64,000 bases of DNA from Chaetoceros tenuissimus (Eukaryota; Bacillariophyta; Thalassiosirophyceae; Chaetocerotales; Chaetocerotaceae). This document shows, piece by piece, positions 1 through 64,000 of this stretch; the first letter of the stretch is position 1; every line of letters starts with the position of its first letter. The position numbers and the translations under genes are program-made. The stretch is from contig BLLK01000047.1 in assembly GCA_021927905.1 (NCBI GenBank), positions 3,968,001 to 4,032,000 on the forward strand, given 5' to 3'. The notes under the pieces are model-generated. The model ran no database searches. It saw only the letters and a list, made by a program, of their open reading frames with translations, and was not told where the DNA came from.

Positions 1-185
1 GCAAGAGATTAAAATTTCTCACTTACTTTACTTTTGTTTTGAGTTTGAACTTCGTGAGTGTATCTATCGATAAACTTATACATTTTGGCATATGTAGAAT
101 TACGTAATAGATATTTAAATAAAAGGATTAGTAGCTTTAGAAATATAGAATGGTATCATTCTCAAGTCGAGTCTCTTTAGGACTC

Positions 186-1946
186 TTACGGAAGAAATGC
201 TGTTGCAGAAGACGCAAGAATTTCATGTAAGTCAATAGATTGTAAGGCATCACTAATGAAAGAAAGTGAAATATCTGAAATATCCGAGCTCGCTACTTGT
301 ATCGAGTCTGCTACCGATGAATGATCGTAGGTATGCAAAGTTTCAGTAATCATAGACACTGTAGAATGAGAATCTACCTGTGATGCAGCATCTTGAACAA
401 CTTCTTGTATTTTCTCTTCCATTGGTTTGATTGTCTCGATTGTAGACTCCTTGATAACTGTAGTTATTGTTTCTTCGACTGGCTTTATAGATTCCGTAAC
501 AACTGTAGTTATTGTTTCTTCAACTGGTTTTGTAGCCTCGATTATGATATCGGGACTGGGAGTGACAGTTTTAGTTGCTTCTACAACAGCAGGTTCTGGG
601 GTAGATGACACCACGTTCGAAATTGTAGTCTGTGTAGTTTCTTCCACAATGTGTACTGGTTCTACAGCAGGTGCAGGAGCACTTGTTACGATATTGTTGC
701 TCTCTATGGCCTTCTCTACCTCATTGATTGCGCAATCTGTACATTCACTTGCCTTCTTTTCGACTGACTGAATAGAGTTAATAGCAGCTTCGTTAACGGA
801 TTCCAAAGCTTTTACATTCGAAGCAGTATCGGCAGTATCGCCCTTTACAACATCTTCTGCAGTTTTAATCATTTTTTCTATGGTATCGTCAGCTGATTTT
901 AGTGTCTCTACAGCTTCTTCGTCAATCTTAGCATCTTTTGCAACAGCCTCTTTCACCATTTCGGCCTTTATTTCATCAGCCTTGATCTTTTCAACCGCTT
1001 CGTCCGTGATTGCCTTTAATGCTGTATATGATGTTTCATCCTTATTCTTTGTAGCTGCGTCAATTGCAGTCTCGACTGAGGTAATGGCAGTGATGACATC
1101 ATTTGCCTTGGAATCCAAAGAGGTCACGGCAGCAGCATCTGCTTGAGCTACCTTGGACATATTTTCTGCTACTGATTCCGCAGCTTTCATTTCTTCAATA
1201 ACTTCTTTCGCCGTAGATTCCAAAACAGTGACAACTTTCGAGTTTCCCAACTCAGTAGCTGCTTCTCTTGCAGTAGATTCTACACTTTCGATCGACTTTA
1301 TCAGTTCTGAACCTTTTTGTTCAAGCTCTAGAATCTCTTTAATATCTTCCTTCACGACAGCCTTTACAGAATCTGCAACTTTATCAGCTGCATCAATACT
1401 TTTCTTGACAGCCTGTGCAGAAGCTTCCAAAGTCTGCTTATCCGTTTCATCAACAGTCTTTTGGATAATCTTTTCTCTCACAGTTCCCATAGTTTCTTCC
1501 GCCTTTTTCATACTCTCTACAACATCAGTAGATACAGTCTTTAAATCTTTGACAGCCTGTGCATCACTTTTGGCAGAGGTAGCAGCTGCTTCTGAAATAG
1601 CTTCTGCAGCCTTTAGATCTTCGACAATCCCCTTGTTGGCAGAAGCCGGATCCAACTTTTGCTTGATGGCAAGTTCCGCAGCTTTTTCAGCAGCTGCAAT
1701 ACTTTTTTCCACAGATTTTTCAGCTTCTTCAATTTCCTTCAAGAAGTAATTTGAGATTCCTTGAGATTTGATTTCTTCCCAACTCTGTTTCACAATTGCA
1801 AGGCGTTCTTCGAGTGATTCATCGGATTGTACATAATTGAGATGTGTAGATTTTCTCGTGTTTATGACGGGAGGAGAAACGAATGCTGAACTCTGAACCA
1901 GGATTGTTGCCGCTACAGTAGATGGTGCCAATATTCTTAATTTCAT
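186..1946 (-). CDS. Plastid-targeted Ala/Glu/Lys-rich coiled-coil protein
   Basis: A 586-residue intact frame. The N-terminus is a hydrophobic signal peptide (about residues 1-22) followed directly by a Phe-led motif (SSAFVSPP) and a Ser/Thr/Arg-containing stretch. This is the bipartite presequence that sends diatom proteins into the secondary plastid. The mature part (about residues 45-430) is almost all Ala, Glu, Lys, Asp, Ser and Thr with heptad-like spacing, so long amphipathic helices are likely. The tail (about 440-560) is richer in Val, Pro and Thr and contains repeats around KPVEETITTV. I see no catalytic motif and do not recognise a family; a structural or LEA/apolipoprotein-like role is only a guess. 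It is divergent from the ArsH gene, with 286 bp between the two starts. Confidence 0.72.
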   Translation of the reverse strand: MKLRILAPSTVAATILVQSSAFVSPPVINTRKSTHLNYVQSDESLEERLAIVKQSWEEIKSQGISNYFLKEIEEAEKSVEKSIAAAEKAAELAIKQKLDPASANKGIVEDLKAAEAISEAAATSAKSDAQAVKDLKTVSTDVVESMKKAEETMGTVREKIIQKTVDETDKQTLEASAQAVKKSIDAADKVADSVKAVVKEDIKEILELEQKGSELIKSIESVESTAREAATELGNSKVVTVLESTAKEVIEEMKAAESVAENMSKVAQADAAAVTSLDSKANDVITAITSVETAIDAATKNKDETSYTALKAITDEAVEKIKADEIKAEMVKEAVAKDAKIDEEAVETLKSADDTIEKMIKTAEDVVKGDTADTASNVKALESVNEAAINSIQSVEKKASECTDCAINEVEKAIESNNIVTSAPAPAVEPVHIVEETTQTTISNVVSSTPEPAVVEATKTVTPSPDIIIEATKPVEETITTVVTESIKPVEETITTVIKESTIETIKPMEEKIQEVVQDAASQVDSHSTVSMITETLHTYDHSSVADSIQVASSDISDISLSFISDALQSIDLHEILASSATAFLP

Positions 1947-2232
1947 GCTTGGTACAGTGTATTTTTATAACAATGTTGCAATTGCAAACAAATGGATGTG
2001 AAATATGAGAAAGATATGTTCAGTAGATGAGGTGTTGAAAGTTTGCTTGGTGTCAAAAGATTCGCGGTGGCCATCGATGTCAGAGTGACGTATACATAAA
2101 ACGTTCCAGATAAAACTTGGCTAGCCACAAAGATTCAAGTTTCCCGCCAAAAAATGACCACCTCTCATCTTTCTTCTTCTTTTGCTGCTGATCCACCAAC
2201 TTCACTTCATTTTGCACACATAATCAAAGTCA
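1947..2232. promoter_or_regulatory. Divergent intergenic promoter region
   Basis: 286 bp separate two divergently oriented genes, so both promoters must lie here or overlap the 5' ends. It contains pyrimidine-rich runs (about 2160-2190) just upstream of the ArsH start. I could not identify a specific binding site. Confidence 0.4.
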
Positions 2233-3279
2233 ATGAGAAATAGAATCTGGAAGGTACTGCTATCTTCTATTCCATCTTCTTCAATAGCTAGATCACATCC
2301 ATTTCTAAATAGGTCCATCTTGACAGCTTTCAGAGGCGGTGCTATTCAATCTTCTTCTACCAAGGCATTTTACAACTCGACTTCTTACAACATGAGCTCT
2401 TCTTCACCTTCTTCCAACGATTCAGCTGTGTACACCTATGGCGATAAGGAAGCATTTGCTCGTCTTGATCATACAGGTTATTCCATCGAATCAAATCCAG
2501 AATCATTTGCAGGTGGATGGCTTGCACATAGAGCCAACGTCAATGATTCAACATGTTGGGTGAAAGAGATTGCACCAAAGCTAACCAAGTACGATTATAC
2601 AAAAATGCCAATCGGAAGAGCACCTAAAATTCTAGTGCTATATGGATCATTGCGTCCAACTTCCTTTTCACGAAAACTAGCATATGAATTTGCACGTATT
2701 CTAGAAGAACTTGGTTGTGATGTACGTACCTACAATCCACATAATCTACCAGTACGTGATCCAGCTTTGGAAAATCATGTAAAGGTTCAAGAGATTCGTT
2801 CATTGACTCAATGGTCAGATGGACATGTTTGGGTAAGTCCAGAGATGCATGGACAAATTACTGGCGTATTCAAGAATCAGATTGATTGGATTCCGCTCAA
2901 TACTGGAAGTATTCGTCCTACACAAGGCAAAACTTGTTGTGTTGCACAAGTCAATGGTGGCTCGCAAAGTTTTAATGCTGTCAATACTTTGAGATTGTTG
3001 GCACGATGGATGAGAATGCCTTGTTGTACTAATCAGTCTAGTGTAGCAAAGGCTTGGCAAGAATTTGATGATGAGAATCGTATGAAAGAGAGTTCGTTCA
3101 GGGATCGTGTAGTGGATGTTGCGGAAGAATTTGCAAAGTTCACTGCAGTCATGGCGCCTGTGAGCGAGGAGTTGACCGATAGATATTCTGAGAGAAAAGA
3201 AAAAGAAAAGGAAGGGAGATTGTTGACTCAAGCCGAGAAAGAAGCGCAAAAGACCATTACAGAAGCGAGAAAGGGATAA
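2233..3279 (+). CDS. arsH: ArsH-type NADPH-dependent FMN reductase
   Basis: Predicted flavoprotein of the NADPH-dependent FMN reductase superfamily, ArsH branch. ArsH enzymes oxidise trivalent organoarsenicals and reduce quinones and azo compounds using NADPH and FMN. The flavodoxin-like core starts near residue 130, with the FMN phosphate loop [11 protein letters not shown] at about 137-147. Typical ArsH blocks follow: [20 protein letters not shown], then [15 protein letters not shown], then [11 protein letters not shown]. Bacterial ArsH is about 230-250 residues; this protein has 348. The extra roughly 120 N-terminal residues are Ser-rich and basic and could include an organelle presequence. 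A downstream Met at residue 54 is an alternative start. The last 30 residues are Lys/Glu-rich. No other arsenic genes are adjacent. Confidence 0.88.
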
Positions 3280-3890
3280 TCACTAATACATACAGTACAT
3301 AAAACATATGCTTGCCTTAGTAAAAACTCTTTTCCTTCAATAATGGCAAGATATTTCATGGTGTCTTCTCAAGATTTCTATTGTAGTAGAGCTTCCCGAT
3401 TTTTGCTAGATATCGTTACCAACTTTTAACTTCATCCCTCTCGCTGCTACAAGCTCTTTACATATACATTGCTAAGGTAGCTACTAGGACTTGCTGCTAT
3501 TTCCCATGTCTTGAAGTAAAAGTGGTTTCATTTTTACAAAAAATGTTCATTTTTCTTTTGGAATTATGAAAGGAAGATGGAGCGTTACCAATTTTAACCG
3601 TAAGAGATGGAAAATAAAAAGTAAACATTCGCCGTGGCATACTGTCTTGCTTCCTATCATGTGAACCTTACAAATAAACCTCGTTTTCGATGTAGAAAGT
3701 TGAAATTAAAAACTAACTATGAAAATGAAATCAAAAGCAAAACCTTACTTTAAAGAAGTTTTAAAAGTAAAAATGAGTCTGGCTAAATTTTTAGATTTAG
3801 TCCCATTTCTTGGTTTCGGCGATTCTTCGGTGCCTTCATCCATCTTTGTTCTTTTCATTTTAGTTTATAATTTGTACTTACTTCATGTGA
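3280..3890. other. Intergenic, nothing recognised
   Basis: About 610 bp of AT-rich sequence between the ArsH stop and the 7TM receptor start. A 64-codon frame at 3719-3913 overlaps the receptor start and has no recognisable features, so I treat it as chance. The region should hold the ArsH 3' end and the receptor promoter. Confidence 0.5.
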
Positions 3891-5183
3891 ATGAGTGCTG
3901 TAGATATGTCTAACTCAATACGTTCCCTTGACGATGCAGAACTAAATTCAACTTCCACAGCTGACTTTGTTTTTGTAGCAGCGGTCGAACCTAGTTTTGG
4001 CCTAACAGAGAGACAAAATATGACATGTGCGATTGCACAAACTACATCGTCCACCATTTCCCTCCTTGCAACAATCACAGTCATCATCATGATAAACAGA
4101 TCATATAAGAAGCTTTCATCCGTTTTTCATAGACTGCTATTGGGACTATGCATTGCTGACATTCTGTCAAGTAGTAGCCTTTCGTTGTCAACATATCCTA
4201 TTCCAGCAAATGAAAGTACAACAACAATTTGGAATGTAAATGGTACAATGGATACTTGCACAGCACAAGGCTTCTTTGTCTTTGTTGGGTTTCTTGCTGC
4301 TCAGCTCTACAATTGCTCTTTGTGTCTTTATTATCTGATAGTCATCAAATACAACAAGAAAGATGAATATATTCGAAGATACGTTGAGCCATTTCTTCAC
4401 GCTGTACCAATAGGAACTTCTCTCAGTGGTGGAATAATTATAGCTACAAAGCAAGCATTCAATCCTAATGCAAGTTTCTGTTGGATAGGATCCGATCCAC
4501 CTAGATGTTACGATGATAATGACAATACTGGATCATGCAGAGGAAAAGATGCGAAAATATTGTATCTCACTTTTGCCACAGTTCCATACATTGTACTACC
4601 TATTGTCATTCTGACTTCAATGGGATTAATGTATCATACTGCTCGTCAAAATGAAAAGAAAATGAGCGGCTATGGTATACATACGCTGAGATTGAAATCT
4701 ACTGTGAAAAGTGGTGATATAGCCGACGGACAAGAAAGGCAAGACAATAGTAATCGTCTTTGGAGCAAACTCAAGAATCTTTTTCAAAAGTCAGATCAAA
4801 ATTTGGATGCATCGACTTCATCTCGTTCCAATAAGTTGAACAAACAAAGTAGAGCCGTTCTACAAAAGGCGTCTGCATACTCATTAGCATACTTTGCTAC
4901 CTATTTCTTCCCTTTGATCATAACAATCAGAAAATCATTACAAATTAATGATGCTGGCTTTGTTTTGACAATGCTTTCTCGTATATTCTTTCCTCTTCAA
5001 GGATTCTTTAATTTCATGGTATTCATTTACCCTCGCATGTTGAGTGCCAAAAAAGAAAACGAGAAAGTATCTTGGTATAGAGCTTTTGTATGTGCATTGC
5101 AATCCAAAGGAGTGACCCCAAAAGGCGTAGGAAGGAAAAAAGGCCAGAAGCATAGCACTAAAGTCAAGTATTCCAGGTTGTAA
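3891..5183 (+). CDS. Seven-transmembrane receptor, cAMP-receptor-like (copy 1)
   Basis: 430 residues with seven hydrophobic segments in GPCR spacing: TM1 about 47-68 (ATITVIIMI), TM2 LLLGLCIADILS, TM3 LYNCSLCLYYLIVI, TM4 after YVEPFLHAVP, TM5 VPYIVLPIVILTSMGLMYH, TM6 after SRAVLQKASAYSLAYF, TM7 RIFFPLQGFFNFMVFIYPR. The TM7 'FPLQGFFN' signature and the loop pattern fit the class E/cAMP-receptor-like group rather than rhodopsin. A polar, Ser/Asn-rich third inner loop separates TM5 and TM6, and the tail is Lys-rich. The N-terminus has N-glycosylation sites. Single exon. Three further copies or pieces occur in the window (11699-12994, 18379-18682, 23082-25103). The ligand is unknown. Confidence 0.8.
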   Translation: MSAVDMSNSIRSLDDAELNSTSTADFVFVAAVEPSFGLTERQNMTCAIAQTTSSTISLLATITVIIMINRSYKKLSSVFHRLLLGLCIADILSSSSLSLSTYPIPANESTTTIWNVNGTMDTCTAQGFFVFVGFLAAQLYNCSLCLYYLIVIKYNKKDEYIRRYVEPFLHAVPIGTSLSGGIIIATKQAFNPNASFCWIGSDPPRCYDDNDNTGSCRGKDAKILYLTFATVPYIVLPIVILTSMGLMYHTARQNEKKMSGYGIHTLRLKSTVKSGDIADGQERQDNSNRLWSKLKNLFQKSDQNLDASTSSRSNKLNKQSRAVLQKASAYSLAYFATYFFPLIITIRKSLQINDAGFVLTMLSRIFFPLQGFFNFMVFIYPRMLSAKKENEKVSWYRAFVCALQSKGVTPKGVGRKKGQKHSTKVKYSRL

Positions 5184-5292
5184 TTCTAAATAAACTTTGA
5201 TCAGTGATACGTATTCGAGAACAACTATAATTTACGAGCAAAGTATGATGTTAAACCAAAATTTTATAGACGTATGACCATTCACAGCATTT

Positions 5293-5766
5293 TCAAGAAT
5301 CTATAACTTTTGTCTCAACAAATTTCTTCAAACTTTCATTCATCAATAAGTAGTTTCTGTCCAGAGTCTCATATGGCAAACCAAGTCCAAGAGCAGGTAG
5401 CAAACCTCCAAATTTTTCACTGTGGATCAAGCGCGTTTTATGTTCACTAATAACTTCTAACTCCATAGTATGAACACCAGAGAACAGGCAACCAGATGGA
5501 CCGACACTACCTAGCCATTGCAGAATATAATCCTTTGAACTAACTTCCCCAAAATTAAAGTCGAATGTCTCCCACTCATCATTTCCATCATATGATGCGT
5601 TCAAATTTCCCTTTACTCCTTCAGCGGGTATCGAGTTTGCTTCTAGACGTGTCCATTTGTTCCACTCCCAGTCATTTACATCAAATAGAACTTTCCATAC
5701 AACATCAATTGGTGCCTCAATATCAGTAATGTGCTCGATGTAGCTGTTTGGATTAGAAGATGGCAT
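5293..5766 (-). CDS. SRPBCC (polyketide-cyclase/START-like) lipid-binding protein
   Basis: 157 residues from the Met at 5766. The frame stays open to 5988, but the extra 74 residues look unlike coding sequence, and the SRPBCC fold starts just after this Met. Family marks are the opening beta strand and helix (HITDIEAPIDVVWKVLFDVN), then W.KWTRLE, a central GEVSSKDYILQWLGSVGPSG, and a closing long helix. This is the size of bacterial 'polyketide cyclase 2' proteins, which bind hydrophobic ligands in a cavity; a specific substrate cannot be read from sequence. It converges on the 7TM gene (109 bp apart) and lies downstream of the NOS gene on the same strand. Confidence 0.7.
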   Translation of the reverse strand: MPSSNPNSYIEHITDIEAPIDVVWKVLFDVNDWEWNKWTRLEANSIPAEGVKGNLNASYDGNDEWETFDFNFGEVSSKDYILQWLGSVGPSGCLFSGVHTMELEVISEHKTRLIHSEKFGGLLPALGLGLPYETLDRNYLLMNESLKKFVETKVIDS

Positions 5767-6022
5767 CCTAAATACTTTTTGTGTAAATACTCTATTGTAT
5801 AATAATGTTGTCTCGATACACGAGAAAAACAGATGTTCCACTTTGTGTGCTGCCCAATAATAAATGAACAATGACCCATCATGAAGGCTTCCATTTGAGA
5901 CATTCTTGAACTTTTTAGTCGTAACCCAATTTCTCGACTTTTTCCTTATCATATCGAAGACTTGAAGAACTTTAATTTTATCACGCATATAGATTTATTA
6001 TAAAATTTTACAAGGGGATTAA

Positions 6023-9000
6023 TTAAAAGTTGACAAGAAAATTCCTTTGGCTCTTGCTAGCGTTTTGAAGCAAATGTCTACGGTTCGCTGACGCACGCAT
6101 TGAAAGACTCGACTTGGTATCTTCCTCTTCAATCTTACCCCAGACGTCAAGTTGCCATCTCTTCTTAAGACTCATGCTTGATAGCAAATGTTCTGCAGAG
6201 ATTGTAGACATTTGACCATGAAATCGAAGTAATTTGATAACAGTCTTGCGGCAAGCATTGGCCATGGAGGCATTGCCACAAATCATTACATGAGTATCTT
6301 TGCATAGTAACAACTGAACAACCTTTTCTGCATTGTCTTCCAACAAGTCTTGCACATACGTCTTTGGTTCATCACTTTCACGACTGTAGGCAATATGTGA
6401 AGTAATGACTCCCTCCTTGTCCCATTTCTCAATCTTATCCTTGTACAAGAACTCACCCTTTGTTCTACAACCAAAGAAGAAATGCCACTTTGCATACTGG
6501 GAATATGACGCAAATTCAGCTGCTCTTTCTTCCATAAATGACATGAATGGAGCTATTCCAGTTCCTCCTCCAATCAAAACTACTGGAAACGTTGGATCAC
6601 TTGGGCATCGGAAAGAACTCTTCACTACTCTTGCATCAAAGGAAGTACCAGGTGAAAAACTGCGGAGGTAGCTAGAGCAAGTTCCTTTCTCGATTTTGCC
6701 ATCACTTGTTTCTCGTTGGTATAGTCCTACAGTGATTGACAGTGTATTGGGTGACAGTAGATCTGAGCTAGATATGGAATAAAATCTATCCTTCATTGTT
6801 GGCATGAGGACTAATACATCTGCGATACCAATGACTGGCTTTTGATGCTTGGAATCAGTTGTGTGGATAGGTTTGCACAAGAGATCCTTGTATACCTCGA
6901 AAAAGTCAATAATGGTAGGATATTTATCCTTGAATGTTTGCACTGCCTCGTCGCTACCCTTTGCTGTCGCAGTATTACCTATCAAAAGATCAGAGTCTTC
7001 TTCGAATCTATGCAAGAGAGGATCTATGGAAGGATCAACAAAACTTGCTTGCATTGCTTCGTCAAGCTTTGTAGCTACCATTGTGAGCAAGTCAATAATA
7101 TATGTCGAAGTATGGAAAGAAAAATCTAACGAACGTTGAAGAGCCAAACGGAGAGTATTATTGGTCAATGCCTTTGACTGAAGTGGACTGGTCTCGCCAT
7201 TCTCTTTAGAAAGAACAGAAAACCTCTTTTCAATCAACCAAAATAGGCTTGGAAAGTTGCAGTCATACTTCTTTGCCTTTTCGGAATACGCGACTGCACT
7301 TTTTGAGTCGAACTTTAATTTGTCAAATTTAGTTTTGAGTGAGTTCCATTTCTGAATAGCCTCAGCTAGTTCAAGCTCAAAGCATTTACAAAATCGAATT
7401 ACTTTGGCCATTGAGTTCAAAGGTGACACTACAAGATGGTCCCCACTGGTGTAACTCACAGTCTCCTTACATTCCATCTCAATGTGCCTTACTGATGGAA
7501 CAAGCTTTGTGACGTCATTTTCTTGATCGGAGGCACGACACAGCTCAACATTCTTCGTGCACTTCATGTTATCTAGAGAAATCTTGACAGTATTGGAATC
7601 ATCTGGAAGCCATGTAATGGAGTATTCTAAAGGCGAAGTAGATACACCTTCTTCTTGATTCATAGTCTTGATTTCATTCACAAGTCTCTCAGGTAAGACT
7701 TGATACGAAACATAGGTTGACCATTCAAGAATTCCTTCTTGATTGCCTCTAGCGCTATCAACCTTTACTATGTCACACATTGACTGAGCCCCTACATCCA
7801 TCATCTTATACATAAGGTCTTGTCCAGCTTTACAGAAGTCAGGATAGAGACTCGATCCTAGAGCTAAGACCGCAAACTTCAGTCCTGTAAAGTCAAAATC
7901 ATGAACCTTCTCAAAGAATTCAACTGCATTGGATGGAGGAGAGCCTTGTCCAAACGTGGAACAGAGTATGAGCATGTACTGAAAGGAAGCACGGTTGTCG
8001 CGATCCATGGAAAGAACTTCGTTCAGTGTGCAAACAGTGGGAGAACACAGTTTCAATCGCTTTGTCAAGGATGAAGCACATTGTTCAGCAGTACCAGTTT
8101 CTGAACCATATGCAATGAGTACTTTCGGGACTTCAACCTTCTTGTTCCGAGTGACAATGAGCTGACTTTGAATTTGTTCTTTCACGAGAGTGTTTCTTTT
8201 CTTTTTGAAATCCTTTAATCTTGTTAGTTCAAATGGATCACAGCAGTAATCATACTGAGGGCATTTCTTGAAGTCTCTCATCTCGAGATGCCAGGTTGAA
8301 TTTGTACTTCCTAGCAGACCACCTATCCAACTCCACTGAGCCGGACATTCTCGGCCACTTTCTCTTTCTCTCTTGCAATGTGTGAGGAAAGACTCCCCAA
8401 CACCGACAGGATCTACTACAGTGAATTTTTCCTTCTCGAAAGAATGTAGAACAGCAGTCTCCAACTCTGCAGAAACCTTTACCTTCACAAGTTTGTCTTC
8501 AAGATTGATTCCAAATATAGGTGCAAGTAGCTTTGTCACATCATAGCGCTCAATGAGATTTCTAACTACCTCGGTTGATAAAAACCATCCATTGAACGGC
8601 GAACAAGGATATTTGATACCACCCAAGTTCATCATGAAGTTTGTAATAGCAGGGACAGCAGCCCATTTGAGTCCAAGATCTTTCATTGAAGGAAAGTCTG
8701 GATGCTCAATCTTAATCTCGTGCACGACTTCCTTCGGTAATTCATACACAAATGGATGCTCATTATTCGGAAACTTGAAAACAAGTGGTAACACATCAAA
8801 TGCGCTTTTCTTCTTTGGAGGCATCCACAACTCTCTTTCAATTAGCAGTTCTGTGATGTTCACATTAGCTGGATCGCCAAGAATTTGGCCAGTGCTTTTA
8901 TCGACATAACCAGCATACCGAACAAACTGGGAGCTCCAAAACCGCATACCAAAGATTTCACTGGACGATTGGGGTCTGAATACAGTCATCACAGATTGTA

Positions 9001-11339
9001 TGTTCGTACCACCAGTAGCAATCTTGAGATGCTCTACGCATTCATCAAAGACCTTGCGAGGATTATCACTGACGTGTCTACAATCTCGCACTTGCAAAGT
9101 ATTCCATGAGATACGACCGACACATTTACTACTGTTTCTCCAAGCCAGTCTCGCGCCGATCTCAAGCTCTTCAGGTGTATGAGTATAGGTCCCTGTTGCA
9201 GAGATCTCAGTTCTCACAGCGAAAAGGCGTTTTCTTTTAGTTTCATGAGTCCAGTTGAGCTCAGTTGCAATTTCATCTATGAAACGTTCAGCGTCTCTTT
9301 GCAGTTTATACTTTGCTTTGATTGGGTACAGTATACCAACCTCGAGGCATTCTTTCCATAGGTAGGAGAAGCATTCGGTCAAAATGTCATTTGAATCCAA
9401 AAGAGCAATATGTGCAACACTGACAACCTCCTTTCCCAGCAGCAATAATGCTTCGGCTGTCAGATTCAGATCATTCCATTTCGTACTGAATCTATTGAAA
9501 GTCTTTCGGATCTCAGATGACGGATCACTGGTTTCAGCAGGAAATTTGGTCATTAATAAAATCCTGCAAGGTAAATAAATGATTAGCGGTAGCACATGAA
9601 ATATCATGAAACATGTTTTCACGTTTCACTTACACTTCAAAGATATAGTATGACACTTCTTCAATATCGATATCGGAGAAATGATCTTCAATATCTTGAA
9701 TCTTTGCAAAGAGCTTACTGAATGCGGAAGTAACAACAACCCTGATCTTATCTTCGATACCTCCGTCTTCTATGGAAATGAAATCACGAAGATCCTCAAA
9801 CTCCTGCCTTCCAATATACATGGATCTACGTTCACAGAATTCAATCAATGGCAAAACCACCATTCCAGATATGAATTTTGCATGAGCTCCCATTGCATTT
9901 ATATCCTCTTTTTCATGATCAAGTGAGTATGGATTCTGATTCTTCATCGCCCAAAGGAAGGCATCACAAAGTAGAAGCCAATGTTCTGGCTTTACTCCAT
10001 AGCTGGATAGAGTCTCGCAGAACTCTTGGATGGTTGTGCATTCATTTTCATGAAAGAATAGGTCCGAGACTTCATTATCTGCATCTTTAGAACCTTTCAT
10101 TTCTCGATATGCTTCTCGTTGAACATACTGAGCATGAGGACAAAGACTCCTCACTACCATATCAAGCATAGAAACTAGAATAAGGCCCATATCTGACACT
10201 CTTTGTCCAAAGTGTAGCGCTAACGAATCCAAGTTGTTTTCTACCAGCCTTAACGCTTCATTTTCAAGCTTTCTTGTACTCGAGACACCATTATTTTCTG
10301 TCTCGAAAATATTTTGTACCCAGAATTGCTGCTCAAAGCCAGTTTGTGTCTCTTCATTTCTATTAGAAATATCTGTAGCGGCAACTAGGATTCTCCATCG
10401 TCCAACGAGAGCCTCTGCAAATTTTGATCGAAAAGCTAACACCTTGTTCCATGATTCCATAAGAAGTACAGCATCTTTCTTATCTTTAAGAAATACTTGG
10501 GTCAATGGTTCTTCGATGTTCAAGTTGTACTCTTCAAAGTCAACACCCCAGTATGATTTAAGTGTAACCTTTGCATCATGGTGCAAAAGAAGCTGCGAAG
10601 ACTCGCTAGACGCGACAGAAGAAGTATCCAATGAATAATCCAAGGAATGTGCCTGGTTGATAGGGATAGAGTCAACCGATGCTTTGTTAATATGGATAGA
10701 GTCACCCGATGCTTGGTTGATAGGGATAGAGTCACCCGACGCTTTGTTATTAGGGATAGAGTCACCCGACGCTTGGTTAATAGTGGTAGATTCAGCTAAA
10801 GTGTCGATGTTTGATGTACGTGAAGATTCAAGGGTTCTTGTTTGCCGCTTCTGATCATATCTCTTATTTTTGATATATTTTTGAAAAGAATACGCTTGGT
10901 TATTAATAGGGGTAGATTCAGCTAAAGTGTCGGTGCTTGATTTACGTGAAGATTCAAGGATTTTTGTTCGCCGCTTTTGATCATATCTCTTATTCTTGAT
11001 ATATTTTTGAAATGAATACGATCTACTCATATTTCTGATCGAACTGGAATGCTTCGAGGCATCTTTCTGACTCATTGTAAATTGTCCCCTTTTGTCATGA
11101 GGAATTTCCTTTTTATCTGCAGTACTGGCAGTTTCTTTACCACCAGAATAATTGGAGATGATGCGTCCATTTGCTTGGAATCTTTCACGAAAAGATAAGG
11201 AGGAAGATACAGAACAAGTATCAGCATCATGATCATCACTACCGCTCTCCTCTCTTTTTCCGTCAATGACGAATCCGACCTTTTGATTCTTGCTGGCATT
11301 TTCTGCTCTTGTCCTCGCTGCATATAAGTTAGGGGCCAT
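6023..11339 (-). CDS. NOS: Globin-like/nitric oxide synthase fusion (two exons)
   Basis: Two large frames join as one gene. Exon 1 is 11339-9634 and exon 2 is 9563-6023, with a 70-bp intron (GTAAGT...TTGCAG) whose removal keeps the frame and recreates a Val codon; the product is about 1748 residues. Residues 1-250 are low complexity with internal repeats. Residues 285-505 look globin-like, with a YGVKPEHW helix F/G signature. The NOS oxygenase domain is at about 660-1010: haem-ligand block RNSSKCVGR (Cys716) and substrate-binding block PFNGWFLSTEV (Glu900). A basic linker comes next, then an FMN flavodoxin domain (IAYGSETGTAEQ, about 1050-1055) and an FAD/NADPH reductase (RFYSISSSD, LIGGGTGIAPF, HVMICGNASM). 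Such an enzyme makes NO from arginine with NADPH. The pterin-contact loop is unusual (WHLEM instead of VFHQEM), and Leu444 occupies the expected proximal-His position in the globin part. The NOS call is firm; the globin call is weaker. Confidence 0.88.
9564..9633 (-). other. 70-bp intron joining globin-like and NOS exons
   Basis: On the minus strand the donor is GT|GTAAGTG and the acceptor TTTACCTTGCAG|G. Splicing removes the TAA that ends the upstream frame and enters the NOS frame at ...VILLMTKFPAE. Without splicing the NOS frame has a Met 23 codons upstream, but those codons lie inside the intron and look non-coding. Confidence 0.85.
10650..10769 (-). repeat. 30-bp coding minisatellite (four 10-aa units)
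   Basis: Four tandem 10-residue units of the form S(G/V)DSIPINQA encode residues 191-230 of the NOS fusion. Units differ at a few codons. Confidence 0.9.
10770..11018 (-). repeat. Duplicated ~41-aa segment in NOS N-terminus
   Basis: Two consecutive units, each starting YSFQKYIKNKRYDQKR and ending in TLAEST.I..QA (residues about 108-148 and 150-190). They are highly basic, then Ser/Thr-rich. Together with the adjacent minisatellite they make the linker a repeat-expanded region. Confidence 0.88.
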
Positions 11340-11698
11340 GTTATTTTTTATGTTTGAGCTATCTTATAATATGCAGATCTTTGACAGAATGCAATCGATG
11401 CTCATCTTTGTTAGTTAGAATAGAAAATTTGCAAAAAAGTGACAAAAACAGCAAAACCGTCAGTTAGCAGTAAAAAATTGAAAATGACTTATTATGACCA
11501 AATTAGAGAGACATTCTCGGGATTTTAGTCCTTTCTGTGATGAAAATAGCGGAGTACAAGTTATACGTACGTTTTTTGGTTTTGCGATGTGCTTCTATTC
11601 ATTCTTCACGTTCGGAAAGCACCTCTTCCTGCCTGTGTAACTTCTATTCATATCTGCCAAAAAGCATTTCCAAGAAAATAAAGCAAAATAAGTTCAAA
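11340..11698. promoter_or_regulatory. Divergent region between NOS fusion and 7TM receptor 2
   Basis: About 360 bp between the NOS start (minus strand) and the preferred receptor start at 11699. An in-frame upstream Met exists at 11537 for the receptor, but the 54 residues it would add resemble nothing in the paralogue. I see no distinct motif. Confidence 0.4.
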
Positions 11699-12994
11699 AT
11701 GTCGATTCGAGGGTTTGCCTCCAAGGCAGCAGCAGCTGAAAATGAACTGATCACGGCATCAAAGAAATTCACCATCTCACCAGCAGTTGTTGTCACCCGT
11801 ATCACTCAAACAGCTCGAAAATTTCCGACTAGATCATCCATCAAGACTTTGGCAATTGTTCAAACTGTTTCATCGTCAATATCTTTGATAGCAACAATTA
11901 CAGTCATTTGTATGATTGCTAGATCACATACGAAATTGTCATCGACATTCCATCGACTCTTGTTCGGTTTATGTATCTCAGATTTATTTTCAAGTCTAGG
12001 TGTGACCCTATCGACGATACCTATCCCATCCAAATACAATCAATCTATATGGTGGAATGCACAAGGGACGATAGAAACTTGTACAACACAAGGCCTCTTT
12101 ATATTTGTGGGCTTGAGGGCTGAACAGTTCTATAACTGTTCTTTGTGTCTTTATTACCTCTTTGTCATCAAATACAACAAGAAGGAAGATTACATTCGGA
12201 AATACGTCGAGCCTTGGTTGCATTCAGTTCCTATTTTTCTATCTTTACTTTTTGGAATTATCATTGCTGCAAAAGATTCTTTCAATCCAGGATTGACATT
12301 TTGTGGAGTTGGAGCTGACCCACCCGGTTGTATCAGTAACGATGCTTTGGAATGTACAAGAGGTCGTGATGCACAGACTATGTATAAGATATTTGCAGCA
12401 GTGCCGTATGTTGTACTTCCTTTTATTATTGTATTTACTATGGGACTTATGTATCATGCAGCACGACAAAATGAGAGAAAGATGAGTGGTTATGGCATAC
12501 ATACACTGAGATTGAGAGCTGATACTAATACTGATGACAATAATAATGCAGATGGAGGAGAAAGCGAAAAGAATTTATCGGAAAGTCGCATTTCAAAGAG
12601 ATTCAAAGAAATATTTTCTTTTCGATTCAGTCAAAGTACTCCTTCACAATCTAGATTATCCCGTTCCAATAAGTTGAACAAACAGAGTAAAATGATTGTA
12701 CAGAGGGCTCTTGCATATTCACTTGCATATCTATTTTCATACATTGTTCCTCTCATCATCAGTATAATGAAGTGGAGAGGAGAAACGGTTGGCTATGGAA
12801 TAACTTTGGTGTCTCGTATACTCTTTCCATTGCAAGGCTTCTTCAATTTCTTGGTTTTCATCTTTCCCAGAATTCTTAATGCAAGGAAGAGAAATGCCAA
12901 TCTGTCTTGGAGTCGAGCATTTGTCCACGCGCTCAAATCGAGAGGGCAAAGACCTAGAGGAACTGCAAGGAATAGATTATCTCAGCAAAACTAA
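11699..12994 (+). CDS. Seven-transmembrane receptor, cAMP-receptor-like (copy 2)
   Basis: 431 residues from the Met at 11699 (AAAATGTC context), matching the 430 residues of copy 1. It has the same seven segments, conserved through FHRLLFGLCISDLFSSLG (TM2), FYNCSLCLYYLFVIKYNKKE (TM3), VPYVVLPFIIVFTMGLMYHA (TM5) and RILFPLQGFFNFLVFIFPR (TM7). The inner loop 'SGYGIHTLRL' and the SRSNKLNKQS block before TM6 are shared by all copies. The C-terminal tail is basic. This copy is closest to the fragment at 18379-18682. Single exon; the ligand is unknown. Confidence 0.8.
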   Translation: MSIRGFASKAAAAENELITASKKFTISPAVVVTRITQTARKFPTRSSIKTLAIVQTVSSSISLIATITVICMIARSHTKLSSTFHRLLFGLCISDLFSSLGVTLSTIPIPSKYNQSIWWNAQGTIETCTTQGLFIFVGLRAEQFYNCSLCLYYLFVIKYNKKEDYIRKYVEPWLHSVPIFLSLLFGIIIAAKDSFNPGLTFCGVGADPPGCISNDALECTRGRDAQTMYKIFAAVPYVVLPFIIVFTMGLMYHAARQNERKMSGYGIHTLRLRADTNTDDNNNADGGESEKNLSESRISKRFKEIFSFRFSQSTPSQSRLSRSNKLNKQSKMIVQRALAYSLAYLFSYIVPLIISIMKWRGETVGYGITLVSRILFPLQGFFNFLVFIFPRILNARKRNANLSWSRAFVHALKSRGQRPRGTARNRLSQQN

Positions 12995-13022
12995 TAAATT
13001 AGATATTATCATATTCTATAAT

Positions 13023-13122
13023 TTAATTCAACTCGCCAATTGCTTCACCATACATCGTCCAAGAAGCCAAATTGGAAATACTTTCAGTATGCAGAATAAA
13101 TGTGTCATTCCACAATATGTAC
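13023..13122 (-). pseudogene. Decayed relic of oxidosqualene cyclase C-terminus
   Basis: About 100 bp aligns, with small gaps, to the last codons of the cyclase at 34728-37700 (minus strand). Shared blocks include TTCAACTCG.CAATTGC.TC, CCAAATTGGAAA, GTATGCAG.ATAA and TTCCACA, in the same order. It has no open frame. It lies between the 7TM receptor 2 stop and the first MYND gene, just as the cyclase fragment at 29551 precedes a MYND gene. Confidence 0.75.
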
Positions 13123-13209
13123 TTTTTGCATTCATATTTATGTGTTGTAATTGAATTGGTAGAGTGTTTGTACGTTAGGAAAACATTCATTTCCAACAAA
13201 ATACTTCAT

Positions 13210-13290
13210 AGTAAAATTGACATTTGACAGGTGTCATTCAACTACAGTTGGGCCTCTTCTCTTCCTCTTCTTCTCTCTTTTATCTTTACC
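13210..13290 (+). promoter_or_regulatory. Shared MYND-family upstream cassette (P1)
   Basis: Begins GTAAAATTGACATTTGAC, contains the perfect palindrome TGACAGGTGTCA at 13225-13236, then TTCAACTACAGTTGGGCCTC and a CT-rich tract. It is repeated before every MYND gene in the array, 100-200 bp ahead of the start codon. Confidence 0.75.
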
Positions 13291-13417
13291 CTCTCGGAGA
13301 ACAAAAAAAAGATCCAAAAAATGTAGGTATTGCAAAATGGCAGGCAATGATCGCTTCATAAATGAATGCTATCAAGCTCTTAGAGTAATTAGTTACTATT
13401 CATATCATATACGAAAC

Positions 13418-15155
13418 ATGGCAAAGAAGAAGTCAAGCTCTAATAGAAAGAAGAATAGGAAAGGAGCCGCTGGCAAGAAAGCTAGTCCTGATGGAGACCC
13501 CCATCATGGATATGAAGTGTCTGCCTACCTTCGCTATCTTGTGCAAAAAAAGAAAGCAAACTGGACACCACGAGAGACGAGGCTATTTCCTATGTATGAA
13601 TATGCTGCGGCTTCCAATATGTCTGAAGCAGTTTTATTCACGGACGATCAGAGCTTGGCGAATGCTATCAACGATATTGAAAGCTGGAACGAGGCTGATC
13701 TTCTATATTTTAAAGATCCACGGATGTGGATGTTTACCATTCGAGATATGCTCCATGAAGATGCAAATGTATTCAATAAAATATTTCAGGGACCTCCGCG
13801 ACGCATGTGGCTGGAACAAACAGCCATCCGTGCAGAGGCTATGCTGAAGTCTGCAATCACTTCAGAACGAATTCAAGGCGTTCTGATTGACGGATATGTT
13901 CTAGAGACAACTGTCCTGTGTATGATGGAAATAATAACGAATGATACTCCTGATGAAAAGGCCAGGATTAGAAATTATTGTAAGGTTATGACGTATTTCA
14001 CAAATGTAGCGAAAGATACGAAAGAAATATCTGGGATCACTGGACATGTATTGTTTCAGCTCATGGTTTTGATTTTCTTTCCTCTTTATGATACAATTTC
14101 TCCAGAGGTTGCATTTGAGACCTTGTTTCAGTCTGAAATTCTTGAACAGGTTCTACGTAATATTACTATACCATGGGTATTTGATGACGCGGGAGAAGTC
14201 CTCATGCTTACATTTTTCAGAAGATTATGTTGCCCAATCGTCACTAAGCATAAAACGTTTAAGCGAGGGTCACCTTGTCATAACGCCCTTCTCGACATTC
14301 TGCAAGGCCGTGTCCGTCCATGCAAAGAAAACAAGTTTGTGATGTCTGAATTATATTCACTGAAAAGATTCCTTGATCTGAAGTCTTTTAAACCAGTTGA
14401 TGCACATATTCCAAACCCAGCCATTGATAAGTTCAGACATACATGTGCAAAATGTAAAAAGGTAGACTACAGTAAGCAAATGCTAGTATGTGCGAAATGC
14501 AAGTTTGTATCATGTGAGTACTAGTGTTGAATACCATTTCTTTTGATTTAATTAAATCGATCGTAACTCATTCATGGTTCAGATTGTTCTAAAGAATGCC
14601 AAGTAGGAGATTGGAAGGATCATAAAGCAGACTGTGGCTTATTACAAAATAAAGAATGCAAGATAGAAAGGAAGTTCACAAGAAAATTTTTAGCTAAGCA
14701 TCGACATTTGCTTATCGAGAAATTAAAATCTGTATCACTAGTGACTGGTCTTGAAATTGTAGAATTGGCCATTGACCTTGACTTCCGTGGTTTAGGACAT
14801 ACCATGGCCCCGGCTATGCGGGACCCACCTGAATTTGATATTGTGCCATTGAAGAGTTTCTTTAAGAATAGTGAGGAGGAAAAAGTAAGTTCCAAAAACT
14901 TCTATTAAAAGATCTATTGCAAAATAGATAGAAAACGAAAAGCTGATTTCAATGTAGGTTTCTGCATGTGCAAATACTAACAATAATATCAAGGGATTCA
15001 CAGAGTCAATGATTTCGAAGCTCGGAAAAAACTTTGTCAGCATATGTCTCTCCTTCGAACATACTAAACGTGGAGGTTTTGGCGCAGTGCAATTGCAGTC
15101 GGACACTTTTGGGGAAATTTGGTTTTTGGAGAATTTGTTTGAAGAAATGAAATGA
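13418..15155 (+). CDS. MYND zinc-finger protein, array member P1
   Basis: Exons 13418-14513, 14583-14884 and 14958-15155 give 531 residues. The start is the Met in AAACATGGC, shared by all paralogues; an upstream in-frame Met at 13217 lies inside the promoter cassette. The N-terminus is very basic (KKKSSSNRKKNRKG), then comes an alpha-helical region of about 300 residues with the family block YFKDPRMW.FTI. The MYND finger is split by intron 1: CAKC...CAKCKFVS in exon 1 and YCSKECQVGDWKDHK in exon 2, with the Tyr codon formed across the junction. MYND fingers usually bind proline-rich partner peptides. No SET domain or ankyrin repeats are visible. The third exon ends in the conserved FGEIWFL block. 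Convergent with the minus-strand MYND relative at 15283-16556. Confidence 0.8.
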
Positions 15156-15282
15156 TGGACTGAGACCAAATCAGCTTTTATAAACAAGTAGTAATGTTGA
15201 GTCGTTTGGCTCGCAATAGAAAGTACAACAGTGAATATATTCAGATACTTTACTCTAATGGTATAAGTTTTAGTTGAAAAAA

Positions 15283-16556
15283 TTATAAGATGCCTTGAAC
15301 TGGATCATGTCTTGACTGCTCGAAATTGTTGTCCAGTGTTCCTCGTAAGAACCTCATACAGACTCTCTGAAACTTTCTATCATAGTGTCCTTCCTTTGAG
15401 GTATCAGTATTATCTCTCTTTCTTCGATATGCTTTAAATACAGGGCATAATTGTTTATGACCAAGGCCTCTTGTCCCTGTCTCCTCATGATGAATGTAAT
15501 TGAGGCGTTGATGATATTTACAGCAGTAAGAAACCACACGGCATTCTTTACACACAAGCCCTTTACAATCTGGAGTATCCTCGTTGCAGCATGAGTAAAT
15601 AGATGTTGTGATTCTCTACTTCTTGAGGCAATGTACATTTCCAATGGTTCGATGCATTTGTTTGCGATTTCCTTGGCTGATTTCGACAAATGTTGCTCCT
15701 TTTCGTAAAAGAGAGTATAAAAATCAAGGAGGGCATTAGCTAAATGGCCAGTGCTCGATGGTAGTTGGTGGTACAAAGGCCTCATCTTTCGAACCTTTTT
15801 AAGGATGGCTTCATGCCTGAATTGTTCTTTGCTTACAAGTAGAGAAATGCGAAGTTCATCAATATACGAGAATACAAAGAAGGTTCGCGATATTCTCATC
15901 CACTCCTTTTTAAATCCAAGTTTATCATCGTTCTTCATCATGGCTAATGAAAGCAATTCAACTGTTTTGAAAAGTTGATGCTGACATAATCCATTCAAAG
16001 CCTTTTTTATAAACAAAAGCTCTAAACGCTTTATAGCCCCAAGTGAGTTGACGATGTCAAAGGCATTTTGAGCTGTATTCGTAGCAAATTCAATTGAAAC
16101 TTTACCATCATCATTTTCTTTTGCTTTCAACAACAGCAATAAAGTTGAAAAAGACTTGATTCGACTTCTAAAATCATCGTTCAAGGGATAGTTCCTTATT
16201 TCATTGTAGAAGTTGGAAGCTTGAATGTAGTTTGCTGAAAGAAGTTGTTCAAAAAGTAGACAGCCACATACTCGAGATATCATGATTTTATAATACTGAT
16301 GTTGATTGATGAAAGCAGCATCTTTTTCAATGTTCAGAGTAATTTGCAACTGCTCTTCTCTAAGTCTGACTCTTTCACGCACTCTACCATTTGTAGGTAA
16401 GCCTTCTTGCTGCATGTTGATTTCATATCCAAAACTATCATAGAATTTGTTTTCGAGTGTAGACATGTTCTTGTCCCAAACTTCTACATTCTTTAGATGC
16501 ATAGCTCGCTCTTGCTTTGCTAACTTCTTGCCTTTGGTTTTACTACTCTTTCCCAT
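15283..16556 (-). pseudogene. Opposite-strand MYND-type protein, frameshifted (copy A)
   Basis: About 420 codons. From 16556 the first frame runs through MGKSSKTKGKKLAKQERAMH and a long helical region. A frame change near 15570-15600 then moves the finger into another frame that ends at 15283: LVCKECRVVSYCCKYHQ...GLGHKQLC. Its paralogue B (18798-20037) reads this finger in one frame, so the break is specific to this copy. The finger is a MYND variant with YCC and His-rich spacing. I see no plausible intron at the break. It may be a pseudogene or carry an assembly indel. It is divergent from array member P2. Confidence 0.7.
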
Positions 16557-16929
16557 CTTTCGAATATATCAGTTCGTTGCAAGTTTAGTCAGTTGTCTAT
16601 ACAAGGCTTATTCAAACGTAACAAATCTATGAAGTATAGAATTTTACAGCACGTGGAGTCGAATCAACCGATTCTTCCACACAGTAGCATGTTGTAGCTT
16701 CGTGCAGAATCATCGAATCGAAGAATATAAATAGAAAAATCGAATTTGAAATAATTGCGGTTAAAAGAGGTTACTTACTGAAGTCATTGTTCAAAGTTGT
16801 TTCATTCTAGGAATAAAAAGCATTCGAGACGCTCTCACTACATTCTTAGTCAATCATTTTCATCTGCATTAATTGATTGAAGTGAAAATGGTTTACATTG
16901 ATTGTATTTCAGAATTCATTACAAGAAAA

Positions 16930-17010
16930 AGGAAGTAAAATTGACATTTGACAGGCGTCATTCAACTACAGTTGGGCCTCTTCCCTTCCTTCTCTCATCT
17001 TTTTCGCTCG
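16930..17010 (+). promoter_or_regulatory. Shared MYND-family upstream cassette (P2)
   Basis: Same layout as at 13210. The palindrome at 16949-16960 has one changed base (TGACAGGCGTCA). It lies in the divergent gap between copy A and P2. Confidence 0.7.
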
Positions 17011-17131
17011 AACAAAAGAGAACAAAAATGTGTTGCATAAAAATGGCAGGAGACAGTGATTACCTACTACATGAGTAAATGCTCTGAAGATTATCCACCA
17101 CTACAATTAGTATTGATTTCATAAACGAAAC

Positions 17132-18350
17132 ATGTCAAAGAAGAAGTCAAGAGCAAGTAGAAAAAAGAATAGAAAAGGAGCCGCTGGCAAAGCTAGTTCA
17201 GCTGTTTGCGGAGACCACAAATATGAGGTGTCTGTTTACCTTCGTCATCTTCAAAATAAAGTAAATTTGACAGAACGAGAGAGAAAGCTACTTCGCATGT
17301 ATGAATATGCTGAGGCTTCAAATATGTCTGAGGTGGTACTATTTAAGGATGAGAAAAGCTTGGTGGAGGCTAGAGAGGAAATACATAGCTGGAACGAGGC
17401 TGATAATCTATATTTTAAAGATCCGCGGATGTGGTTGTTTACTATTCATGATATGCGTGAAGACGAACAGATATTCGACAAAGTATTTCAGGGGCCCGTA
17501 CTTCACAAATGGCTGAAGCAAACACAAAAACGCTTAGAGACTATGGTGAAGTCTGCAATAACTTCAGAGAGAATTCACGGTGTTGTGATCGAGGGATTAG
17601 TTTTACATGTAGCAAAGGTGTTTATGATGGATTTGCAAGAAAAGAAAAGTGAAACTGCTGATGAATCCACTACAATTAAAAGCTATTGTAAGCTTTTGGC
17701 ATGTCTCGCAAATGAAGCGAAATATACGAAGAGTGCATCGTTCTTTGCATTTTTTGATTGATATCGATCATAGCTCATCCATACTCCAGATTGTTCTAAA
17801 GAATGCCAAATAGGAGATTGGAAGGATCACAAGGCGGACTGTAACAAATTTCAGAAGGATGATTACAAGATAGTGAAGAAATTTACTAGGAACTTTTTCA
17901 TTAAGCATCAATATTTGATTACCGAGAGAGTGAAAGCAGCATCTTTAGAGTATTCTCTTGAAACTGTGGAAATGGTCATGTGCCTTGACTTCCGTGGTTC
18001 AGAAAATGGGGCCCCGGCATTACAAAATCTACCCAATTTTTGTTTTTTACCAAAAAAATGTTTCTTGAATCGTATAGAGGAGCAGGTGAGTGAAAAAGCT
18101 GCAATAATGATATTTATAGCAAAATGGAAAAAGAAAAGAACAGCTAACTTTAAGTTTACAGCATTCAGATCTTTATAACGCCGATAATATCAAGAGATTC
18201 ATAGATTCAATGATTTCGAAGCTGGGAAACAACTTTGTTATTGTGTCTGTCTCTTCTTATAGTAAGCACTGTATTGGTGTAGTGCATTTTCAGTCAAATA
18301 CGTATGGGGAAATTTGGTTTTTGAACCGAGAAATTATGGGTAGAGACCAA
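17132..18350 (+). pseudogene. MYND array member P2, internally deleted
   Basis: The first about 205 codons (17132-17761) match P1 up to the AKYTK block. The sequence then jumps straight into the tail of intron 1. Compared with siblings, about 600 bp is missing, including the first half of the zinc finger. An exon 2-like part (about 17790-18085, YCSKECQ) and an exon 3-like part (to about 18350, YGEIWF) follow in order with a GTGAGT donor. The remaining first frame stops at 17759-17761. The upstream cassette is intact, so a truncated transcript may still be made. The 3' end is fused to a 7TM fragment. Confidence 0.8.
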
Positions 18351-18378
18351 AGTAGCATTTTCATTTTAGGTATTTTCG

Positions 18379-18682
18379 TATTGTACAGAGGGCTCTGGCA
18401 TATTCCTTGGCGTATCTATTTTCATACTTTGTCCCTTTCGTCATCACAATCATGAGGTGGAGAGGAGATACGATTGGTTATGAAATAACTTTTGTGTCGC
18501 GAATACTTTTCCCATTGCAAGGCTTCTTCAATTTCTTGGTTTTCATCTTTCCCAGAATTCTCAATGCAAGGAAGAGAAATGTCAATCTATCTTGGTCTCG
18601 TGCATTTGTCCATGCGCTCAAATCGAGAGGGCAAAGACCTAGAGGAACTGCAAGGAGTAGATTATCTCTACAAAATTCATAA
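18379..18682 (+). pseudogene. 7TM receptor C-terminal fragment
   Basis: Matches the last about 100 codons of 7TM copy 2: VQRALAYSLAY (TM6), ILFPLQGFFNFLVFIFPRI (TM7) and the basic tail through the stop. It begins abruptly within the sequence after P2 exon 3, with no upstream receptor. Base identity to copy 2 is high by eye. It is a dead fragment left by rearrangement. Confidence 0.85.
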
Positions 18683-18797
18683 TTCGGAACTTTGCGTTAA
18701 TGATTTGTTTCAATATAAAGCTTGGTTGAGTATGAAAAAGCATTTCATACCCTCGCAATAGAAATGATACTCCAATCCTAAAAAATAAGTTAAAAAG

Positions 18798-20037
18798 TTA
18801 TGAGATACCTCCAATTGAATTGTTTTCCAACGTTCCTCGTAAGAACCTCTTACAAGCTCTCTGAAAATTTCTTTCAAGGTGACCTTGCTTTTTGATATCA
18901 GTATTCTCCCTTTTTCTTCGATATGATTTAAATACAGGGCAAAGTTGCTTATGACCGAGACCTCTTGTTCCTGTAGCTTCATGATGAATGTAATTGAGGC
19001 GTTGATGATATTTACAGCAGTAGGAAACAACTCGACATCCTTGACATACAAGATTCTCGTGATCAGGTGTATCGTCATCTTGGCATATATAACAAATATT
19101 TTGTGCAGATGTAGTTATCAAAGCGATGTACTTTTCCAATGACTCAATGCATTTGCTTGTTTTTTCCTTGGTAGGTTCCCATGAATGTTTCTCCTTTTCG
19201 TAGATGAGTGTGTAATACTCAAGAAGAGTTTTAGCCAAATGCTTAATACCTAATGTTAGTTGGTTCAACGAAGAGTCCATCATCTTTTTAAGCTCTTCAA
19301 GGATTGCTTGAATTTTGAGTTGTTCGTGACCTCCAGAGAAATGAAAGCGGAATTTATCAATACTCGAGAATACTGACATACTCCGCGCTAAATTCATCCA
19401 CTGCTTTTCAAACTCGCCTTTACAGACATTCCTCAACATCGCAAATGAAAGCAATTGTGCCTTTTCAAAACAGTGTTCAGGAATTGGTTGTCGAATCATT
19501 ACAGTCATAGTCCTTTCTAGAAACACTAGCAAAGAAAGATTCATATCCTCATGCTTATGGATGACATCCAAAGCATTCTCAGTAATCTTGGCAATTGTTT
19601 CCTTTTTATCAACATTTTCTCTCCCTGTCCACAGGAGGAATAGATTTGAAAAAGGCTTGATTCGACTTCTAAATTCTTGAGGCAAAGGATATTTCGTCAT
19701 TTCATTGCAGGAGTGAAAAGCTTGAACATAATTCGCTGAAAGTAACTGTTCAAGCAGTAGGCAGTAGCATACTCAAGCAAGATAGCTCAGTTTTATAAAA
19801 TTGATGTCGATTGATGAACGCGAAAGATTCTTCAATATTGAGAGTGAGTTGCAGTTGCTCTTCTAAAATCCCGAATCTCTCACGTTTTCTCCCATCTGAA
19901 AGCAAGCCTCCTAAACTAGTATAGAATTGGTTGTCGATTGTAGACATGGTCTTCTCCCAAACCTCTACATTCTTTAGATGCATAGCTCGCTCTTGCTTTG
20001 CTAACTTCTTGCCTTTGGTTTTGCTACTCTTTCCCAT
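18798..20037 (-). pseudogene. Opposite-strand MYND-type protein, frameshifted (copy B)
   Basis: Paralogue of copy A. The N-terminal frame (20037-19750) starts MGKSSKTKGKKLAKQERAMH and is lost near 19770, where B has a 4-nt excess next to the block matching A's VCGCLLFEQLLSANY. The body continues in another frame to 18798, including an intact variant MYND finger (CYICQDDDTPDHENLVCQGC, then SYCCKYHQ and GLGHKQLC). A and B are therefore broken at different places. Divergent from P3; convergent with the P2/7TM remnant. Confidence 0.72.
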
Positions 20038-20147
20038 ATTTAGAATGAAAAAGCTCTTTGCAAGTTTGGTTTCACAGTAGAATTAGCTTTGTGTAGAATC
20101 GAATCAAGAAAATGCAATTTTAATTCGAATTCCATAAAGACAACCAA

Positions 20148-20230
20148 AATAGTAAAATTGACATTTGACAGGTGTCATTCAACTACAATTGGGCCTCTTC
20201 TCTTCCTCCTCTCATCTTTTTCCATCGGAA
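20148..20230 (+). promoter_or_regulatory. Shared MYND-family upstream cassette (P3)
   Basis: Same cassette with a perfect TGACAGGTGTCA at 20166-20177 and TTCAACTACAATTGGGCCTC downstream. It sits in the 307-bp divergent gap between copy B and P3. Confidence 0.72.
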
Positions 20231-20344
20231 CAAAAGATCCAAAAAATGTGTTGCAAAATGGCAGGCAATGATCAACTATTTCATCATAAATAAATGCTCT
20301 CAAGCTTATCCACTACTATTTACTATTGATATCATAGAAGAAAC

Positions 20345-22311
20345 ATGTCAAAGAAGAAGTCAAGAGCAAGTAAAAAGAAGAATAGAAATGGAGTAGCCGG
20401 TAAACAAGCTAGTTCAGATTCTGCCAATCGTGGTGAGCGTGCAAAGAGTGCAGACTTCCATCAATTTCAAATGCATGAAAGCCTGCCGCTACTCTGCCAA
20501 AAAGCGCTTCAAAATGCCAAAAATCAGTCTCTAGGATCCAAAGAGCAGGAGCGTCTCTTGAAAAAGATGGATGCTATCTATAACAAGGATGTAGGGGAGT
20601 GGGTGTTGACTCTATACACAATGAAGGGTACAGGAGAGCTTTCTTCATTAGGATCAAGTTTGAGTATCATCTTTGACAAACTAGTCTTTCTTGTCAAGAA
20701 TGCAATCTCTGCAACGAAGGAGAAGGATGTTTTGATTGACGGACTGAACCTTTATATGGTAGTCTACCTCATGTGTTCACTGATGAAGATAATGAATACC
20801 GACGAAGTCGAGGTTCTCAATCTTTTGAAATTTCTTACGAATACAATGAAAGCTGTAAGCGGCACACATTACTCAAGCAGTGGTGCTGCATATGTTTTGT
20901 GTGATTTCATGATGTATTGTCTACTTATTGTCAATGACAAGAAAGGAGATGAAGCAAAATCATTGTTGATGATTGCTAGAACTGGAATTTTGGAACAAGT
21001 CCTTCTTCATATTCATCTATCATGGAGTCCATCTGTGGAGGGGCAAGCCCTTGTAAATCAATCTTTATTGCAGAAATTCTTTGGTTTATTGAATTCTTAT
21101 TCTTCCGTTGTACACAAAATATTCAAGGAGGGAACTGCATGCCACAATGCATTGGATGCCATTGTTCATGGTCGTATTCATCCTTGTAAAGAGAATGAGC
21201 ATTTGATGGAACTCCTTCGTTCACTCAAAAAGATTAGTGATCTCTCAACTTGTAAACCATTTGAGAAAGAAAGTTGTAGGGACAAGACAGTTATCGATAT
21301 GGCAAGTCAAACTTGTGCGAAGTGCAACATTGTCGATCTAGAACGTCCTTTGCTTGTTTGTGCAAAGTGTAAATCTGTTGGATGTAAGTACATTTTCCGT
21401 ATACCTTTTTCCTATCTTCACGCATTTCAAAAATACTAAAAGGTTCGATCTAGATTGCTCCAAAGAATGCCAAGTTACAGATTGGAAAAAGCACAAGGTA
21501 GAATGTGACAATATAAATGATATGAATGCACCAGTCAATATGACGAAACACACTTGTGTAAAATGCCACCAAGTAGACCTAGACAAACAGTTGCTTGTTT
21601 GTGCAAAGTGTAAATATGCTGCATGTAAGTAAACAATCTACTAACTGTTGAGATTATTTTCAGTAAATGTTTCTAAATCTTGATCTAGATTGCTCTAAAG
21701 AATGCCAAGTGTCACATTGGAAAGATCACAAGTTACATTGCGATTTCTTTAGGAACATATACAGGAACATTGATGAGATTACTCATAATTTCTATCATGA
21801 GCACTGTGACTTGATTCATGACAAAGTTGAAGCAGCACGTTTGAAGACGGGACTTGATTTTATGGAGTTAGCCTTAGACTTGAACTTTACGAGTTCATTA
21901 GGTGAAGTCGCTCCGGCATTACGTAGTCCTCCTGAATTTGAGGTTCTACCGGCAAGCATATTTTGGAATCGTGAAAAGGATAAGGTGAGTACGAAATATT
22001 GAGAATGTAGTTTTTGATATTCAAAGTAATAGATAGGCAGTGTTCACTTACTTGCAATGAATCTTAAGGCTCCAGCAAATCATTGGTTTTTCAAGGACTT
22101 GGGTGGTGGAAGGACATATTATTCCGATGTCGATACCCTGAGAGTTAGAAATCATGTCTTTTCAATGCATGAAATAAATGGTGAAGATTATATATTTACT
22201 TTTTCTAAAATTTGGAGAAACGCCTTCCATAAATGCTATGCAATGTGGTACGACCATTTGATCGATGTTGCTATACTATTTCCTATACTTTTTCTCTATT
22301 CGAGAAGATGA
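20345..22311 (+). CDS. Two-finger MYND protein, array member P3
   Basis: Exons 20345-21383, 21454-21624, 21689-21984 and 22069-22311 give 582 residues. The N-terminus is basic (MSKKKSRASKKKNRNG). The helical body differs from P1 (blocks SLGSKEQERLLKKMDAIY and GTHYSSSGAAY). Two MYND fingers stand in tandem: CAKC.....LLVCAKCKSVG + YCSKECQVTDWKKHK, then CVKC.....LLVCAKCKYAA + YCSKECQVSHWKDHK. Both are split by a phase-1 intron at the same Tyr codon, as expected after duplication of one finger exon. The last exon starts APANHWFF and ends hydrophobic and basic. Member P7 has the same architecture. Function unknown. Confidence 0.78.
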
Positions 22312-23081
22312 CAACTAAAAAAGAAAATCATTTCTTATTTTGTTTTCATCAATCATCATTAAATATACATTCAACAATGTCATTTGTAGAGCGACGACAT
22401 TATTTTTATTAAGTGACAACAAGCAATAAAATTACGGTAAAAGAATGTCAACAGGTATTATTCAACTACAGTTGGGCCTCTCCTTCTTTGATTGCAGTCA
22501 ATTTTCCTTGACTGAAAAATAATGCTTAGCTAACTATCAATGTGGAAGGATTGATTCCTATTGTATATTTAAGTAAAAAGTATGATTTGAACGGGAGGCG
22601 TTAAAAGTTATTATAACGGCATCTAAGGAAAATCTCGCCAGATACGTACATGTTTCGAAGGAATAAAACTTGTCAAGAAGACGCACGTTTACTATGTGTA
22701 GGTACGTACACTCGAAGTATCTAAAATTGAAAATACTTTCATTTATATGCCATATCTTCTACGTAGTAGCCTCATAGCTATTCAAATACAAAATATTTGA
22801 AAAGTCTGCAAAATCTGCCTCTTTCACAAGAAAAAATATAATGTCAATTGATGTTGAAGTGTTTTTTTAAGAAACTAATCTTCGTGTTTCGAATGTCATT
22901 TTTCATAATACGTTGGTAGGAAGTTGAGAAGCATCATCGCATCATCGCTCTTTGCACGGAGGAGGAACACCAGCTTTTCCAAGAACAAGAAGATCAGCCA
23001 CATATCTATGGCCAATTCATTTTCACAACAGCCAAACCCATCATCCATAGTTTATACTTCGTTGATCAAATTGCCACAGCC
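22312..23081. other. Gap with an orphan MYND-type promoter cassette
   Basis: About 770 bp with no gene I can support. The only recognisable piece is a degenerate shared cassette at about 22437-22500 (TATTCAACTACAGTTGGGCCTC) with no MYND frame after it. A 73-codon frame at 22924-23145 overlaps the next gene and is probably chance. Confidence 0.6.
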
Positions 23082-25103
23082 ATGTCACTTCGTGGAACAT
23101 CATCTAGAATTAAAACGTCTTCTCATAGAGTTCATAGAGAAATAATAGAACAAGAGGAAGATGTCGTAGAGCTGACAACCAATTCCTCCGAAGAAGTGCT
23201 CGTTCCATCGCTTCCATCCATTCCGCTTCCATCACTTCCGTTGGTACCAATTCCTTCTTCCAATGAAAATTGTACTGATTCATCTGAATGGACAGACTCA
23301 GATGGCAATGGCTGCTATTTGTATAATCAAGAAACATTCAATTGTACAGAAAGTGGCGCAGATGAACATTGTTGTTTCTCATGTACAAACAAAATGGGTC
23401 AATGGCAATTGCCATGGGAACTGCCCACAGTGATCTCAACAGAGCCACGACCACCACCGCCTTTGAATCAGCCACCTTTGATACCTTCACTACCAGGTTT
23501 TGGTGATCCTACTTTACAGGAGCTACCTGGAGATGATGGAATGAACCAGCCGCCCTTGATGCCACCTATGATGCCATCCTTTGGACTTCCATCTGTGCCA
23601 ATTCCTTCTTCCGATGAAAATTGTACTGATTCTTCTGAATGGACAGACTCAGATGGTAATGACTGCTCTTTCTATCAACGAGATGAATTCAATTGTACAG
23701 AGAGTGGAGCAGATGAACATTGTTGTTTGTCATGTAGTAGTATGAAAATTGGTCAAAACCAATTACCTTGGGAAATAGGGATATTGGTTACAGACCCAGA
23801 TCCATCACCTGGAGATGGCGGAATAAATCAAGAAATTTCCAGTCAACCTAGCTCTCAAGGTTCAAGCCAAGAAGATAGAACATATGATACGAATTTCATC
23901 ATTAAATTTCTACCAAGTGCATCCATCATGACTTTGGCAATTATTCAAACAATTTTATCATTGTTATCACTGATTGCATCTATTGCAGTGATTTGCATGA
24001 TTGCTAGATCTCATGCAAAACTTTCAACAGTCTTTCATCGACTCTTGTTAGGTTTATGCATTGCTGACATTGTTTTGAGTCTCAGTCTAGCATTTTTGAC
24101 AGCTCCGATTCCAGCCAAATATAGTCAAGATATATGGAATGCACAAGGGACGATAGATACACATGTACAGCACAAGGCTTCTTTATATTTGTTGGATATA
24201 TAGCAGCTCAGTTTTACAACTGTTCTTTGTGTATCTATTACCTTTGTGTGATCAAGTACAACAAAAAAGATGCATACATTCAGAAGAAGGTGGAGCCATG
24301 GCTTCACGGTCTACCTTTTGGTATGTCAGTGATTGGTGCAAATATTCTTCTCTTTCATAAAGCTTTCAACGCAGGTACTACATCCTGTACCATAGGAGCT
24401 GATCCACCTGGGTGTATCGATAGTGATCTTGTGGAATGCGAACAAGGTGGAGATGCAAAGATTTTGTTCTTGATATTTGCGGTAGTGCCATACATTGTAC
24501 TACCAACTGTTATTGCTTGAACAATGGGAGTAATGTATCATGCGGCTCGGCAAAATGAGAAAAAGATGAGTGGATATGGCGTTCACTCGTTAAGATTATC
24601 AGTAGCAAATTCAAGAGCTAATTTACGAGCAAACTCACGAGCGAATTCAAGAGCTAATTTGAACATTAATGAAAACGTGGCGGCTAACGATCCTCCTGCT
24701 ACTCACTTACGAAATGTCTTCCGTCGATTTTCCAGCATAGAAAGTACTCTCTCGCGTTCCAACAAATTGAACAAACAAAGCAAAGTAGTTATACAAAAAG
24801 CTTTGGCATATTCACTAGCATATTTTGCTTCATATGTTCCCGCTCATCATTTCAGTCATCAATTTGAGAGGACATAATGCAAGCTATGGACTTACTTTGG
24901 TATCGAGGATTTTTTTCCCGTTGCAAGGCTTTTTCAATTTCTTGGTTTTTATTTTTCCTCGCATACTTGGAGCAAGGAGAAGTAATGCCGATCTATCTTG
25001 GTCTCGTGCATTTATCCACGCACTGAAATCTAGAGGACAAAGACCAAAGGGAGCTGGAAGAAAGAAACAGAGTGGAAAGAAATCATCATCAAATAATTCC
25101 TAA
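23082..25103 (+). pseudogene. 7TM receptor with Cys-rich ectodomain repeats, three lesions
   Basis: A long N-terminus of about 275 residues has two copies of a Cys-rich unit (residues about 64-101 and 181-218; CTDSSEWTDSDGN...ADEHCC.SC), joined by Pro-rich linkers. The unit resembles small Cys domains common in diatom surface proteins. The 7TM body matches the other receptors but is broken three times: a 2-bp insertion (extra CA) at about 24158-24162, an in-frame TGA at 24518-24520 where siblings have a sense codon, and one extra C in the CCC at 24839-24841. All three fall in transmembrane segments or at their edges. It carries an ARNSRANL-type repeat in the third inner loop. It is a pseudogene unless the lesions are assembly errors. 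Confidence 0.8.
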
Positions 25104-25377
25104 TCTGTAAATGTATCTTTTGCATATTACCAGAGAATGATGAGACGTTGTTGTTGAATCTGGTTTCTATTTTTCCACGGAGTTTTTATTAAAACAAATG
25201 ATAAAGTAGAGTAATACATACCTTATTTAATAAACATAAATCTTTTTACATCAAAATCTATTACGATTTTTAAAGTGTATGCTCATTTACGTTTGCATTC
25301 GATTGTTGATTTTCAATTGTTGTTGTGTTCGTATTTAAAAATTGGTAGAATGATGATTCCATTCTGAAAACAAAATA

Positions 25378-25465
25378 GTAAAATTGACGTTTGGGAGGTG
25401 TCATTCAAAAGTACGTACAGTTGGGCCTCTTCCCTTCCTCCTCTCATCTTTTTCCATCAGTCAAC
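25378..25465 (+). promoter_or_regulatory. Shared MYND-family upstream cassette (P4)
   Basis: A diverged version: the first palindrome half is lost (TTGACGTTTGGGAGGTGTCA), and a GTACGTAC is inserted before AGTTGGGCCTC. Identical to the P6 cassette. Confidence 0.7.
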
Positions 25466-25551
25466 GGCAAAATTACTTCAAAAATTTCATTAATGCTTTC
25501 GAGAGTAATCCACTCCTAAATAGTTACTTACCATTGAATCATATAAGAAAC

Positions 25552-27282
25552 ATGACCAAGAAGAAGTCAAGCTCTAATAGAAAGAAGAATAGAAAAGGAG
25601 CCGCTGGCAAGAAAGCTAGTACTTCCATTGCTGACAGGAGAGACCATCATCAAGGACATGAAGTGTCTTCCTACCTTCGTTATCTTCGGAATAAAAAACC
25701 TAACTTGACACATCGAGAAGAGTGGCTTTTTTCTATGTATGAATATGCTCAAAATTCAAATATGTCTGAAGTTCTACTATTTAAGGATGACGAAAGCTTG
25801 GCGAAGGCCAAGAAAGACGTAGAAAGCTGGAACGAGGCTGATCTTCTATATTGTAAAGATCCACGGATGTGGTTGTTTACTATTGATAATATGTTCCGGG
25901 AAGATGAAGAAAACGTATTGAATGGAGTTTTTGAGGAACATGCGCGACGCAAATGGCTAAAACAAACAAAACAACGAACAGAGGCTATGGTTAAGGCTGC
26001 AATATCTTCAGAACAAATTCACGGTGTTCTGATTGAAGGTTTAGTTCTGCATATAGCAGTGACTATGCTATTCTTAGTACATACAATGAATGCTACTCCT
26101 GATGAAACTCCCGATGCTAGAAGGTATTCGAAGCTCATGAAGTGTCTTGCGAATCTAGCAAAAGAGACGAAGAAAACATCTAGATTGACTGGATATGTCT
26201 TATGTAAGCTCATGGGCTTTTGTTTCGTTCATCTTCATAATAAAAGTGGTCCAAAGGTTGCATTTGAAACAGTGTTTCGGTCTGGAATTCTTGAACAGGT
26301 TCTACTAAATATCAATGAGCCATGGGTAGATAGTGACGATACAGAAGATATGATACGTGACTTTTTCATAAGGTTATGTTGTCCAACCGCCAGTATGCAC
26401 AAAACGTTCAAACAAGGATCGCCTTGTTACAATGCTCTTCTTGATATACTAGAAGGTCGCCTCCATCCATGCAAAGAAAATAAATTCATAATGGATGCTT
26501 TATTTTCATTGAAGAATTGCATCGATCTGAAAGCTTGCAAGCCCATCAAAACAAATGCTAAAAACAAAGCCATTGAGATGTTCAGACATACATGCACAAA
26601 ATGCAGAACGAAGGATTATAGCAAGGAAATGTCAGTGTGTGCGAAATGCAAATTTGTGCCATGTAAGTACTGAATTCAGTATCTTTGTTGTTTACTTTAC
26701 TCGATCGCAGACTCACCATGAGTCAGATTGCTCGAAAGAATGCCAAGTAGAAGATTGGAAGGATCATGAGGAAGACTGTAACAAATTTCAGGATGAAAGA
26801 TATAAGGAAGATAAGAAGTTTCTTAGGAATTTTTTCATAAAGCATCAAAATTTGATTACGGAGGAAGTCAAATCTACAATGCTCATGTCTGGTCTTGAAA
26901 TAATCGACTTTGTCGTTTCTATTAACTGCTGTGATCCAGATGATAGTATCGCCCCGGCATTACGAGATCCACCTGAGCTTGGTTTTACACCATTAGTATA
27001 TTTCTTGGATCTTTTAGAGGAAGCGGTGAGTGAAAATTGCTTCTTTTAAAATATTTCTTACATAATAGAAGAAAAGAAAAACTGACTTCAATATAATAGG
27101 GTTCATCAAAAGAATATACATTCTTTGAAGTCGATAAAATCAAGGGATTTATAAAGTCAATGATTTCAAAGCTTGGAAAGAATTTTTTGATTGTGACTAT
27201 CCATTTTAAGGATAGAAGCTGCATTGGTGTAGTACATTTTCAGTGGGATTCATATGGGGAAATTTGGTTTCTGCGGCGGTGA
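25552..27282 (+). CDS. MYND zinc-finger protein, array member P4
   Basis: Exons 25552-26662, 26727-27025 and 27100-27282 give 530 residues. The start is MTKKKSSSNRKKNRKG; the upstream in-frame Met at 25384 is within the promoter cassette. The body carries the family block CKDPRMWLFTI (Cys in place of Phe). The finger is CTKC...CAKCKFVP + YCSKECQVEDWKDHE, split at the Tyr codon by a 64-bp phase-1 intron. The last exon ends YGEIWFLRR. A recent duplicate of P6. Nuclear or cytosolic; a partner-binding scaffold is the usual role of MYND fingers, but nothing more specific can be inferred. Confidence 0.78.
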
Positions 27283-27449
27283 AGAATAATTTCTTTCCTT
27301 TACCTTAACTTTTGCATAGGGGATGACAATCAAATAAATGTCTTACAAACATTTGATTCTATTTGTTTTCATTTTGTTATTGAAAATGGTGTAGTGACAA
27401 GTAGACTAATGACAGTATTTTAAAAAATTAAAAAAAAAAGAAGAATCAT

Positions 27450-27540
27450 AGTAAAATGGACAATTGACAGATGTCGTTCAACAACAACTGGGCCTCTTCT
27501 CTTCCTCCTCTCATCTTTTTCTATTAGAAATCGGAACACT
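27450..27540 (+). promoter_or_regulatory. Shared MYND-family upstream cassette (P5)
   Basis: GTAAAATGGACAATTGACAG, then ATGTCGTTCAACAACAACTG and GGGCCTC. The palindrome is degenerate (TGACAGATGTCG). Confidence 0.65.
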
Positions 27541-27644
27541 GAAATGTGTTGAATGGCAGGCAATGTGATTACTCTTAACTGTACCTACCTTAATAAATGC
27601 TCTCGGGCTGAAACATTTATAAAGTTAGTGTCATATTCAGAAAC

Positions 27645-29273
27645 ATGGCGAGCTCTAATACAAACAAGAATAGAAAAGGAGCCGAGGGCGAAGCTGAAGC
27701 TAATGCGGAAGCTGCTGATGGAGACCACGGATATGAAGTGTCTGCCTACCTTCGTTATCTCCGTAATAAGAAACCAAACCTGACACCACGAGAGAAGAGG
27801 CTTCTACCTATGTATGAATATGCTGAGAGTTCAAATATGTCTGAAGTGGTACTATTCAAGGATGAGAAAAGCTTGGCGGAAGCTAGTAACACTGCACTAA
27901 GCTGGATGAAGGCTGAGCTTCTATATTTTAAAGATCCACGGATGTGGATGTTTACCATTTATGATATGATTTGTAATGATGAGCATGTACTCGATAAAGT
28001 ATTTAAGGGACCTACACTACAGAAGTGGCTGGAACTAAAACACAAACGCACAGAGGCTATGGTGAAGTCTGCAATCACTTCAGAAAGGATTCACGGTGTT
28101 GTGATTGAAGGTTTCTTTCTAAAGTCGACAGTGTCATTTATGATGGAAATTATGCAAAGAATAAATGCCACTGCTGATAAAATTATCATTGCTGGAAGCT
28201 ATAATCGGCTTATGCAGTGTTTAACAAATGTAGCGACAGATACGAAGGAAATATCTAGGGTAGCGGGATATGCTTTATGTCAGATCATGGTTTTGAGTTT
28301 CTTTCATCTTTATGATACAACTACTTCGGGCGCAGCAATCGTGACTGTACTTCTGTCTGGAATTCTAGAACAGGTTCTACGTAATATCGATCTACCATGG
28401 AATCTAGAACCTTCTCGTATTGAGGATGAAGATATAGTTCGTGACTTTTTTAGAAAATTCTGCTGTCCAACCGCTAGTATGCACAAAACATTCAAACGAG
28501 GATCGCCTTTATACAATGCTCTTTTTGATATTCTAGAGGGTCGTATCCGTCCATGCAAAGAAAACAAGTTTGTAATGACTTCTTTATATTCACTGAAGAG
28601 ATTCATCGACCTGAGATGTTTCAAACCAATCAATGCTCATGTTCAAAACTCAGCCGTTGAGTCGTTCAGACATACGTGCCTAAAATGTGAAAAGGTGGAC
28701 CATAGTAAGCAGATGCTAGTATGTGCGAAATGCAAGTTTGTCTCATGTGAGTACAAATATATTGAAAAAATCTTTTTCAGCTTACTTTTCAATCAATTGT
28801 AGCTCATCCATGATTCAGATTGTTCTAAAGAATGCCAAGTGGAAGATTGGAAGGATCATAAGGCAGATTGTAGATTATTCCAATATAAAGAAAATCAGGT
28901 AGAGAGGAAGTTCACAAGGAATTTCTTAAGTAAGCATCAAAATTTGTTTGCTGAGAAAGTAAAAGCGGCATCGGTAGTGACTGGTCTTGAAACTATGGAA
29001 TTGATCATTCACCTTGACTTCCGTGGTTCAGGACATTACATACCCCCCTCACTACGAGACCCACCTTTATTTGAGATTGCACCTGCGAAGTATTTCTTTG
29101 ATCAATATTTAAAGAAAAATGTGAGTGAAAAGTGCTATTGTTAAAATATCTAGTTTGTTGCAGCATGTGAATACTATACTGACAATGATATCAAGAGATT
29201 CATAGATTATTCAAAGATTTCAAAGCTAGGAGAGAATTTCGTCTTTTTTTTTCTCTCTTTCGAGGAAGCTTAA
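27645..29273 (+). CDS. MYND zinc-finger protein, array member P5 (eroded 3' end)
   Basis: Exon 1 27645-28746 and exon 2 28819-29120 are intact, with MYND finger CLKC...CAKCKFVS + YCSKECQVEDWKDHK. The N-terminus is shorter: the KKKS block is missing and replaced by an Ala/Glu-rich stretch (MASSNTNKNRKGAEG). Intron 2 appears shortened by deletion to about 31 nt if the conserved third exon is used, which is below normal intron size. Exon 3 then stops early at 29271-29273, although sequence matching the sibling GEIWF block follows out of frame. Without splicing the protein ends at 29144. The gene is probably functional up to the finger, with a decayed tail. Confidence 0.68.
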
Positions 29274-29550
29274 CGAGGTGGTTTTTGCGCAGTGCAATTA
29301 CAGTCAGATACGTTTGGGGAGATTTGGTCCATTTAGTGACGAGATGACGGATTCAGACCAATTCTTCATTTTCATGTATATTTGGAATACGATTCAAATT
29401 GGAGGAATTGGTTTTTACGCAAGGCGTAGGTAGTGATCATAATAATATATGCATTTTTTTCTTTCGATACGTGAAGTAGGTTTCATTCTTTACCAAGACT
29501 ATTAGAGATCAGTTGAAAAATAAATTGTAACAATATCAATTTTCTATTAT

Positions 29551-30177
29551 TTACTTCAACTCGTCAATTGCATCACCATAGACTTCATGGCATCGACCAA
29601 GGGCCCAAATTGGAAACACATTTCTGTATGCAGTATAAGTGATTCCACATGCTCGATTGAAAACACCCGAAATGCCTTCCTGTGGCCAATCGCCACATGG
29701 AAGTTGCCTCTTGATTAGGTATTGAATTCCGCGTTTGACTGCTTCGACATCATCGCATTTTGCTTCAGACAAAGCCAAAAGTGCCCACGCAGTACTGACT
29801 ACTCCACTACCATCATCGCCGTAGCTATCCATACCACTCTCAGCATAGTCTTTGTCATAGCAAGAAGTAAAGTCCTCTCCCCAACCCCCATTGGCTCTCT
29901 GTTTTGAAAGAAGGAACTTGCAGCATTTCTTGATGGATGGAGAATCAGGAGTATCACCAGAACGGATAAGTCCTTCAATTCCAAACCAACAAGCATAGCA
30001 AAAGCAGCAAGCCCATGATCCATACCAAGATCCATCAGGGCGTTGAATACTCTCGATGAAATAGCGTCCTAGTTGAATTGAATGCTTGACTTCTTCAGTA
30101 CGGTGGTCAGGAAAGATTTCGTGAAATGCGCACAATGCAGTCAGGGAAGCCATACTACATTCTGCATAGGAATAGTC
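29551..30177 (-). pseudogene. Oxidosqualene cyclase C-terminal fragment
   Basis: 208 codons match the end of the full cyclase at 34728-37700, differing at only about four residues (for example EIFPDHR for EIYPDHR, DELK for DELE). It keeps the stop codon but has no N-terminal 780 residues. Homology ends abruptly at 30177, where the duplicated flank of P6 begins. The open frame to 30213 adds unrelated residues. It keeps two QW-type repeats (DGSWYGSW, NGGWGED) but lacks the catalytic DCT.E motif, so it cannot be an active cyclase. Confidence 0.9.
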
Positions 30178-30302
30178 TAAAAATCTATTACGATTTTTAA
30201 AGTGTATGCTCATTTACGTTCGCATTCGATTGTTGAGTTTCAATTGTTGTTGTGTTCGTATTTAAAAATTGGTAGAATGATGATTCCATTCTGAAAAAAA
30301 AA

Positions 30303-30390
30303 TAGTAAAATTGACGTTTGGGAGGTGTCATTCAAAAGTACGTACAGTTGGGCCTCTTCCCTTCCTCCTCTCATCTTTTTCCATCAGAAC
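30303..30390 (+). promoter_or_regulatory. Shared MYND-family upstream cassette (P6)
   Basis: Same diverged form as the P4 cassette, with GGAGGTGTCATTCAAAAGTA and CAGTTGGGCCTC. Confidence 0.7.
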
Positions 30391-30473
30391 AAAATTGCAT
30401 GTGTCAAAAATTTCATTAATGCTTTCGAGAGTAATCCACTCCTAAATAGTTACCATGGAATCATATAAGAAAC

Positions 30474-32202
30474 ATGACCAAGAAGAAGTCAAGCTCTAAT
30501 AGAAAGAAGAATAGAAAAGGAGCTGCTAGTAAGAAAGTTAGTACTTCCATTGCTGACGGAGACCAACATCACGGATATGAAGTGTCTGCCTACCTTCGCT
30601 ATCTCCAAAATAAACAACCAAACTTGACACATCGAGAACAGTGGCTTCTTATAATGTATAAATATGCTGAGACTACTGATATGTCCGAAGTGGTACTATT
30701 CAAGGATGAGAAAAGCTTGTTGAAGGCTATCAAGGATATAGAAAGCTGGAACGAGGCTGATCTTCTATATTTTAAAGATCCACGTATGTGGATCTTTACA
30801 ATTGATGATATGCTCCGTGAACATGAGGATATATTTGATGAAGTTTTTAAGAGACCTACGCGACACAAGTGGGCGGAACAAACACAAAGACGCATAAAGG
30901 CTATGATGATGTCTGCAATCGCTTCAGAAGAAATTCAAGGCGTTCTGATTAACGGAATAGTTCTACAAATAGCTGTCACTCTACTTTTTGTAGCATATGA
31001 TAGAATGAATCCTACTCCTGATGAAACAACCGATGCTAGAAGGTATTTGAAGCTAATGAAATGTCTTGCGAATGCAGCAAAAGAAACAAAGAAAACATCT
31101 GAGGTAGCTGGTTATGCTTTATGTCAGATCATGGGCATGAGTTTCGTTCATCTTCATAATAACATTTGCGCAAAGGTCGCGTTTGAAACAGTGTTTCGGT
31201 CTGGAATTCTTGAGCAGGTTCTACTAAATATCAATCAGCCATGGATAGCTGCTGACGATGAAGAAGACATGATATTCATAAGTGACTTTTTCAGAAGGTT
31301 ATGTTGTCCAACCGCCAGTATGCACAAAACGTTCAAACAAGGATCGCCTTGTTACAATGCTCTTCTTGATATACTAGAAGGTCGCCTCCATCCATGCAAA
31401 GAAAATAAATTCATAATGGATGCTTTATTTTCATTGAAGAATTGCATCGATCTGAAAGCTTGCAAGCCCATCAATACAAATGCTAAAAACAAAGCCATTG
31501 AGATGTTCAGACATACATGCACAAAATGTAGAAAGGTTGATTATAGCAAGGAAATGTCAGTGTGTGCGAAATGCAAATTTGTGCCATGTAAGTACTGAAT
31601 TCAGTATCTTTGTTGTTTACTTTACTCTATCACAGACTCACCATGAGTCAGATTGCTCGAAAGAATGCCAAGTAGAAGATTGGAGTGATCATGAGGAAGA
31701 CTGTAAAAAATTTCAGGATGAAAGATATAAGGAAGATAGGAAGTTTCTTAGGAATTTTTTCATAAAGCATCAAAATTTGATTACGGAAGAAGTAAAATCT
31801 ACAATGCTTGTGTCTGGTCTTGAAATAATCGACTTTGTCGTTTCTATTAACTGCTGTGATCCAGATGATAGTATCGCTCCGGCATTACAAGATCCACCTG
31901 AGCTTGGTTTTACACCATTAACATATTTCTTGAACCTTTTAGAGGAATCTGTGAGTAAAAATTGCTCCTTTAAAAAATATTTTTTGTATAATAGAAGCAA
32001 AAAAAAACTGACTTCAATTCAATAGGGTGCGTCAAATACATTCTTTGCAGTCGATAAAATCAAGGGATTTATAAAGTCAATGATTTCAAAGCTTGGAAAG
32101 AATTTTTTGATTGTGACTATCCATTTTAAGGATAGAAGCTGCATTGGTGTAGTACATTTTCAGTGGGATTCATATGGGGAAATTTGGTTTCTGCGGCGGT
32201 GA
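30474..32202 (+). CDS. MYND zinc-finger protein, array member P6
   Basis: Exons 30474-31587, 31652-31950 and 32026-32202 give 529 residues. The start MTKKKSSSNRKKNRKG, finger (CTKC...CAKCKFVP + YCSKECQVEDWSDHE) and tail (YGEIWFLRR) match P4. The last third of exon 1 and both later exons are nearly identical to P4. The region between residues about 25 and 250 differs at roughly a third of positions. That pattern points to gene conversion of the 3' half, or rapid divergence of the helical body. Function unknown. Confidence 0.78.
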
Positions 32203-32389
32203 AGAATAATTTCTTTCTTTAACCTTAACTTTTGCATAGGGGATGACAATCAAATAAATGTCTTCCAAATATTTTCTAGATATGAATATTTGTTTCTATT
32301 TGTTTTCATTGTATTGTGAATGAAATTGGCGTAGTGATTGTATTCAGAAATACAATATTTCCAATTGAAGAAAACAAAAAAGTTCGTAC

Positions 32390-32465
32390 AAAAATTGACA
32401 TTTGACGCGTGTCATTCAACTACAATTGGGCCTCTTCTTTTCCTCCTCTCATCTTTTTCTATCGG
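32390..32465 (+). promoter_or_regulatory. Shared MYND-family upstream cassette (P7)
   Basis: AAAATTGACATTTGACGCGT then GTCATTCAACTACAATTGGG and CCTC. The palindrome is TGACGCGTGTCA, with one half altered. Confidence 0.7.
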
Positions 32466-32589
32466 AACACCAAAGATCCAAAAATGAAAAAATGTGTTCC
32501 AAAATGGCAGGCAGTGATTGCCGACTTCATAAATAGATGCTATCAATCTGATCCGATCCTATAGTTCCTATTGAAATCATAGAAGAAAC

Positions 32590-34542
32590 ATGGCGAAGAA
32601 GAAGACATCAAGAGCTAATAGAAAAAAGAATAGGAAAGCAGCCGCTGGCGAGAAAGCTAGTTTAGATTCTACCAGTGAGCGTGTCAACAGCAAACAAGAT
32701 GTGTCAGGATATGCAGACTTCCAACCATTTCAAATTGATGGAAGCCTACCAGCACACTTTCAAACATTTCTTCAAAATGCAAACCATCACATTCAGAATC
32801 AGTCTCTAGGAACCAAAGAGCAGGAGCGTCTCTTGAAGAAGATGGACGCTATCTACGACAAGGATCTACGAAAGTGGGTACAGAATCTACTCACAGTGCA
32901 AGGTACAGGAGAACTCTATTCATTAGGACCATGTATGAGTGTCGTCTTTGCTAAACTAGTTTTTCTCATCAAGAACGCAATCTCTACAACAAAGAAGAGA
33001 GATGTTCTGATTAACGGGCTGCACCTTCATGTGGCTTTCAATGTAATGTTAGGACTGATGCATGTAATGAATACTAACGAAGAAGAGGTTCTCGATCTTT
33101 TGAAATCTCTTACAAATACAGCGAAAGCTGTAAGCGGCACACATTATTCAAGCAGTGGTGCTGCATATGCACTGTGTCATTCTATGATCAATTGTTACTT
33201 CTACATTCGCGATAAGAAAGGAGATGACGCAAAGCCATTGATGATGATTGCTAAATCTGGAATTTTGGAGCAAGTTCTTCTTCATATTCATCTATCATGG
33301 AGTCCACAAGTAGATGAGCAAGCTCTTTTAGATGGATATCATGGTTCATTGTATAAGTTCTTTGGTATCTTGAATTCTTACGCTAGCGTTATTCACAAAA
33401 TATTCAAGGAAGGAACTGCGTGTCACAATGCCCTCAATGTAATTGTTCAAGATCGTATTCTTTATCCTTGCAAAGAAAATGAACATATGATAGAACACCT
33501 TCAGTCACTCAAGAAGATAAGTGATCTATCAAATAATAGATCAGTCGATACGCAACTCGATATGGATGTTTCAACCGTTATGGATGAGAAAGTTATCGAC
33601 ATGGCAAGGCACACTTGTGCGAAGTGCAATACTGTTGATCTAGAACGTCCTTTGCTTGTTTGTGCAAAGTGTAAAGGCGCTGGATGTAAGTTCAGTCTCT
33701 GTCTACTTCTACTATTTTGTAATTAACTCAACGATGATCTAGATTGTTCAAAAGAATGTCAAGTTACAGATTGGAAGAAGCACAAGGAAGATTGCCACAG
33801 GAAATTCAGTGATTGGGCAAAAAGTACTTGTACTCATTGCTGCAAGGTAAATCTAGACAAAGAATTGCTTGTTTGCGCAAAGTGTAAATACGCCGGTTGT
33901 AAGTGATATTTGCTTCTGCTGTCAATATTTGTAACAAAGAAAGTGAATGACTTACTCCTGAACCAGATTGCTCTAAAGAATGTCAAGTGTCAGACTGGAA
34001 GAATCACAAGAAAATCTGTGATTTGTTAAGAAAGACCAAATACAAAAATATAGATGAGATTATGAAGAATTTCCTTCGCGAGCATCAAGAGTTGATTGCT
34101 GAAAAAGTAAAAGCCGCGTCTGTCAAAACTGGGCTTGAAAGTATAGATTTAGCCGTAGACTTGGACTTCAAGGGTGTGCCAGGAGAGGTTGCTCCAGCAT
34201 TACGCAGTCCTCCTGAATTTGAGGTTCTACCGACAAATATATTTTGGAATCGTGAAGAGGATAAGGTGAGTTCGTTTTCAGTAATATTTAATTTTGTAGA
34301 CATTATTCTCTAATTTCATGCGAAACTTCTAGGCCCCAGCAAATCATTGGTTTTTCGAAGACTTGGGTGGGGGGAGGACTTATTATTCCGATGACGATGT
34401 CAAGAGAGTGAGACAAGGTGTCTCTACAAAATACAAAATGCTTGGTCTAGACATGTCTGCTCTAAATGTTGTATTTATTTTTTTGCACTTTGGCGAGACG
34501 CCTTCTATTAGTGCCGTTCCAAGTAGTCTGGGAAGTATGTAA
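32590..34542 (+). CDS. Two-finger MYND protein, array member P7
   Basis: Exons 32590-33685, 33743-33898, 33967-34265 and 34333-34542 give 586 residues. Same architecture as P3: basic N-terminus, helical body (QSLGTKEQERLLKKMDAIYD), finger 1 CAKC...CAKCKGAG + YCSKECQVTDWKKHK, finger 2 CTHC...CAKCKYAG + YCSKECQVSDWKNHK. All introns are in the same positions and phases as in P3. The final exon starts APANHWFF and then diverges in sequence and length from P3. Its 3' neighbour on the other strand is the full oxidosqualene cyclase, 185 bp away. Confidence 0.78.
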
Positions 34543-34727
34543 ATGACGGTCTGAACTAGATCAAACTTTTGAATTTTGAATTCTGTAGAAAATCAGGAAA
34601 TGTTGGTGATCTGGATTTGATGAAATTGTTCTTTCTTTTATCTATAAAGTAGGTTTCATGTTTGCCGAAACTAATGGAGCGCAGGTGACAAACAGAGTTG
34701 TAACAGTTAGAATTAATTTTCTTTAAT

Positions 34728-37700
34728 TTACTCCAACTCGTCAATTGCATCACCATAGACTTCATGGCATCGACCAAGGGCCCAAATTGGAAACACATTT
34801 CTGTATGCAGTATAAGTGATTCCACATGCTCGATTGAAAACACCCGAAATGCCTTCCTGTGGCCAATCGCCACATGGAAGTTGCCTCTTGATTAGGTATT
34901 GAATTCCGCGTTTGACTGCTTCGACATCATCGCATTTTGCTTCAGACAAAGCCAAAAGTGCCCACGCAGTACTGACTACTCCACTACCATCATCGCCGTA
35001 GCTATCCATACCACTCTCAGCATAGTCTTTGTCATAGCAAGAAGTAAAGTCCTCTCCCCAACCCCCATTGGCTCTCTGTTTTGAAAGAAGGAACTTGCAG
35101 CATTTCTTGATGGATGGAGAATCAGGAGTATCACCAGAACGGATAAGTCCTTCAATTCCAAACCAACAAGCATAGCAAAAGCAGCAAGCCCATGATCCGT
35201 ACCAAGATCCATCAGAACGTTGAATGCTCTCGAAGAAATAGCGTCCTAGTTGAATTGAATGCTTGACTTCTTCAGTACGGTGGTCAGGATAGATTTCGTG
35301 AAATGCACACAATGCAGTCAGGGAAGCCATGCTACATTCTGCGTAGGAGTAGTCAATCATGATATCACCAAAGACCTCGCTAGGATTAAGTTGTTCATAC
35401 CATCCGAATCCTCTATTGTTTTCGTAAGTAGCCCATCCGCCGTCTTCATTTTGCAATGTAAGGATAACATTTACAGCTTCTTCCAGTCTAGTTCTATTAA
35501 TGTCTAAAAGTTCACCCTTTTTGATGGCATCCATGACCTTTGTAGATTTCAATAGGACACAGACTCCCTTCAGTCCTTCTCCTGTACAATCACTAATAGG
35601 CCAACCATGCGCACTTGTTGAAAAAGGCCAACCTCCCTTTGACACGTGACGATAATATTTATTGCGATTCTCCACACTTTCGTACTCAAAAGCTGGGGAT
35701 GCCTGAGAAACTTCAGTAGACAGAATTTGTGTTCGTTCCAAATAAGCCCAGACCTTTTTGGACAAATCAGGGAACTCATCAAGCAACTCGCATTCGTAAA
35801 TTGCTTGAATTGCAAATGAGGTATCCCAACACTGACTTCCATTATATCCTTGCATCTTCATTCCATCTTCTGCAAGCCATAGATAATCTGGAATACGCAT
35901 CATATGATTCTGGATCGTATCATGTTCTACATTATTTCCAGCTGCATGAAATGCCGAAACCATATTCAAAACCTTGTTCACAGGCCCAATATCAATAAAG
36001 TTAGTTTGCAAATCTTCAGCAGCCATGTAATCTTTACAGAACGCCAATCCCTTCTTACGAATGTAGTTCTTGATGGGTTGAATCAAAGGAAACGATTCAT
36101 AAAAAGCCAAGAAATTTTGTGCAAACTCCATGAAAAAAGGCACTGGTGAATAATTATCCATGTCTGCCACCAAATGTCTGGTACTATTCCAATCAATAGA
36201 CTGATAATCGGAACAATACAATTCCTTTCTCAAATCTTGAATCAGAGTATCTGTCGCAGCATCTTGGTACACAAATCTCGCTCCGTACAAGTATCCCATT
36301 GGCAAATAGACCATACGACAATGACACCAAAGTCTTCCAGGATGAAATGGAAACCAGTTAGGCAACAACCACATTTCAGGAGGAACAGAATTATGCCCTT
36401 CCCACTCCATACATCCCAACAAACACAACCAAAATTTAGCCCAAGAACTAGTCATGACAGCACCACCTTCCTTTTGAATAAAAGTATGACCCTCCTTCAT
36501 ATGCGGCAAAGTAGCATCATCCCCCAAAAGCCTTAGTGAAACATAACAAAGTACAGTTCCAAACATGGTCGAAGGCGATTCAATATGTGTCCCCCATCCA
36601 CCATCAGCTTGTTGATGCACACGCAAATAATGCGCCATCAACTTAGCTTGATCCTCGTTAATCATTTTAGATGGTTTACCCATGACATACCATGCAATAA
36701 TCAAACCAGGCATTAAAAAATGCGGTCCACCATAATCACCCGCCCAATGTCCATCTTCTGTCTGAAGCATGCTATAAAAATGCACCGCCTTTTTCGCTGC
36801 TTCCTTGACAGTAGTCGCCTTTTCCGTAGAAGGAAGTGTACCACCGTTCAAAACATGATTGGTAATCATTTGTTCCCTGAACAAGATATCACCCGCATTA
36901 GGATTTTTGGCAGGGTTAAACCCTCCATCTGTCCTTCCAGCTCGTGCCATTTCTTGAATTTTATAAATGGTATTCCAATCCAATTTATTCTCAAATGAAT
37001 CTTTGGTCCAAATTTGTCGTCCGGCTGGTTCACCACTCATACCAATGGAAGTAGCTTTAATACCATTTTCACCATGTTCCTTACTTAAATTGAATGCTTG
37101 AAGAGTGGCTCTATGTGAATCTGTCGAAACTGCACATCGCCATTTGGTTCCTTCCTCGGCATTGAATAAAATTTGTGGATCGATTTGAGAAGTAATATTG
37201 TTCCATTCTGGTTTTCGTGGTATTTTATGTTCACGTGGTCCACCTGGATGTGACACTCCCAATGATAGACAATCCCAAATGAAAAAGAATAAAGCGTATA
37301 CCAATAAGGAAACAATGGCCAATGCATCTTGTTCAAGATGATTTTGGACAGATTTCAAAAGGACGGCATACAACATTATAACCAGACTCAAGTGAAATAA
37401 AACTCGAATGATTGGATTGAAACTTCCCAATGATGAATCATATCCCCACATTCCTGTAATAGTAGATGAGAATACCTGATTGAAGGTATAACTCCAGAGA
37501 CCTTTTCCCAATGGCCGTTTGCCTAGTTTTTGAATGGGAAAGGGAGTCAACATGTGTGCTGTCATGAGAGACACTAGGAAGAGTGTCAAGGATGCCTTGG
37601 CTGCCATTGAGGCAGAGAGATCCTCCAACATGTTGGATGGGTCAATTGAATGGAGATTGTAGCTTGTGGAATAAAGTGAAATGAAAATAGACAAACACAA
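34728..37700 (-). CDS. Oxidosqualene cyclase (sterol synthase) with membrane N-extension
   Basis: 990 residues, single exon. The protein cyclises 2,3-oxidosqualene to a tetracyclic sterol precursor. Family marks: repeated QW motifs (QTEDGHWAGD, QADGGWGTH, QNEDGGWATY, SDGSWYGSW, NGGWGED), the block WCHCRMVYLPMGYLYG, and the catalytic-acid motif, here DCTGE rather than the usual DCTAE (about residue 700; the proton-donating Asp is kept). Cyclases are normally about 730-760 residues. This one has about 150 extra N-terminal residues with three hydrophobic segments (SLTLFLVSLMTAHML, LSLVIMLYAVLL, VSLLVYALFFFIWDCL), suggesting extra membrane anchoring at the ER. Diatoms usually use the cycloartenol route, but I cannot fix the product from sequence. 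Divergent from the 8-vinyl reductase gene. Confidence 0.93.
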   Translation of the reverse strand: MCLSIFISLYSTSYNLHSIDPSNMLEDLSASMAAKASLTLFLVSLMTAHMLTPFPIQKLGKRPLGKGLWSYTFNQVFSSTITGMWGYDSSLGSFNPIIRVLFHLSLVIMLYAVLLKSVQNHLEQDALAIVSLLVYALFFFIWDCLSLGVSHPGGPREHKIPRKPEWNNITSQIDPQILFNAEEGTKWRCAVSTDSHRATLQAFNLSKEHGENGIKATSIGMSGEPAGRQIWTKDSFENKLDWNTIYKIQEMARAGRTDGGFNPAKNPNAGDILFREQMITNHVLNGGTLPSTEKATTVKEAAKKAVHFYSMLQTEDGHWAGDYGGPHFLMPGLIIAWYVMGKPSKMINEDQAKLMAHYLRVHQQADGGWGTHIESPSTMFGTVLCYVSLRLLGDDATLPHMKEGHTFIQKEGGAVMTSSWAKFWLCLLGCMEWEGHNSVPPEMWLLPNWFPFHPGRLWCHCRMVYLPMGYLYGARFVYQDAATDTLIQDLRKELYCSDYQSIDWNSTRHLVADMDNYSPVPFFMEFAQNFLAFYESFPLIQPIKNYIRKKGLAFCKDYMAAEDLQTNFIDIGPVNKVLNMVSAFHAAGNNVEHDTIQNHMMRIPDYLWLAEDGMKMQGYNGSQCWDTSFAIQAIYECELLDEFPDLSKKVWAYLERTQILSTEVSQASPAFEYESVENRNKYYRHVSKGGWPFSTSAHGWPISDCTGEGLKGVCVLLKSTKVMDAIKKGELLDINRTRLEEAVNVILTLQNEDGGWATYENNRGFGWYEQLNPSEVFGDIMIDYSYAECSMASLTALCAFHEIYPDHRTEEVKHSIQLGRYFFESIQRSDGSWYGSWACCFCYACWFGIEGLIRSGDTPDSPSIKKCCKFLLSKQRANGGWGEDFTSCYDKDYAESGMDSYGDDGSGVVSTAWALLALSEAKCDDVEAVKRGIQYLIKRQLPCGDWPQEGISGVFNRACGITYTAYRNVFPIWALGRCHEVYGDAIDELE

Positions 37701-37953
37701 AATAAATGAAAGAAGAACAACAATGCTGTGTTCATAACGTCAGAAGCAGTCTACCGTTAAACATATCTTTCTTACCCAACCCAACAAAGATAGAAAGGAT
37801 CGACAGGTTGAAGTTCGATCGCACTTTCGCATCGCAGAAACACACATCACCAACGAAACCTCGCATCTCTCTCTCATCTATAATTGCAAGCATCTCATTC
37901 AGTATTGGAATTGAATCAAGAGAAAGCACCTTATCTATAATTCAAAAACTATA
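37701..37953. promoter_or_regulatory. Divergent promoter, cyclase / 8-vinyl reductase
   Basis: 253 bp between two divergent start codons, one for sterol synthesis and one for chlorophyll synthesis. No clear element stands out beyond a CT-rich stretch. Confidence 0.4.
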
Positions 37954-39342
37954 ATGATTCGCATCTTGACAGCAATCCTCTTGACTTCCTCCCTCGTAGC
38001 GGGATTCACAACACCATCTACACGCATCTCTACTTCCACTTCTAGCACTCAACTCCACATTTTTGGAGATTTATTCAAATCCTTTGAGGCAGCAGTCGAG
38101 CAACCTAAATCATCCAAAACAAACATTATTGCAGGTGCAACTGGTTACATTGGAAAATCGACTGTGAGAGAAAGTGTCAGACAGGGATACAATACCATTG
38201 CTCTTGTCAGAGACCTTGAAAAAGTAGAGAATGCACAAGGACAGGCACTCTATGGACAATTTTTTGAAGGGGCGACTGTGGTAGAGTGTGACGTATGTGA
38301 TGTAGAAGCATTAACCAAAACTCTTGCAAAAATTGCAGAGGAAAATAATGGAATTGAATCCATCGTATCATGTCTTGCATCCCGTTCCGGAATCAAAAAG
38401 GATGCATATGCCATTGATTATCAAGCAACACTCAATTGTCTTGATGCAGGACGTGATCCATCTGTCAAAGCTAGACACTTTGTTTTGTTGAGTGCATACT
38501 GTGTTAAGAAACCTTTGTTGCAGTTTCAAAAGGCTAAGCTCAAGTTTGAAGCGGCTTTGAGAAAACAGGAGGATATGACTTGGAGTATTGTGAGACCTAC
38601 TGCTTTTTTCAAGTCTGTTAGTGGGCAGTTGGAAGTTATTCAGAGTGGTGCCCCTTTTGTCATGTTTGGAGATGGAGAGGTGAGTGCGAAATGCGAGCAT
38701 TCGAGTGAGCTTTAGCTCTCGAGCGAGCACTTGAGTGAGCATAAGCGAATATTCGAATGTGAGCGATATATTAGCGAGCATTCGAGTGAGCTTTAGCTCA
38801 CGAGAGTGTTTTACTCGGACTGATTTTTATACCATCACTTCATTTTCATACTCACCACATTTTAGATTACTAGATGCAACCCAATTGCAGAAGCTGATCT
38901 TGCAACCTACTTGATTGACTGCATCACTGATAAATCTAGAGAAAATAAGATTCTTGATCTTGGAGGACCAGATGAACCATTGACTATGCAGAAACAAGGA
39001 GAAATGTTGTACAAGGCTGTTGGAAAGGAACCAAACTTTTTCTATGCTCCAACTTGGTTGTTTGATGTTATTATTGATTCTTTGCAGTGGGTAGCGGATA
39101 CTTTCAACAGCGAAAAGTTTGAGAATGCAGCTGAGACTGGAAGAATTGGAAAGTATTATGCTGTTGAGGATATGCTTACCACTGATCCTAATGAGAAATT
39201 TGGAACCATGACTCTTCAGGAGCATTATGATAAGATTGCAGTTGAGGGACAGGAGTATGATCCATACACTACCATGTTTGCAAAGGCTCCACCTGCGGAG
39301 GAGGCAAAGAAGGAAGAAGAGAAGGAAGCTATTTCTGCATAA
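37954..39342 (+). CDS. DVR: Divinyl chlorophyllide a 8-vinyl reductase, plastid-targeted
   Basis: Exons 37954-38679 and 38866-39342 give 400 residues. The enzyme reduces the C8 vinyl group of divinyl (proto)chlorophyllide with NADPH in the plastid, a late step in chlorophyll synthesis. The N-terminus is a signal peptide followed by a Phe-led transit motif ([10 protein letters not shown]). The atypical short-chain dehydrogenase core has the Rossmann motif GATGYIGK (residues 61-68), [15 protein letters not shown] and VRPTAFFKS, then the DVR block FGDGE + [13 protein letters not shown], which is rebuilt across the intron. The C-terminus ends in a Glu/Ala/Lys tail. The 186-bp intron contains internal repeats. 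Confidence 0.9.
38692..38810 (+). repeat. Direct repeats with hairpins inside DVR intron
   Basis: The unit GCGAGCATTCGAGTGAGCTT followed by TAGCTC occurs twice (about 38693 and 38772), with more degenerate GAGC/GAGTGAGC copies between. GTGAGC-TTTA-GCTCAC in the second unit is a perfect hairpin. Confidence 0.8.
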
Positions 39343-39616
39343 GTCGTCGATACTTTTGGAGATGTTTATCTATTTCTTTTAAAATTAGAAAATGCTTAGA
39401 ATAAAGATTATTGTTGAATACTCATTGGAAGAAAAACTAGACTAAAGATTAGGCAGGAATTTTCATATGGATATGTGCAAACTTTATATCATATTTCTAT
39501 TTTCGAATCTATCTCCACACTTTCCTTCAAAATACTGGCTTCTCTATTCCGTGATTTGTCTCTTGAATTCAAAAGCCAATGCAGCATTCAAGGGACTGTG
39601 CACCTTCCCCTAGGTT

Positions 39617-40086
39617 TTATGGAGCACATTCCCATTCTTCTACTCCTCGAGGACTTGCAGATTCTACACATTGAGAAGCACCAATATCTACATCCCCTTC
39701 AGCCTTGTGCATTCTTTTCTCATCAATTCCATTGTACCATGCATACTCTTGAGGTTCTATAGGAAAACGAATATATGTGATGAGAGGCGAACTCAATGCA
39801 CAAGACGACATGACATGTAAATTGCAGTGAACTTACCAGATGTGCAAACGACAGTTGGATTTTCATCAGGGACGACACATCCTTCTTCATCGCATATTTC
39901 TTCTGGGTCAATGATGTAGCATTCCATAGCGCCTTCACCTTTAAATGCCGAAAGAGATTCCGAGAAAGCAGATGTCAAAGACGAAGCCTTCGACATGTGT
40001 TGTATCTGGATCGGTGCGAAACTCAACGAAGATTGGACGAGCATAGCAGCCGCCAAAAGAGAAAGTTTCATTGAAATCATTTGCAT
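39617..40086 (-). CDS. Small plastid-targeted acidic protein, unknown
   Basis: Exon 1 40086-39837 and exon 2 39756-39617 give 129 residues, joined by an 80-bp GT-AG intron that completes a Glu codon. A signal peptide ends in SSLSFAPIQ, the diatom plastid cleavage motif. The mature protein is short and acidic, with three Cys in the DPEEICDEEGCVVP / VVCTS region and one or two more near the end (SQCVES, WECAP). The Cys pairs might bind metal or form disulfides, but I do not recognise a family. The precise start could be either of two Mets 5 codons apart. Confidence 0.65.
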
Positions 40087-40428
40087 GGTTAGTAGTATCG
40101 TATTGAGGTGTAGTTGGCTAAGTTTGTTATTTTATGTGAGTGCATCGGCTGTTGAAGATGAAAGGCGAACATCAATGCCAAAAAAGCATCTGGAAAGATT
40201 GAAGCTTTGACACCAGAACTCCAAAATGAGAACACCAAAACACGGTTACATGCGGTTACTTACGGTTTTAACTGTAATTCCCGTCGGGCTTCTCATTATT
40301 TTAGAATTAGGTACGTACGTAATTATTCTTTGGATTGTGGCATTGTGGCCTTATTGTTAATCCAATCTCTGCTTGTATCTTTGACTGATTGAACTAAAAC
40401 TTGACACAAGACTCTCTGTGAAAATAAA
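40087..40428. other. Intergenic, nothing recognised
   Basis: About 340 bp between the start of the small plastid protein (minus) and the SLATT-like gene (plus), presumably both promoters. It contains GTACGTACGT at about 40311. No gene seen. Confidence 0.45.
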
Positions 40429-41161
40429 ATGGATAATACTAATTCAATACTCAGAGGGAAATATAATCATGGACATTCCATCTCAGTGAAAATGGGAGAC
40501 TACGACAGCAGGGAAATGCTGGAAGATACATTGAACGACAATAATGTTGGACCTATCAGTCCTAGTTCCAAGAACAAGATACTTGATACAGCAATATCCA
40601 ACATGTTACTCACTGAAGCCCAGATACAGAGATTTCCATTTAAATCTTGGTATCGTGGCATCATAATTCAGCAGAGTTGCCATAGTGAAAAAGAACGCTA
40701 TCACGCAAAACGAGAGCGATCAAATCATCAACGTCGCATCTGTTTGCTTAACTGCAATCACAGGCTCTGCAATATTTGGGTCCATTAATAGTGATACAGA
40801 GCAAACCTGGCTAATATCCACTGCTGGTGTCATTGCACTCATCAGCACACTACTTCAGGCAATTCATAAAGCTCTTGAGGATGGCGTTACAGCTGAAAAA
40901 CATCGACTTGCTTTGAAACATTATACAAAAATGAGAATTGGTTTAGAGACTCTGATTGGAGATGTGACGCATTTTGAAAAATTTGAAGATCTCAGTGACA
41001 AGGAGTTGTATTCCATCAGCGCATGGGTAAATGATTATCAAGAAAAAGTAGAATTCATACCTAACATCAGTCCGCGTCTATATGAAAAACATAGAGAAGA
41101 ATATAATCGAAGGGAAATAGAAATATACAATGATGATAGCAAATGGACAGCAACGACATGA
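40429..41161 (+). CDS. Two-TM SLATT-like membrane protein (frame change)
   Basis: The first frame (40429-40788, start MDNTNSILRGK) is polar to residue about 80. The second frame opens after 40666 and runs to 41161. Going from one to the other needs a single-base shift near 40667-40690; I see no convincing donor for an intron. The second part has two hydrophobic helices (INVASVCLTAITGSAIFGSI and LISTAGVIALISTLLQAI) with a short loop. A helix with the pattern AEKHRLALKHYTKMRIGLET follows. That arrangement is typical of SLATT domains, two-TM proteins studied mainly in bacterial conflict systems but also present in eukaryotes. Function here is unknown, and the family call is tentative. Confidence 0.5.
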
Positions 41162-41242
41162 GGGAAGTAATAGCTAGACGCTTAGCCGAACTGTAAACTT
41201 TTTAATTTGCATCTATTATAGTGGTAGTAATATCTGAGTCCA

Positions 41243-42686
41243 TTATGGTTTTACATCTTCCACAAATGTATTTTCATCTTCATTTGGACCTTGAGCTCTG
41301 CGCGCAACTTCGTCAATATAACTCACAAGAACTGAATTAATCTCAGTATGCCCGCGATACTTTTCTAATAGGGTTGTCAATACGTTAAGCATATCCTTCA
41401 ACTGTTGAGGTGTATAAGGAGCAATGTATTTTGGTCCTGCTCTTTTACTTTCCACATCTTTCACAGCACCTTCTTTTTCTTGAGGCTTCATCTCTTTGTA
41501 TTTTACTATAGTATGCCATATACATGGTAGCTCCGCTGGAGGTTTACTCTTTACTCCTTTGCTTTTATTCAGAAAATCAGCAATTTGTATCGCCATTCTT
41601 GCTCCATCCTCATCGTCTGTCAATTTTTCATAAGGCATTACAAGTCTATGCGCATCGTCATAGTTATCCATCCAATATTCTGTATGTCTTCTCCAAACTT
41701 GCAATTGACGATCAAAGTTATCATTTCTCCATTTGATCCATTCTTCCAAAGGAGCTCGAACTGAATGTCCAGCAAGACCATTTTGATACTCATATAAAAA
41801 ATTGTAATAGGATGGAATAGAATACAAAGGATCTCGAATAAGTAATATAGCCCTTTGAATTTTCTCTGTTCCCGTGAGTGGTCTACCTTCACTTGTTGGA
41901 TAATGTGTCTTTATAGATACAATATTTTCATGTCCATTCAATTGAAAGTCATCTCCAGTCACTAGTTTCATTTATTGGAAAGAAGAATGAGGATATGATT
42001 TTCAAAAGTAATTCTGAAAGCAATTTGTTCGCACTTACCTAAACCAGTCATGGCTTCTATAAGCTTCCATGTCATTTTAGCTCCAGATCCCTATAAGAAA
42101 TTTCGGAAAAGACATTAGATTTTCTTTAGAATGCATCACCTCACGTTTGTTCAAATTCAAACTTCTATATGATATATGTATTTTTACTTACTGGATATGA
42201 AGCTGTAAATGTACTTTCTATGGGATGATCAGGCACAGTTGCTTGTTGTATCACACAAGTACCAAAGTTTCTAACAGCCTTTGGTTTATTCTTCACCACT
42301 CTGGTTGCTTCCTCTTTTGCACCTGTTCGTAGTGACGATGTTTTGGAAGAAAGACTGGGGGAAGATTTATTCTGCAACGACATGTTCATTCCTAGCAAAA
42401 TAAAAACTACACACACAACAACTGTCCCAGCTGCAGACCTTTGTTGACTAGGTGGAACATTGGATTTATATTTCCTTCTGTTCTTTCGATGAAATCTTTC
42501 GTTTGCATCCTGGTCATCAATAAGAACAAAAATGAGGTTAGTTCCAGTTCGGAGGAAAAAGGCTTTTTCAATGACTTTTTCTTATAAAAATACATTAATG
42601 TTGCTTCCTTTTTAAATACTCACCATTCTTCTAGGTTGATATCTAGCGGTAGCAGGTGTGTGGTTGATTCTATGTGAAGTTGTCAT
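41243..42686 (-). CDS. Membrane-anchored sulfotransferase (four exons)
   Basis: Exons on the minus strand: 42686-42624, 42509-42192, 42090-42039 and 41961-41243; 383 residues. The spliced product has a short basic cytoplasmic tail, one transmembrane anchor (about residues 47-62, TVVVCVVFILLG), a stem, and a sulfotransferase domain. The 5'-phosphosulfate loop is TFTASYP|GSGAKMTW, rebuilt across intron 2. The 3'-phosphate block is LLIRDPLYSIPSYYNF. The type II topology indicates Golgi-resident transfer of sulfate from PAPS to a glycan or protein acceptor. All three introns have GT-AG ends and keep frame. A possible catalytic His is in KTHYP. The acceptor substrate is unknown. Confidence 0.8.
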
Positions 42687-43115
42687 AATGGTGAAGAGCA
42701 CATAAGACACTTATTGCTGTAGTTCAACTAGAGTATGAGGCGTTGAGAGAAAAACGCTCGTGATTGTCTGAACAGGATGAAAAACAAGATGAAAACAATC
42801 GAAATGACCAGATGACCCGGTCACAAAAAGTCGGAGAAAAGGATATTACTTGGCTATCTATTTGCATAGCTGGCTCTCTAAATGTATCAGTCCCATCTTG
42901 AAATGTCAAAAGTTATGCTTGCCTGATTTTGAAAAAATATCCGTTGTTGTTCACAATAAAACACATCCAGATCTCGGAATAGAATAACACCATCACATCA
43001 TAAAAAAGAATTCCTTTTGGAAACAACCCACAACCCACAGTACAATTACACCTAATTGTTTTCATTCTGCATTCATAGGACTGCCATTCTGCTTTTTAAT
43101 TGACTGCTGCACAAC
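42687..43115. promoter_or_regulatory. Divergent region, sulfotransferase / P450-like gene
   Basis: About 430 bp between two divergent starts. A frame on the minus strand (42724-42909) has no features of a gene. No specific motif recognised. Confidence 0.4.
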
Positions 43116-46100
43116 ATGCGATTTGGAAAGTCTGCAATCGCTCTCTTATGCTTCGTCTCAACAAGCAGTCTCAATGTCTTGGCATCTGGTTCCTCCTCTG
43201 CGCGCTGATGAGAATCTGAAAGGAAGAAAGTTAGAGGACGAATCTACCGATAAAAGATTGCAAGAATACAAAGATGCAATCTTTTCAACTCCTCCAAGAG
43301 TCCCTGTGGATGATCCTCTTGTAGGAATAGGATTTAGTACTCCTACATATCTTGATGCCATGTATAAAGTTGCAAACAACAACCAGTGTCCTGCATTCCA
43401 GAACGATTTTCAATACATTGTTGAGTCCTATCAAATGATTGTTCAAGGCTACGATAAGTTCTTTCATAGCAGGCAGTTCGACAACGGAGCTGTTTTTGGC
43501 CCTGGCCAGGTAAGAATATAGATATTTTCTGTCTCCTCAATCCTAATTGCAACGGCTAATATTGAATCTCATCTTCTTTTCTTGAAACAATTAGTGCACC
43601 ACTTCTTATATTGGCCAAGACAATATTAGAAAAGTTTCCATGGAAGGTGTTCAATGCATTGAAAATGGTCATTGCTATCGAGAAAATAGTCTCGGCCATT
43701 TGAGATTGAATAGTGAGATCTTTTCTCGTGGAGTTTGGAGCGATGGATATAAAGGAATCTCGTTGGGAGCTTCCAAAGAGGATCATGATGTTATCCGTCC
43801 AGTAGTCGATTTGCTTTTCAATGGCAAAGATGAGTGGGAAAGAGATGAGTGGGAAACATTTTCTGACAAGGGTAACATTTGGAAAAAGTCTGAATTCATT
43901 TCTAGCGCCAAGAGATACTTTGGTCTCGGAAGTCCGTTTGTACCTCGTGATACTGTGAGACCGTCATCAGTTGATCTTGGTTCAGATCCTGGTGCGTGGG
44001 TCACTCAAGTCTTTCATGAACAGGTCTTTGGAATGACTCTTTCTCCAGATGAACTTGGACTATTCAACACTCTTCAGAGTTTCTATGGACGCATTGGAGC
44101 AGCTTTACCCTCAAATCAACCAGCTTCTTGAACAACTTGCAAGGGATGCTGTAAGAAATGCCTTGGTAATGCTTACAAGACGTTTTGAACAAATGAGAAG
44201 AATTGTTACTGAGAGATCTGATACTCGTATGCTTTCCGAAATGGATGAAAATCTCGTGCAACTTGATTCTGTCATGGATGGCATTGGAAGCATCCAAACC
44301 ATTGCTTCTTTGGGACCAATTGGAAATATCAATGTCGCGAAGGAACTTGTAACAATTGTATATAGAGTTCTTGAGGGCATCAAAACTGCAATCGGGACCA
44401 TGTACTCCTTTGGTATTTTACTTGGTGGTACTTTCAGACCAAGTATTCCGGTTGGATGGAATAGACCTGATATGAATGTTGTACTTCAACCAATCATGAC
44501 CTCCCCAGGATATTGGGTACCTGGTGATTTTGGAAGCATCCGAGGCGGAAGCGTTCTGCTGGAAGAGATGCCAATGACTCCAAGAGAGTCCGGTTTGTTC
44601 ATCTGTGATAAGGGAATTGTACAATTCATTGTGGAAGGACCTGTGCCTATTCGCGTAGTGACTCATTCAGATAAATGGATGCTTCCTTATTCCGGACTTT
44701 GGATTTGGACTGATGTTATCAGTGGATCGACTGGCTTGCTTACGGAAATTCCCCCTTCACCACCTCGCAGTGGTAAATGGACTTTAGAAAGTGGGCAAGA
44801 ACTCTATTGGGTCCCTTCTGGAGAAAATGGCGGAGGAGTTTGGGTACCTTCAAGTAAACCGAACGTATGCAATGTCAAAGACAAAGGTATTTGGCTAAAC
44901 TATGACAGCGAGGACTTCTTTTACGTTGACAAGATTTCTCAAGAACCTCTCAATGCAGGAGTTTTTGTTCCAGAGAGTTGCACTAGTGGTTTTGCATTTG
45001 ATGAGGGAGTTTTCTGTCCACTTGACATTGTTGCACCAGATTCTGCAAGCAATGTTCAGGAATTTGTTGTTGTTGATGATCCAATTGATATTGCTTCGGA
45101 GCAAGCTTTGTCTCTGAACCAAATGATGAATAGGCCACCTTCTTTCATGAGATGGATTGATTTGCCTCACCTTCAAGAAATTCGTGATGAAATTTTACAA
45201 GGCGACGTTAGAAATTTAAGAAGAATCGTTATGGCTGGACACGCTATTGCTGATGCATTCTTGTTTGCCGGAGGATTGTCTGTGCCCGCCATGATTAAAC
45301 ATACAGTTGGCGCTTTCTTTGATGAGGATGAAGAACAGGAACTTGAAAGAAGAAGATTGACAAGTACAGACATGAAGCTCTTGATACTTGAAACAACAAG
45401 ACGATTTCCTCCAGTTCTTGGGTTTACTTTTATCGATAAAGAATCTGGACAAAGAATCGCACCACTTCCAGGAATGGGTGGTTACGATAGAAATTTCTAC
45501 GGTGAAGATATTGAAAAGATTAGAATCAGGGGAGGCTTGGATTTTTATCATTCCAGATCTTTGAATTGGAATGAAGCCGCAACAGTTTCAGGTAATGGCA
45601 AACGTGTTTGCCCCGGGAGAAGCATGTCCCTTGCAATGGCTGCTGCTTTTATTGAGGCATTAGGAGGTCTTGAAAATTATTGTCTTGCACCAGGTAATTC
45701 CATCGTGTATGATGATAGCGGACCGTCCTTTATGAACAGGTGAGTACTTGTGTTTATCATAGTTATTCGTGCGTGCCCTACACTTTGCTTATTAGCTACT
45801 CCTTCACAGTTTCTCTATTACCACTTGGTGCCCTGAAGTGATGCCTGGAAGTCCAACTCCTGCCCCCTCCAATTTACCTTCACTGATCCCATCCGAGAGT
45901 CCGTCAAATATGCCATCTGAATTCCGTCTATTAAGAGACAATGGGTAAGTTTTACTTTTTCGCCACTATTATTAGTCTGCACAAGGTCCATCTCCTAATA
46001 TATTCTAATTAACTTCATTTCATTTCCTCTTCTAAAAGTGAATGGGCAAATTGCGACTGGCTCAATTGCAGTTCAGAAGATGATCAAATGCACACTAAAT

Positions 46101-47264
46101 CCGCCAAATCTTCAAAAGAAAGGAAGAGAAAGAAGAAGTATTGCCCAAGACTTTACATCAACGAAGGGTGTCCAGATGAGTGCGCTGGATTTAAAGTCGA
46201 TGGTGGTGAGAGTCATGCTCGCTAAGATATGATTTTTTTTTTACATTCATATCTAAATTTAAAGTCTTTACTTTTGTTACAGAAAAATCACCTTCTTCAA
46301 AAGGAAAAGGAGGTGGTCCAGCCGCACCATCTCCGACGCCTCCATCAGGCGTTGAAGATAATGTTGGTCCGATTCGAGTTCTGAAGTACCCAGTTGAAGA
46401 TGTATTAGACTTAATGAACACTCCTGTTGATACTGTACCAGCCCATTTACAGTATATCATTGGTTTGGATCAAAGTGGTGCTGTTGCTCTTGACTCAGGT
46501 TTACCTTTCGCAGATCCTGAGTACGCTGTCAATCTGTCCGGAGGAGAATGGACAGATGCTACTACGCAATCCATCAATCGCTGTTATGGTGGTGATTGGT
46601 CTTTATTGTTTTTTGGGGAGGACAATGACATCGATAGAAGAAGAGCTAATGAAAATGAGAAATTTCTTAAATATACAAACTCTGGTGAAGGGTTTTTGAA
46701 TGGTATTTCCGAAACTGATGAGAGATGTAAGGTAATAACATACCTGATAATCTAATCCTTGTGATATATAAATTGAAGTTTGAGTGGAATAATGATTACA
46801 CCACTGCTGTGATCTCCGGATATTTCGATACTGGAACAGAAACTGTAGTAAGTCAAGTTTTGGATCTTATTATTTCCCTTAATCCATACTGGCGCTGGAA
46901 GTTTGCAAGCGCTATGTCAGATGAGGATGATAATACTATGCAAGATCTTGATGCGTTGTGTTGTCCTCCAAAACCAGGAAAGGATTCATGCTTAGGAGAA
47001 AATAAACTTGGCGATCGTGGTTGCGAGACTATCAGTGATGTATGCGGACCAGTGCTTGCAGAAAACGTAAGCACATGTGCTATGTTCAAGAGAAGTAATA
47101 CGATTTGTATTGGTGTAATTTGTGATGTTAGCAACTACTTGGTGTATCCCCTTGCCGATAAAAATGGAAAACCAACATCTTACAATGATCACTATTTCAG
47201 TGCGATCAAAGACTTGAGAAAGGTCAAAACTGTTTTCCATGGCATTGAAAGAATTCAGGATTGA
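43116..47264 (+). CDS. Secreted P450/CYP74-like protein with inserted repeat domain
   Basis: Six exons are inferred: 43116-43509, 43595-45739, 45810-45944, 46039-46205, 46283-46731 and 46779-47264 (about 1258 codons). A signal peptide (MRFGKSAIALLCFVSTSSLN) lies in a frame that must shift by one base near 43195, and a second one-base shift is needed at 44050-44130. The core has P450 features: an I-helix-like stretch AFLFAGGLSVPAMIKHT, the K-helix ETTR with RFPPV (about 45390), and a haem-thiolate loop NGKRVCPGRSM (about 45597-45630). The GGLS form recalls CYP74 hydroperoxide enzymes. Between the N-terminal part and the I-helix lie about seven units of the type SGLWIW / SGKWTL / GGVWVP / KGIWLN. 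After the P450 part come a PSxxPS linker and Cys-rich segments. It could be a pseudogene or contain assembly indels. Confidence 0.6.
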
Positions 47265-47427
47265 TTAGATTCCGTTCCACAAATTGCATTCATGCTGAGA
47301 AGAACTTGGTCTTGAAAATCGTGATTCGTTCGGCGAGTTTAATAGGATACCTAATCAAACTAAGCTTATTGAAAAAGTTTCAAGTAAAAATAGTAAATTG
47401 AATATTCAAGGATTGAATTTTAGTTGT

Positions 47428-50400
47428 CTAGCATGACAAAAAAGATTTTGTCGAGGTTTCAACTTGTTGGAATATATTAGGAAATGGGAATGATACTGTC
47501 ATTTGAGGTACATAAGATCCCTTCTCCAACATTTGGGAGTGTGCCAATGATTTCGATTCCATTTGTTGCCGTTGCAACATGTCTACCAATGCCTTTTGAT
47601 GCCTTGTCAACGCTTCATTAAGAGACTTGTTTACATATTCTATCCAGTGGCTCTTTGCGGTGCACTTTGTTTCCTCGCAGTTCAATGCATTCATTATTCT
47701 TTCGCTGCTTTGCACTACAGCATTTCGTAATCTTTCGTGTTCAGATCGATGATTAAGAGCCAGTGCTCGTCTTGCTTCAAATTGTTGTCTGTCAAGATCG
47801 ATCGATGCAGAGTCAACAGTAAAGATAGTATTACTCTTCTTGTAGATGGGTAAGGACGATTTCTGTGCAAGCTTTGGGCGCTTACGCACATGGCAAGTAG
47901 AGATATAGTCCAGCATATCTGGATTTGCTCTCTTTGGCACATTTGGATAATCACCACTACTTGTTAAGGTTGGATCTGATGCAATCTTTTTCAATTCTTC
48001 TAGAGCAGAAGCAATATCACCTAAAGCAGAACTTTAGCACTTTGAAATAAAACATAAATAGATAAAGTAGAGTAAAACATACTTACCTTCGTTGAGAGGT
48101 CTTACTGCAAAAGTCTCTTCTTCTGTTTGCGTTTGTGGTGAACGTACTTTCAGTGGCGACTGGTGAATAAATTTGACTTTTCTATTGATCTTTTTCTTAG
48201 ATTGAGACTGTTTGCCACAAGAAGACTTTCCATCCTTCTTTTGCTCAAAGAATTTCGAAATTGGATTTGACTTTTCTACTACTTCTGGTGTTGCAGAAGT
48301 GGATTCAATAGTCTTGCTCATTTCAGGAGAAACAGCTACACCTACCGCAGATGACTCCAGTGATGTATTGTTGGATGGAGGAGATGCAGTGTAAGAAGGT
48401 TTGGTTGAAATGATAGGTGAGACGCTATTCTTCGTTCTTGATCCAGCTTGACCTTTCTGGGAAGAAGAGGTAGTCTTTGGAGACTTTGCAATCGGTGCTG
48501 GCGAAGGGGACTTTGATTTTGAGCGTTTTACAGGAGTTTCTTCAGGAATGAGCGAAGAATAAGAACTCTTTGTAGTAATTTCTGGAGACATGTTCCTTCC
48601 TCCAACAGGAGAGATCTTTGCATACTTGCTCTTATCCGATGACTCTTCAATGCTCTTTCGTTTGAGATCAGGTGAAACAAAGTCTTCCTTTTTCGATTTG
48701 AGTATCTCGGCACTTCCAATTGATCTCATAGACACAACACTCGCTGAAGGTGACGAAGAGTTAGACATGGCTTCTGAAGAAAGTTGACCCATTTTCTTCT
48801 TCATCTTCTTTTCTGCTTTCTTGACTCTCAACATTTCATCAGCCATTCGTTTCTGTTGTTCCAATTTCAAGGATCTCATTTTTTCAAGATGAACCATTTG
48901 CTGATTGCTAATTGGTTCTGTGTATCCAGTCCTCACCGATGGTCCAATGGAGCTGCCTTCATTCTTCTCAGATAGGTACTTCATTGTAATGGTACCACGA
49001 TTCTTGTTTTCTTCGTAAGATGCAAGAGCAATGACACTCTTCTTGCTTTCAAGACGAGTGATGCAAATCTTTCGTTCCGATTGCTCAACACAAGTGAAAG
49101 CCAATGGATTTAGCTTTGGCTGACTACCAGTTTGGGAGTAGTGCATCAATGATTGCTACAAACAAAAATGCAATTAGAAACAAAATCAGCAAAAAGTTGA
49201 ACCAACATACATTGACAAATTCAACTTACATCCGAAAGTTCCAATAATACATCATGGGCATCACGATTCATTCCAGCAACTTTGACAACAGACTTGAGAT
49301 CCCCACGTTGCTGTCTACCACTTCCACTACGAGAAGATCGTCTACCAGCTGTGGCAGTTTCCACTTGCCCATTGGCATTCGGAAGAGCAAGCTCTGTATG
49401 ATTGTATGGACATTGAATATTCTCAACATCCAAATACATGACACCCAATTTATTGTACATACTATCCCCTCCAGAAAATACATACGATCCACAAACACTC
49501 AATGCATTCTCAGTAGAAAGTACATCAATGTATGGTGGACGCTTAGGACGATCTTTTGATGCTTCCTTTTCCGCCTTTTGTGCCAATTGTTTAATGACAC
49601 TTTTCTTGGATGATTTGTTTTCTTCTTCATAGGATAAATCCCAAATTCTCAACTTTTGATCATCTGATTTACTAATTCCTTGTAATAGTCCATTGGAATC
49701 TCTACGAAAGTTAAGATATGTAATGGTATTTCCATTGGTAGGTGTATCGTATAGACATTGCCAAGTCGGTTCTTTCTTATCACCATGAGGAGGAATGAAT
49801 GACCAAATGTGCATATTCTGTAGAAGAGGAAAGTGGTAAGAGGTGAGTTTCAAAGACCGAGTCTAGAAACCATACCATATAGTATTTCTAAATATACATA
49901 CCTTGATTCCCTTTCCAGTAAACAGACGATATTCAGGCACAGAACCCTTGAGCCTAACACAAGCACCAAACCCCTTCAATTTGGCATCACCATGTCTATA
50001 AACCTGAATCAAATCCAAAATATCCATTTTCTGTCCCTGTTCATTCCCCTCTGTATCCAAATAATCATCATGATATTTTTCCACAAGGGATAGATCAACA
50101 GCTACAAGCTCCGTACTACCCCTCAAAACACCACCAAATGCAAATTTCCCATCTTGACAAACATCTACATCCATCAATAAAGAAGTAATAACTCCCCGAG
50201 CATGAATCTGACAAGCGACAGCTCCATAATTTTGAAACGATTTACTAGCCACCATACGCTGTTTCGCTTTTCCTTTTATATCATCATCACTATCGGAATC
50301 AAATAAATGATTCATCTCCGATTGAATCTCTTTTGGTGGAGATGGAGACCAGAGTCTACCTGTTGTATCGAATAGACGAAGGGTACCGTCTGTAAAGGCT

Positions 50401-50792
50401 GCTATAATGTGTCGACCAGAGGGTGCTAGTTTGAGTGAGGTGCATTCTTCATTGATTGGAAAGGAAATTTTTGGCATTTTGAGTTTCTTTCGCTTCTGCT
50501 GCTGTTGTTGTTGTACAGGAGGAGCTGGTGGGGAAGAGAGGAGTTGTCTCTTTTTTTCCTTTTCGAGGCGACGTTTCAATTTTGCTTCTCGTCGTTCTCG
50601 GTTGGCTTGAAGTTGAGCTTCAGTGAATACTGCTGGTGATGACTGTTTCATGTTTGCTGCCTGTGGAGGTTTGACTGCAGTTGAAGAAGGATTTGTTGGT
50701 GAAGGAGTCCTTTGCTGAGTCGTGCTGCTCTTGTTGGTCTCTGTTGCTGCTGCTGCAATCTGCTTCTTTGCTGGATTGGTGGTTGATTCCAT
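47428..50792 (-). CDS. WD-repeat nuclear-type protein with disordered tail (four exons)
   Basis: Exons on the minus strand: 50792-49902, 49817-49230, 49155-48087 and 48020-47428; 1046 residues with all junctions in frame. Residues about 1-110 are Ser/Pro/Gln-rich and end in a basic KRKKLK stretch that could import the protein into the nucleus. A beta-propeller follows with WD-like blades (IIAAFTDGTLRLFDTTGRLW, KNMHIWSFIPP, QGISKSDDQKLRIWDLSY). A long charged, Ser-rich region of about 500 residues with many SP sites comes next (SKSKSPSPAPIAKSP), then a helical C-terminus. It is not clearly HIRA or another named propeller. SP-rich tails suggest phosphorylation by proline-directed kinases. Function unknown. 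Confidence 0.75.
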
Positions 50793-51269
50793 GACTTGAT
50801 GAGATTCTTCTCTGTCTAGAGTTTAGAGTATGTTTCTGAAGTGCTTGGTGTATGTTTTTCAATTGGATATGTTGACGATATGTTGAATGAATGAGGCAGA
50901 TATGTTTTTTGGTGGAAGAGAGAGGAAAAGAGAGCGCGGGCAAAACACAAAAATTTGAGGTCTACGAGAGATTCTACAGGGATTTCCATCCACGTAGAAA
51001 TGTACTGGAAACTGTGTAGAACCGCGCCAGTTTTGAATGTGGTTTGGTGTGACTGGATGGAATTTGGTCTTAGACGTATTGTCATGACTCGTGATTGGAG
51101 AGAAATGCAGAATTGTATCAAATGTTGGCGCGGAGATTCTTCTTCTGTAAAGTGTGAAGCGAGAAGTAGAAATAGAAAGATTGTTGAAGACTACTAAATA
51201 CAATGGAAATGAAGTACCTCAACGTATCTATCTTTCTATCAACGTAGGCTAACTTTACGAATCAACGTA
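50793..51269. other. Upstream flank of WD-repeat gene, no gene seen
   Basis: About 480 bp between the WD gene start and the left end of the mariner element. Small frames on both strands overlap and lack features. It presumably contains the WD gene promoter. Confidence 0.5.
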
Positions 51270-51293
51270 CCTTTCTGGTCGGGATTACTTGTT
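51270..51293 (+). repeat. Left terminal inverted repeat
   Basis: CCTTTCTGGTCGGGATTACT then TGTT; matches the reverse complement of the right end at 23 of 24 positions. Confidence 0.93.
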
Positions 51294-51299
51294 TGTACC

Positions 51300-51505
51300 A
51301 GGTGTCAACGTATAAAATAAAGTGTCATTTACGTAGAAAATATGTCCTCCTGACACCTCTAGACAGTGTCATGCGACGTTTTGGTGTCAATGACTGTTCT
51401 TACGCACTTTGAAGCTCGGCCGCTTCTCTGTACCACATGATATGATTCCAACCAATAACAACCCTATTAGAACATGTAGTTGGTAGTTGGTTTGCAGTGT
51501 CAAAT
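51300..51505. repeat. Cluster of GTGTCA hexamers in transposon subterminal region
   Basis: Six GTGTCA/TGACAC hexamers at 51302, 51322, 51351 (reverse), 51366, 51384 and 51497. They lie just inside the left inverted repeat, where transposase-binding sites often sit. I did not see a matching cluster at the right end. Confidence 0.6.
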
Positions 51506-51656
51506 GCGTGGTAAGTGTTGATATGAATTTTCAAAACACGATTTACTGAACATATGATATGTTTTTGGTATGTTGTGTTTTTGTTCTTTTTTGTTCCTCA
51601 GCTTCTATGATGTGTTTTGACTGAAAAACATATGATTACTAACCCTTATTCTACAT

Positions 51657-54527
51657 CTAATAGTCCCCGTCTTCCCCATCTTCCCCATCGACACTTGAAT
51701 CACTATCGCTACAACAATCATCCTCATAATCGCTGTCCTCTTCCTCCTCATCATCATCATCACAAGGTAAGTCACTGAGAAGAAGATTGGTTTCTTCAAG
51801 CTCTTCTTCTTCTTCTTCGTTAGTGTTCTCATCTGCATCGTCATCTAACCTTTCAATTGCTTCCTCATTTGCAGCGTCGTTCTCGGCTTGAATATCCTCA
51901 GCCGATTGAGCCTGATTCCCCTGGTCATCTAGCTCAGCTTGAAGGCGCTTCTGAAGCTCCTCCTCCTCAATTTCCTCAACCTTTTGAGGATCATAGGTAA
52001 GTTTTCCCCTGTATTTTTCTTCCAATCTATTGTTCCCTTTGTCAAGAATTGTCAAGTCTAACACTTTCAACCAACGCTGGTGAACTTTCTCCAGTGTTTC
52101 ATAGGACATTGATCGCCACGCTGCTTCCACCTGGGTCCAGAGAACATCGGCATCATGGCGAAAGCCAGTCGTTAGCTTCTCTACCCAGCTCTGGATGGAG
52201 CACCAGATTCCAAGATCTAACTGGTTGTGACCAGGACTTCTTGGAGTCTGGTGGTGGAGCACAATGTTGTAATGTTCTTTCAAGAACTCACGGTAAGTTT
52301 CAATTGTATCTTTGGTCCCATGACCACCAGCATTATCAATCACTAACAAAATCTTAATTTCAATAGGCACCCAAAAGAAGTAATTGCGAATGGACATGCC
52401 GACTTCACGCATGACCTTCAGCATGAACTTGCTGTCACAGGTACAGTCCACTTCGACTTCCGTTCCTTTCGGAACAAAGATGGATAGGTCAAAATCATCA
52501 ATGGTAAGTTGCTTTTGCCTTCCTCCTCTTTCCTTCACTCTTCTTACAACTAACTCATCTTCATTTTCAATCGTCAAATCGACGGTTCCGTATTTCTTTC
52601 GGTTGAACTTTTTGTACGTGAGACAGAGCATATCTGCTTTCTCCTCGGTAAGTGCGTATCTTTGCTTGATGTTATGAAATAAATCACCAACTGACATTTT
52701 CTTGTCAAACAGGTTGCGCCAGTCGCCAGCCTTTAGTAAGTTGTTTGTTTTCGCATCGTTGACAAACTTCGTATGCTTTGAATTCTTTTTCGTCGTTCTC
52801 TTTTCGCTAACTCGCTTCAAATAAACTAACCCATTGCACCATTCGTCATGCACAGTCTCGCCATTTACTTTACCAAGTACTTGGCCAAGTTTCTTCGCAG
52901 CAAGGGCTGCAAGTCGCATCAAACCGAGTAAAGGAGGTGCAACGAAGGCCATTGCCATCACCTTCGGAACGAATCGCCGTGAACGGGTTGTCCTTTGCAC
53001 CTGCTCAAACTCTACACATTCTTCATCATCATCCTCCCAATCCTCCTTTGGTAAGTCCTTCACTTTTTTTCTTTTGCTATAAAAATAAAACCATTTCTCA
53101 TCAATGAAACAGTAGTATACTGGTTTTTCATAGGTTGCTTCTTTGATCCGTTTCTTCATGTCGATTGCCCAGCGAAGACGGCCCTTGATATGGTCAGCGG
53201 TAAGTTTAGGCTTTATCTTCATTTTTCTTGATTTGCCATTGTGTTTTAAAAACCAATCCCTAACATCATGTTTCTTGAGATTGATAGGAAACTGTATCTT
53301 TAATCTCTTCGCTTGGTCGTCATTGGCTACTAACTTTTTACTCATAATATAGCGTGTCATCACTTTTGCAATGTCTGTGAAGGTACTGTTATCGCCAATG
53401 GCGTAACAGGCATAGCGGAAAGCTTTCCGTAACGCTTTTGGTGAGTGCTTCATGATTTTTTCTGTTTTTGACATTTTCTTCTTACGAATCCGTTTCCTTC
53501 CAATTTTACCTGTATCAGAAGAGTTCCCTTGAAGGAAGTTGATTGTACCATCAATCATGAGGCGAGTTCGTTCTGGTGCTTTTGTTTGTGGAGGATCATA
53601 CCCTTTCAAGTAGTAAACATGCCGCATTGCAGCTTCGGTGATGCGGTCCCGCTCACCGTTCGATGAGTCCGTTCGGTAGCCCATCATTATTGCGGTAGAA
53701 ATTACAAGATGCCTGGTGTTATCATCTATATTGCGAGGAGTGGTAGAGGCAAGTTGTATCTCTTTCCCTTTATACATTCTTGGTTTACTTGTAAAATCTA
53801 ACTCCTGTATTTCAATAGCTGATGGATGACTTCCAAAAACAATTGATGGAGTGCATTTTGATATGTTTGTAATTGTTGGTGGCAGTGTAGCAGAATATCT
53901 TTGTGCAGTAGCAGTAGCAGTGGTATTATCAGCATTAGCATCAGCATCATTAGCATTAACAGCAGAGGTATCAGCAGCAGCGGAGGTAGCGGCGGAGGTA
54001 GCAGACGGAGGCGGTGTGATGACGCTGGATTCATTATTTGTTCGAGTACGTTTCAATCTTGAAGAAGCACGCACCGCAGTTGGCAGAGCATCAGCTTCTC
54101 TTTTCCGTAGTATACTTCTTGAATAATCAAATAAATAATTCTCATCAGCCCTAACTCTGACTTTTACAGTTTTGACCCTGCATTTCTTGCCTGTAACTTT
54201 GCCAGTTCTTGTCTCATTCTGTATTGATGCTTTGAATCCAGATGGATGGGCATTCACTAGCTTATCGAGTTCTGGTATATCTAAAGCAAAGACTCTTTCT
54301 CCATTTTGTGTGCGAGTTTTAAGTACACCAAGCTCCGTCAATAGAGCGTCGACCTGTTTTTGTGTCACTCCTCTTTCCAATTTGGCCTGTTTACTTTGCT
54401 TGAGTAGCTTTTCAAATGGCTCCTCTGTTACATCTTCCTTTGCTGGGCGTATCAGGAACGTTTTATCATCTGGAAGGAGATTGAAGAGACCTACAAGTAT
54501 TTCAAGAGCCTCTGTGGCCTCACTCAT
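51657..54527 (-). CDS. Mariner-like transposase, DD39D, 956 aa
   Basis: Cut-and-paste DDE transposase. Catalytic acidic residues: Asp476 in CFIDEKWFY, Asp731 in LVIDNAGGHG and Asp771 in HNQLDLGIWCSIQS. Exactly 39 residues separate the second and third, the hallmark of plant-type mariner-like elements, and DLG..CSIQS is their typical third-Asp context. The protein is much longer than usual. An N-terminal domain of about 300 residues includes an Ala/Thr/Asn-rich low-complexity stretch. The first and second Asp are 255 residues apart, implying a large insertion. The C-terminus is an extremely acidic tail (Asp/Glu runs, residues about 870-956). Basic KRIRKKK (about 345) may be a nuclear signal. 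Confidence 0.92.
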   Translation of the reverse strand: MSEATEALEILVGLFNLLPDDKTFLIRPAKEDVTEEPFEKLLKQSKQAKLERGVTQKQVDALLTELGVLKTRTQNGERVFALDIPELDKLVNAHPSGFKASIQNETRTGKVTGKKCRVKTVKVRVRADENYLFDYSRSILRKREADALPTAVRASSRLKRTRTNNESSVITPPPSATSAATSAAADTSAVNANDADANADNTTATATAQRYSATLPPTITNISKCTPSIVFGSHPSAIEIQELDFTSKPRMYKGKEIQLASTTPRNIDDNTRHLVISTAIMMGYRTDSSNGERDRITEAAMRHVYYLKGYDPPQTKAPERTRLMIDGTINFLQGNSSDTGKIGRKRIRKKKMSKTEKIMKHSPKALRKAFRYACYAIGDNSTFTDIAKVMTRYIMSKKLVANDDQAKRLKIQFPINLKKHDVRDWFLKHNGKSRKMKIKPKLTADHIKGRLRWAIDMKKRIKEATYEKPVYYCFIDEKWFYFYSKRKKVKDLPKEDWEDDDEECVEFEQVQRTTRSRRFVPKVMAMAFVAPPLLGLMRLAALAAKKLGQVLGKVNGETVHDEWCNGLVYLKRVSEKRTTKKNSKHTKFVNDAKTNNLLKAGDWRNLFDKKMSVGDLFHNIKQRYALTEEKADMLCLTYKKFNRKKYGTVDLTIENEDELVVRRVKERGGRQKQLTIDDFDLSIFVPKGTEVEVDCTCDSKFMLKVMREVGMSIRNYFFWVPIEIKILLVIDNAGGHGTKDTIETYREFLKEHYNIVLHHQTPRSPGHNQLDLGIWCSIQSWVEKLTTGFRHDADVLWTQVEAAWRSMSYETLEKVHQRWLKVLDLTILDKGNNRLEEKYRGKLTYDPQKVEEIEEEELQKRLQAELDDQGNQAQSAEDIQAENDAANEEAIERLDDDADENTNEEEEEELEETNLLLSDLPCDDDDEEEEDSDYEDDCCSDSDSSVDGEDGEDGDY

Positions 54528-54846
54528 CTTTGCTGCGGAAGGTTTAGTGACGCTGTTGTACCGGCGTGAGTCAATATCTCGAGCTACAGTGGAGATAGGT
54601 CTGTACCTCCTTCAATATTTATGTACAGAATAGCAATTAGAATCGATTTGTAATGCGAGGTACAGGGTGAAACTAACTACATAAAGAGAAAGGTAGGCAT
54701 ACATTCGACTATTAGAGGTGAATTAGGTAGGTGGAATTGTTTTGTTACGGAGTTGTCAATGGCGGAGTCCCACTTTTCGCATTTCTTCGCTCTTCCTCCC
54801 CCTCTCTTTTGCCCAAGAAATTCTCTCCCCTTCCCCTTCCTTTCTC

Positions 54847-54870
54847 AACAAGTTATCCCGACCAGAAAGG
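54847..54870 (-). repeat. Right terminal inverted repeat
   Basis: Read on the minus strand: CCTTTCTGGTCGGGATAACT then TGTT, differing from the left end at one base. Confidence 0.93.
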
Positions 54871-55792
54871 TATATATAATTTTATGGAAAATTGATGGAA
54901 GAATAAAAGAGACATGAAGATTGCTTGGCAAAAATGAAAATTCTCAATTTTTTTTTGAAAAAGTTGAAAAGATGAAGGAGGAATCAGCAAAAATAAATTA
55001 TTTTATAATATCTAAACCGATAAGTATTTACTCAAAATAGTTTTATAATATATGATTAGAGTTTTGTAATATTCAAGAGAGATAAAAGTTCGTTGCTACG
55101 ACGTATTCTTTTTCTTGTAAAAATGAAATTGAAATTTAGTAGACATGGCATAGTACTATTTTTCTACTCATGGTCATGTTCTGGCAAAGACTATGGAATA
55201 AGGAGGCACAGAATCTATGTTTTGTGTTTTTATACTCTTCTTGCTAGTACTATGGCTGGCAGTAGTAGTGACTGACATTGGACTCTTGATATTTTTTGTC
55301 CAAGCACTCACTCGAAAACTCATGAAAGGTTATTCAAACTTTGTCAAAGTCCTATTGCTTCTTGTTGTCGTCTTATAACAACCGGCATCAGCACTACGAA
55401 CAAAGAATTTCAGGTAGTCAACAATATTTCCATGGACTTCTTCGGAACATGAACCTACGTCGGTGCTGGCTGGCGGAACATAGCAGCGGATCTTCTTGCT
55501 TTGCAAATCTTATTCCTTTCATTCTTTCCTGAAAAATATTTGCTTTTTGTGCCATGGGGGATATAAAAGCACTTTATTATCATAGTGACTGGCTGGTTTT
55601 GTTGGCTTCTTCTTCCTATTTAGCTATTATTCCATGACTTGCTAGAGAAAAACATCAATGCAATAATAGGCTTTGTTGCGAACTTCATTGTTATATATCC
55701 TAAAGAAAAATGTATGTGAGTGCAATCGAACATAGAGATTAAATAGGCGGAGAGTTGAAAGTTGATTGGTGGGCCTCTTTGAATAGTGGAAA
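54871..55792. other. AT-rich spacer, nothing recognised
   Basis: About 920 bp with only short frames and long A/T runs between the mariner element and the tandem repeat. No gene or repeat I can support. Confidence 0.5.
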
Positions 55793-56815
55793 TTATTTCT
55801 GAAATCCAAATAGTATGTAGAAGCAAAAAAATGAATTCGAAAATTGGTTCTAATTGCTATCAATCAAGAGGATTCATTCATATAATGTTTAGAAAATATA
55901 AAGTTTTAATAGCTATCATATGTTTGACAATTAGAGGTGCGCCTGCATTCCACAATTCCTGCATTCCACAATTCCTGCCTTCTCAAAAGAAGATGATGTA
56001 TGAAGTATTCCACTCGTCAACTTTACAGGATATTAAATTTATGACATCTTGCTTTTATGTTTATACGACTGCAACTATAATCGACATACCTATAGACTCC
56101 GCCATTCCCATTAAGACATCAAACCATGCCTCTTTGAATTTATTTCTGAATATCCAAATAGTATGTAGAAGCAAAAAAATGAATTCGAAAATTGGTTCTA
56201 ATTGCTATCAATCAAGAGGATTCATTCATACAATGTTTAGAAAATATAAAGTTTCAATAGCTATACATATGTTTGACGATTAGAGGTGCGCCTGCATTCA
56301 ACAATTCCTGCATTCCACAATTCCTGCCTTCTCAAAAGAAGATGATGTATGAAGTATTCCACTCGTCAACTTTACAGGATATTAAATTTATGACATCTTG
56401 CTTTTATGTTTATACGACTGCAACTATAATCGACATACCTATAGACTCCGCCATTCCCATTAAGACATCAAACCATGCCTCTTTGAATTTATTTCTGAAT
56501 ATCCAAATAGTATGTAGAAGCAAAAAAATGAATTCGAAAATTGGTTCTAATTGCTATCAATCAAGAGGATTCATTCATACAATGTTTAGAAAATATAAAG
56601 TTTCAATAGCTATACATATGTTTGACGATTAGAGGTGCGCCTGCATTCAACAATTCCTGCATTCCACAATTCCTGCCTTCTCAAAAGAAGATGATGTATG
56701 AAGTATTCCACTCGTCAACTTTACAGGATATTAAATTTATGACATCTTGCTTTTATGTTTATACGACTGCAACTATAATCGACATACCTATAGACTAGGC
56801 CATTCCTATTAAGAC
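55793..56815 (+). repeat. 348/349-bp tandem repeat, about three copies
   Basis: The word GTATGTAGAAGCAAAAAAATG recurs at about 55813, 56161 and 56510 (spacing 348 and 349 bp). Everything between is almost identical up to about 56800. Each unit also contains a small internal duplication of CTGCATTC(C/A)ACAATTC. The unit length is not a multiple of three in every copy, so the open frames inside shift between units and are unlikely to be coding. Confidence 0.93.
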
Positions 56816-57100
56816 ATACACCCATGCTGTAAATTGCATCCAAATGTAGTAGTATTGGATACATTAGATCTTTTCACTTTCCAACAGACAAACTACTCGT
56901 AGAGCTAGATATATGCAAAGAACTTCTCTCTAGCCAAACCAAACCATTACAACTTTCAAAATCAGCTCAGCAGTCTTGTAGACTCAAATTCTGAGTCTTG
57001 TTGGCGGTTCGAGCTACTGGGGAAGGCTGCTCTGACTGCCTCCTCCGACTAGCCTTTCCTCCTCAAACACATAATTCCTAGAAAAGGCATTATTGAAACC

Positions 57101-59341
57101 ATGGTCTACATCTCGCCTCAAACGCTTGCAACCTCTGTCTTTGCATCTTCCTCTCTACTTGGAAAGAACTTTCTTTCTGTAGTGAACGCTGCATCTTCTT
57201 CTTCCGCTCTTCGTCAGCAAGAGGTGAGTAATATTGCTATTTCTTTTTGCTTGGTCATAACATATATATCTTCAAAAAAAGCAATTCTCTTCTAACATAA
57301 TGATTCTTCGACTCTATTGTAGGAATACTCTGATAAGCACAACATTCCTAATCATGGAAACATCGTCTCTCCTACAACCAACGACGATCTCCGTGTCCTT
57401 ACTGCTGTAGCTGATCTGAACTTTACTCATCATGACATTTATATCGGAGCACCTTGTTTCCATGAGATTGCATCCCTTCAAGGAGACTCTACTTCTCTTG
57501 ATTTCAGTCTTGGACGTCGTACTGTATGTAACAACAATGGCAACATGATTGTCACAGCTGGTATTCTTCTACAGACAAATGATCAAGGGGAAGAGGTCTT
57601 CAAGTATGTTGTCAAGATCTTCGGAGATGGATCTGGTGATACAGTGGATCAATCTATTGTTCATACCATTATCGAGGAAGGTGAAGGATCTATCTTTGAC
57701 AGCGATGCCTATGTTGAGATTGCATTGAGTGGTGATGGCAGTACCCTTGCTATTGCAAACACCAAGTCTGATCGTGGTCCTGAGAATTCTGCTGTTTCCG
57801 ATAGCACTGTGAAGATCTTCAAGTTCGATAATGTCAACAAAGTTTGGTCTAGTACTCTTACTGTTTACTCATGTGATGCTGGTGGAGGAGGATATTACTT
57901 TGGAGGACTACAAGTCTCCTTGAGTGATGATGGCTCAAAGCTTGTTTTGGGTCTTCCATATGTTGATGCCATTATTAATACAAGTCCTACTTCTAGTGTT
58001 GGTAACGTTCATGTTTACGATCTTGACTCAGATTCTGCTACTCTCACTTTCGACTTGGCTGAGAGTCTATATTTGGGTACAATTATCAAGGAAAGAGCAT
58101 ACATTGGAAGAAAAGTTGCCATTTCCGGAGATGGAACTTCGATCATCTTTAGTGCTCCAGGAGATAATACCGTGTACTGGTCAGATTTTGGATCTACGCT
58201 TACATCATTCTCTGACGGACAAACAAACAGTGATGTTGGTTCTAGTCTAGCCATTAGCTATGATGGTACAATCTTTGCTTATGGAACAAGAAATCATGAT
58301 GATGTTACCAACAATGCTCCTGACAAGGGCATTGTTACTGTGCAAAAGAGATCCGATGCCAATGAATGGAGCAGACTCGGAAATATCTTGATGGGAGAGC
58401 GCGGTGAAGGTGCATACGAAGGCAGCTACTATGTAGGAGATATGTTTGGATACGACCTTGCTCTGAGCGAGATCAATGCTTATGATTCTGATGGTGCTAC
58501 CAACATGATTCGTTTGTTGGTTGGTTCTCCAAAAAGCGATGCGACTGGTCATGGAGATGACCATTACTACCAAGGCCATGGTGAGCTCTATCAAATCGAC
58601 CATGTAAATGCTACTCCTGAATCTTCATGGGACCAAATTGCATACGATGTAGACGGAAAAGCAGGTGGGGAGAAATCTGGTACAAGCGTTGCCATGAGTA
58701 CTAATGGAGACACAATCATCATTGGCGCTCCAGGGTATCAAGCAGCTGGAAAGGGAGGATACTTTGAGGGCACTGTGAGAGTGTACAAACAGACTGAATA
58801 CAGTTCAGTGCCAAGTTTTGTCCCTTCGAGTGAGCCCTCTATTACCATTGAGCCGTCTTCTTCCCCAAGTTTATCGAGCGAGCCTTCATTATCACCTTCT
58901 GTATCTATGGAACCCTCTCAAATTCCAAGTTTCTCGTCTCAACCTTCAAGTGAGCCCTCTCTTTCTATTGAGCCGTCTTCTTCTCCAAGTTTGTCCAACG
59001 AACCTTCATCTTCACCTTCTGTATCTATTGCACCTTCTCAGTCTCCAAGTCTCTCGTCTCAGCCTTCGGCTCTTCCCAGTGTATCTTTGGTACCTTCCAC
59101 TCTCCCTTCCGCTACAGCGGATAAGGAATTCCAATTGATATCTACATTCGGACCATTTGGTGAAGATACTGAAAAGAAATGGTGTCTTACTGCCTCTGAA
59201 ACATCCAAACTACATGTGAGACCATGTCGTACCTATGAAAGTAGAAGTGAAGATCTTCAACTCTGGAAATTCACTGAAGCAGGTGGATTAAAGCTTGCTG
59301 GGAAGGCAATAGGAGAGTTTTGCGTGAAGTCAACCTTTTGA
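57101..59341 (+). CDS. Surface-type protein: FG-GAP-like propeller, PSxxPS linker, ricin-like lectin
   Basis: Exons 57101-57223 and 57323-59341 give 713 residues; the 99-bp intron has GTGAGT...TTGTAG ends and is phase 0. The N-terminal part has repeated beta-propeller strands of the FG-GAP/integrin-alpha type (LSDDGSKLVLGLPYVDA, ISGDGTSIIFSAPGDN, MSTNGDTIIIGAPGYQ). Next come about 100 residues of PSSEPS-type repeats, a linker typical of diatom wall and adhesion proteins. The last part looks like a ricin-type beta-trefoil (WCLTASETSKLHVRPC, LQLWKF, FCVKST). It stops at an in-frame TGA (59339-59341), after which the same frame continues with lectin-like residues. The N-terminus is weak as a signal peptide. 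Probably extracellular; the ligand is unknown. Confidence 0.7.
58799..59115 (+). repeat. PSxxPS coding repeat
   Basis: Repeated codons for EPSSSPSLS / EPS.SPSVSI-type units, six or more copies, encode the Ser/Pro linker. Confidence 0.85.
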
Positions 59342-59530
59342 CAAATTGAGCTAGGGTCTACGTGTGAAGATGAGGATGTTGCCATGACCAATTTTTCTTT
59401 TGAAGATGGGAGTATTATTCAAAGAAAGCATTCCTTCCAAAAACAGCACCTAAATTAACAACAGTCCTTCGGGAAAAGCTTTGTTTTATTAATATTACGG
59501 TTAATTCTTTTGAACACCGCTCACATACAG
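59342..59530 (+). other. Lectin-like continuation after TGA, then spacer
   Basis: In the same frame as the upstream gene, 59342-59454 encodes IELGSTCEDEDVAMTNFSFE and beyond, then a TAA. The rest is AT-rich and ends in a good acceptor (CACATACAG at 59530). I could not find a matching donor. Confidence 0.5.
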
Positions 59531-62500
59531 ATTTGATCCTGAGAGTAGATTCGAGCGAGTGCGCCTATACAGAGATGGTACCTTGAATGATGCACTTGAT
59601 AAGTGGGATATTCGTTACTACTATGAGTTTCCTTCTTCTCAACCTTCGGTTACGCTATCGGAAATGGCTCCACTCCAATTTTCTATTCTAAATGTTCACG
59701 CCTGTGCTCTTCTTTCCTCCCAAGTTCAAAGTGTAGGTTGGGGTAGAGACGGGCAACTAGGACTCAATCTAAGCATAGTGGAAGATACTAGCACTCCAGT
59801 TACAGTTGACTTTTCCTCGGTAACATCATCACCACCAAAAAAAGTTGTGACTGGACAAACCCACACTTGTACCTTGGTTGATGATACTGTCTTCTGTTAT
59901 GGTCGAAATGGGGATGGACAATTAGGCAACAGCACACCTACTCCATATATCCCTGTTCAAGTATTGCAAAACAGATCTGCTATCGCCAATGTCAAAGATA
60001 TTGAAGCTGGAAATTATCATACATGTGCCATTCTAGAAAATAAATCCTTGTATTGTTGGGGTTGGAATGCCAAGGGTCAGTTGGATTTTAATTCAAGCGG
60101 AACACTCAATGTCAAGATGCTGGCTCTCACATACAGTGCAACCTGTATTGTGCTTGAAACAAACCTCAACCAAGTTGTATGTAAAGGTTCACCACATAAT
60201 GACTAACCGTCTTGGACTACTGACCAAGTCTATCCCATGGGGCAAGAAATTATCAAAATCACATCTGGAACCTATCATGTCTGTGCTCTTCTGAAAGATA
60301 CTACTGTAAAATGCTTTGGGCACAATTCTTCAGGTCAACTTGGCAATGGATCTACTACGAATAGTTATGATGTTCCGGTAGATGTGAAAGTGAGTGTATC
60401 AGACGTTTCGCCAATATCTGGTATCTGGGACATTAATGCAGGCTGCTATTCTACCTGCCTCATGGTAAATAAAGTGCCAAAGTGCTTTGGTAGAAACACT
60501 GCATTCCAATTAGGAATAGCGAATGGTGGTGCCAACGTATTGTATGCAGATACACCAACTGTAAATCTCCCGAATGACAAAGAAGCAGTATCCGTGCACG
60601 TTGGATGCAATACCGGCCATATTGTGTACTCTGATAATACAGTCTTTTCTTTTGGAAATAATTTTGAGGGGACACTTGGAGATGGATCAACAATTTCTGG
60701 AACAAATATAATTGGTGGTCAAGATGGAGAGAATGCAGTTCAAATGTTGTTCAGCTTCCCTTCCACAAGTATCTCAGCAATCAGTGGTGATTACATAGAA
60801 TCTAGTGGATATGGAATTCATATATTTACATCATCTGGAACCTTCACTGTTAACTCAGGTACAAGAGATGTCGAGTTTATCATCATCGGAGGGGGTGGCA
60901 GTGGAGGAATTGCTACTTCGGACTGTGGAGGAGGTAAGCTGCTTTCTTAATCTTTGTGTATATTTGTCTTTGTCCAAATTATTCATTAAATGTGTTTCGC
61001 AAATATTTTTGTAGGAGGAGGAGGTGCTGGTGGCTATATATCATCAGTTGTCGGAGAATTATCAGGTGGGGGCTGTTCCCCAGTAGACAAAGTAACTGTC
61101 ACAAGTGGATCTTATCCAATAGTAGTCGGTGCTGGAGGTGCAGCTGTGGTTGGTCATGATATTGCTGGTTTAAATGGTGGGGACTCCTCTGCTTTTGGGC
61201 ACACTGCAATTGGTGGAGGTGGAGGTTCCAATCGTCACACGAGCCCTGGTAAGTTTCCTTTGCTATGAATAGGTTAAATCAACCAAAACATCTTTGCTGC
61301 ATGTACAATTGTATGGCCAAGTCTGACTCTTTTCTCATTAGGTAAGCCAAAACGGAAGGAAGAGATTATACGAAGCTTGGAATGCTCGAGTGTGGTCAAC
61401 AATCAGTAGTGATAACAATATCAAGTGTACTTATATATCGAAGTCTAGTTGTTATGAGTACATTAGGTGAGTGAGTTTCTATTCACCACAAGATCTTTCT
61501 GCAGACGAGCGGCTCACAATCGCCGATTGTCTTATCCGTGTTCATACAAGAATTAGTTGACAGACGTCATTAACCTAAATGACTTCCACACAAGTAGCAT
61601 TCTCATCTTTGGGATGGACGAGACGCCAAGGTGCCATTGGACGACGCTCTTTCTTATCTTTGTCTTCAGAGCTAGCACCAGGACCAGGCTTAGTTTTATC
61701 ATGTCCACCTCCTCCTGCAGATCTAGAAGACTTAAACTCATGCTTGCCTTGATCAGAAGTTCCAAAGCAAGGACAATGAGAAGAGTTACAAAGATGGAAG
61801 AAACTGCCACAATCCCAACAAAATTTCCCATTTGGATTTTTCTGTGTAGAAACAGAACCAAGGTTGCCTTCAGCCGACGGAATACGCTCAACGATCCAAC
61901 GTCCATGACCAACTTCTTGACAATACGTAGTTGACACCTTCTCACACAATTGCCAAATATTATAAGTTTGATAATGAGAATGGCGCTGAATCTCAAGCGG
62001 AGACTTGTGCTGTCCTACCGAGTCCTCCATTTCTAATACTTTCTGAAGAGCAAGGGAAATCTGAAAGTTAAAGTTAGGACAACAGGTGTTGTTCACTTTG
62101 TACAGAAAGGTGGACTGCACATTGTAAGGAAGGCAATAACCGCTGTCCATGATGCGAAGGTATTTGAGAACATCTTTTACCAGATCACCCACATTTTCAC
62201 CAGGATAAGAAATAAGCTTAAGTGCTTCGAAGGACTTGCGAGCTTCATCAATGTCATACGTAACCAGATTATTTGTGTGCTCTAGAGCCAGCATCAAGAG
62301 AACCTGCCCAGGCAAATAAGCAAATTGGGAGATGTCGGTATAGGCTGTCTGCAGGTCCGAGTATAACTGAGAAGAGAGATAGGACTGTACAAGCGCATGG
62401 GACAAAGCAAAATCAGAAGTCTCGAAGATATCATAGCCACGAGCACATTCATTGGAGTATCGAGCACGGAAAACATGGTCATCAGTGACACATTTGAGTG

Positions 62501-64000
62501 TGAAGTCATGGATATTTTCAGTAATCAGCTTGGGTCTATTATCCAGAGCATGCGGAGAGAAAAGGGATTCAAGGCCATACACTTTAATATCACCATTCAA
62601 ACGCTGAAGAAATTCAACTTTCCCTAACTGCTTAGCATTTGCCTCTGTTTCCATGCTCCCATGAAACTGTAACCAATTGGAGGAATTGACACGGTTCCTA
62701 ACACTAGATAGATGCTCATTGATAGTCTTCTGGCTACGAAGTTGGCCTCCACCACGATAGGTTGTCTCTCCAGCACGTGTTTTCAGGAGGTATGTTTTAG
62801 GATCGATGGATGCACCACCAACATATACAGCTCCAAGGAACTCGATGTATCCGCCTCGTAATGGCCTCGTTGCATCTGGCTTGAAGTCTGGGTCTTTGAA
62901 GTCTGGATTTAGGTCTATTCCACCAAATCCCTTCAAAACACTAGCGTAATCCTTGGTTTTCCTTCTGGACTCTAGTAGCCCACCAGTTCTGCCAGTGTCA
63001 GGAGTTGTAGTTGACGACTCACTCAACAAATCTTCGTTCTCACCCATAGTTTCTGTTAATACTTGTAGAATAAACTATGGTCGTTCGGGCTCATAACCAA
63101 ATGGAAGGAAGAGATTATACGAAGCTTGGAATGCTCGAGTGTGGTCAACAATCAGTAGTGATAACAATATCAAGTGTACTTATATATCGAAGTCTAGTTG
63201 TTATGAGTACATTAGGTGAGTGAGTTTCTATTCACCACAAGATCTTTCTGCAGACGAGCGATTTGTCTTATCCGTGTTCATACAAGAATTAGTTGACAGA
63301 CGTCATTAACCTAAATGACTTCCACCTCCCAACTAGCCAGGTGGATCTGGAGGTGGTGGATCTTGCGTTGGATATAATGGTAGTGGTGCATCATGCCAAG
63401 GATTTCAAGGTGGAGGGGGAACAGTCACGCCTGCCGGTGGTAAGTACTATGAATGGCTTGAACATGTTAACGTTATCAACAACTCTGATCATGTGTCTCT
63501 ATCTACTTCTTTTCAGGTACTTATGGAGGAGGTAAGCCACTTTTTCAATATTACTTTACACTCACGTAATCATGAAGGAGAAGCTTGCACCAAAAGCTTT
63601 GACTCTTGCTGCACGTTTCAATTACTTTCGAATTATCATCACTGATGTAATTTTATTTTGTAGGGGGTGCCGGTGGCTTTGATAGTACTGTTTTATATGG
63701 AGTTGGCGGATCTGGAGGTATGTAGAGCATTACAAGATGGAAATGTTTCAGTAACACAAGGCATTCTCCTCATCTGAAACCTTTCTTTTTCCTTTCATAG
63801 GTGCTGGTGTGATTTCATCAATTACTGGAGTCGCTATAGGTAAGATAATGAATTCCGAATATCAAAGGCTTGAGTATATCTGGTTATTTGTACTTGGTTT
63901 AGACCCTAATCCAGACTTGATTTAAGAGTATTACCTCAAAGCTCTTATTTCTTTACCTTTCACGAAATTCTTATATCTATTCTTTTCTCATTTTAGGTCG
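59531..64000 (+). CDS. RCC1-repeat / Gly-rich domain protein, interrupted and partial
   Basis: The first exon (59531-60933) starts with the end of a ricin-like unit (RVRLYRDGTLNDALDKWDI). RCC1-type repeats follow (HTCTLVDDTVFCYGRNGDGQ, HTCAILENKSLYCWGWN, HVCALLKDTTVKCFGHN). An in-frame TAA at 60204-60206 breaks it, and the same frame continues beyond. A Gly-rich domain (FIIIGGGGSGG; VGAGGAAV; GGGGG) is spread over exons 61015-61248, 63341-63439, 63517-63531, 63664-63717, 63801-63839 and 63997 onward past the window end, all joined in phase 1. Intron 61249-63340 contains an LTR element on the other strand. The gene may be the 3' part of the preceding one, split by decay. The stop makes a full product doubtful. 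Confidence 0.6.
61353..61588 (-). repeat. LTR (3' LTR relative to gag)
   Basis: 236 bp, nearly identical to 63102-63324 except for a roughly 13-bp extra segment (GCTCACAATCGCC). Read on the minus strand it starts TGGAAGTC and ends CTTCCTTCCG, with the expected final A changed. Confidence 0.9.
61575..63047 (-). CDS. Gag-like polyprotein
   Basis: 490 residues, intact. It has a helical capsid-like body and, near residue 425, a Cys/His cluster CWDCGSFFHLC...C that resembles a zinc knuckle but does not keep the exact CX2CX4HX4C spacing. A Gly/Lys-rich, nucleic-acid-binding-type tail follows. The last codons and the stop overlap the first bases of the 3' LTR. It is the only protein of the element, so reverse transcription would depend on enzymes from another element. 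Confidence 0.78.
   Translation of the reverse strand: MGENEDLLSESSTTTPDTGRTGGLLESRRKTKDYASVLKGFGGIDLNPDFKDPDFKPDATRPLRGGYIEFLGAVYVGGASIDPKTYLLKTRAGETTYRGGGQLRSQKTINEHLSSVRNRVNSSNWLQFHGSMETEANAKQLGKVEFLQRLNGDIKVYGLESLFSPHALDNRPKLITENIHDFTLKCVTDDHVFRARYSNECARGYDIFETSDFALSHALVQSYLSSQLYSDLQTAYTDISQFAYLPGQVLLMLALEHTNNLVTYDIDEARKSFEALKLISYPGENVGDLVKDVLKYLRIMDSGYCLPYNVQSTFLYKVNNTCCPNFNFQISLALQKVLEMEDSVGQHKSPLEIQRHSHYQTYNIWQLCEKVSTTYCQEVGHGRWIVERIPSAEGNLGSVSTQKNPNGKFCWDCGSFFHLCNSSHCPCFGTSDQGKHEFKSSRSAGGGGHDKTKPGPGASSEDKDKKERRPMAPWRLVHPKDENATCVEVI
63079..63098 (-). other. Primer-binding site, half-tRNA-Met type
   Basis: Immediately inside the 5' LTR, after 3 nt, the minus strand reads GGTTATGAGCCCGAACGACC. 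Its complement contains CTCATAA, the anticodon loop of tRNA-Met (CAU). Copia-like elements are known to prime with the 5' half of initiator tRNA-Met. Confidence 0.75.
63102..63324 (-). repeat. LTR (5' LTR relative to gag)
   Basis: 223 bp with TG...CA ends when read on the minus strand (TGGAAGTC...CTTCCTTCCA), a canonical LTR boundary. Confidence 0.9.

Follow-up and report, generated by a model that had tools for sequence, protein, structure and literature searches.

A Synechococcus-type nitric oxide synthase gene in the diatom Chaetoceros tenuissimus whose second globin-like module has probably lost its dioxygenase heme

Introduction

Among well-studied nitric oxide synthases (NOS), SyNOS of Synechococcus sp. 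PCC 7335 stands alone in both making and destroying nitric oxide (NO). According to its descriptions (PDB 9q05 and 9q06; PMC6104048, PMC12922734), its chain runs from a pseudoglobin through a globin position, an oxygenase, a flavodoxin and an FAD/NADPH reductase to a C-terminal tail, an order shared by the gene described here. The pseudoglobin, residues 179 to 339, is reported there not to bind heme and takes the position of the zinc site of the dimer (PMC12922734), and Cys539 acts as the ligand in the oxygenase (PMC6104048).

Fusions of globin and NOS have been published for diatoms since 2015 (PMC4648414, PMC6104048, PMC7554344, PMC8728061) and for green algae too (PMC8728061); the novelty of a eukaryotic globin-NOS, implied by a sequence-only reading of the present locus, is thus not supported. 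Some SyNOS-like diatom transcripts are described as having no globin domain (PMC4648414). In diatoms, NO is reported to signal stress and cell death (PMC9999646), so it matters for their physiology whether a diatom NOS keeps its own NO in check.

Results

The window, that is, the whole stretch of DNA that was analysed (64,000 nucleotides of Chaetoceros tenuissimus; GenBank assembly GCA_021927905.1, contig BLLK01000047.1, positions 3,968,001 to 4,032,000), holds two adjacent open frames on the minus strand, 6023-9625 and 9630-11363. Without splicing, the upstream frame hits a stop immediately after ...YYIFEV. The sequence-only reading had joined the two frames through a canonical 70-bp GT-AG intron, and we confirmed at the level of sequence that they form one spliced gene, with a joined coding product of 1748 residues (ATG at 11339, stop codon at 6025-6023; Table 1). 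Four NO_synthase matches were found in the genome, namely, the window gene and three paralogs (L001, L002, and L003), all of which repeat the two-frame layout and the layout of exon 1. Because the GTAAGT...AG intron also stands at the same codon and phase in these paralogs (89 bp in L001, 69 bp in L002, and 91 bp in L003), the arrangement goes beyond chance. Alternative in-frame GT/AG combinations occur in three of the four genes, and the reported join is the one common to all four. Besides, SyNOS aligned over the exon junction and was ungapped there (phmmer, 310 residues, E = 2.8e-29, a score that comes mostly from the oxygenase part). The intron, which divides the second globin-like module between the two exons, is presumably spliced in vivo.

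Table 1. Features of the NOS gene in the window (window coordinates; residues of the joined product)
Feature	Coordinates	Strand	Remarks
Exon 1	9634..11339	-	Residues 1-568 plus two bases of codon 569; open frame from ATG 11339; low-complexity N-terminus, pseudoglobin-like module, first half of second globin-like module
Low-complexity N-terminus, residues 1-245	10605..11339	-	Sits where SyNOS has its C2 domain; fast evolving
Tandem repeats in N-terminus	10654..11020	-	30 bp x 4.7 and 126 bp x 1.9
Pseudoglobin-like module, residues 283-505	9825..10493	-	Outer limits approximate
LCPH, residues 399-402	10134..10145	-	Invariant in 4/4 paralogs; SyNOS 240-243
Residue 444, proximal-His place of first module	10008..10010	-	Leu; placed by eye from YGV motif
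YGVKPEHW, residues 447-454	9978..10001	-	SyNOS counterpart IGMQPQHW, in its pseudoglobin
Second globin-like module, exon-1 part, residues 506 to 568/569	9634..9824	-	Alignment to SyNOS
Intron	9564..9633	-	70 bp, GTAAGT...TTGCAG, phase 2
Exon 2, including stop codon	6023..9563	-	Open frame, Pfam domains; second half of second globin-like module, NOS oxygenase, flavodoxin, FAD/NADPH reductase, C-terminal tail
Second globin-like module, exon-2 part, to about residue 648	9326..9563	-	Alignment to SyNOS
Trp598, in place of proximal (F8) His of SyNOS heme globin	9476..9478	-	Alignment
NOS oxygenase domain (PF02898), residues 655-1012	8234..9307	-	Pfam NO_synthase, E = 6.2e-108
Cys716, heme thiolate ligand of oxygenase	9122..9124	-	Aligned with SyNOS Cys539
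Flavodoxin (FMN) domain, residues 1052-1180	7730..8116	-	Flavodoxin_1, E = 7.9e-22
FAD/NADPH reductase, best-scoring FAD and NAD stretches, residues 1484-1675	6245..6820	-	FAD_binding_1, 8e-16; NAD_binding_1, 1.6e-16
C-terminal tail, residues 1705-1748	6026..6157	-	Ends ASKSQRNFL(V/I)NF in 4/4 paralogs

The NOS claimed earlier is complete: NO_synthase, Flavodoxin_1, NAD_binding_1, and FAD_binding_1 were all matched by Pfam in exon 2, and an oxygenase with the heme-thiolate cysteine, fused to FMN and FAD/NADPH reductase domains, marks the predicted protein as a NOS. The proposed kinship with the Synechococcus enzyme was likewise borne out, SyNOS being the best PDB match for exon 1, for the oxygenase (362 bits, against 260 bits for the best mammalian NOS), and for exon 2. 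A calmodulin-binding linker replacing the C2 domain was considered and rejected. The linker between oxygenase and flavodoxin has 42 residues in all four genes, and a calmodulin site is unsupported because its net charge (7, 4, 0, and 3) and moment are not conserved between the paralogs, only some of which have a basic and amphipathic linker.

The N-terminus is indeed rich in repeats, as had been noted. Its most basic 18-mer is an FQKYIKKK-like block common to the paralogs, and its dN/dS over the six paralog pairs is 0.47 to 0.62. The corresponding values are 0.07 to 0.21 for the pseudoglobin part and 0.11 to 0.36 for the second module, with dS saturated in several of the six pairs. These values are best read as purifying selection on both globin-like modules, which may have been kept as scaffold.

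In the first module, residues 372 to 495 matched SyNOS residues 213 to 325 (E = 7.7e-4 in the PDB search; 0.0037 with a four-paralog profile). In the PDB, exon 1 matched no molecule other than SyNOS and had no match outside these residues, and no Pfam family, globin included, was found in exon 1 at E <= 1. With hhalign, this module stayed below 1% probability whether it was compared with nine globins, with a subset of eight, or with SyNOS by itself, and AlphaFold2 models of the window sequence without an alignment were unusable (mean pLDDT, 35.8 and 41.0). For the first module, a globin fold is suggested only by its relatedness to the pseudoglobin of SyNOS. The place of the proximal histidine, set by eye from the motif, would be taken by Leu in the window gene and L002 and by Phe in L001 and L003. 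What stood of the earlier description of residues 285 to 505 as globin-like, which had been drawn from YGVKPEHW, is the relation to the SyNOS pseudoglobin; a globin in the Pfam sense was not recovered, and the matched SyNOS module is itself reported as heme free. With a pseudoglobin module ahead of the oxygenase, the gene appears to be of the SyNOS type.

The second module occupies the position of the SyNOS heme globin. The residue at helix position B10 has a role in NO dioxygenases, and the B10 equivalent (Phe540) is Phe in all four paralogs versus Tyr in eight of nine reference globins. The CD1 and F8 positions were taken from PMC6104048. The CD1 equivalent, Phe554, is kept, with Phe in all four paralogs, whereas the F8 position has Trp in all four versus His in all nine reference globins, as placed by a remote alignment. 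An alignment-free check found no His between residues 554 and 619 in any of the four. Of the pair expected in a heme globin, CD1 Phe and F8 His, the module would therefore retain the former and lack the latter, and of the pair expected in an NO dioxygenase, F8 His and B10 Tyr, it would have neither.

Similarity searches with this module gave little. Pfam returned no globin (the SyNOS control scored 2.2e-8), a PDB profile search returned neither a globin nor SyNOS up to E = 10, and hhalign, run on the same three sets of targets as for the first module, again gave a probability below 1%, with the best local match in the expected register. A single-target HMMER match fell in the same register (E = 0.034). 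Out of 3000 shuffles per gene, 4 (window gene), 16 (L002), 56 (L001), and 10 (L003) reached the global score to the SyNOS heme globin, with module boundaries chosen after the HMMER alignment had been viewed; an initial alignment without trimming fell short of significance (51, 297, and 103 of 1000 shuffles). The global score was reached by none of 2094 windows of other open reading frames and by none of 1320 windows taken elsewhere in the protein. In a hydropathy test, 25 of 1988 shuffles and 60 of 1320 windows did as well; a first version (r = 0.51, 0 of 1288 windows) was set aside as biased because only the observed alignment had been optimised. Position and these modest statistics together suggest a globin fold for the second module.

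Discussion

We consider it fairly probable that the gene is a SyNOS-type diatom NOS, present in four copies, whose globin-like modules have been retained as scaffold under purifying selection while the dioxygenase heme was lost. With the proximal His, and also the B10 Tyr, gone, the second module is probably heme free and without NO dioxygenation. The link between NO synthesis and either NO dioxygenation or oxygen sensing that the sequence-only reading had envisaged finds no support, since the module at the heme-globin position has Trp for His in all four paralogs and yields no Pfam globin. The missing His is nonetheless no proof of heme loss, because other ligands can hold heme. A working SyNOS-like globin-NOS, whose second module binds heme through another ligand and converts part of the NO into nitrate, would agree with the module order, with the CD1 Phe retained in four of four paralogs, and with purifying selection on the module, and a remote alignment could misplace the proximal residue. 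We regard it as unlikely, given that none of the four has a His in the stretch from 554 to 619, that the aligned F8 and B10 residues are Trp and Phe, and that a Pfam globin match is absent.

Equally doubtful is the view that the second module is no globin and that a helical linker of unrelated origin took the place of the SyNOS heme globin, leaving the pseudoglobin alone in common. Pfam, the PDB profile search, and hhalign, all without detectable similarity, and the nonsignificant untrimmed alignment would suit a linker. Against this, the module has the same position and a similar length between two matched domains, the window and shuffle tests favour a likeness to the SyNOS heme globin, and both the HMMER match and the best local hhalign match lie in the expected register. 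Finally, two separate genes, one for a globin-like protein that stops after ...YYIFEV and one for a NOS starting from the ATG of MTKF (9553), are very improbable: the stop of the upstream frame does come right past the splice site, and the acceptor is closely followed by an ATG in frame, but the intron keeps codon and phase in all four paralogs despite lengths of 69 to 91 bp, SyNOS spans the join without a gap, and the intergenic gap would be only about 75 bp.

For the SyNOS-type enzyme with a heme-free second module, we infer the following mechanism. NO would most likely be made from arginine in the usual way, with electrons passing from NADPH through FAD and FMN to the oxygenase heme. By analogy with SyNOS, the pseudoglobin would most likely serve as a clamp that carries no heme and sits at the oxygenase dimer, in the position of the zinc site of animal NOS. 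The second module would retain the globin-like helical pattern without proximal His and B10 Tyr, probably carrying no heme and performing no NO dioxygenation, and may now serve as a scaffold or docking surface for the reductase, and the regulatory C2 domain may have been replaced by a fast-evolving low-complexity tail. The enzyme would thus probably make NO without also destroying it. Cys400 and His402 correspond to SyNOS Cys241 and His243, just before the SyNOS insertion 245-263, which would lie over the zinc site of animal NOS. A bolder, and improbable, joint reading is that this diatom lineage silenced the NO-destroying half of a cyanobacterial-type synthase-dioxygenase and retained its globin as a second pseudoglobin devoid of heme, so that a self-limiting enzyme became a pure NO source that then spread to four genes, with the invariant Cys-Pro-His of the pseudoglobin forming a metal or thiol clamp at the dimer in the role of the animal zinc site.

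If the heme has indeed been lost, a relative of SyNOS with the modules and without the dioxygenase heme would imply that globin modules are worth keeping for structure alone, and nature's own experiment would have separated the making of NO from its destruction. Algal "globin-NOS" labels should then be checked for heme residues before being read as NO-to-nitrate enzymes. In the literature searched, which left out supplements and most subscription journals and took in the diatom papers in part, we found no description of lost heme residues in a diatom globin-NOS. A scan of genome contigs gave two loci, neither of them cyanobacterial, and one scan of viral contigs gave none; a plasmid search returned 236 records, none covering 80% of the query, including a Nostoc plasmid with a NOS annotated as an oxygenase alone.

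Among known systems, SyNOS is the closest. Its alignment is colinear across both globin modules into the oxygenase, the LCPH motif is common to both proteins, and the window gene has Ile at the position of SyNOS Ile695. Unlike SyNOS, it has no C2 domain detectable by Pfam (E <= 1) or in the PDB, has other residues where the SyNOS heme globin has its proximal His and B10 Tyr, carries Phe896 (in all four paralogs) in place of the arginine-contacting Tyr716, and has a different C-terminal tail and an intron. The globin-NOS of Pseudo-nitzschia multistriata and Skeletonema costatum and other centric-diatom NOS transcripts, compared here by description only, bear an N-terminal globin label and are called cyanobacterial-like (PMC4648414, PMC8728061). 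Green-algal NOS-globins, such as Klebsormidium nitens KnNOS2, also combine globin and NOS in one protein, but, unlike in the window gene, their globin is reported to be C-terminal and to have both heme histidines (PMC8728061). Animal NOS has no globin modules, and its oxygenase scores about 260 bits versus 362 for SyNOS, while the oxygenase-reductase chain and the heme cysteine are common to animal NOS and the window gene.

Gene structure and paralogs

An ORF scan of the window recovered two minus-strand open frames, linked by an intron into a spliced product of 1,748 residues with the start ATG at 11339. Four NO_synthase matches, including the window gene, were found in the C. tenuissimus genome (G000; 41,027,912 bases, 68 contigs searched); of the other three paralogs, L002 lies ~24 kb off, L003 elsewhere on the same contig, and L001 on contig C16. 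All three have the two-frame layout and a GTAAGT...AG intron at the codon and phase of the window gene (69 bp in L002, 91 bp in L003, and 89 bp in L001). Alternative in-frame joins are possible in three of the four genes, and only the join given here is shared by all four. The in-frame intron and its position in the other paralogs thus uphold the sequence-only reading that the two frames form one spliced gene.

Identities to the window gene in exons 1 and 2 were 72% and 92% (L002), 52% and 74% (L001), and 51% and 76% (L003). The window gene and L002 arose by local duplication not long ago, and their tail evolves fast. Their N-terminal parts are just 45% identical, against 92% in exon 2. In the disordered N-terminus, the basic block FQKYIKNKRY (FQKYIKKKRY, FKRYIKKKKS, and FQRYVKKKKS in the paralogs) is followed by an SR.(S/T).(I/T)D-like stretch in all four, with two occurrences in the window gene. 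G+C of the window was 36.5 to 43.2% in 2-kb steps.

Features of the window and the neighboring paralog (window numbering unless prefixed)
Feature	Position	Strand	Remark
Open frames	6023-9625; 9630-11363	-	
Intron	9633-9564	-	70 bp, GTAAGT...TTGCAG, links both frames
Disordered N-terminus	~10605-11040	-	Basic block
L002	G000:C34:3949000-3957000	Same as window gene	NO_synthase match
NADPH-dependent FMN reductase	2233-3279	+	PF03358, 1.2e-29; adjoins NOS gene
Two similar receptor-like ORFs	3891-5183; 11537-12994	+	Either side of NOS gene; weak below-cut-off 7tm_1 (1.2e-5), GPR_Gpa2_C (8.4e-4, 2.8e-4)
Squalene-hopene cyclase	34731-37700	-	990-residue open frame; N and C domains (1.4e-52, 2e-51)
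Long open frame	51660-54527	-	PF01498 (transposase helix-turn-helix) hit, weak and under the cut-off at 0.0013

Domains and first module

Exon 2 encodes a full NOS by Pfam, in line with the complete NOS proposed earlier. The suggested kinship to the NOS of Synechococcus PCC 7335 (SyNOS) also held, SyNOS being the top oxygenase match (362 bits; best mammalian NOS, 260 bits) among the best 60 of 81 PDB matches. The oxygenase heme Cys is residue 716, and Trp895 and Glu900 of the arginine site are retained. The spliced protein is colinear with SyNOS from pseudoglobin through heme globin to oxygenase (274-571, E = 2.8e-29), and the exon junction is ungapped in this alignment.

Exon 1 had no Pfam family up to E = 1, and its sole PDB match up to E = 10 was SyNOS (372-495 versus SyNOS 213-325, E = 7.7e-4); a four-paralog profile matched SyNOS at E = 0.0037. 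According to the available text of PMC12922734, SyNOS 179-339 is an eight-helical pseudoglobin that binds no heme and links globin to oxygenase at the dimer, occupying the position of the zinc site in animal NOS. Since the match lies inside it, the YGVKPEHW motif belongs to the pseudoglobin. Several reference globins read HxxYG(V/I), with Leu or Phe444 at the His position in the paralogs (by-eye placement). The earlier assignment of this region as globin-like is therefore supported in part, through its match to a pseudoglobin reported to bind no heme.

Second module

The SyNOS heme globin is a separate further module (340-473; CD1 Phe380, F8 His422) in the available parts of PMC6104048 and PMC12922734. 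In the SyNOS-based alignment, all four paralogs retain CD1 Phe (Phe554) and have Trp598 at F8 and Phe540 at B10. The comparison set of nine globins comprised SyNOS, one globin from G000, and seven encoded by genomes belonging to the same phylum as genome G001; F8 was His in all nine, and B10 Tyr and CD1 Phe were present in eight each, the exception being the G000 globin, aligned from one exon only. Independently of alignment, His is absent between residues 554 and 619 in all four paralogs.

Alone, the second module gave no Pfam globin (SyNOS control, 2.2e-8), no globin in a PDB profile search, and no hhalign detection. Before trimming, a global alignment to SyNOS fell short of significance (shuffles reaching the score: window gene 51, L001 297, and L003 103 per 1,000). 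In a later test, after the module's limits had been cut back to those of the HMMER alignment, the score was reached by 4 (window gene), 16 (L002), 56 (L001), and 10 (L003) of 3,000 shuffles, compared with 0 to 3 of 3,000 for eight true globins; none of 2,094 windows from other ORFs of the 64-kb window and none of 1,320 other windows of the same protein reached it. HMMER against SyNOS 330-473 as sole target gave E = 0.034. The hydropathy value, reached by 25 of 1,988 shuffles and 60 of 1,320 windows, the best of the latter in the pseudoglobin part, agrees with a putative globin-like module. Structure predictions from the window sequence alone were unusable (mean pLDDT, 35.8 and 41.0). Globin ancestry of the second module is likely, judging from sequence.

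Selection maintains the globin-like modules: dN/dS, rough because dS is >1 in most older pairs, was 0.07 to 0.21 in the pseudoglobin part, 0.11 to 0.36 in the second module, 0.07 to 0.25 in linker plus flavodoxin, 0.08 to 0.20 in the reductase, and 0.47 to 0.62 in the N-terminus (six paralog pairs each), and 0.05 to 0.09 in the oxygenase (five pairs with a value).

Comparison with known systems

A eukaryotic globin-NOS, taken earlier as a novelty, is already described in diatoms in the portions available of PMC4648414, PMC6104048, PMC7554344, and PMC8728061, and the accessible text of PMC9999646 gives three NOS for Chaetoceros socialis. No description of heme-residue loss in diatom globin-NOS was found in the literature searched, with supplements and most subscription journals outside it; as far as that literature shows, this loss and the set of four genes are new.

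In SyNOS, as far as the available sources describe it, the oxygenase makes NO, the heme globin is a dioxygenase, the pseudoglobin is a dimer clamp, C2 is a calcium switch, and the C-terminal tail locks the reductase. The window gene product, in contrast, lacks the heme-globin dioxygenase residues F8 His and B10 Tyr; with these lost in all four paralogs, the proposed coupling of NO synthesis to dioxygenation is not supported. The protein would be an NO source without built-in NO removal, a task that globins encoded elsewhere could take over: a single Globin match, with F8 His, and a single truncated globin match were found in the genome. The genome's single PTPS match is compatible with a pterin route. 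SyNOS active-site roles are given in part of PMC6104048; the arginine-site Tyr716 is Phe in all four diatom paralogs, whereas Ile695 is also Ile. No C2 domain was found in exon 1 (Pfam up to E = 1, PDB up to E = 10). The C-terminal tail differs in sequence from that of SyNOS and is well conserved among the diatom paralogs.
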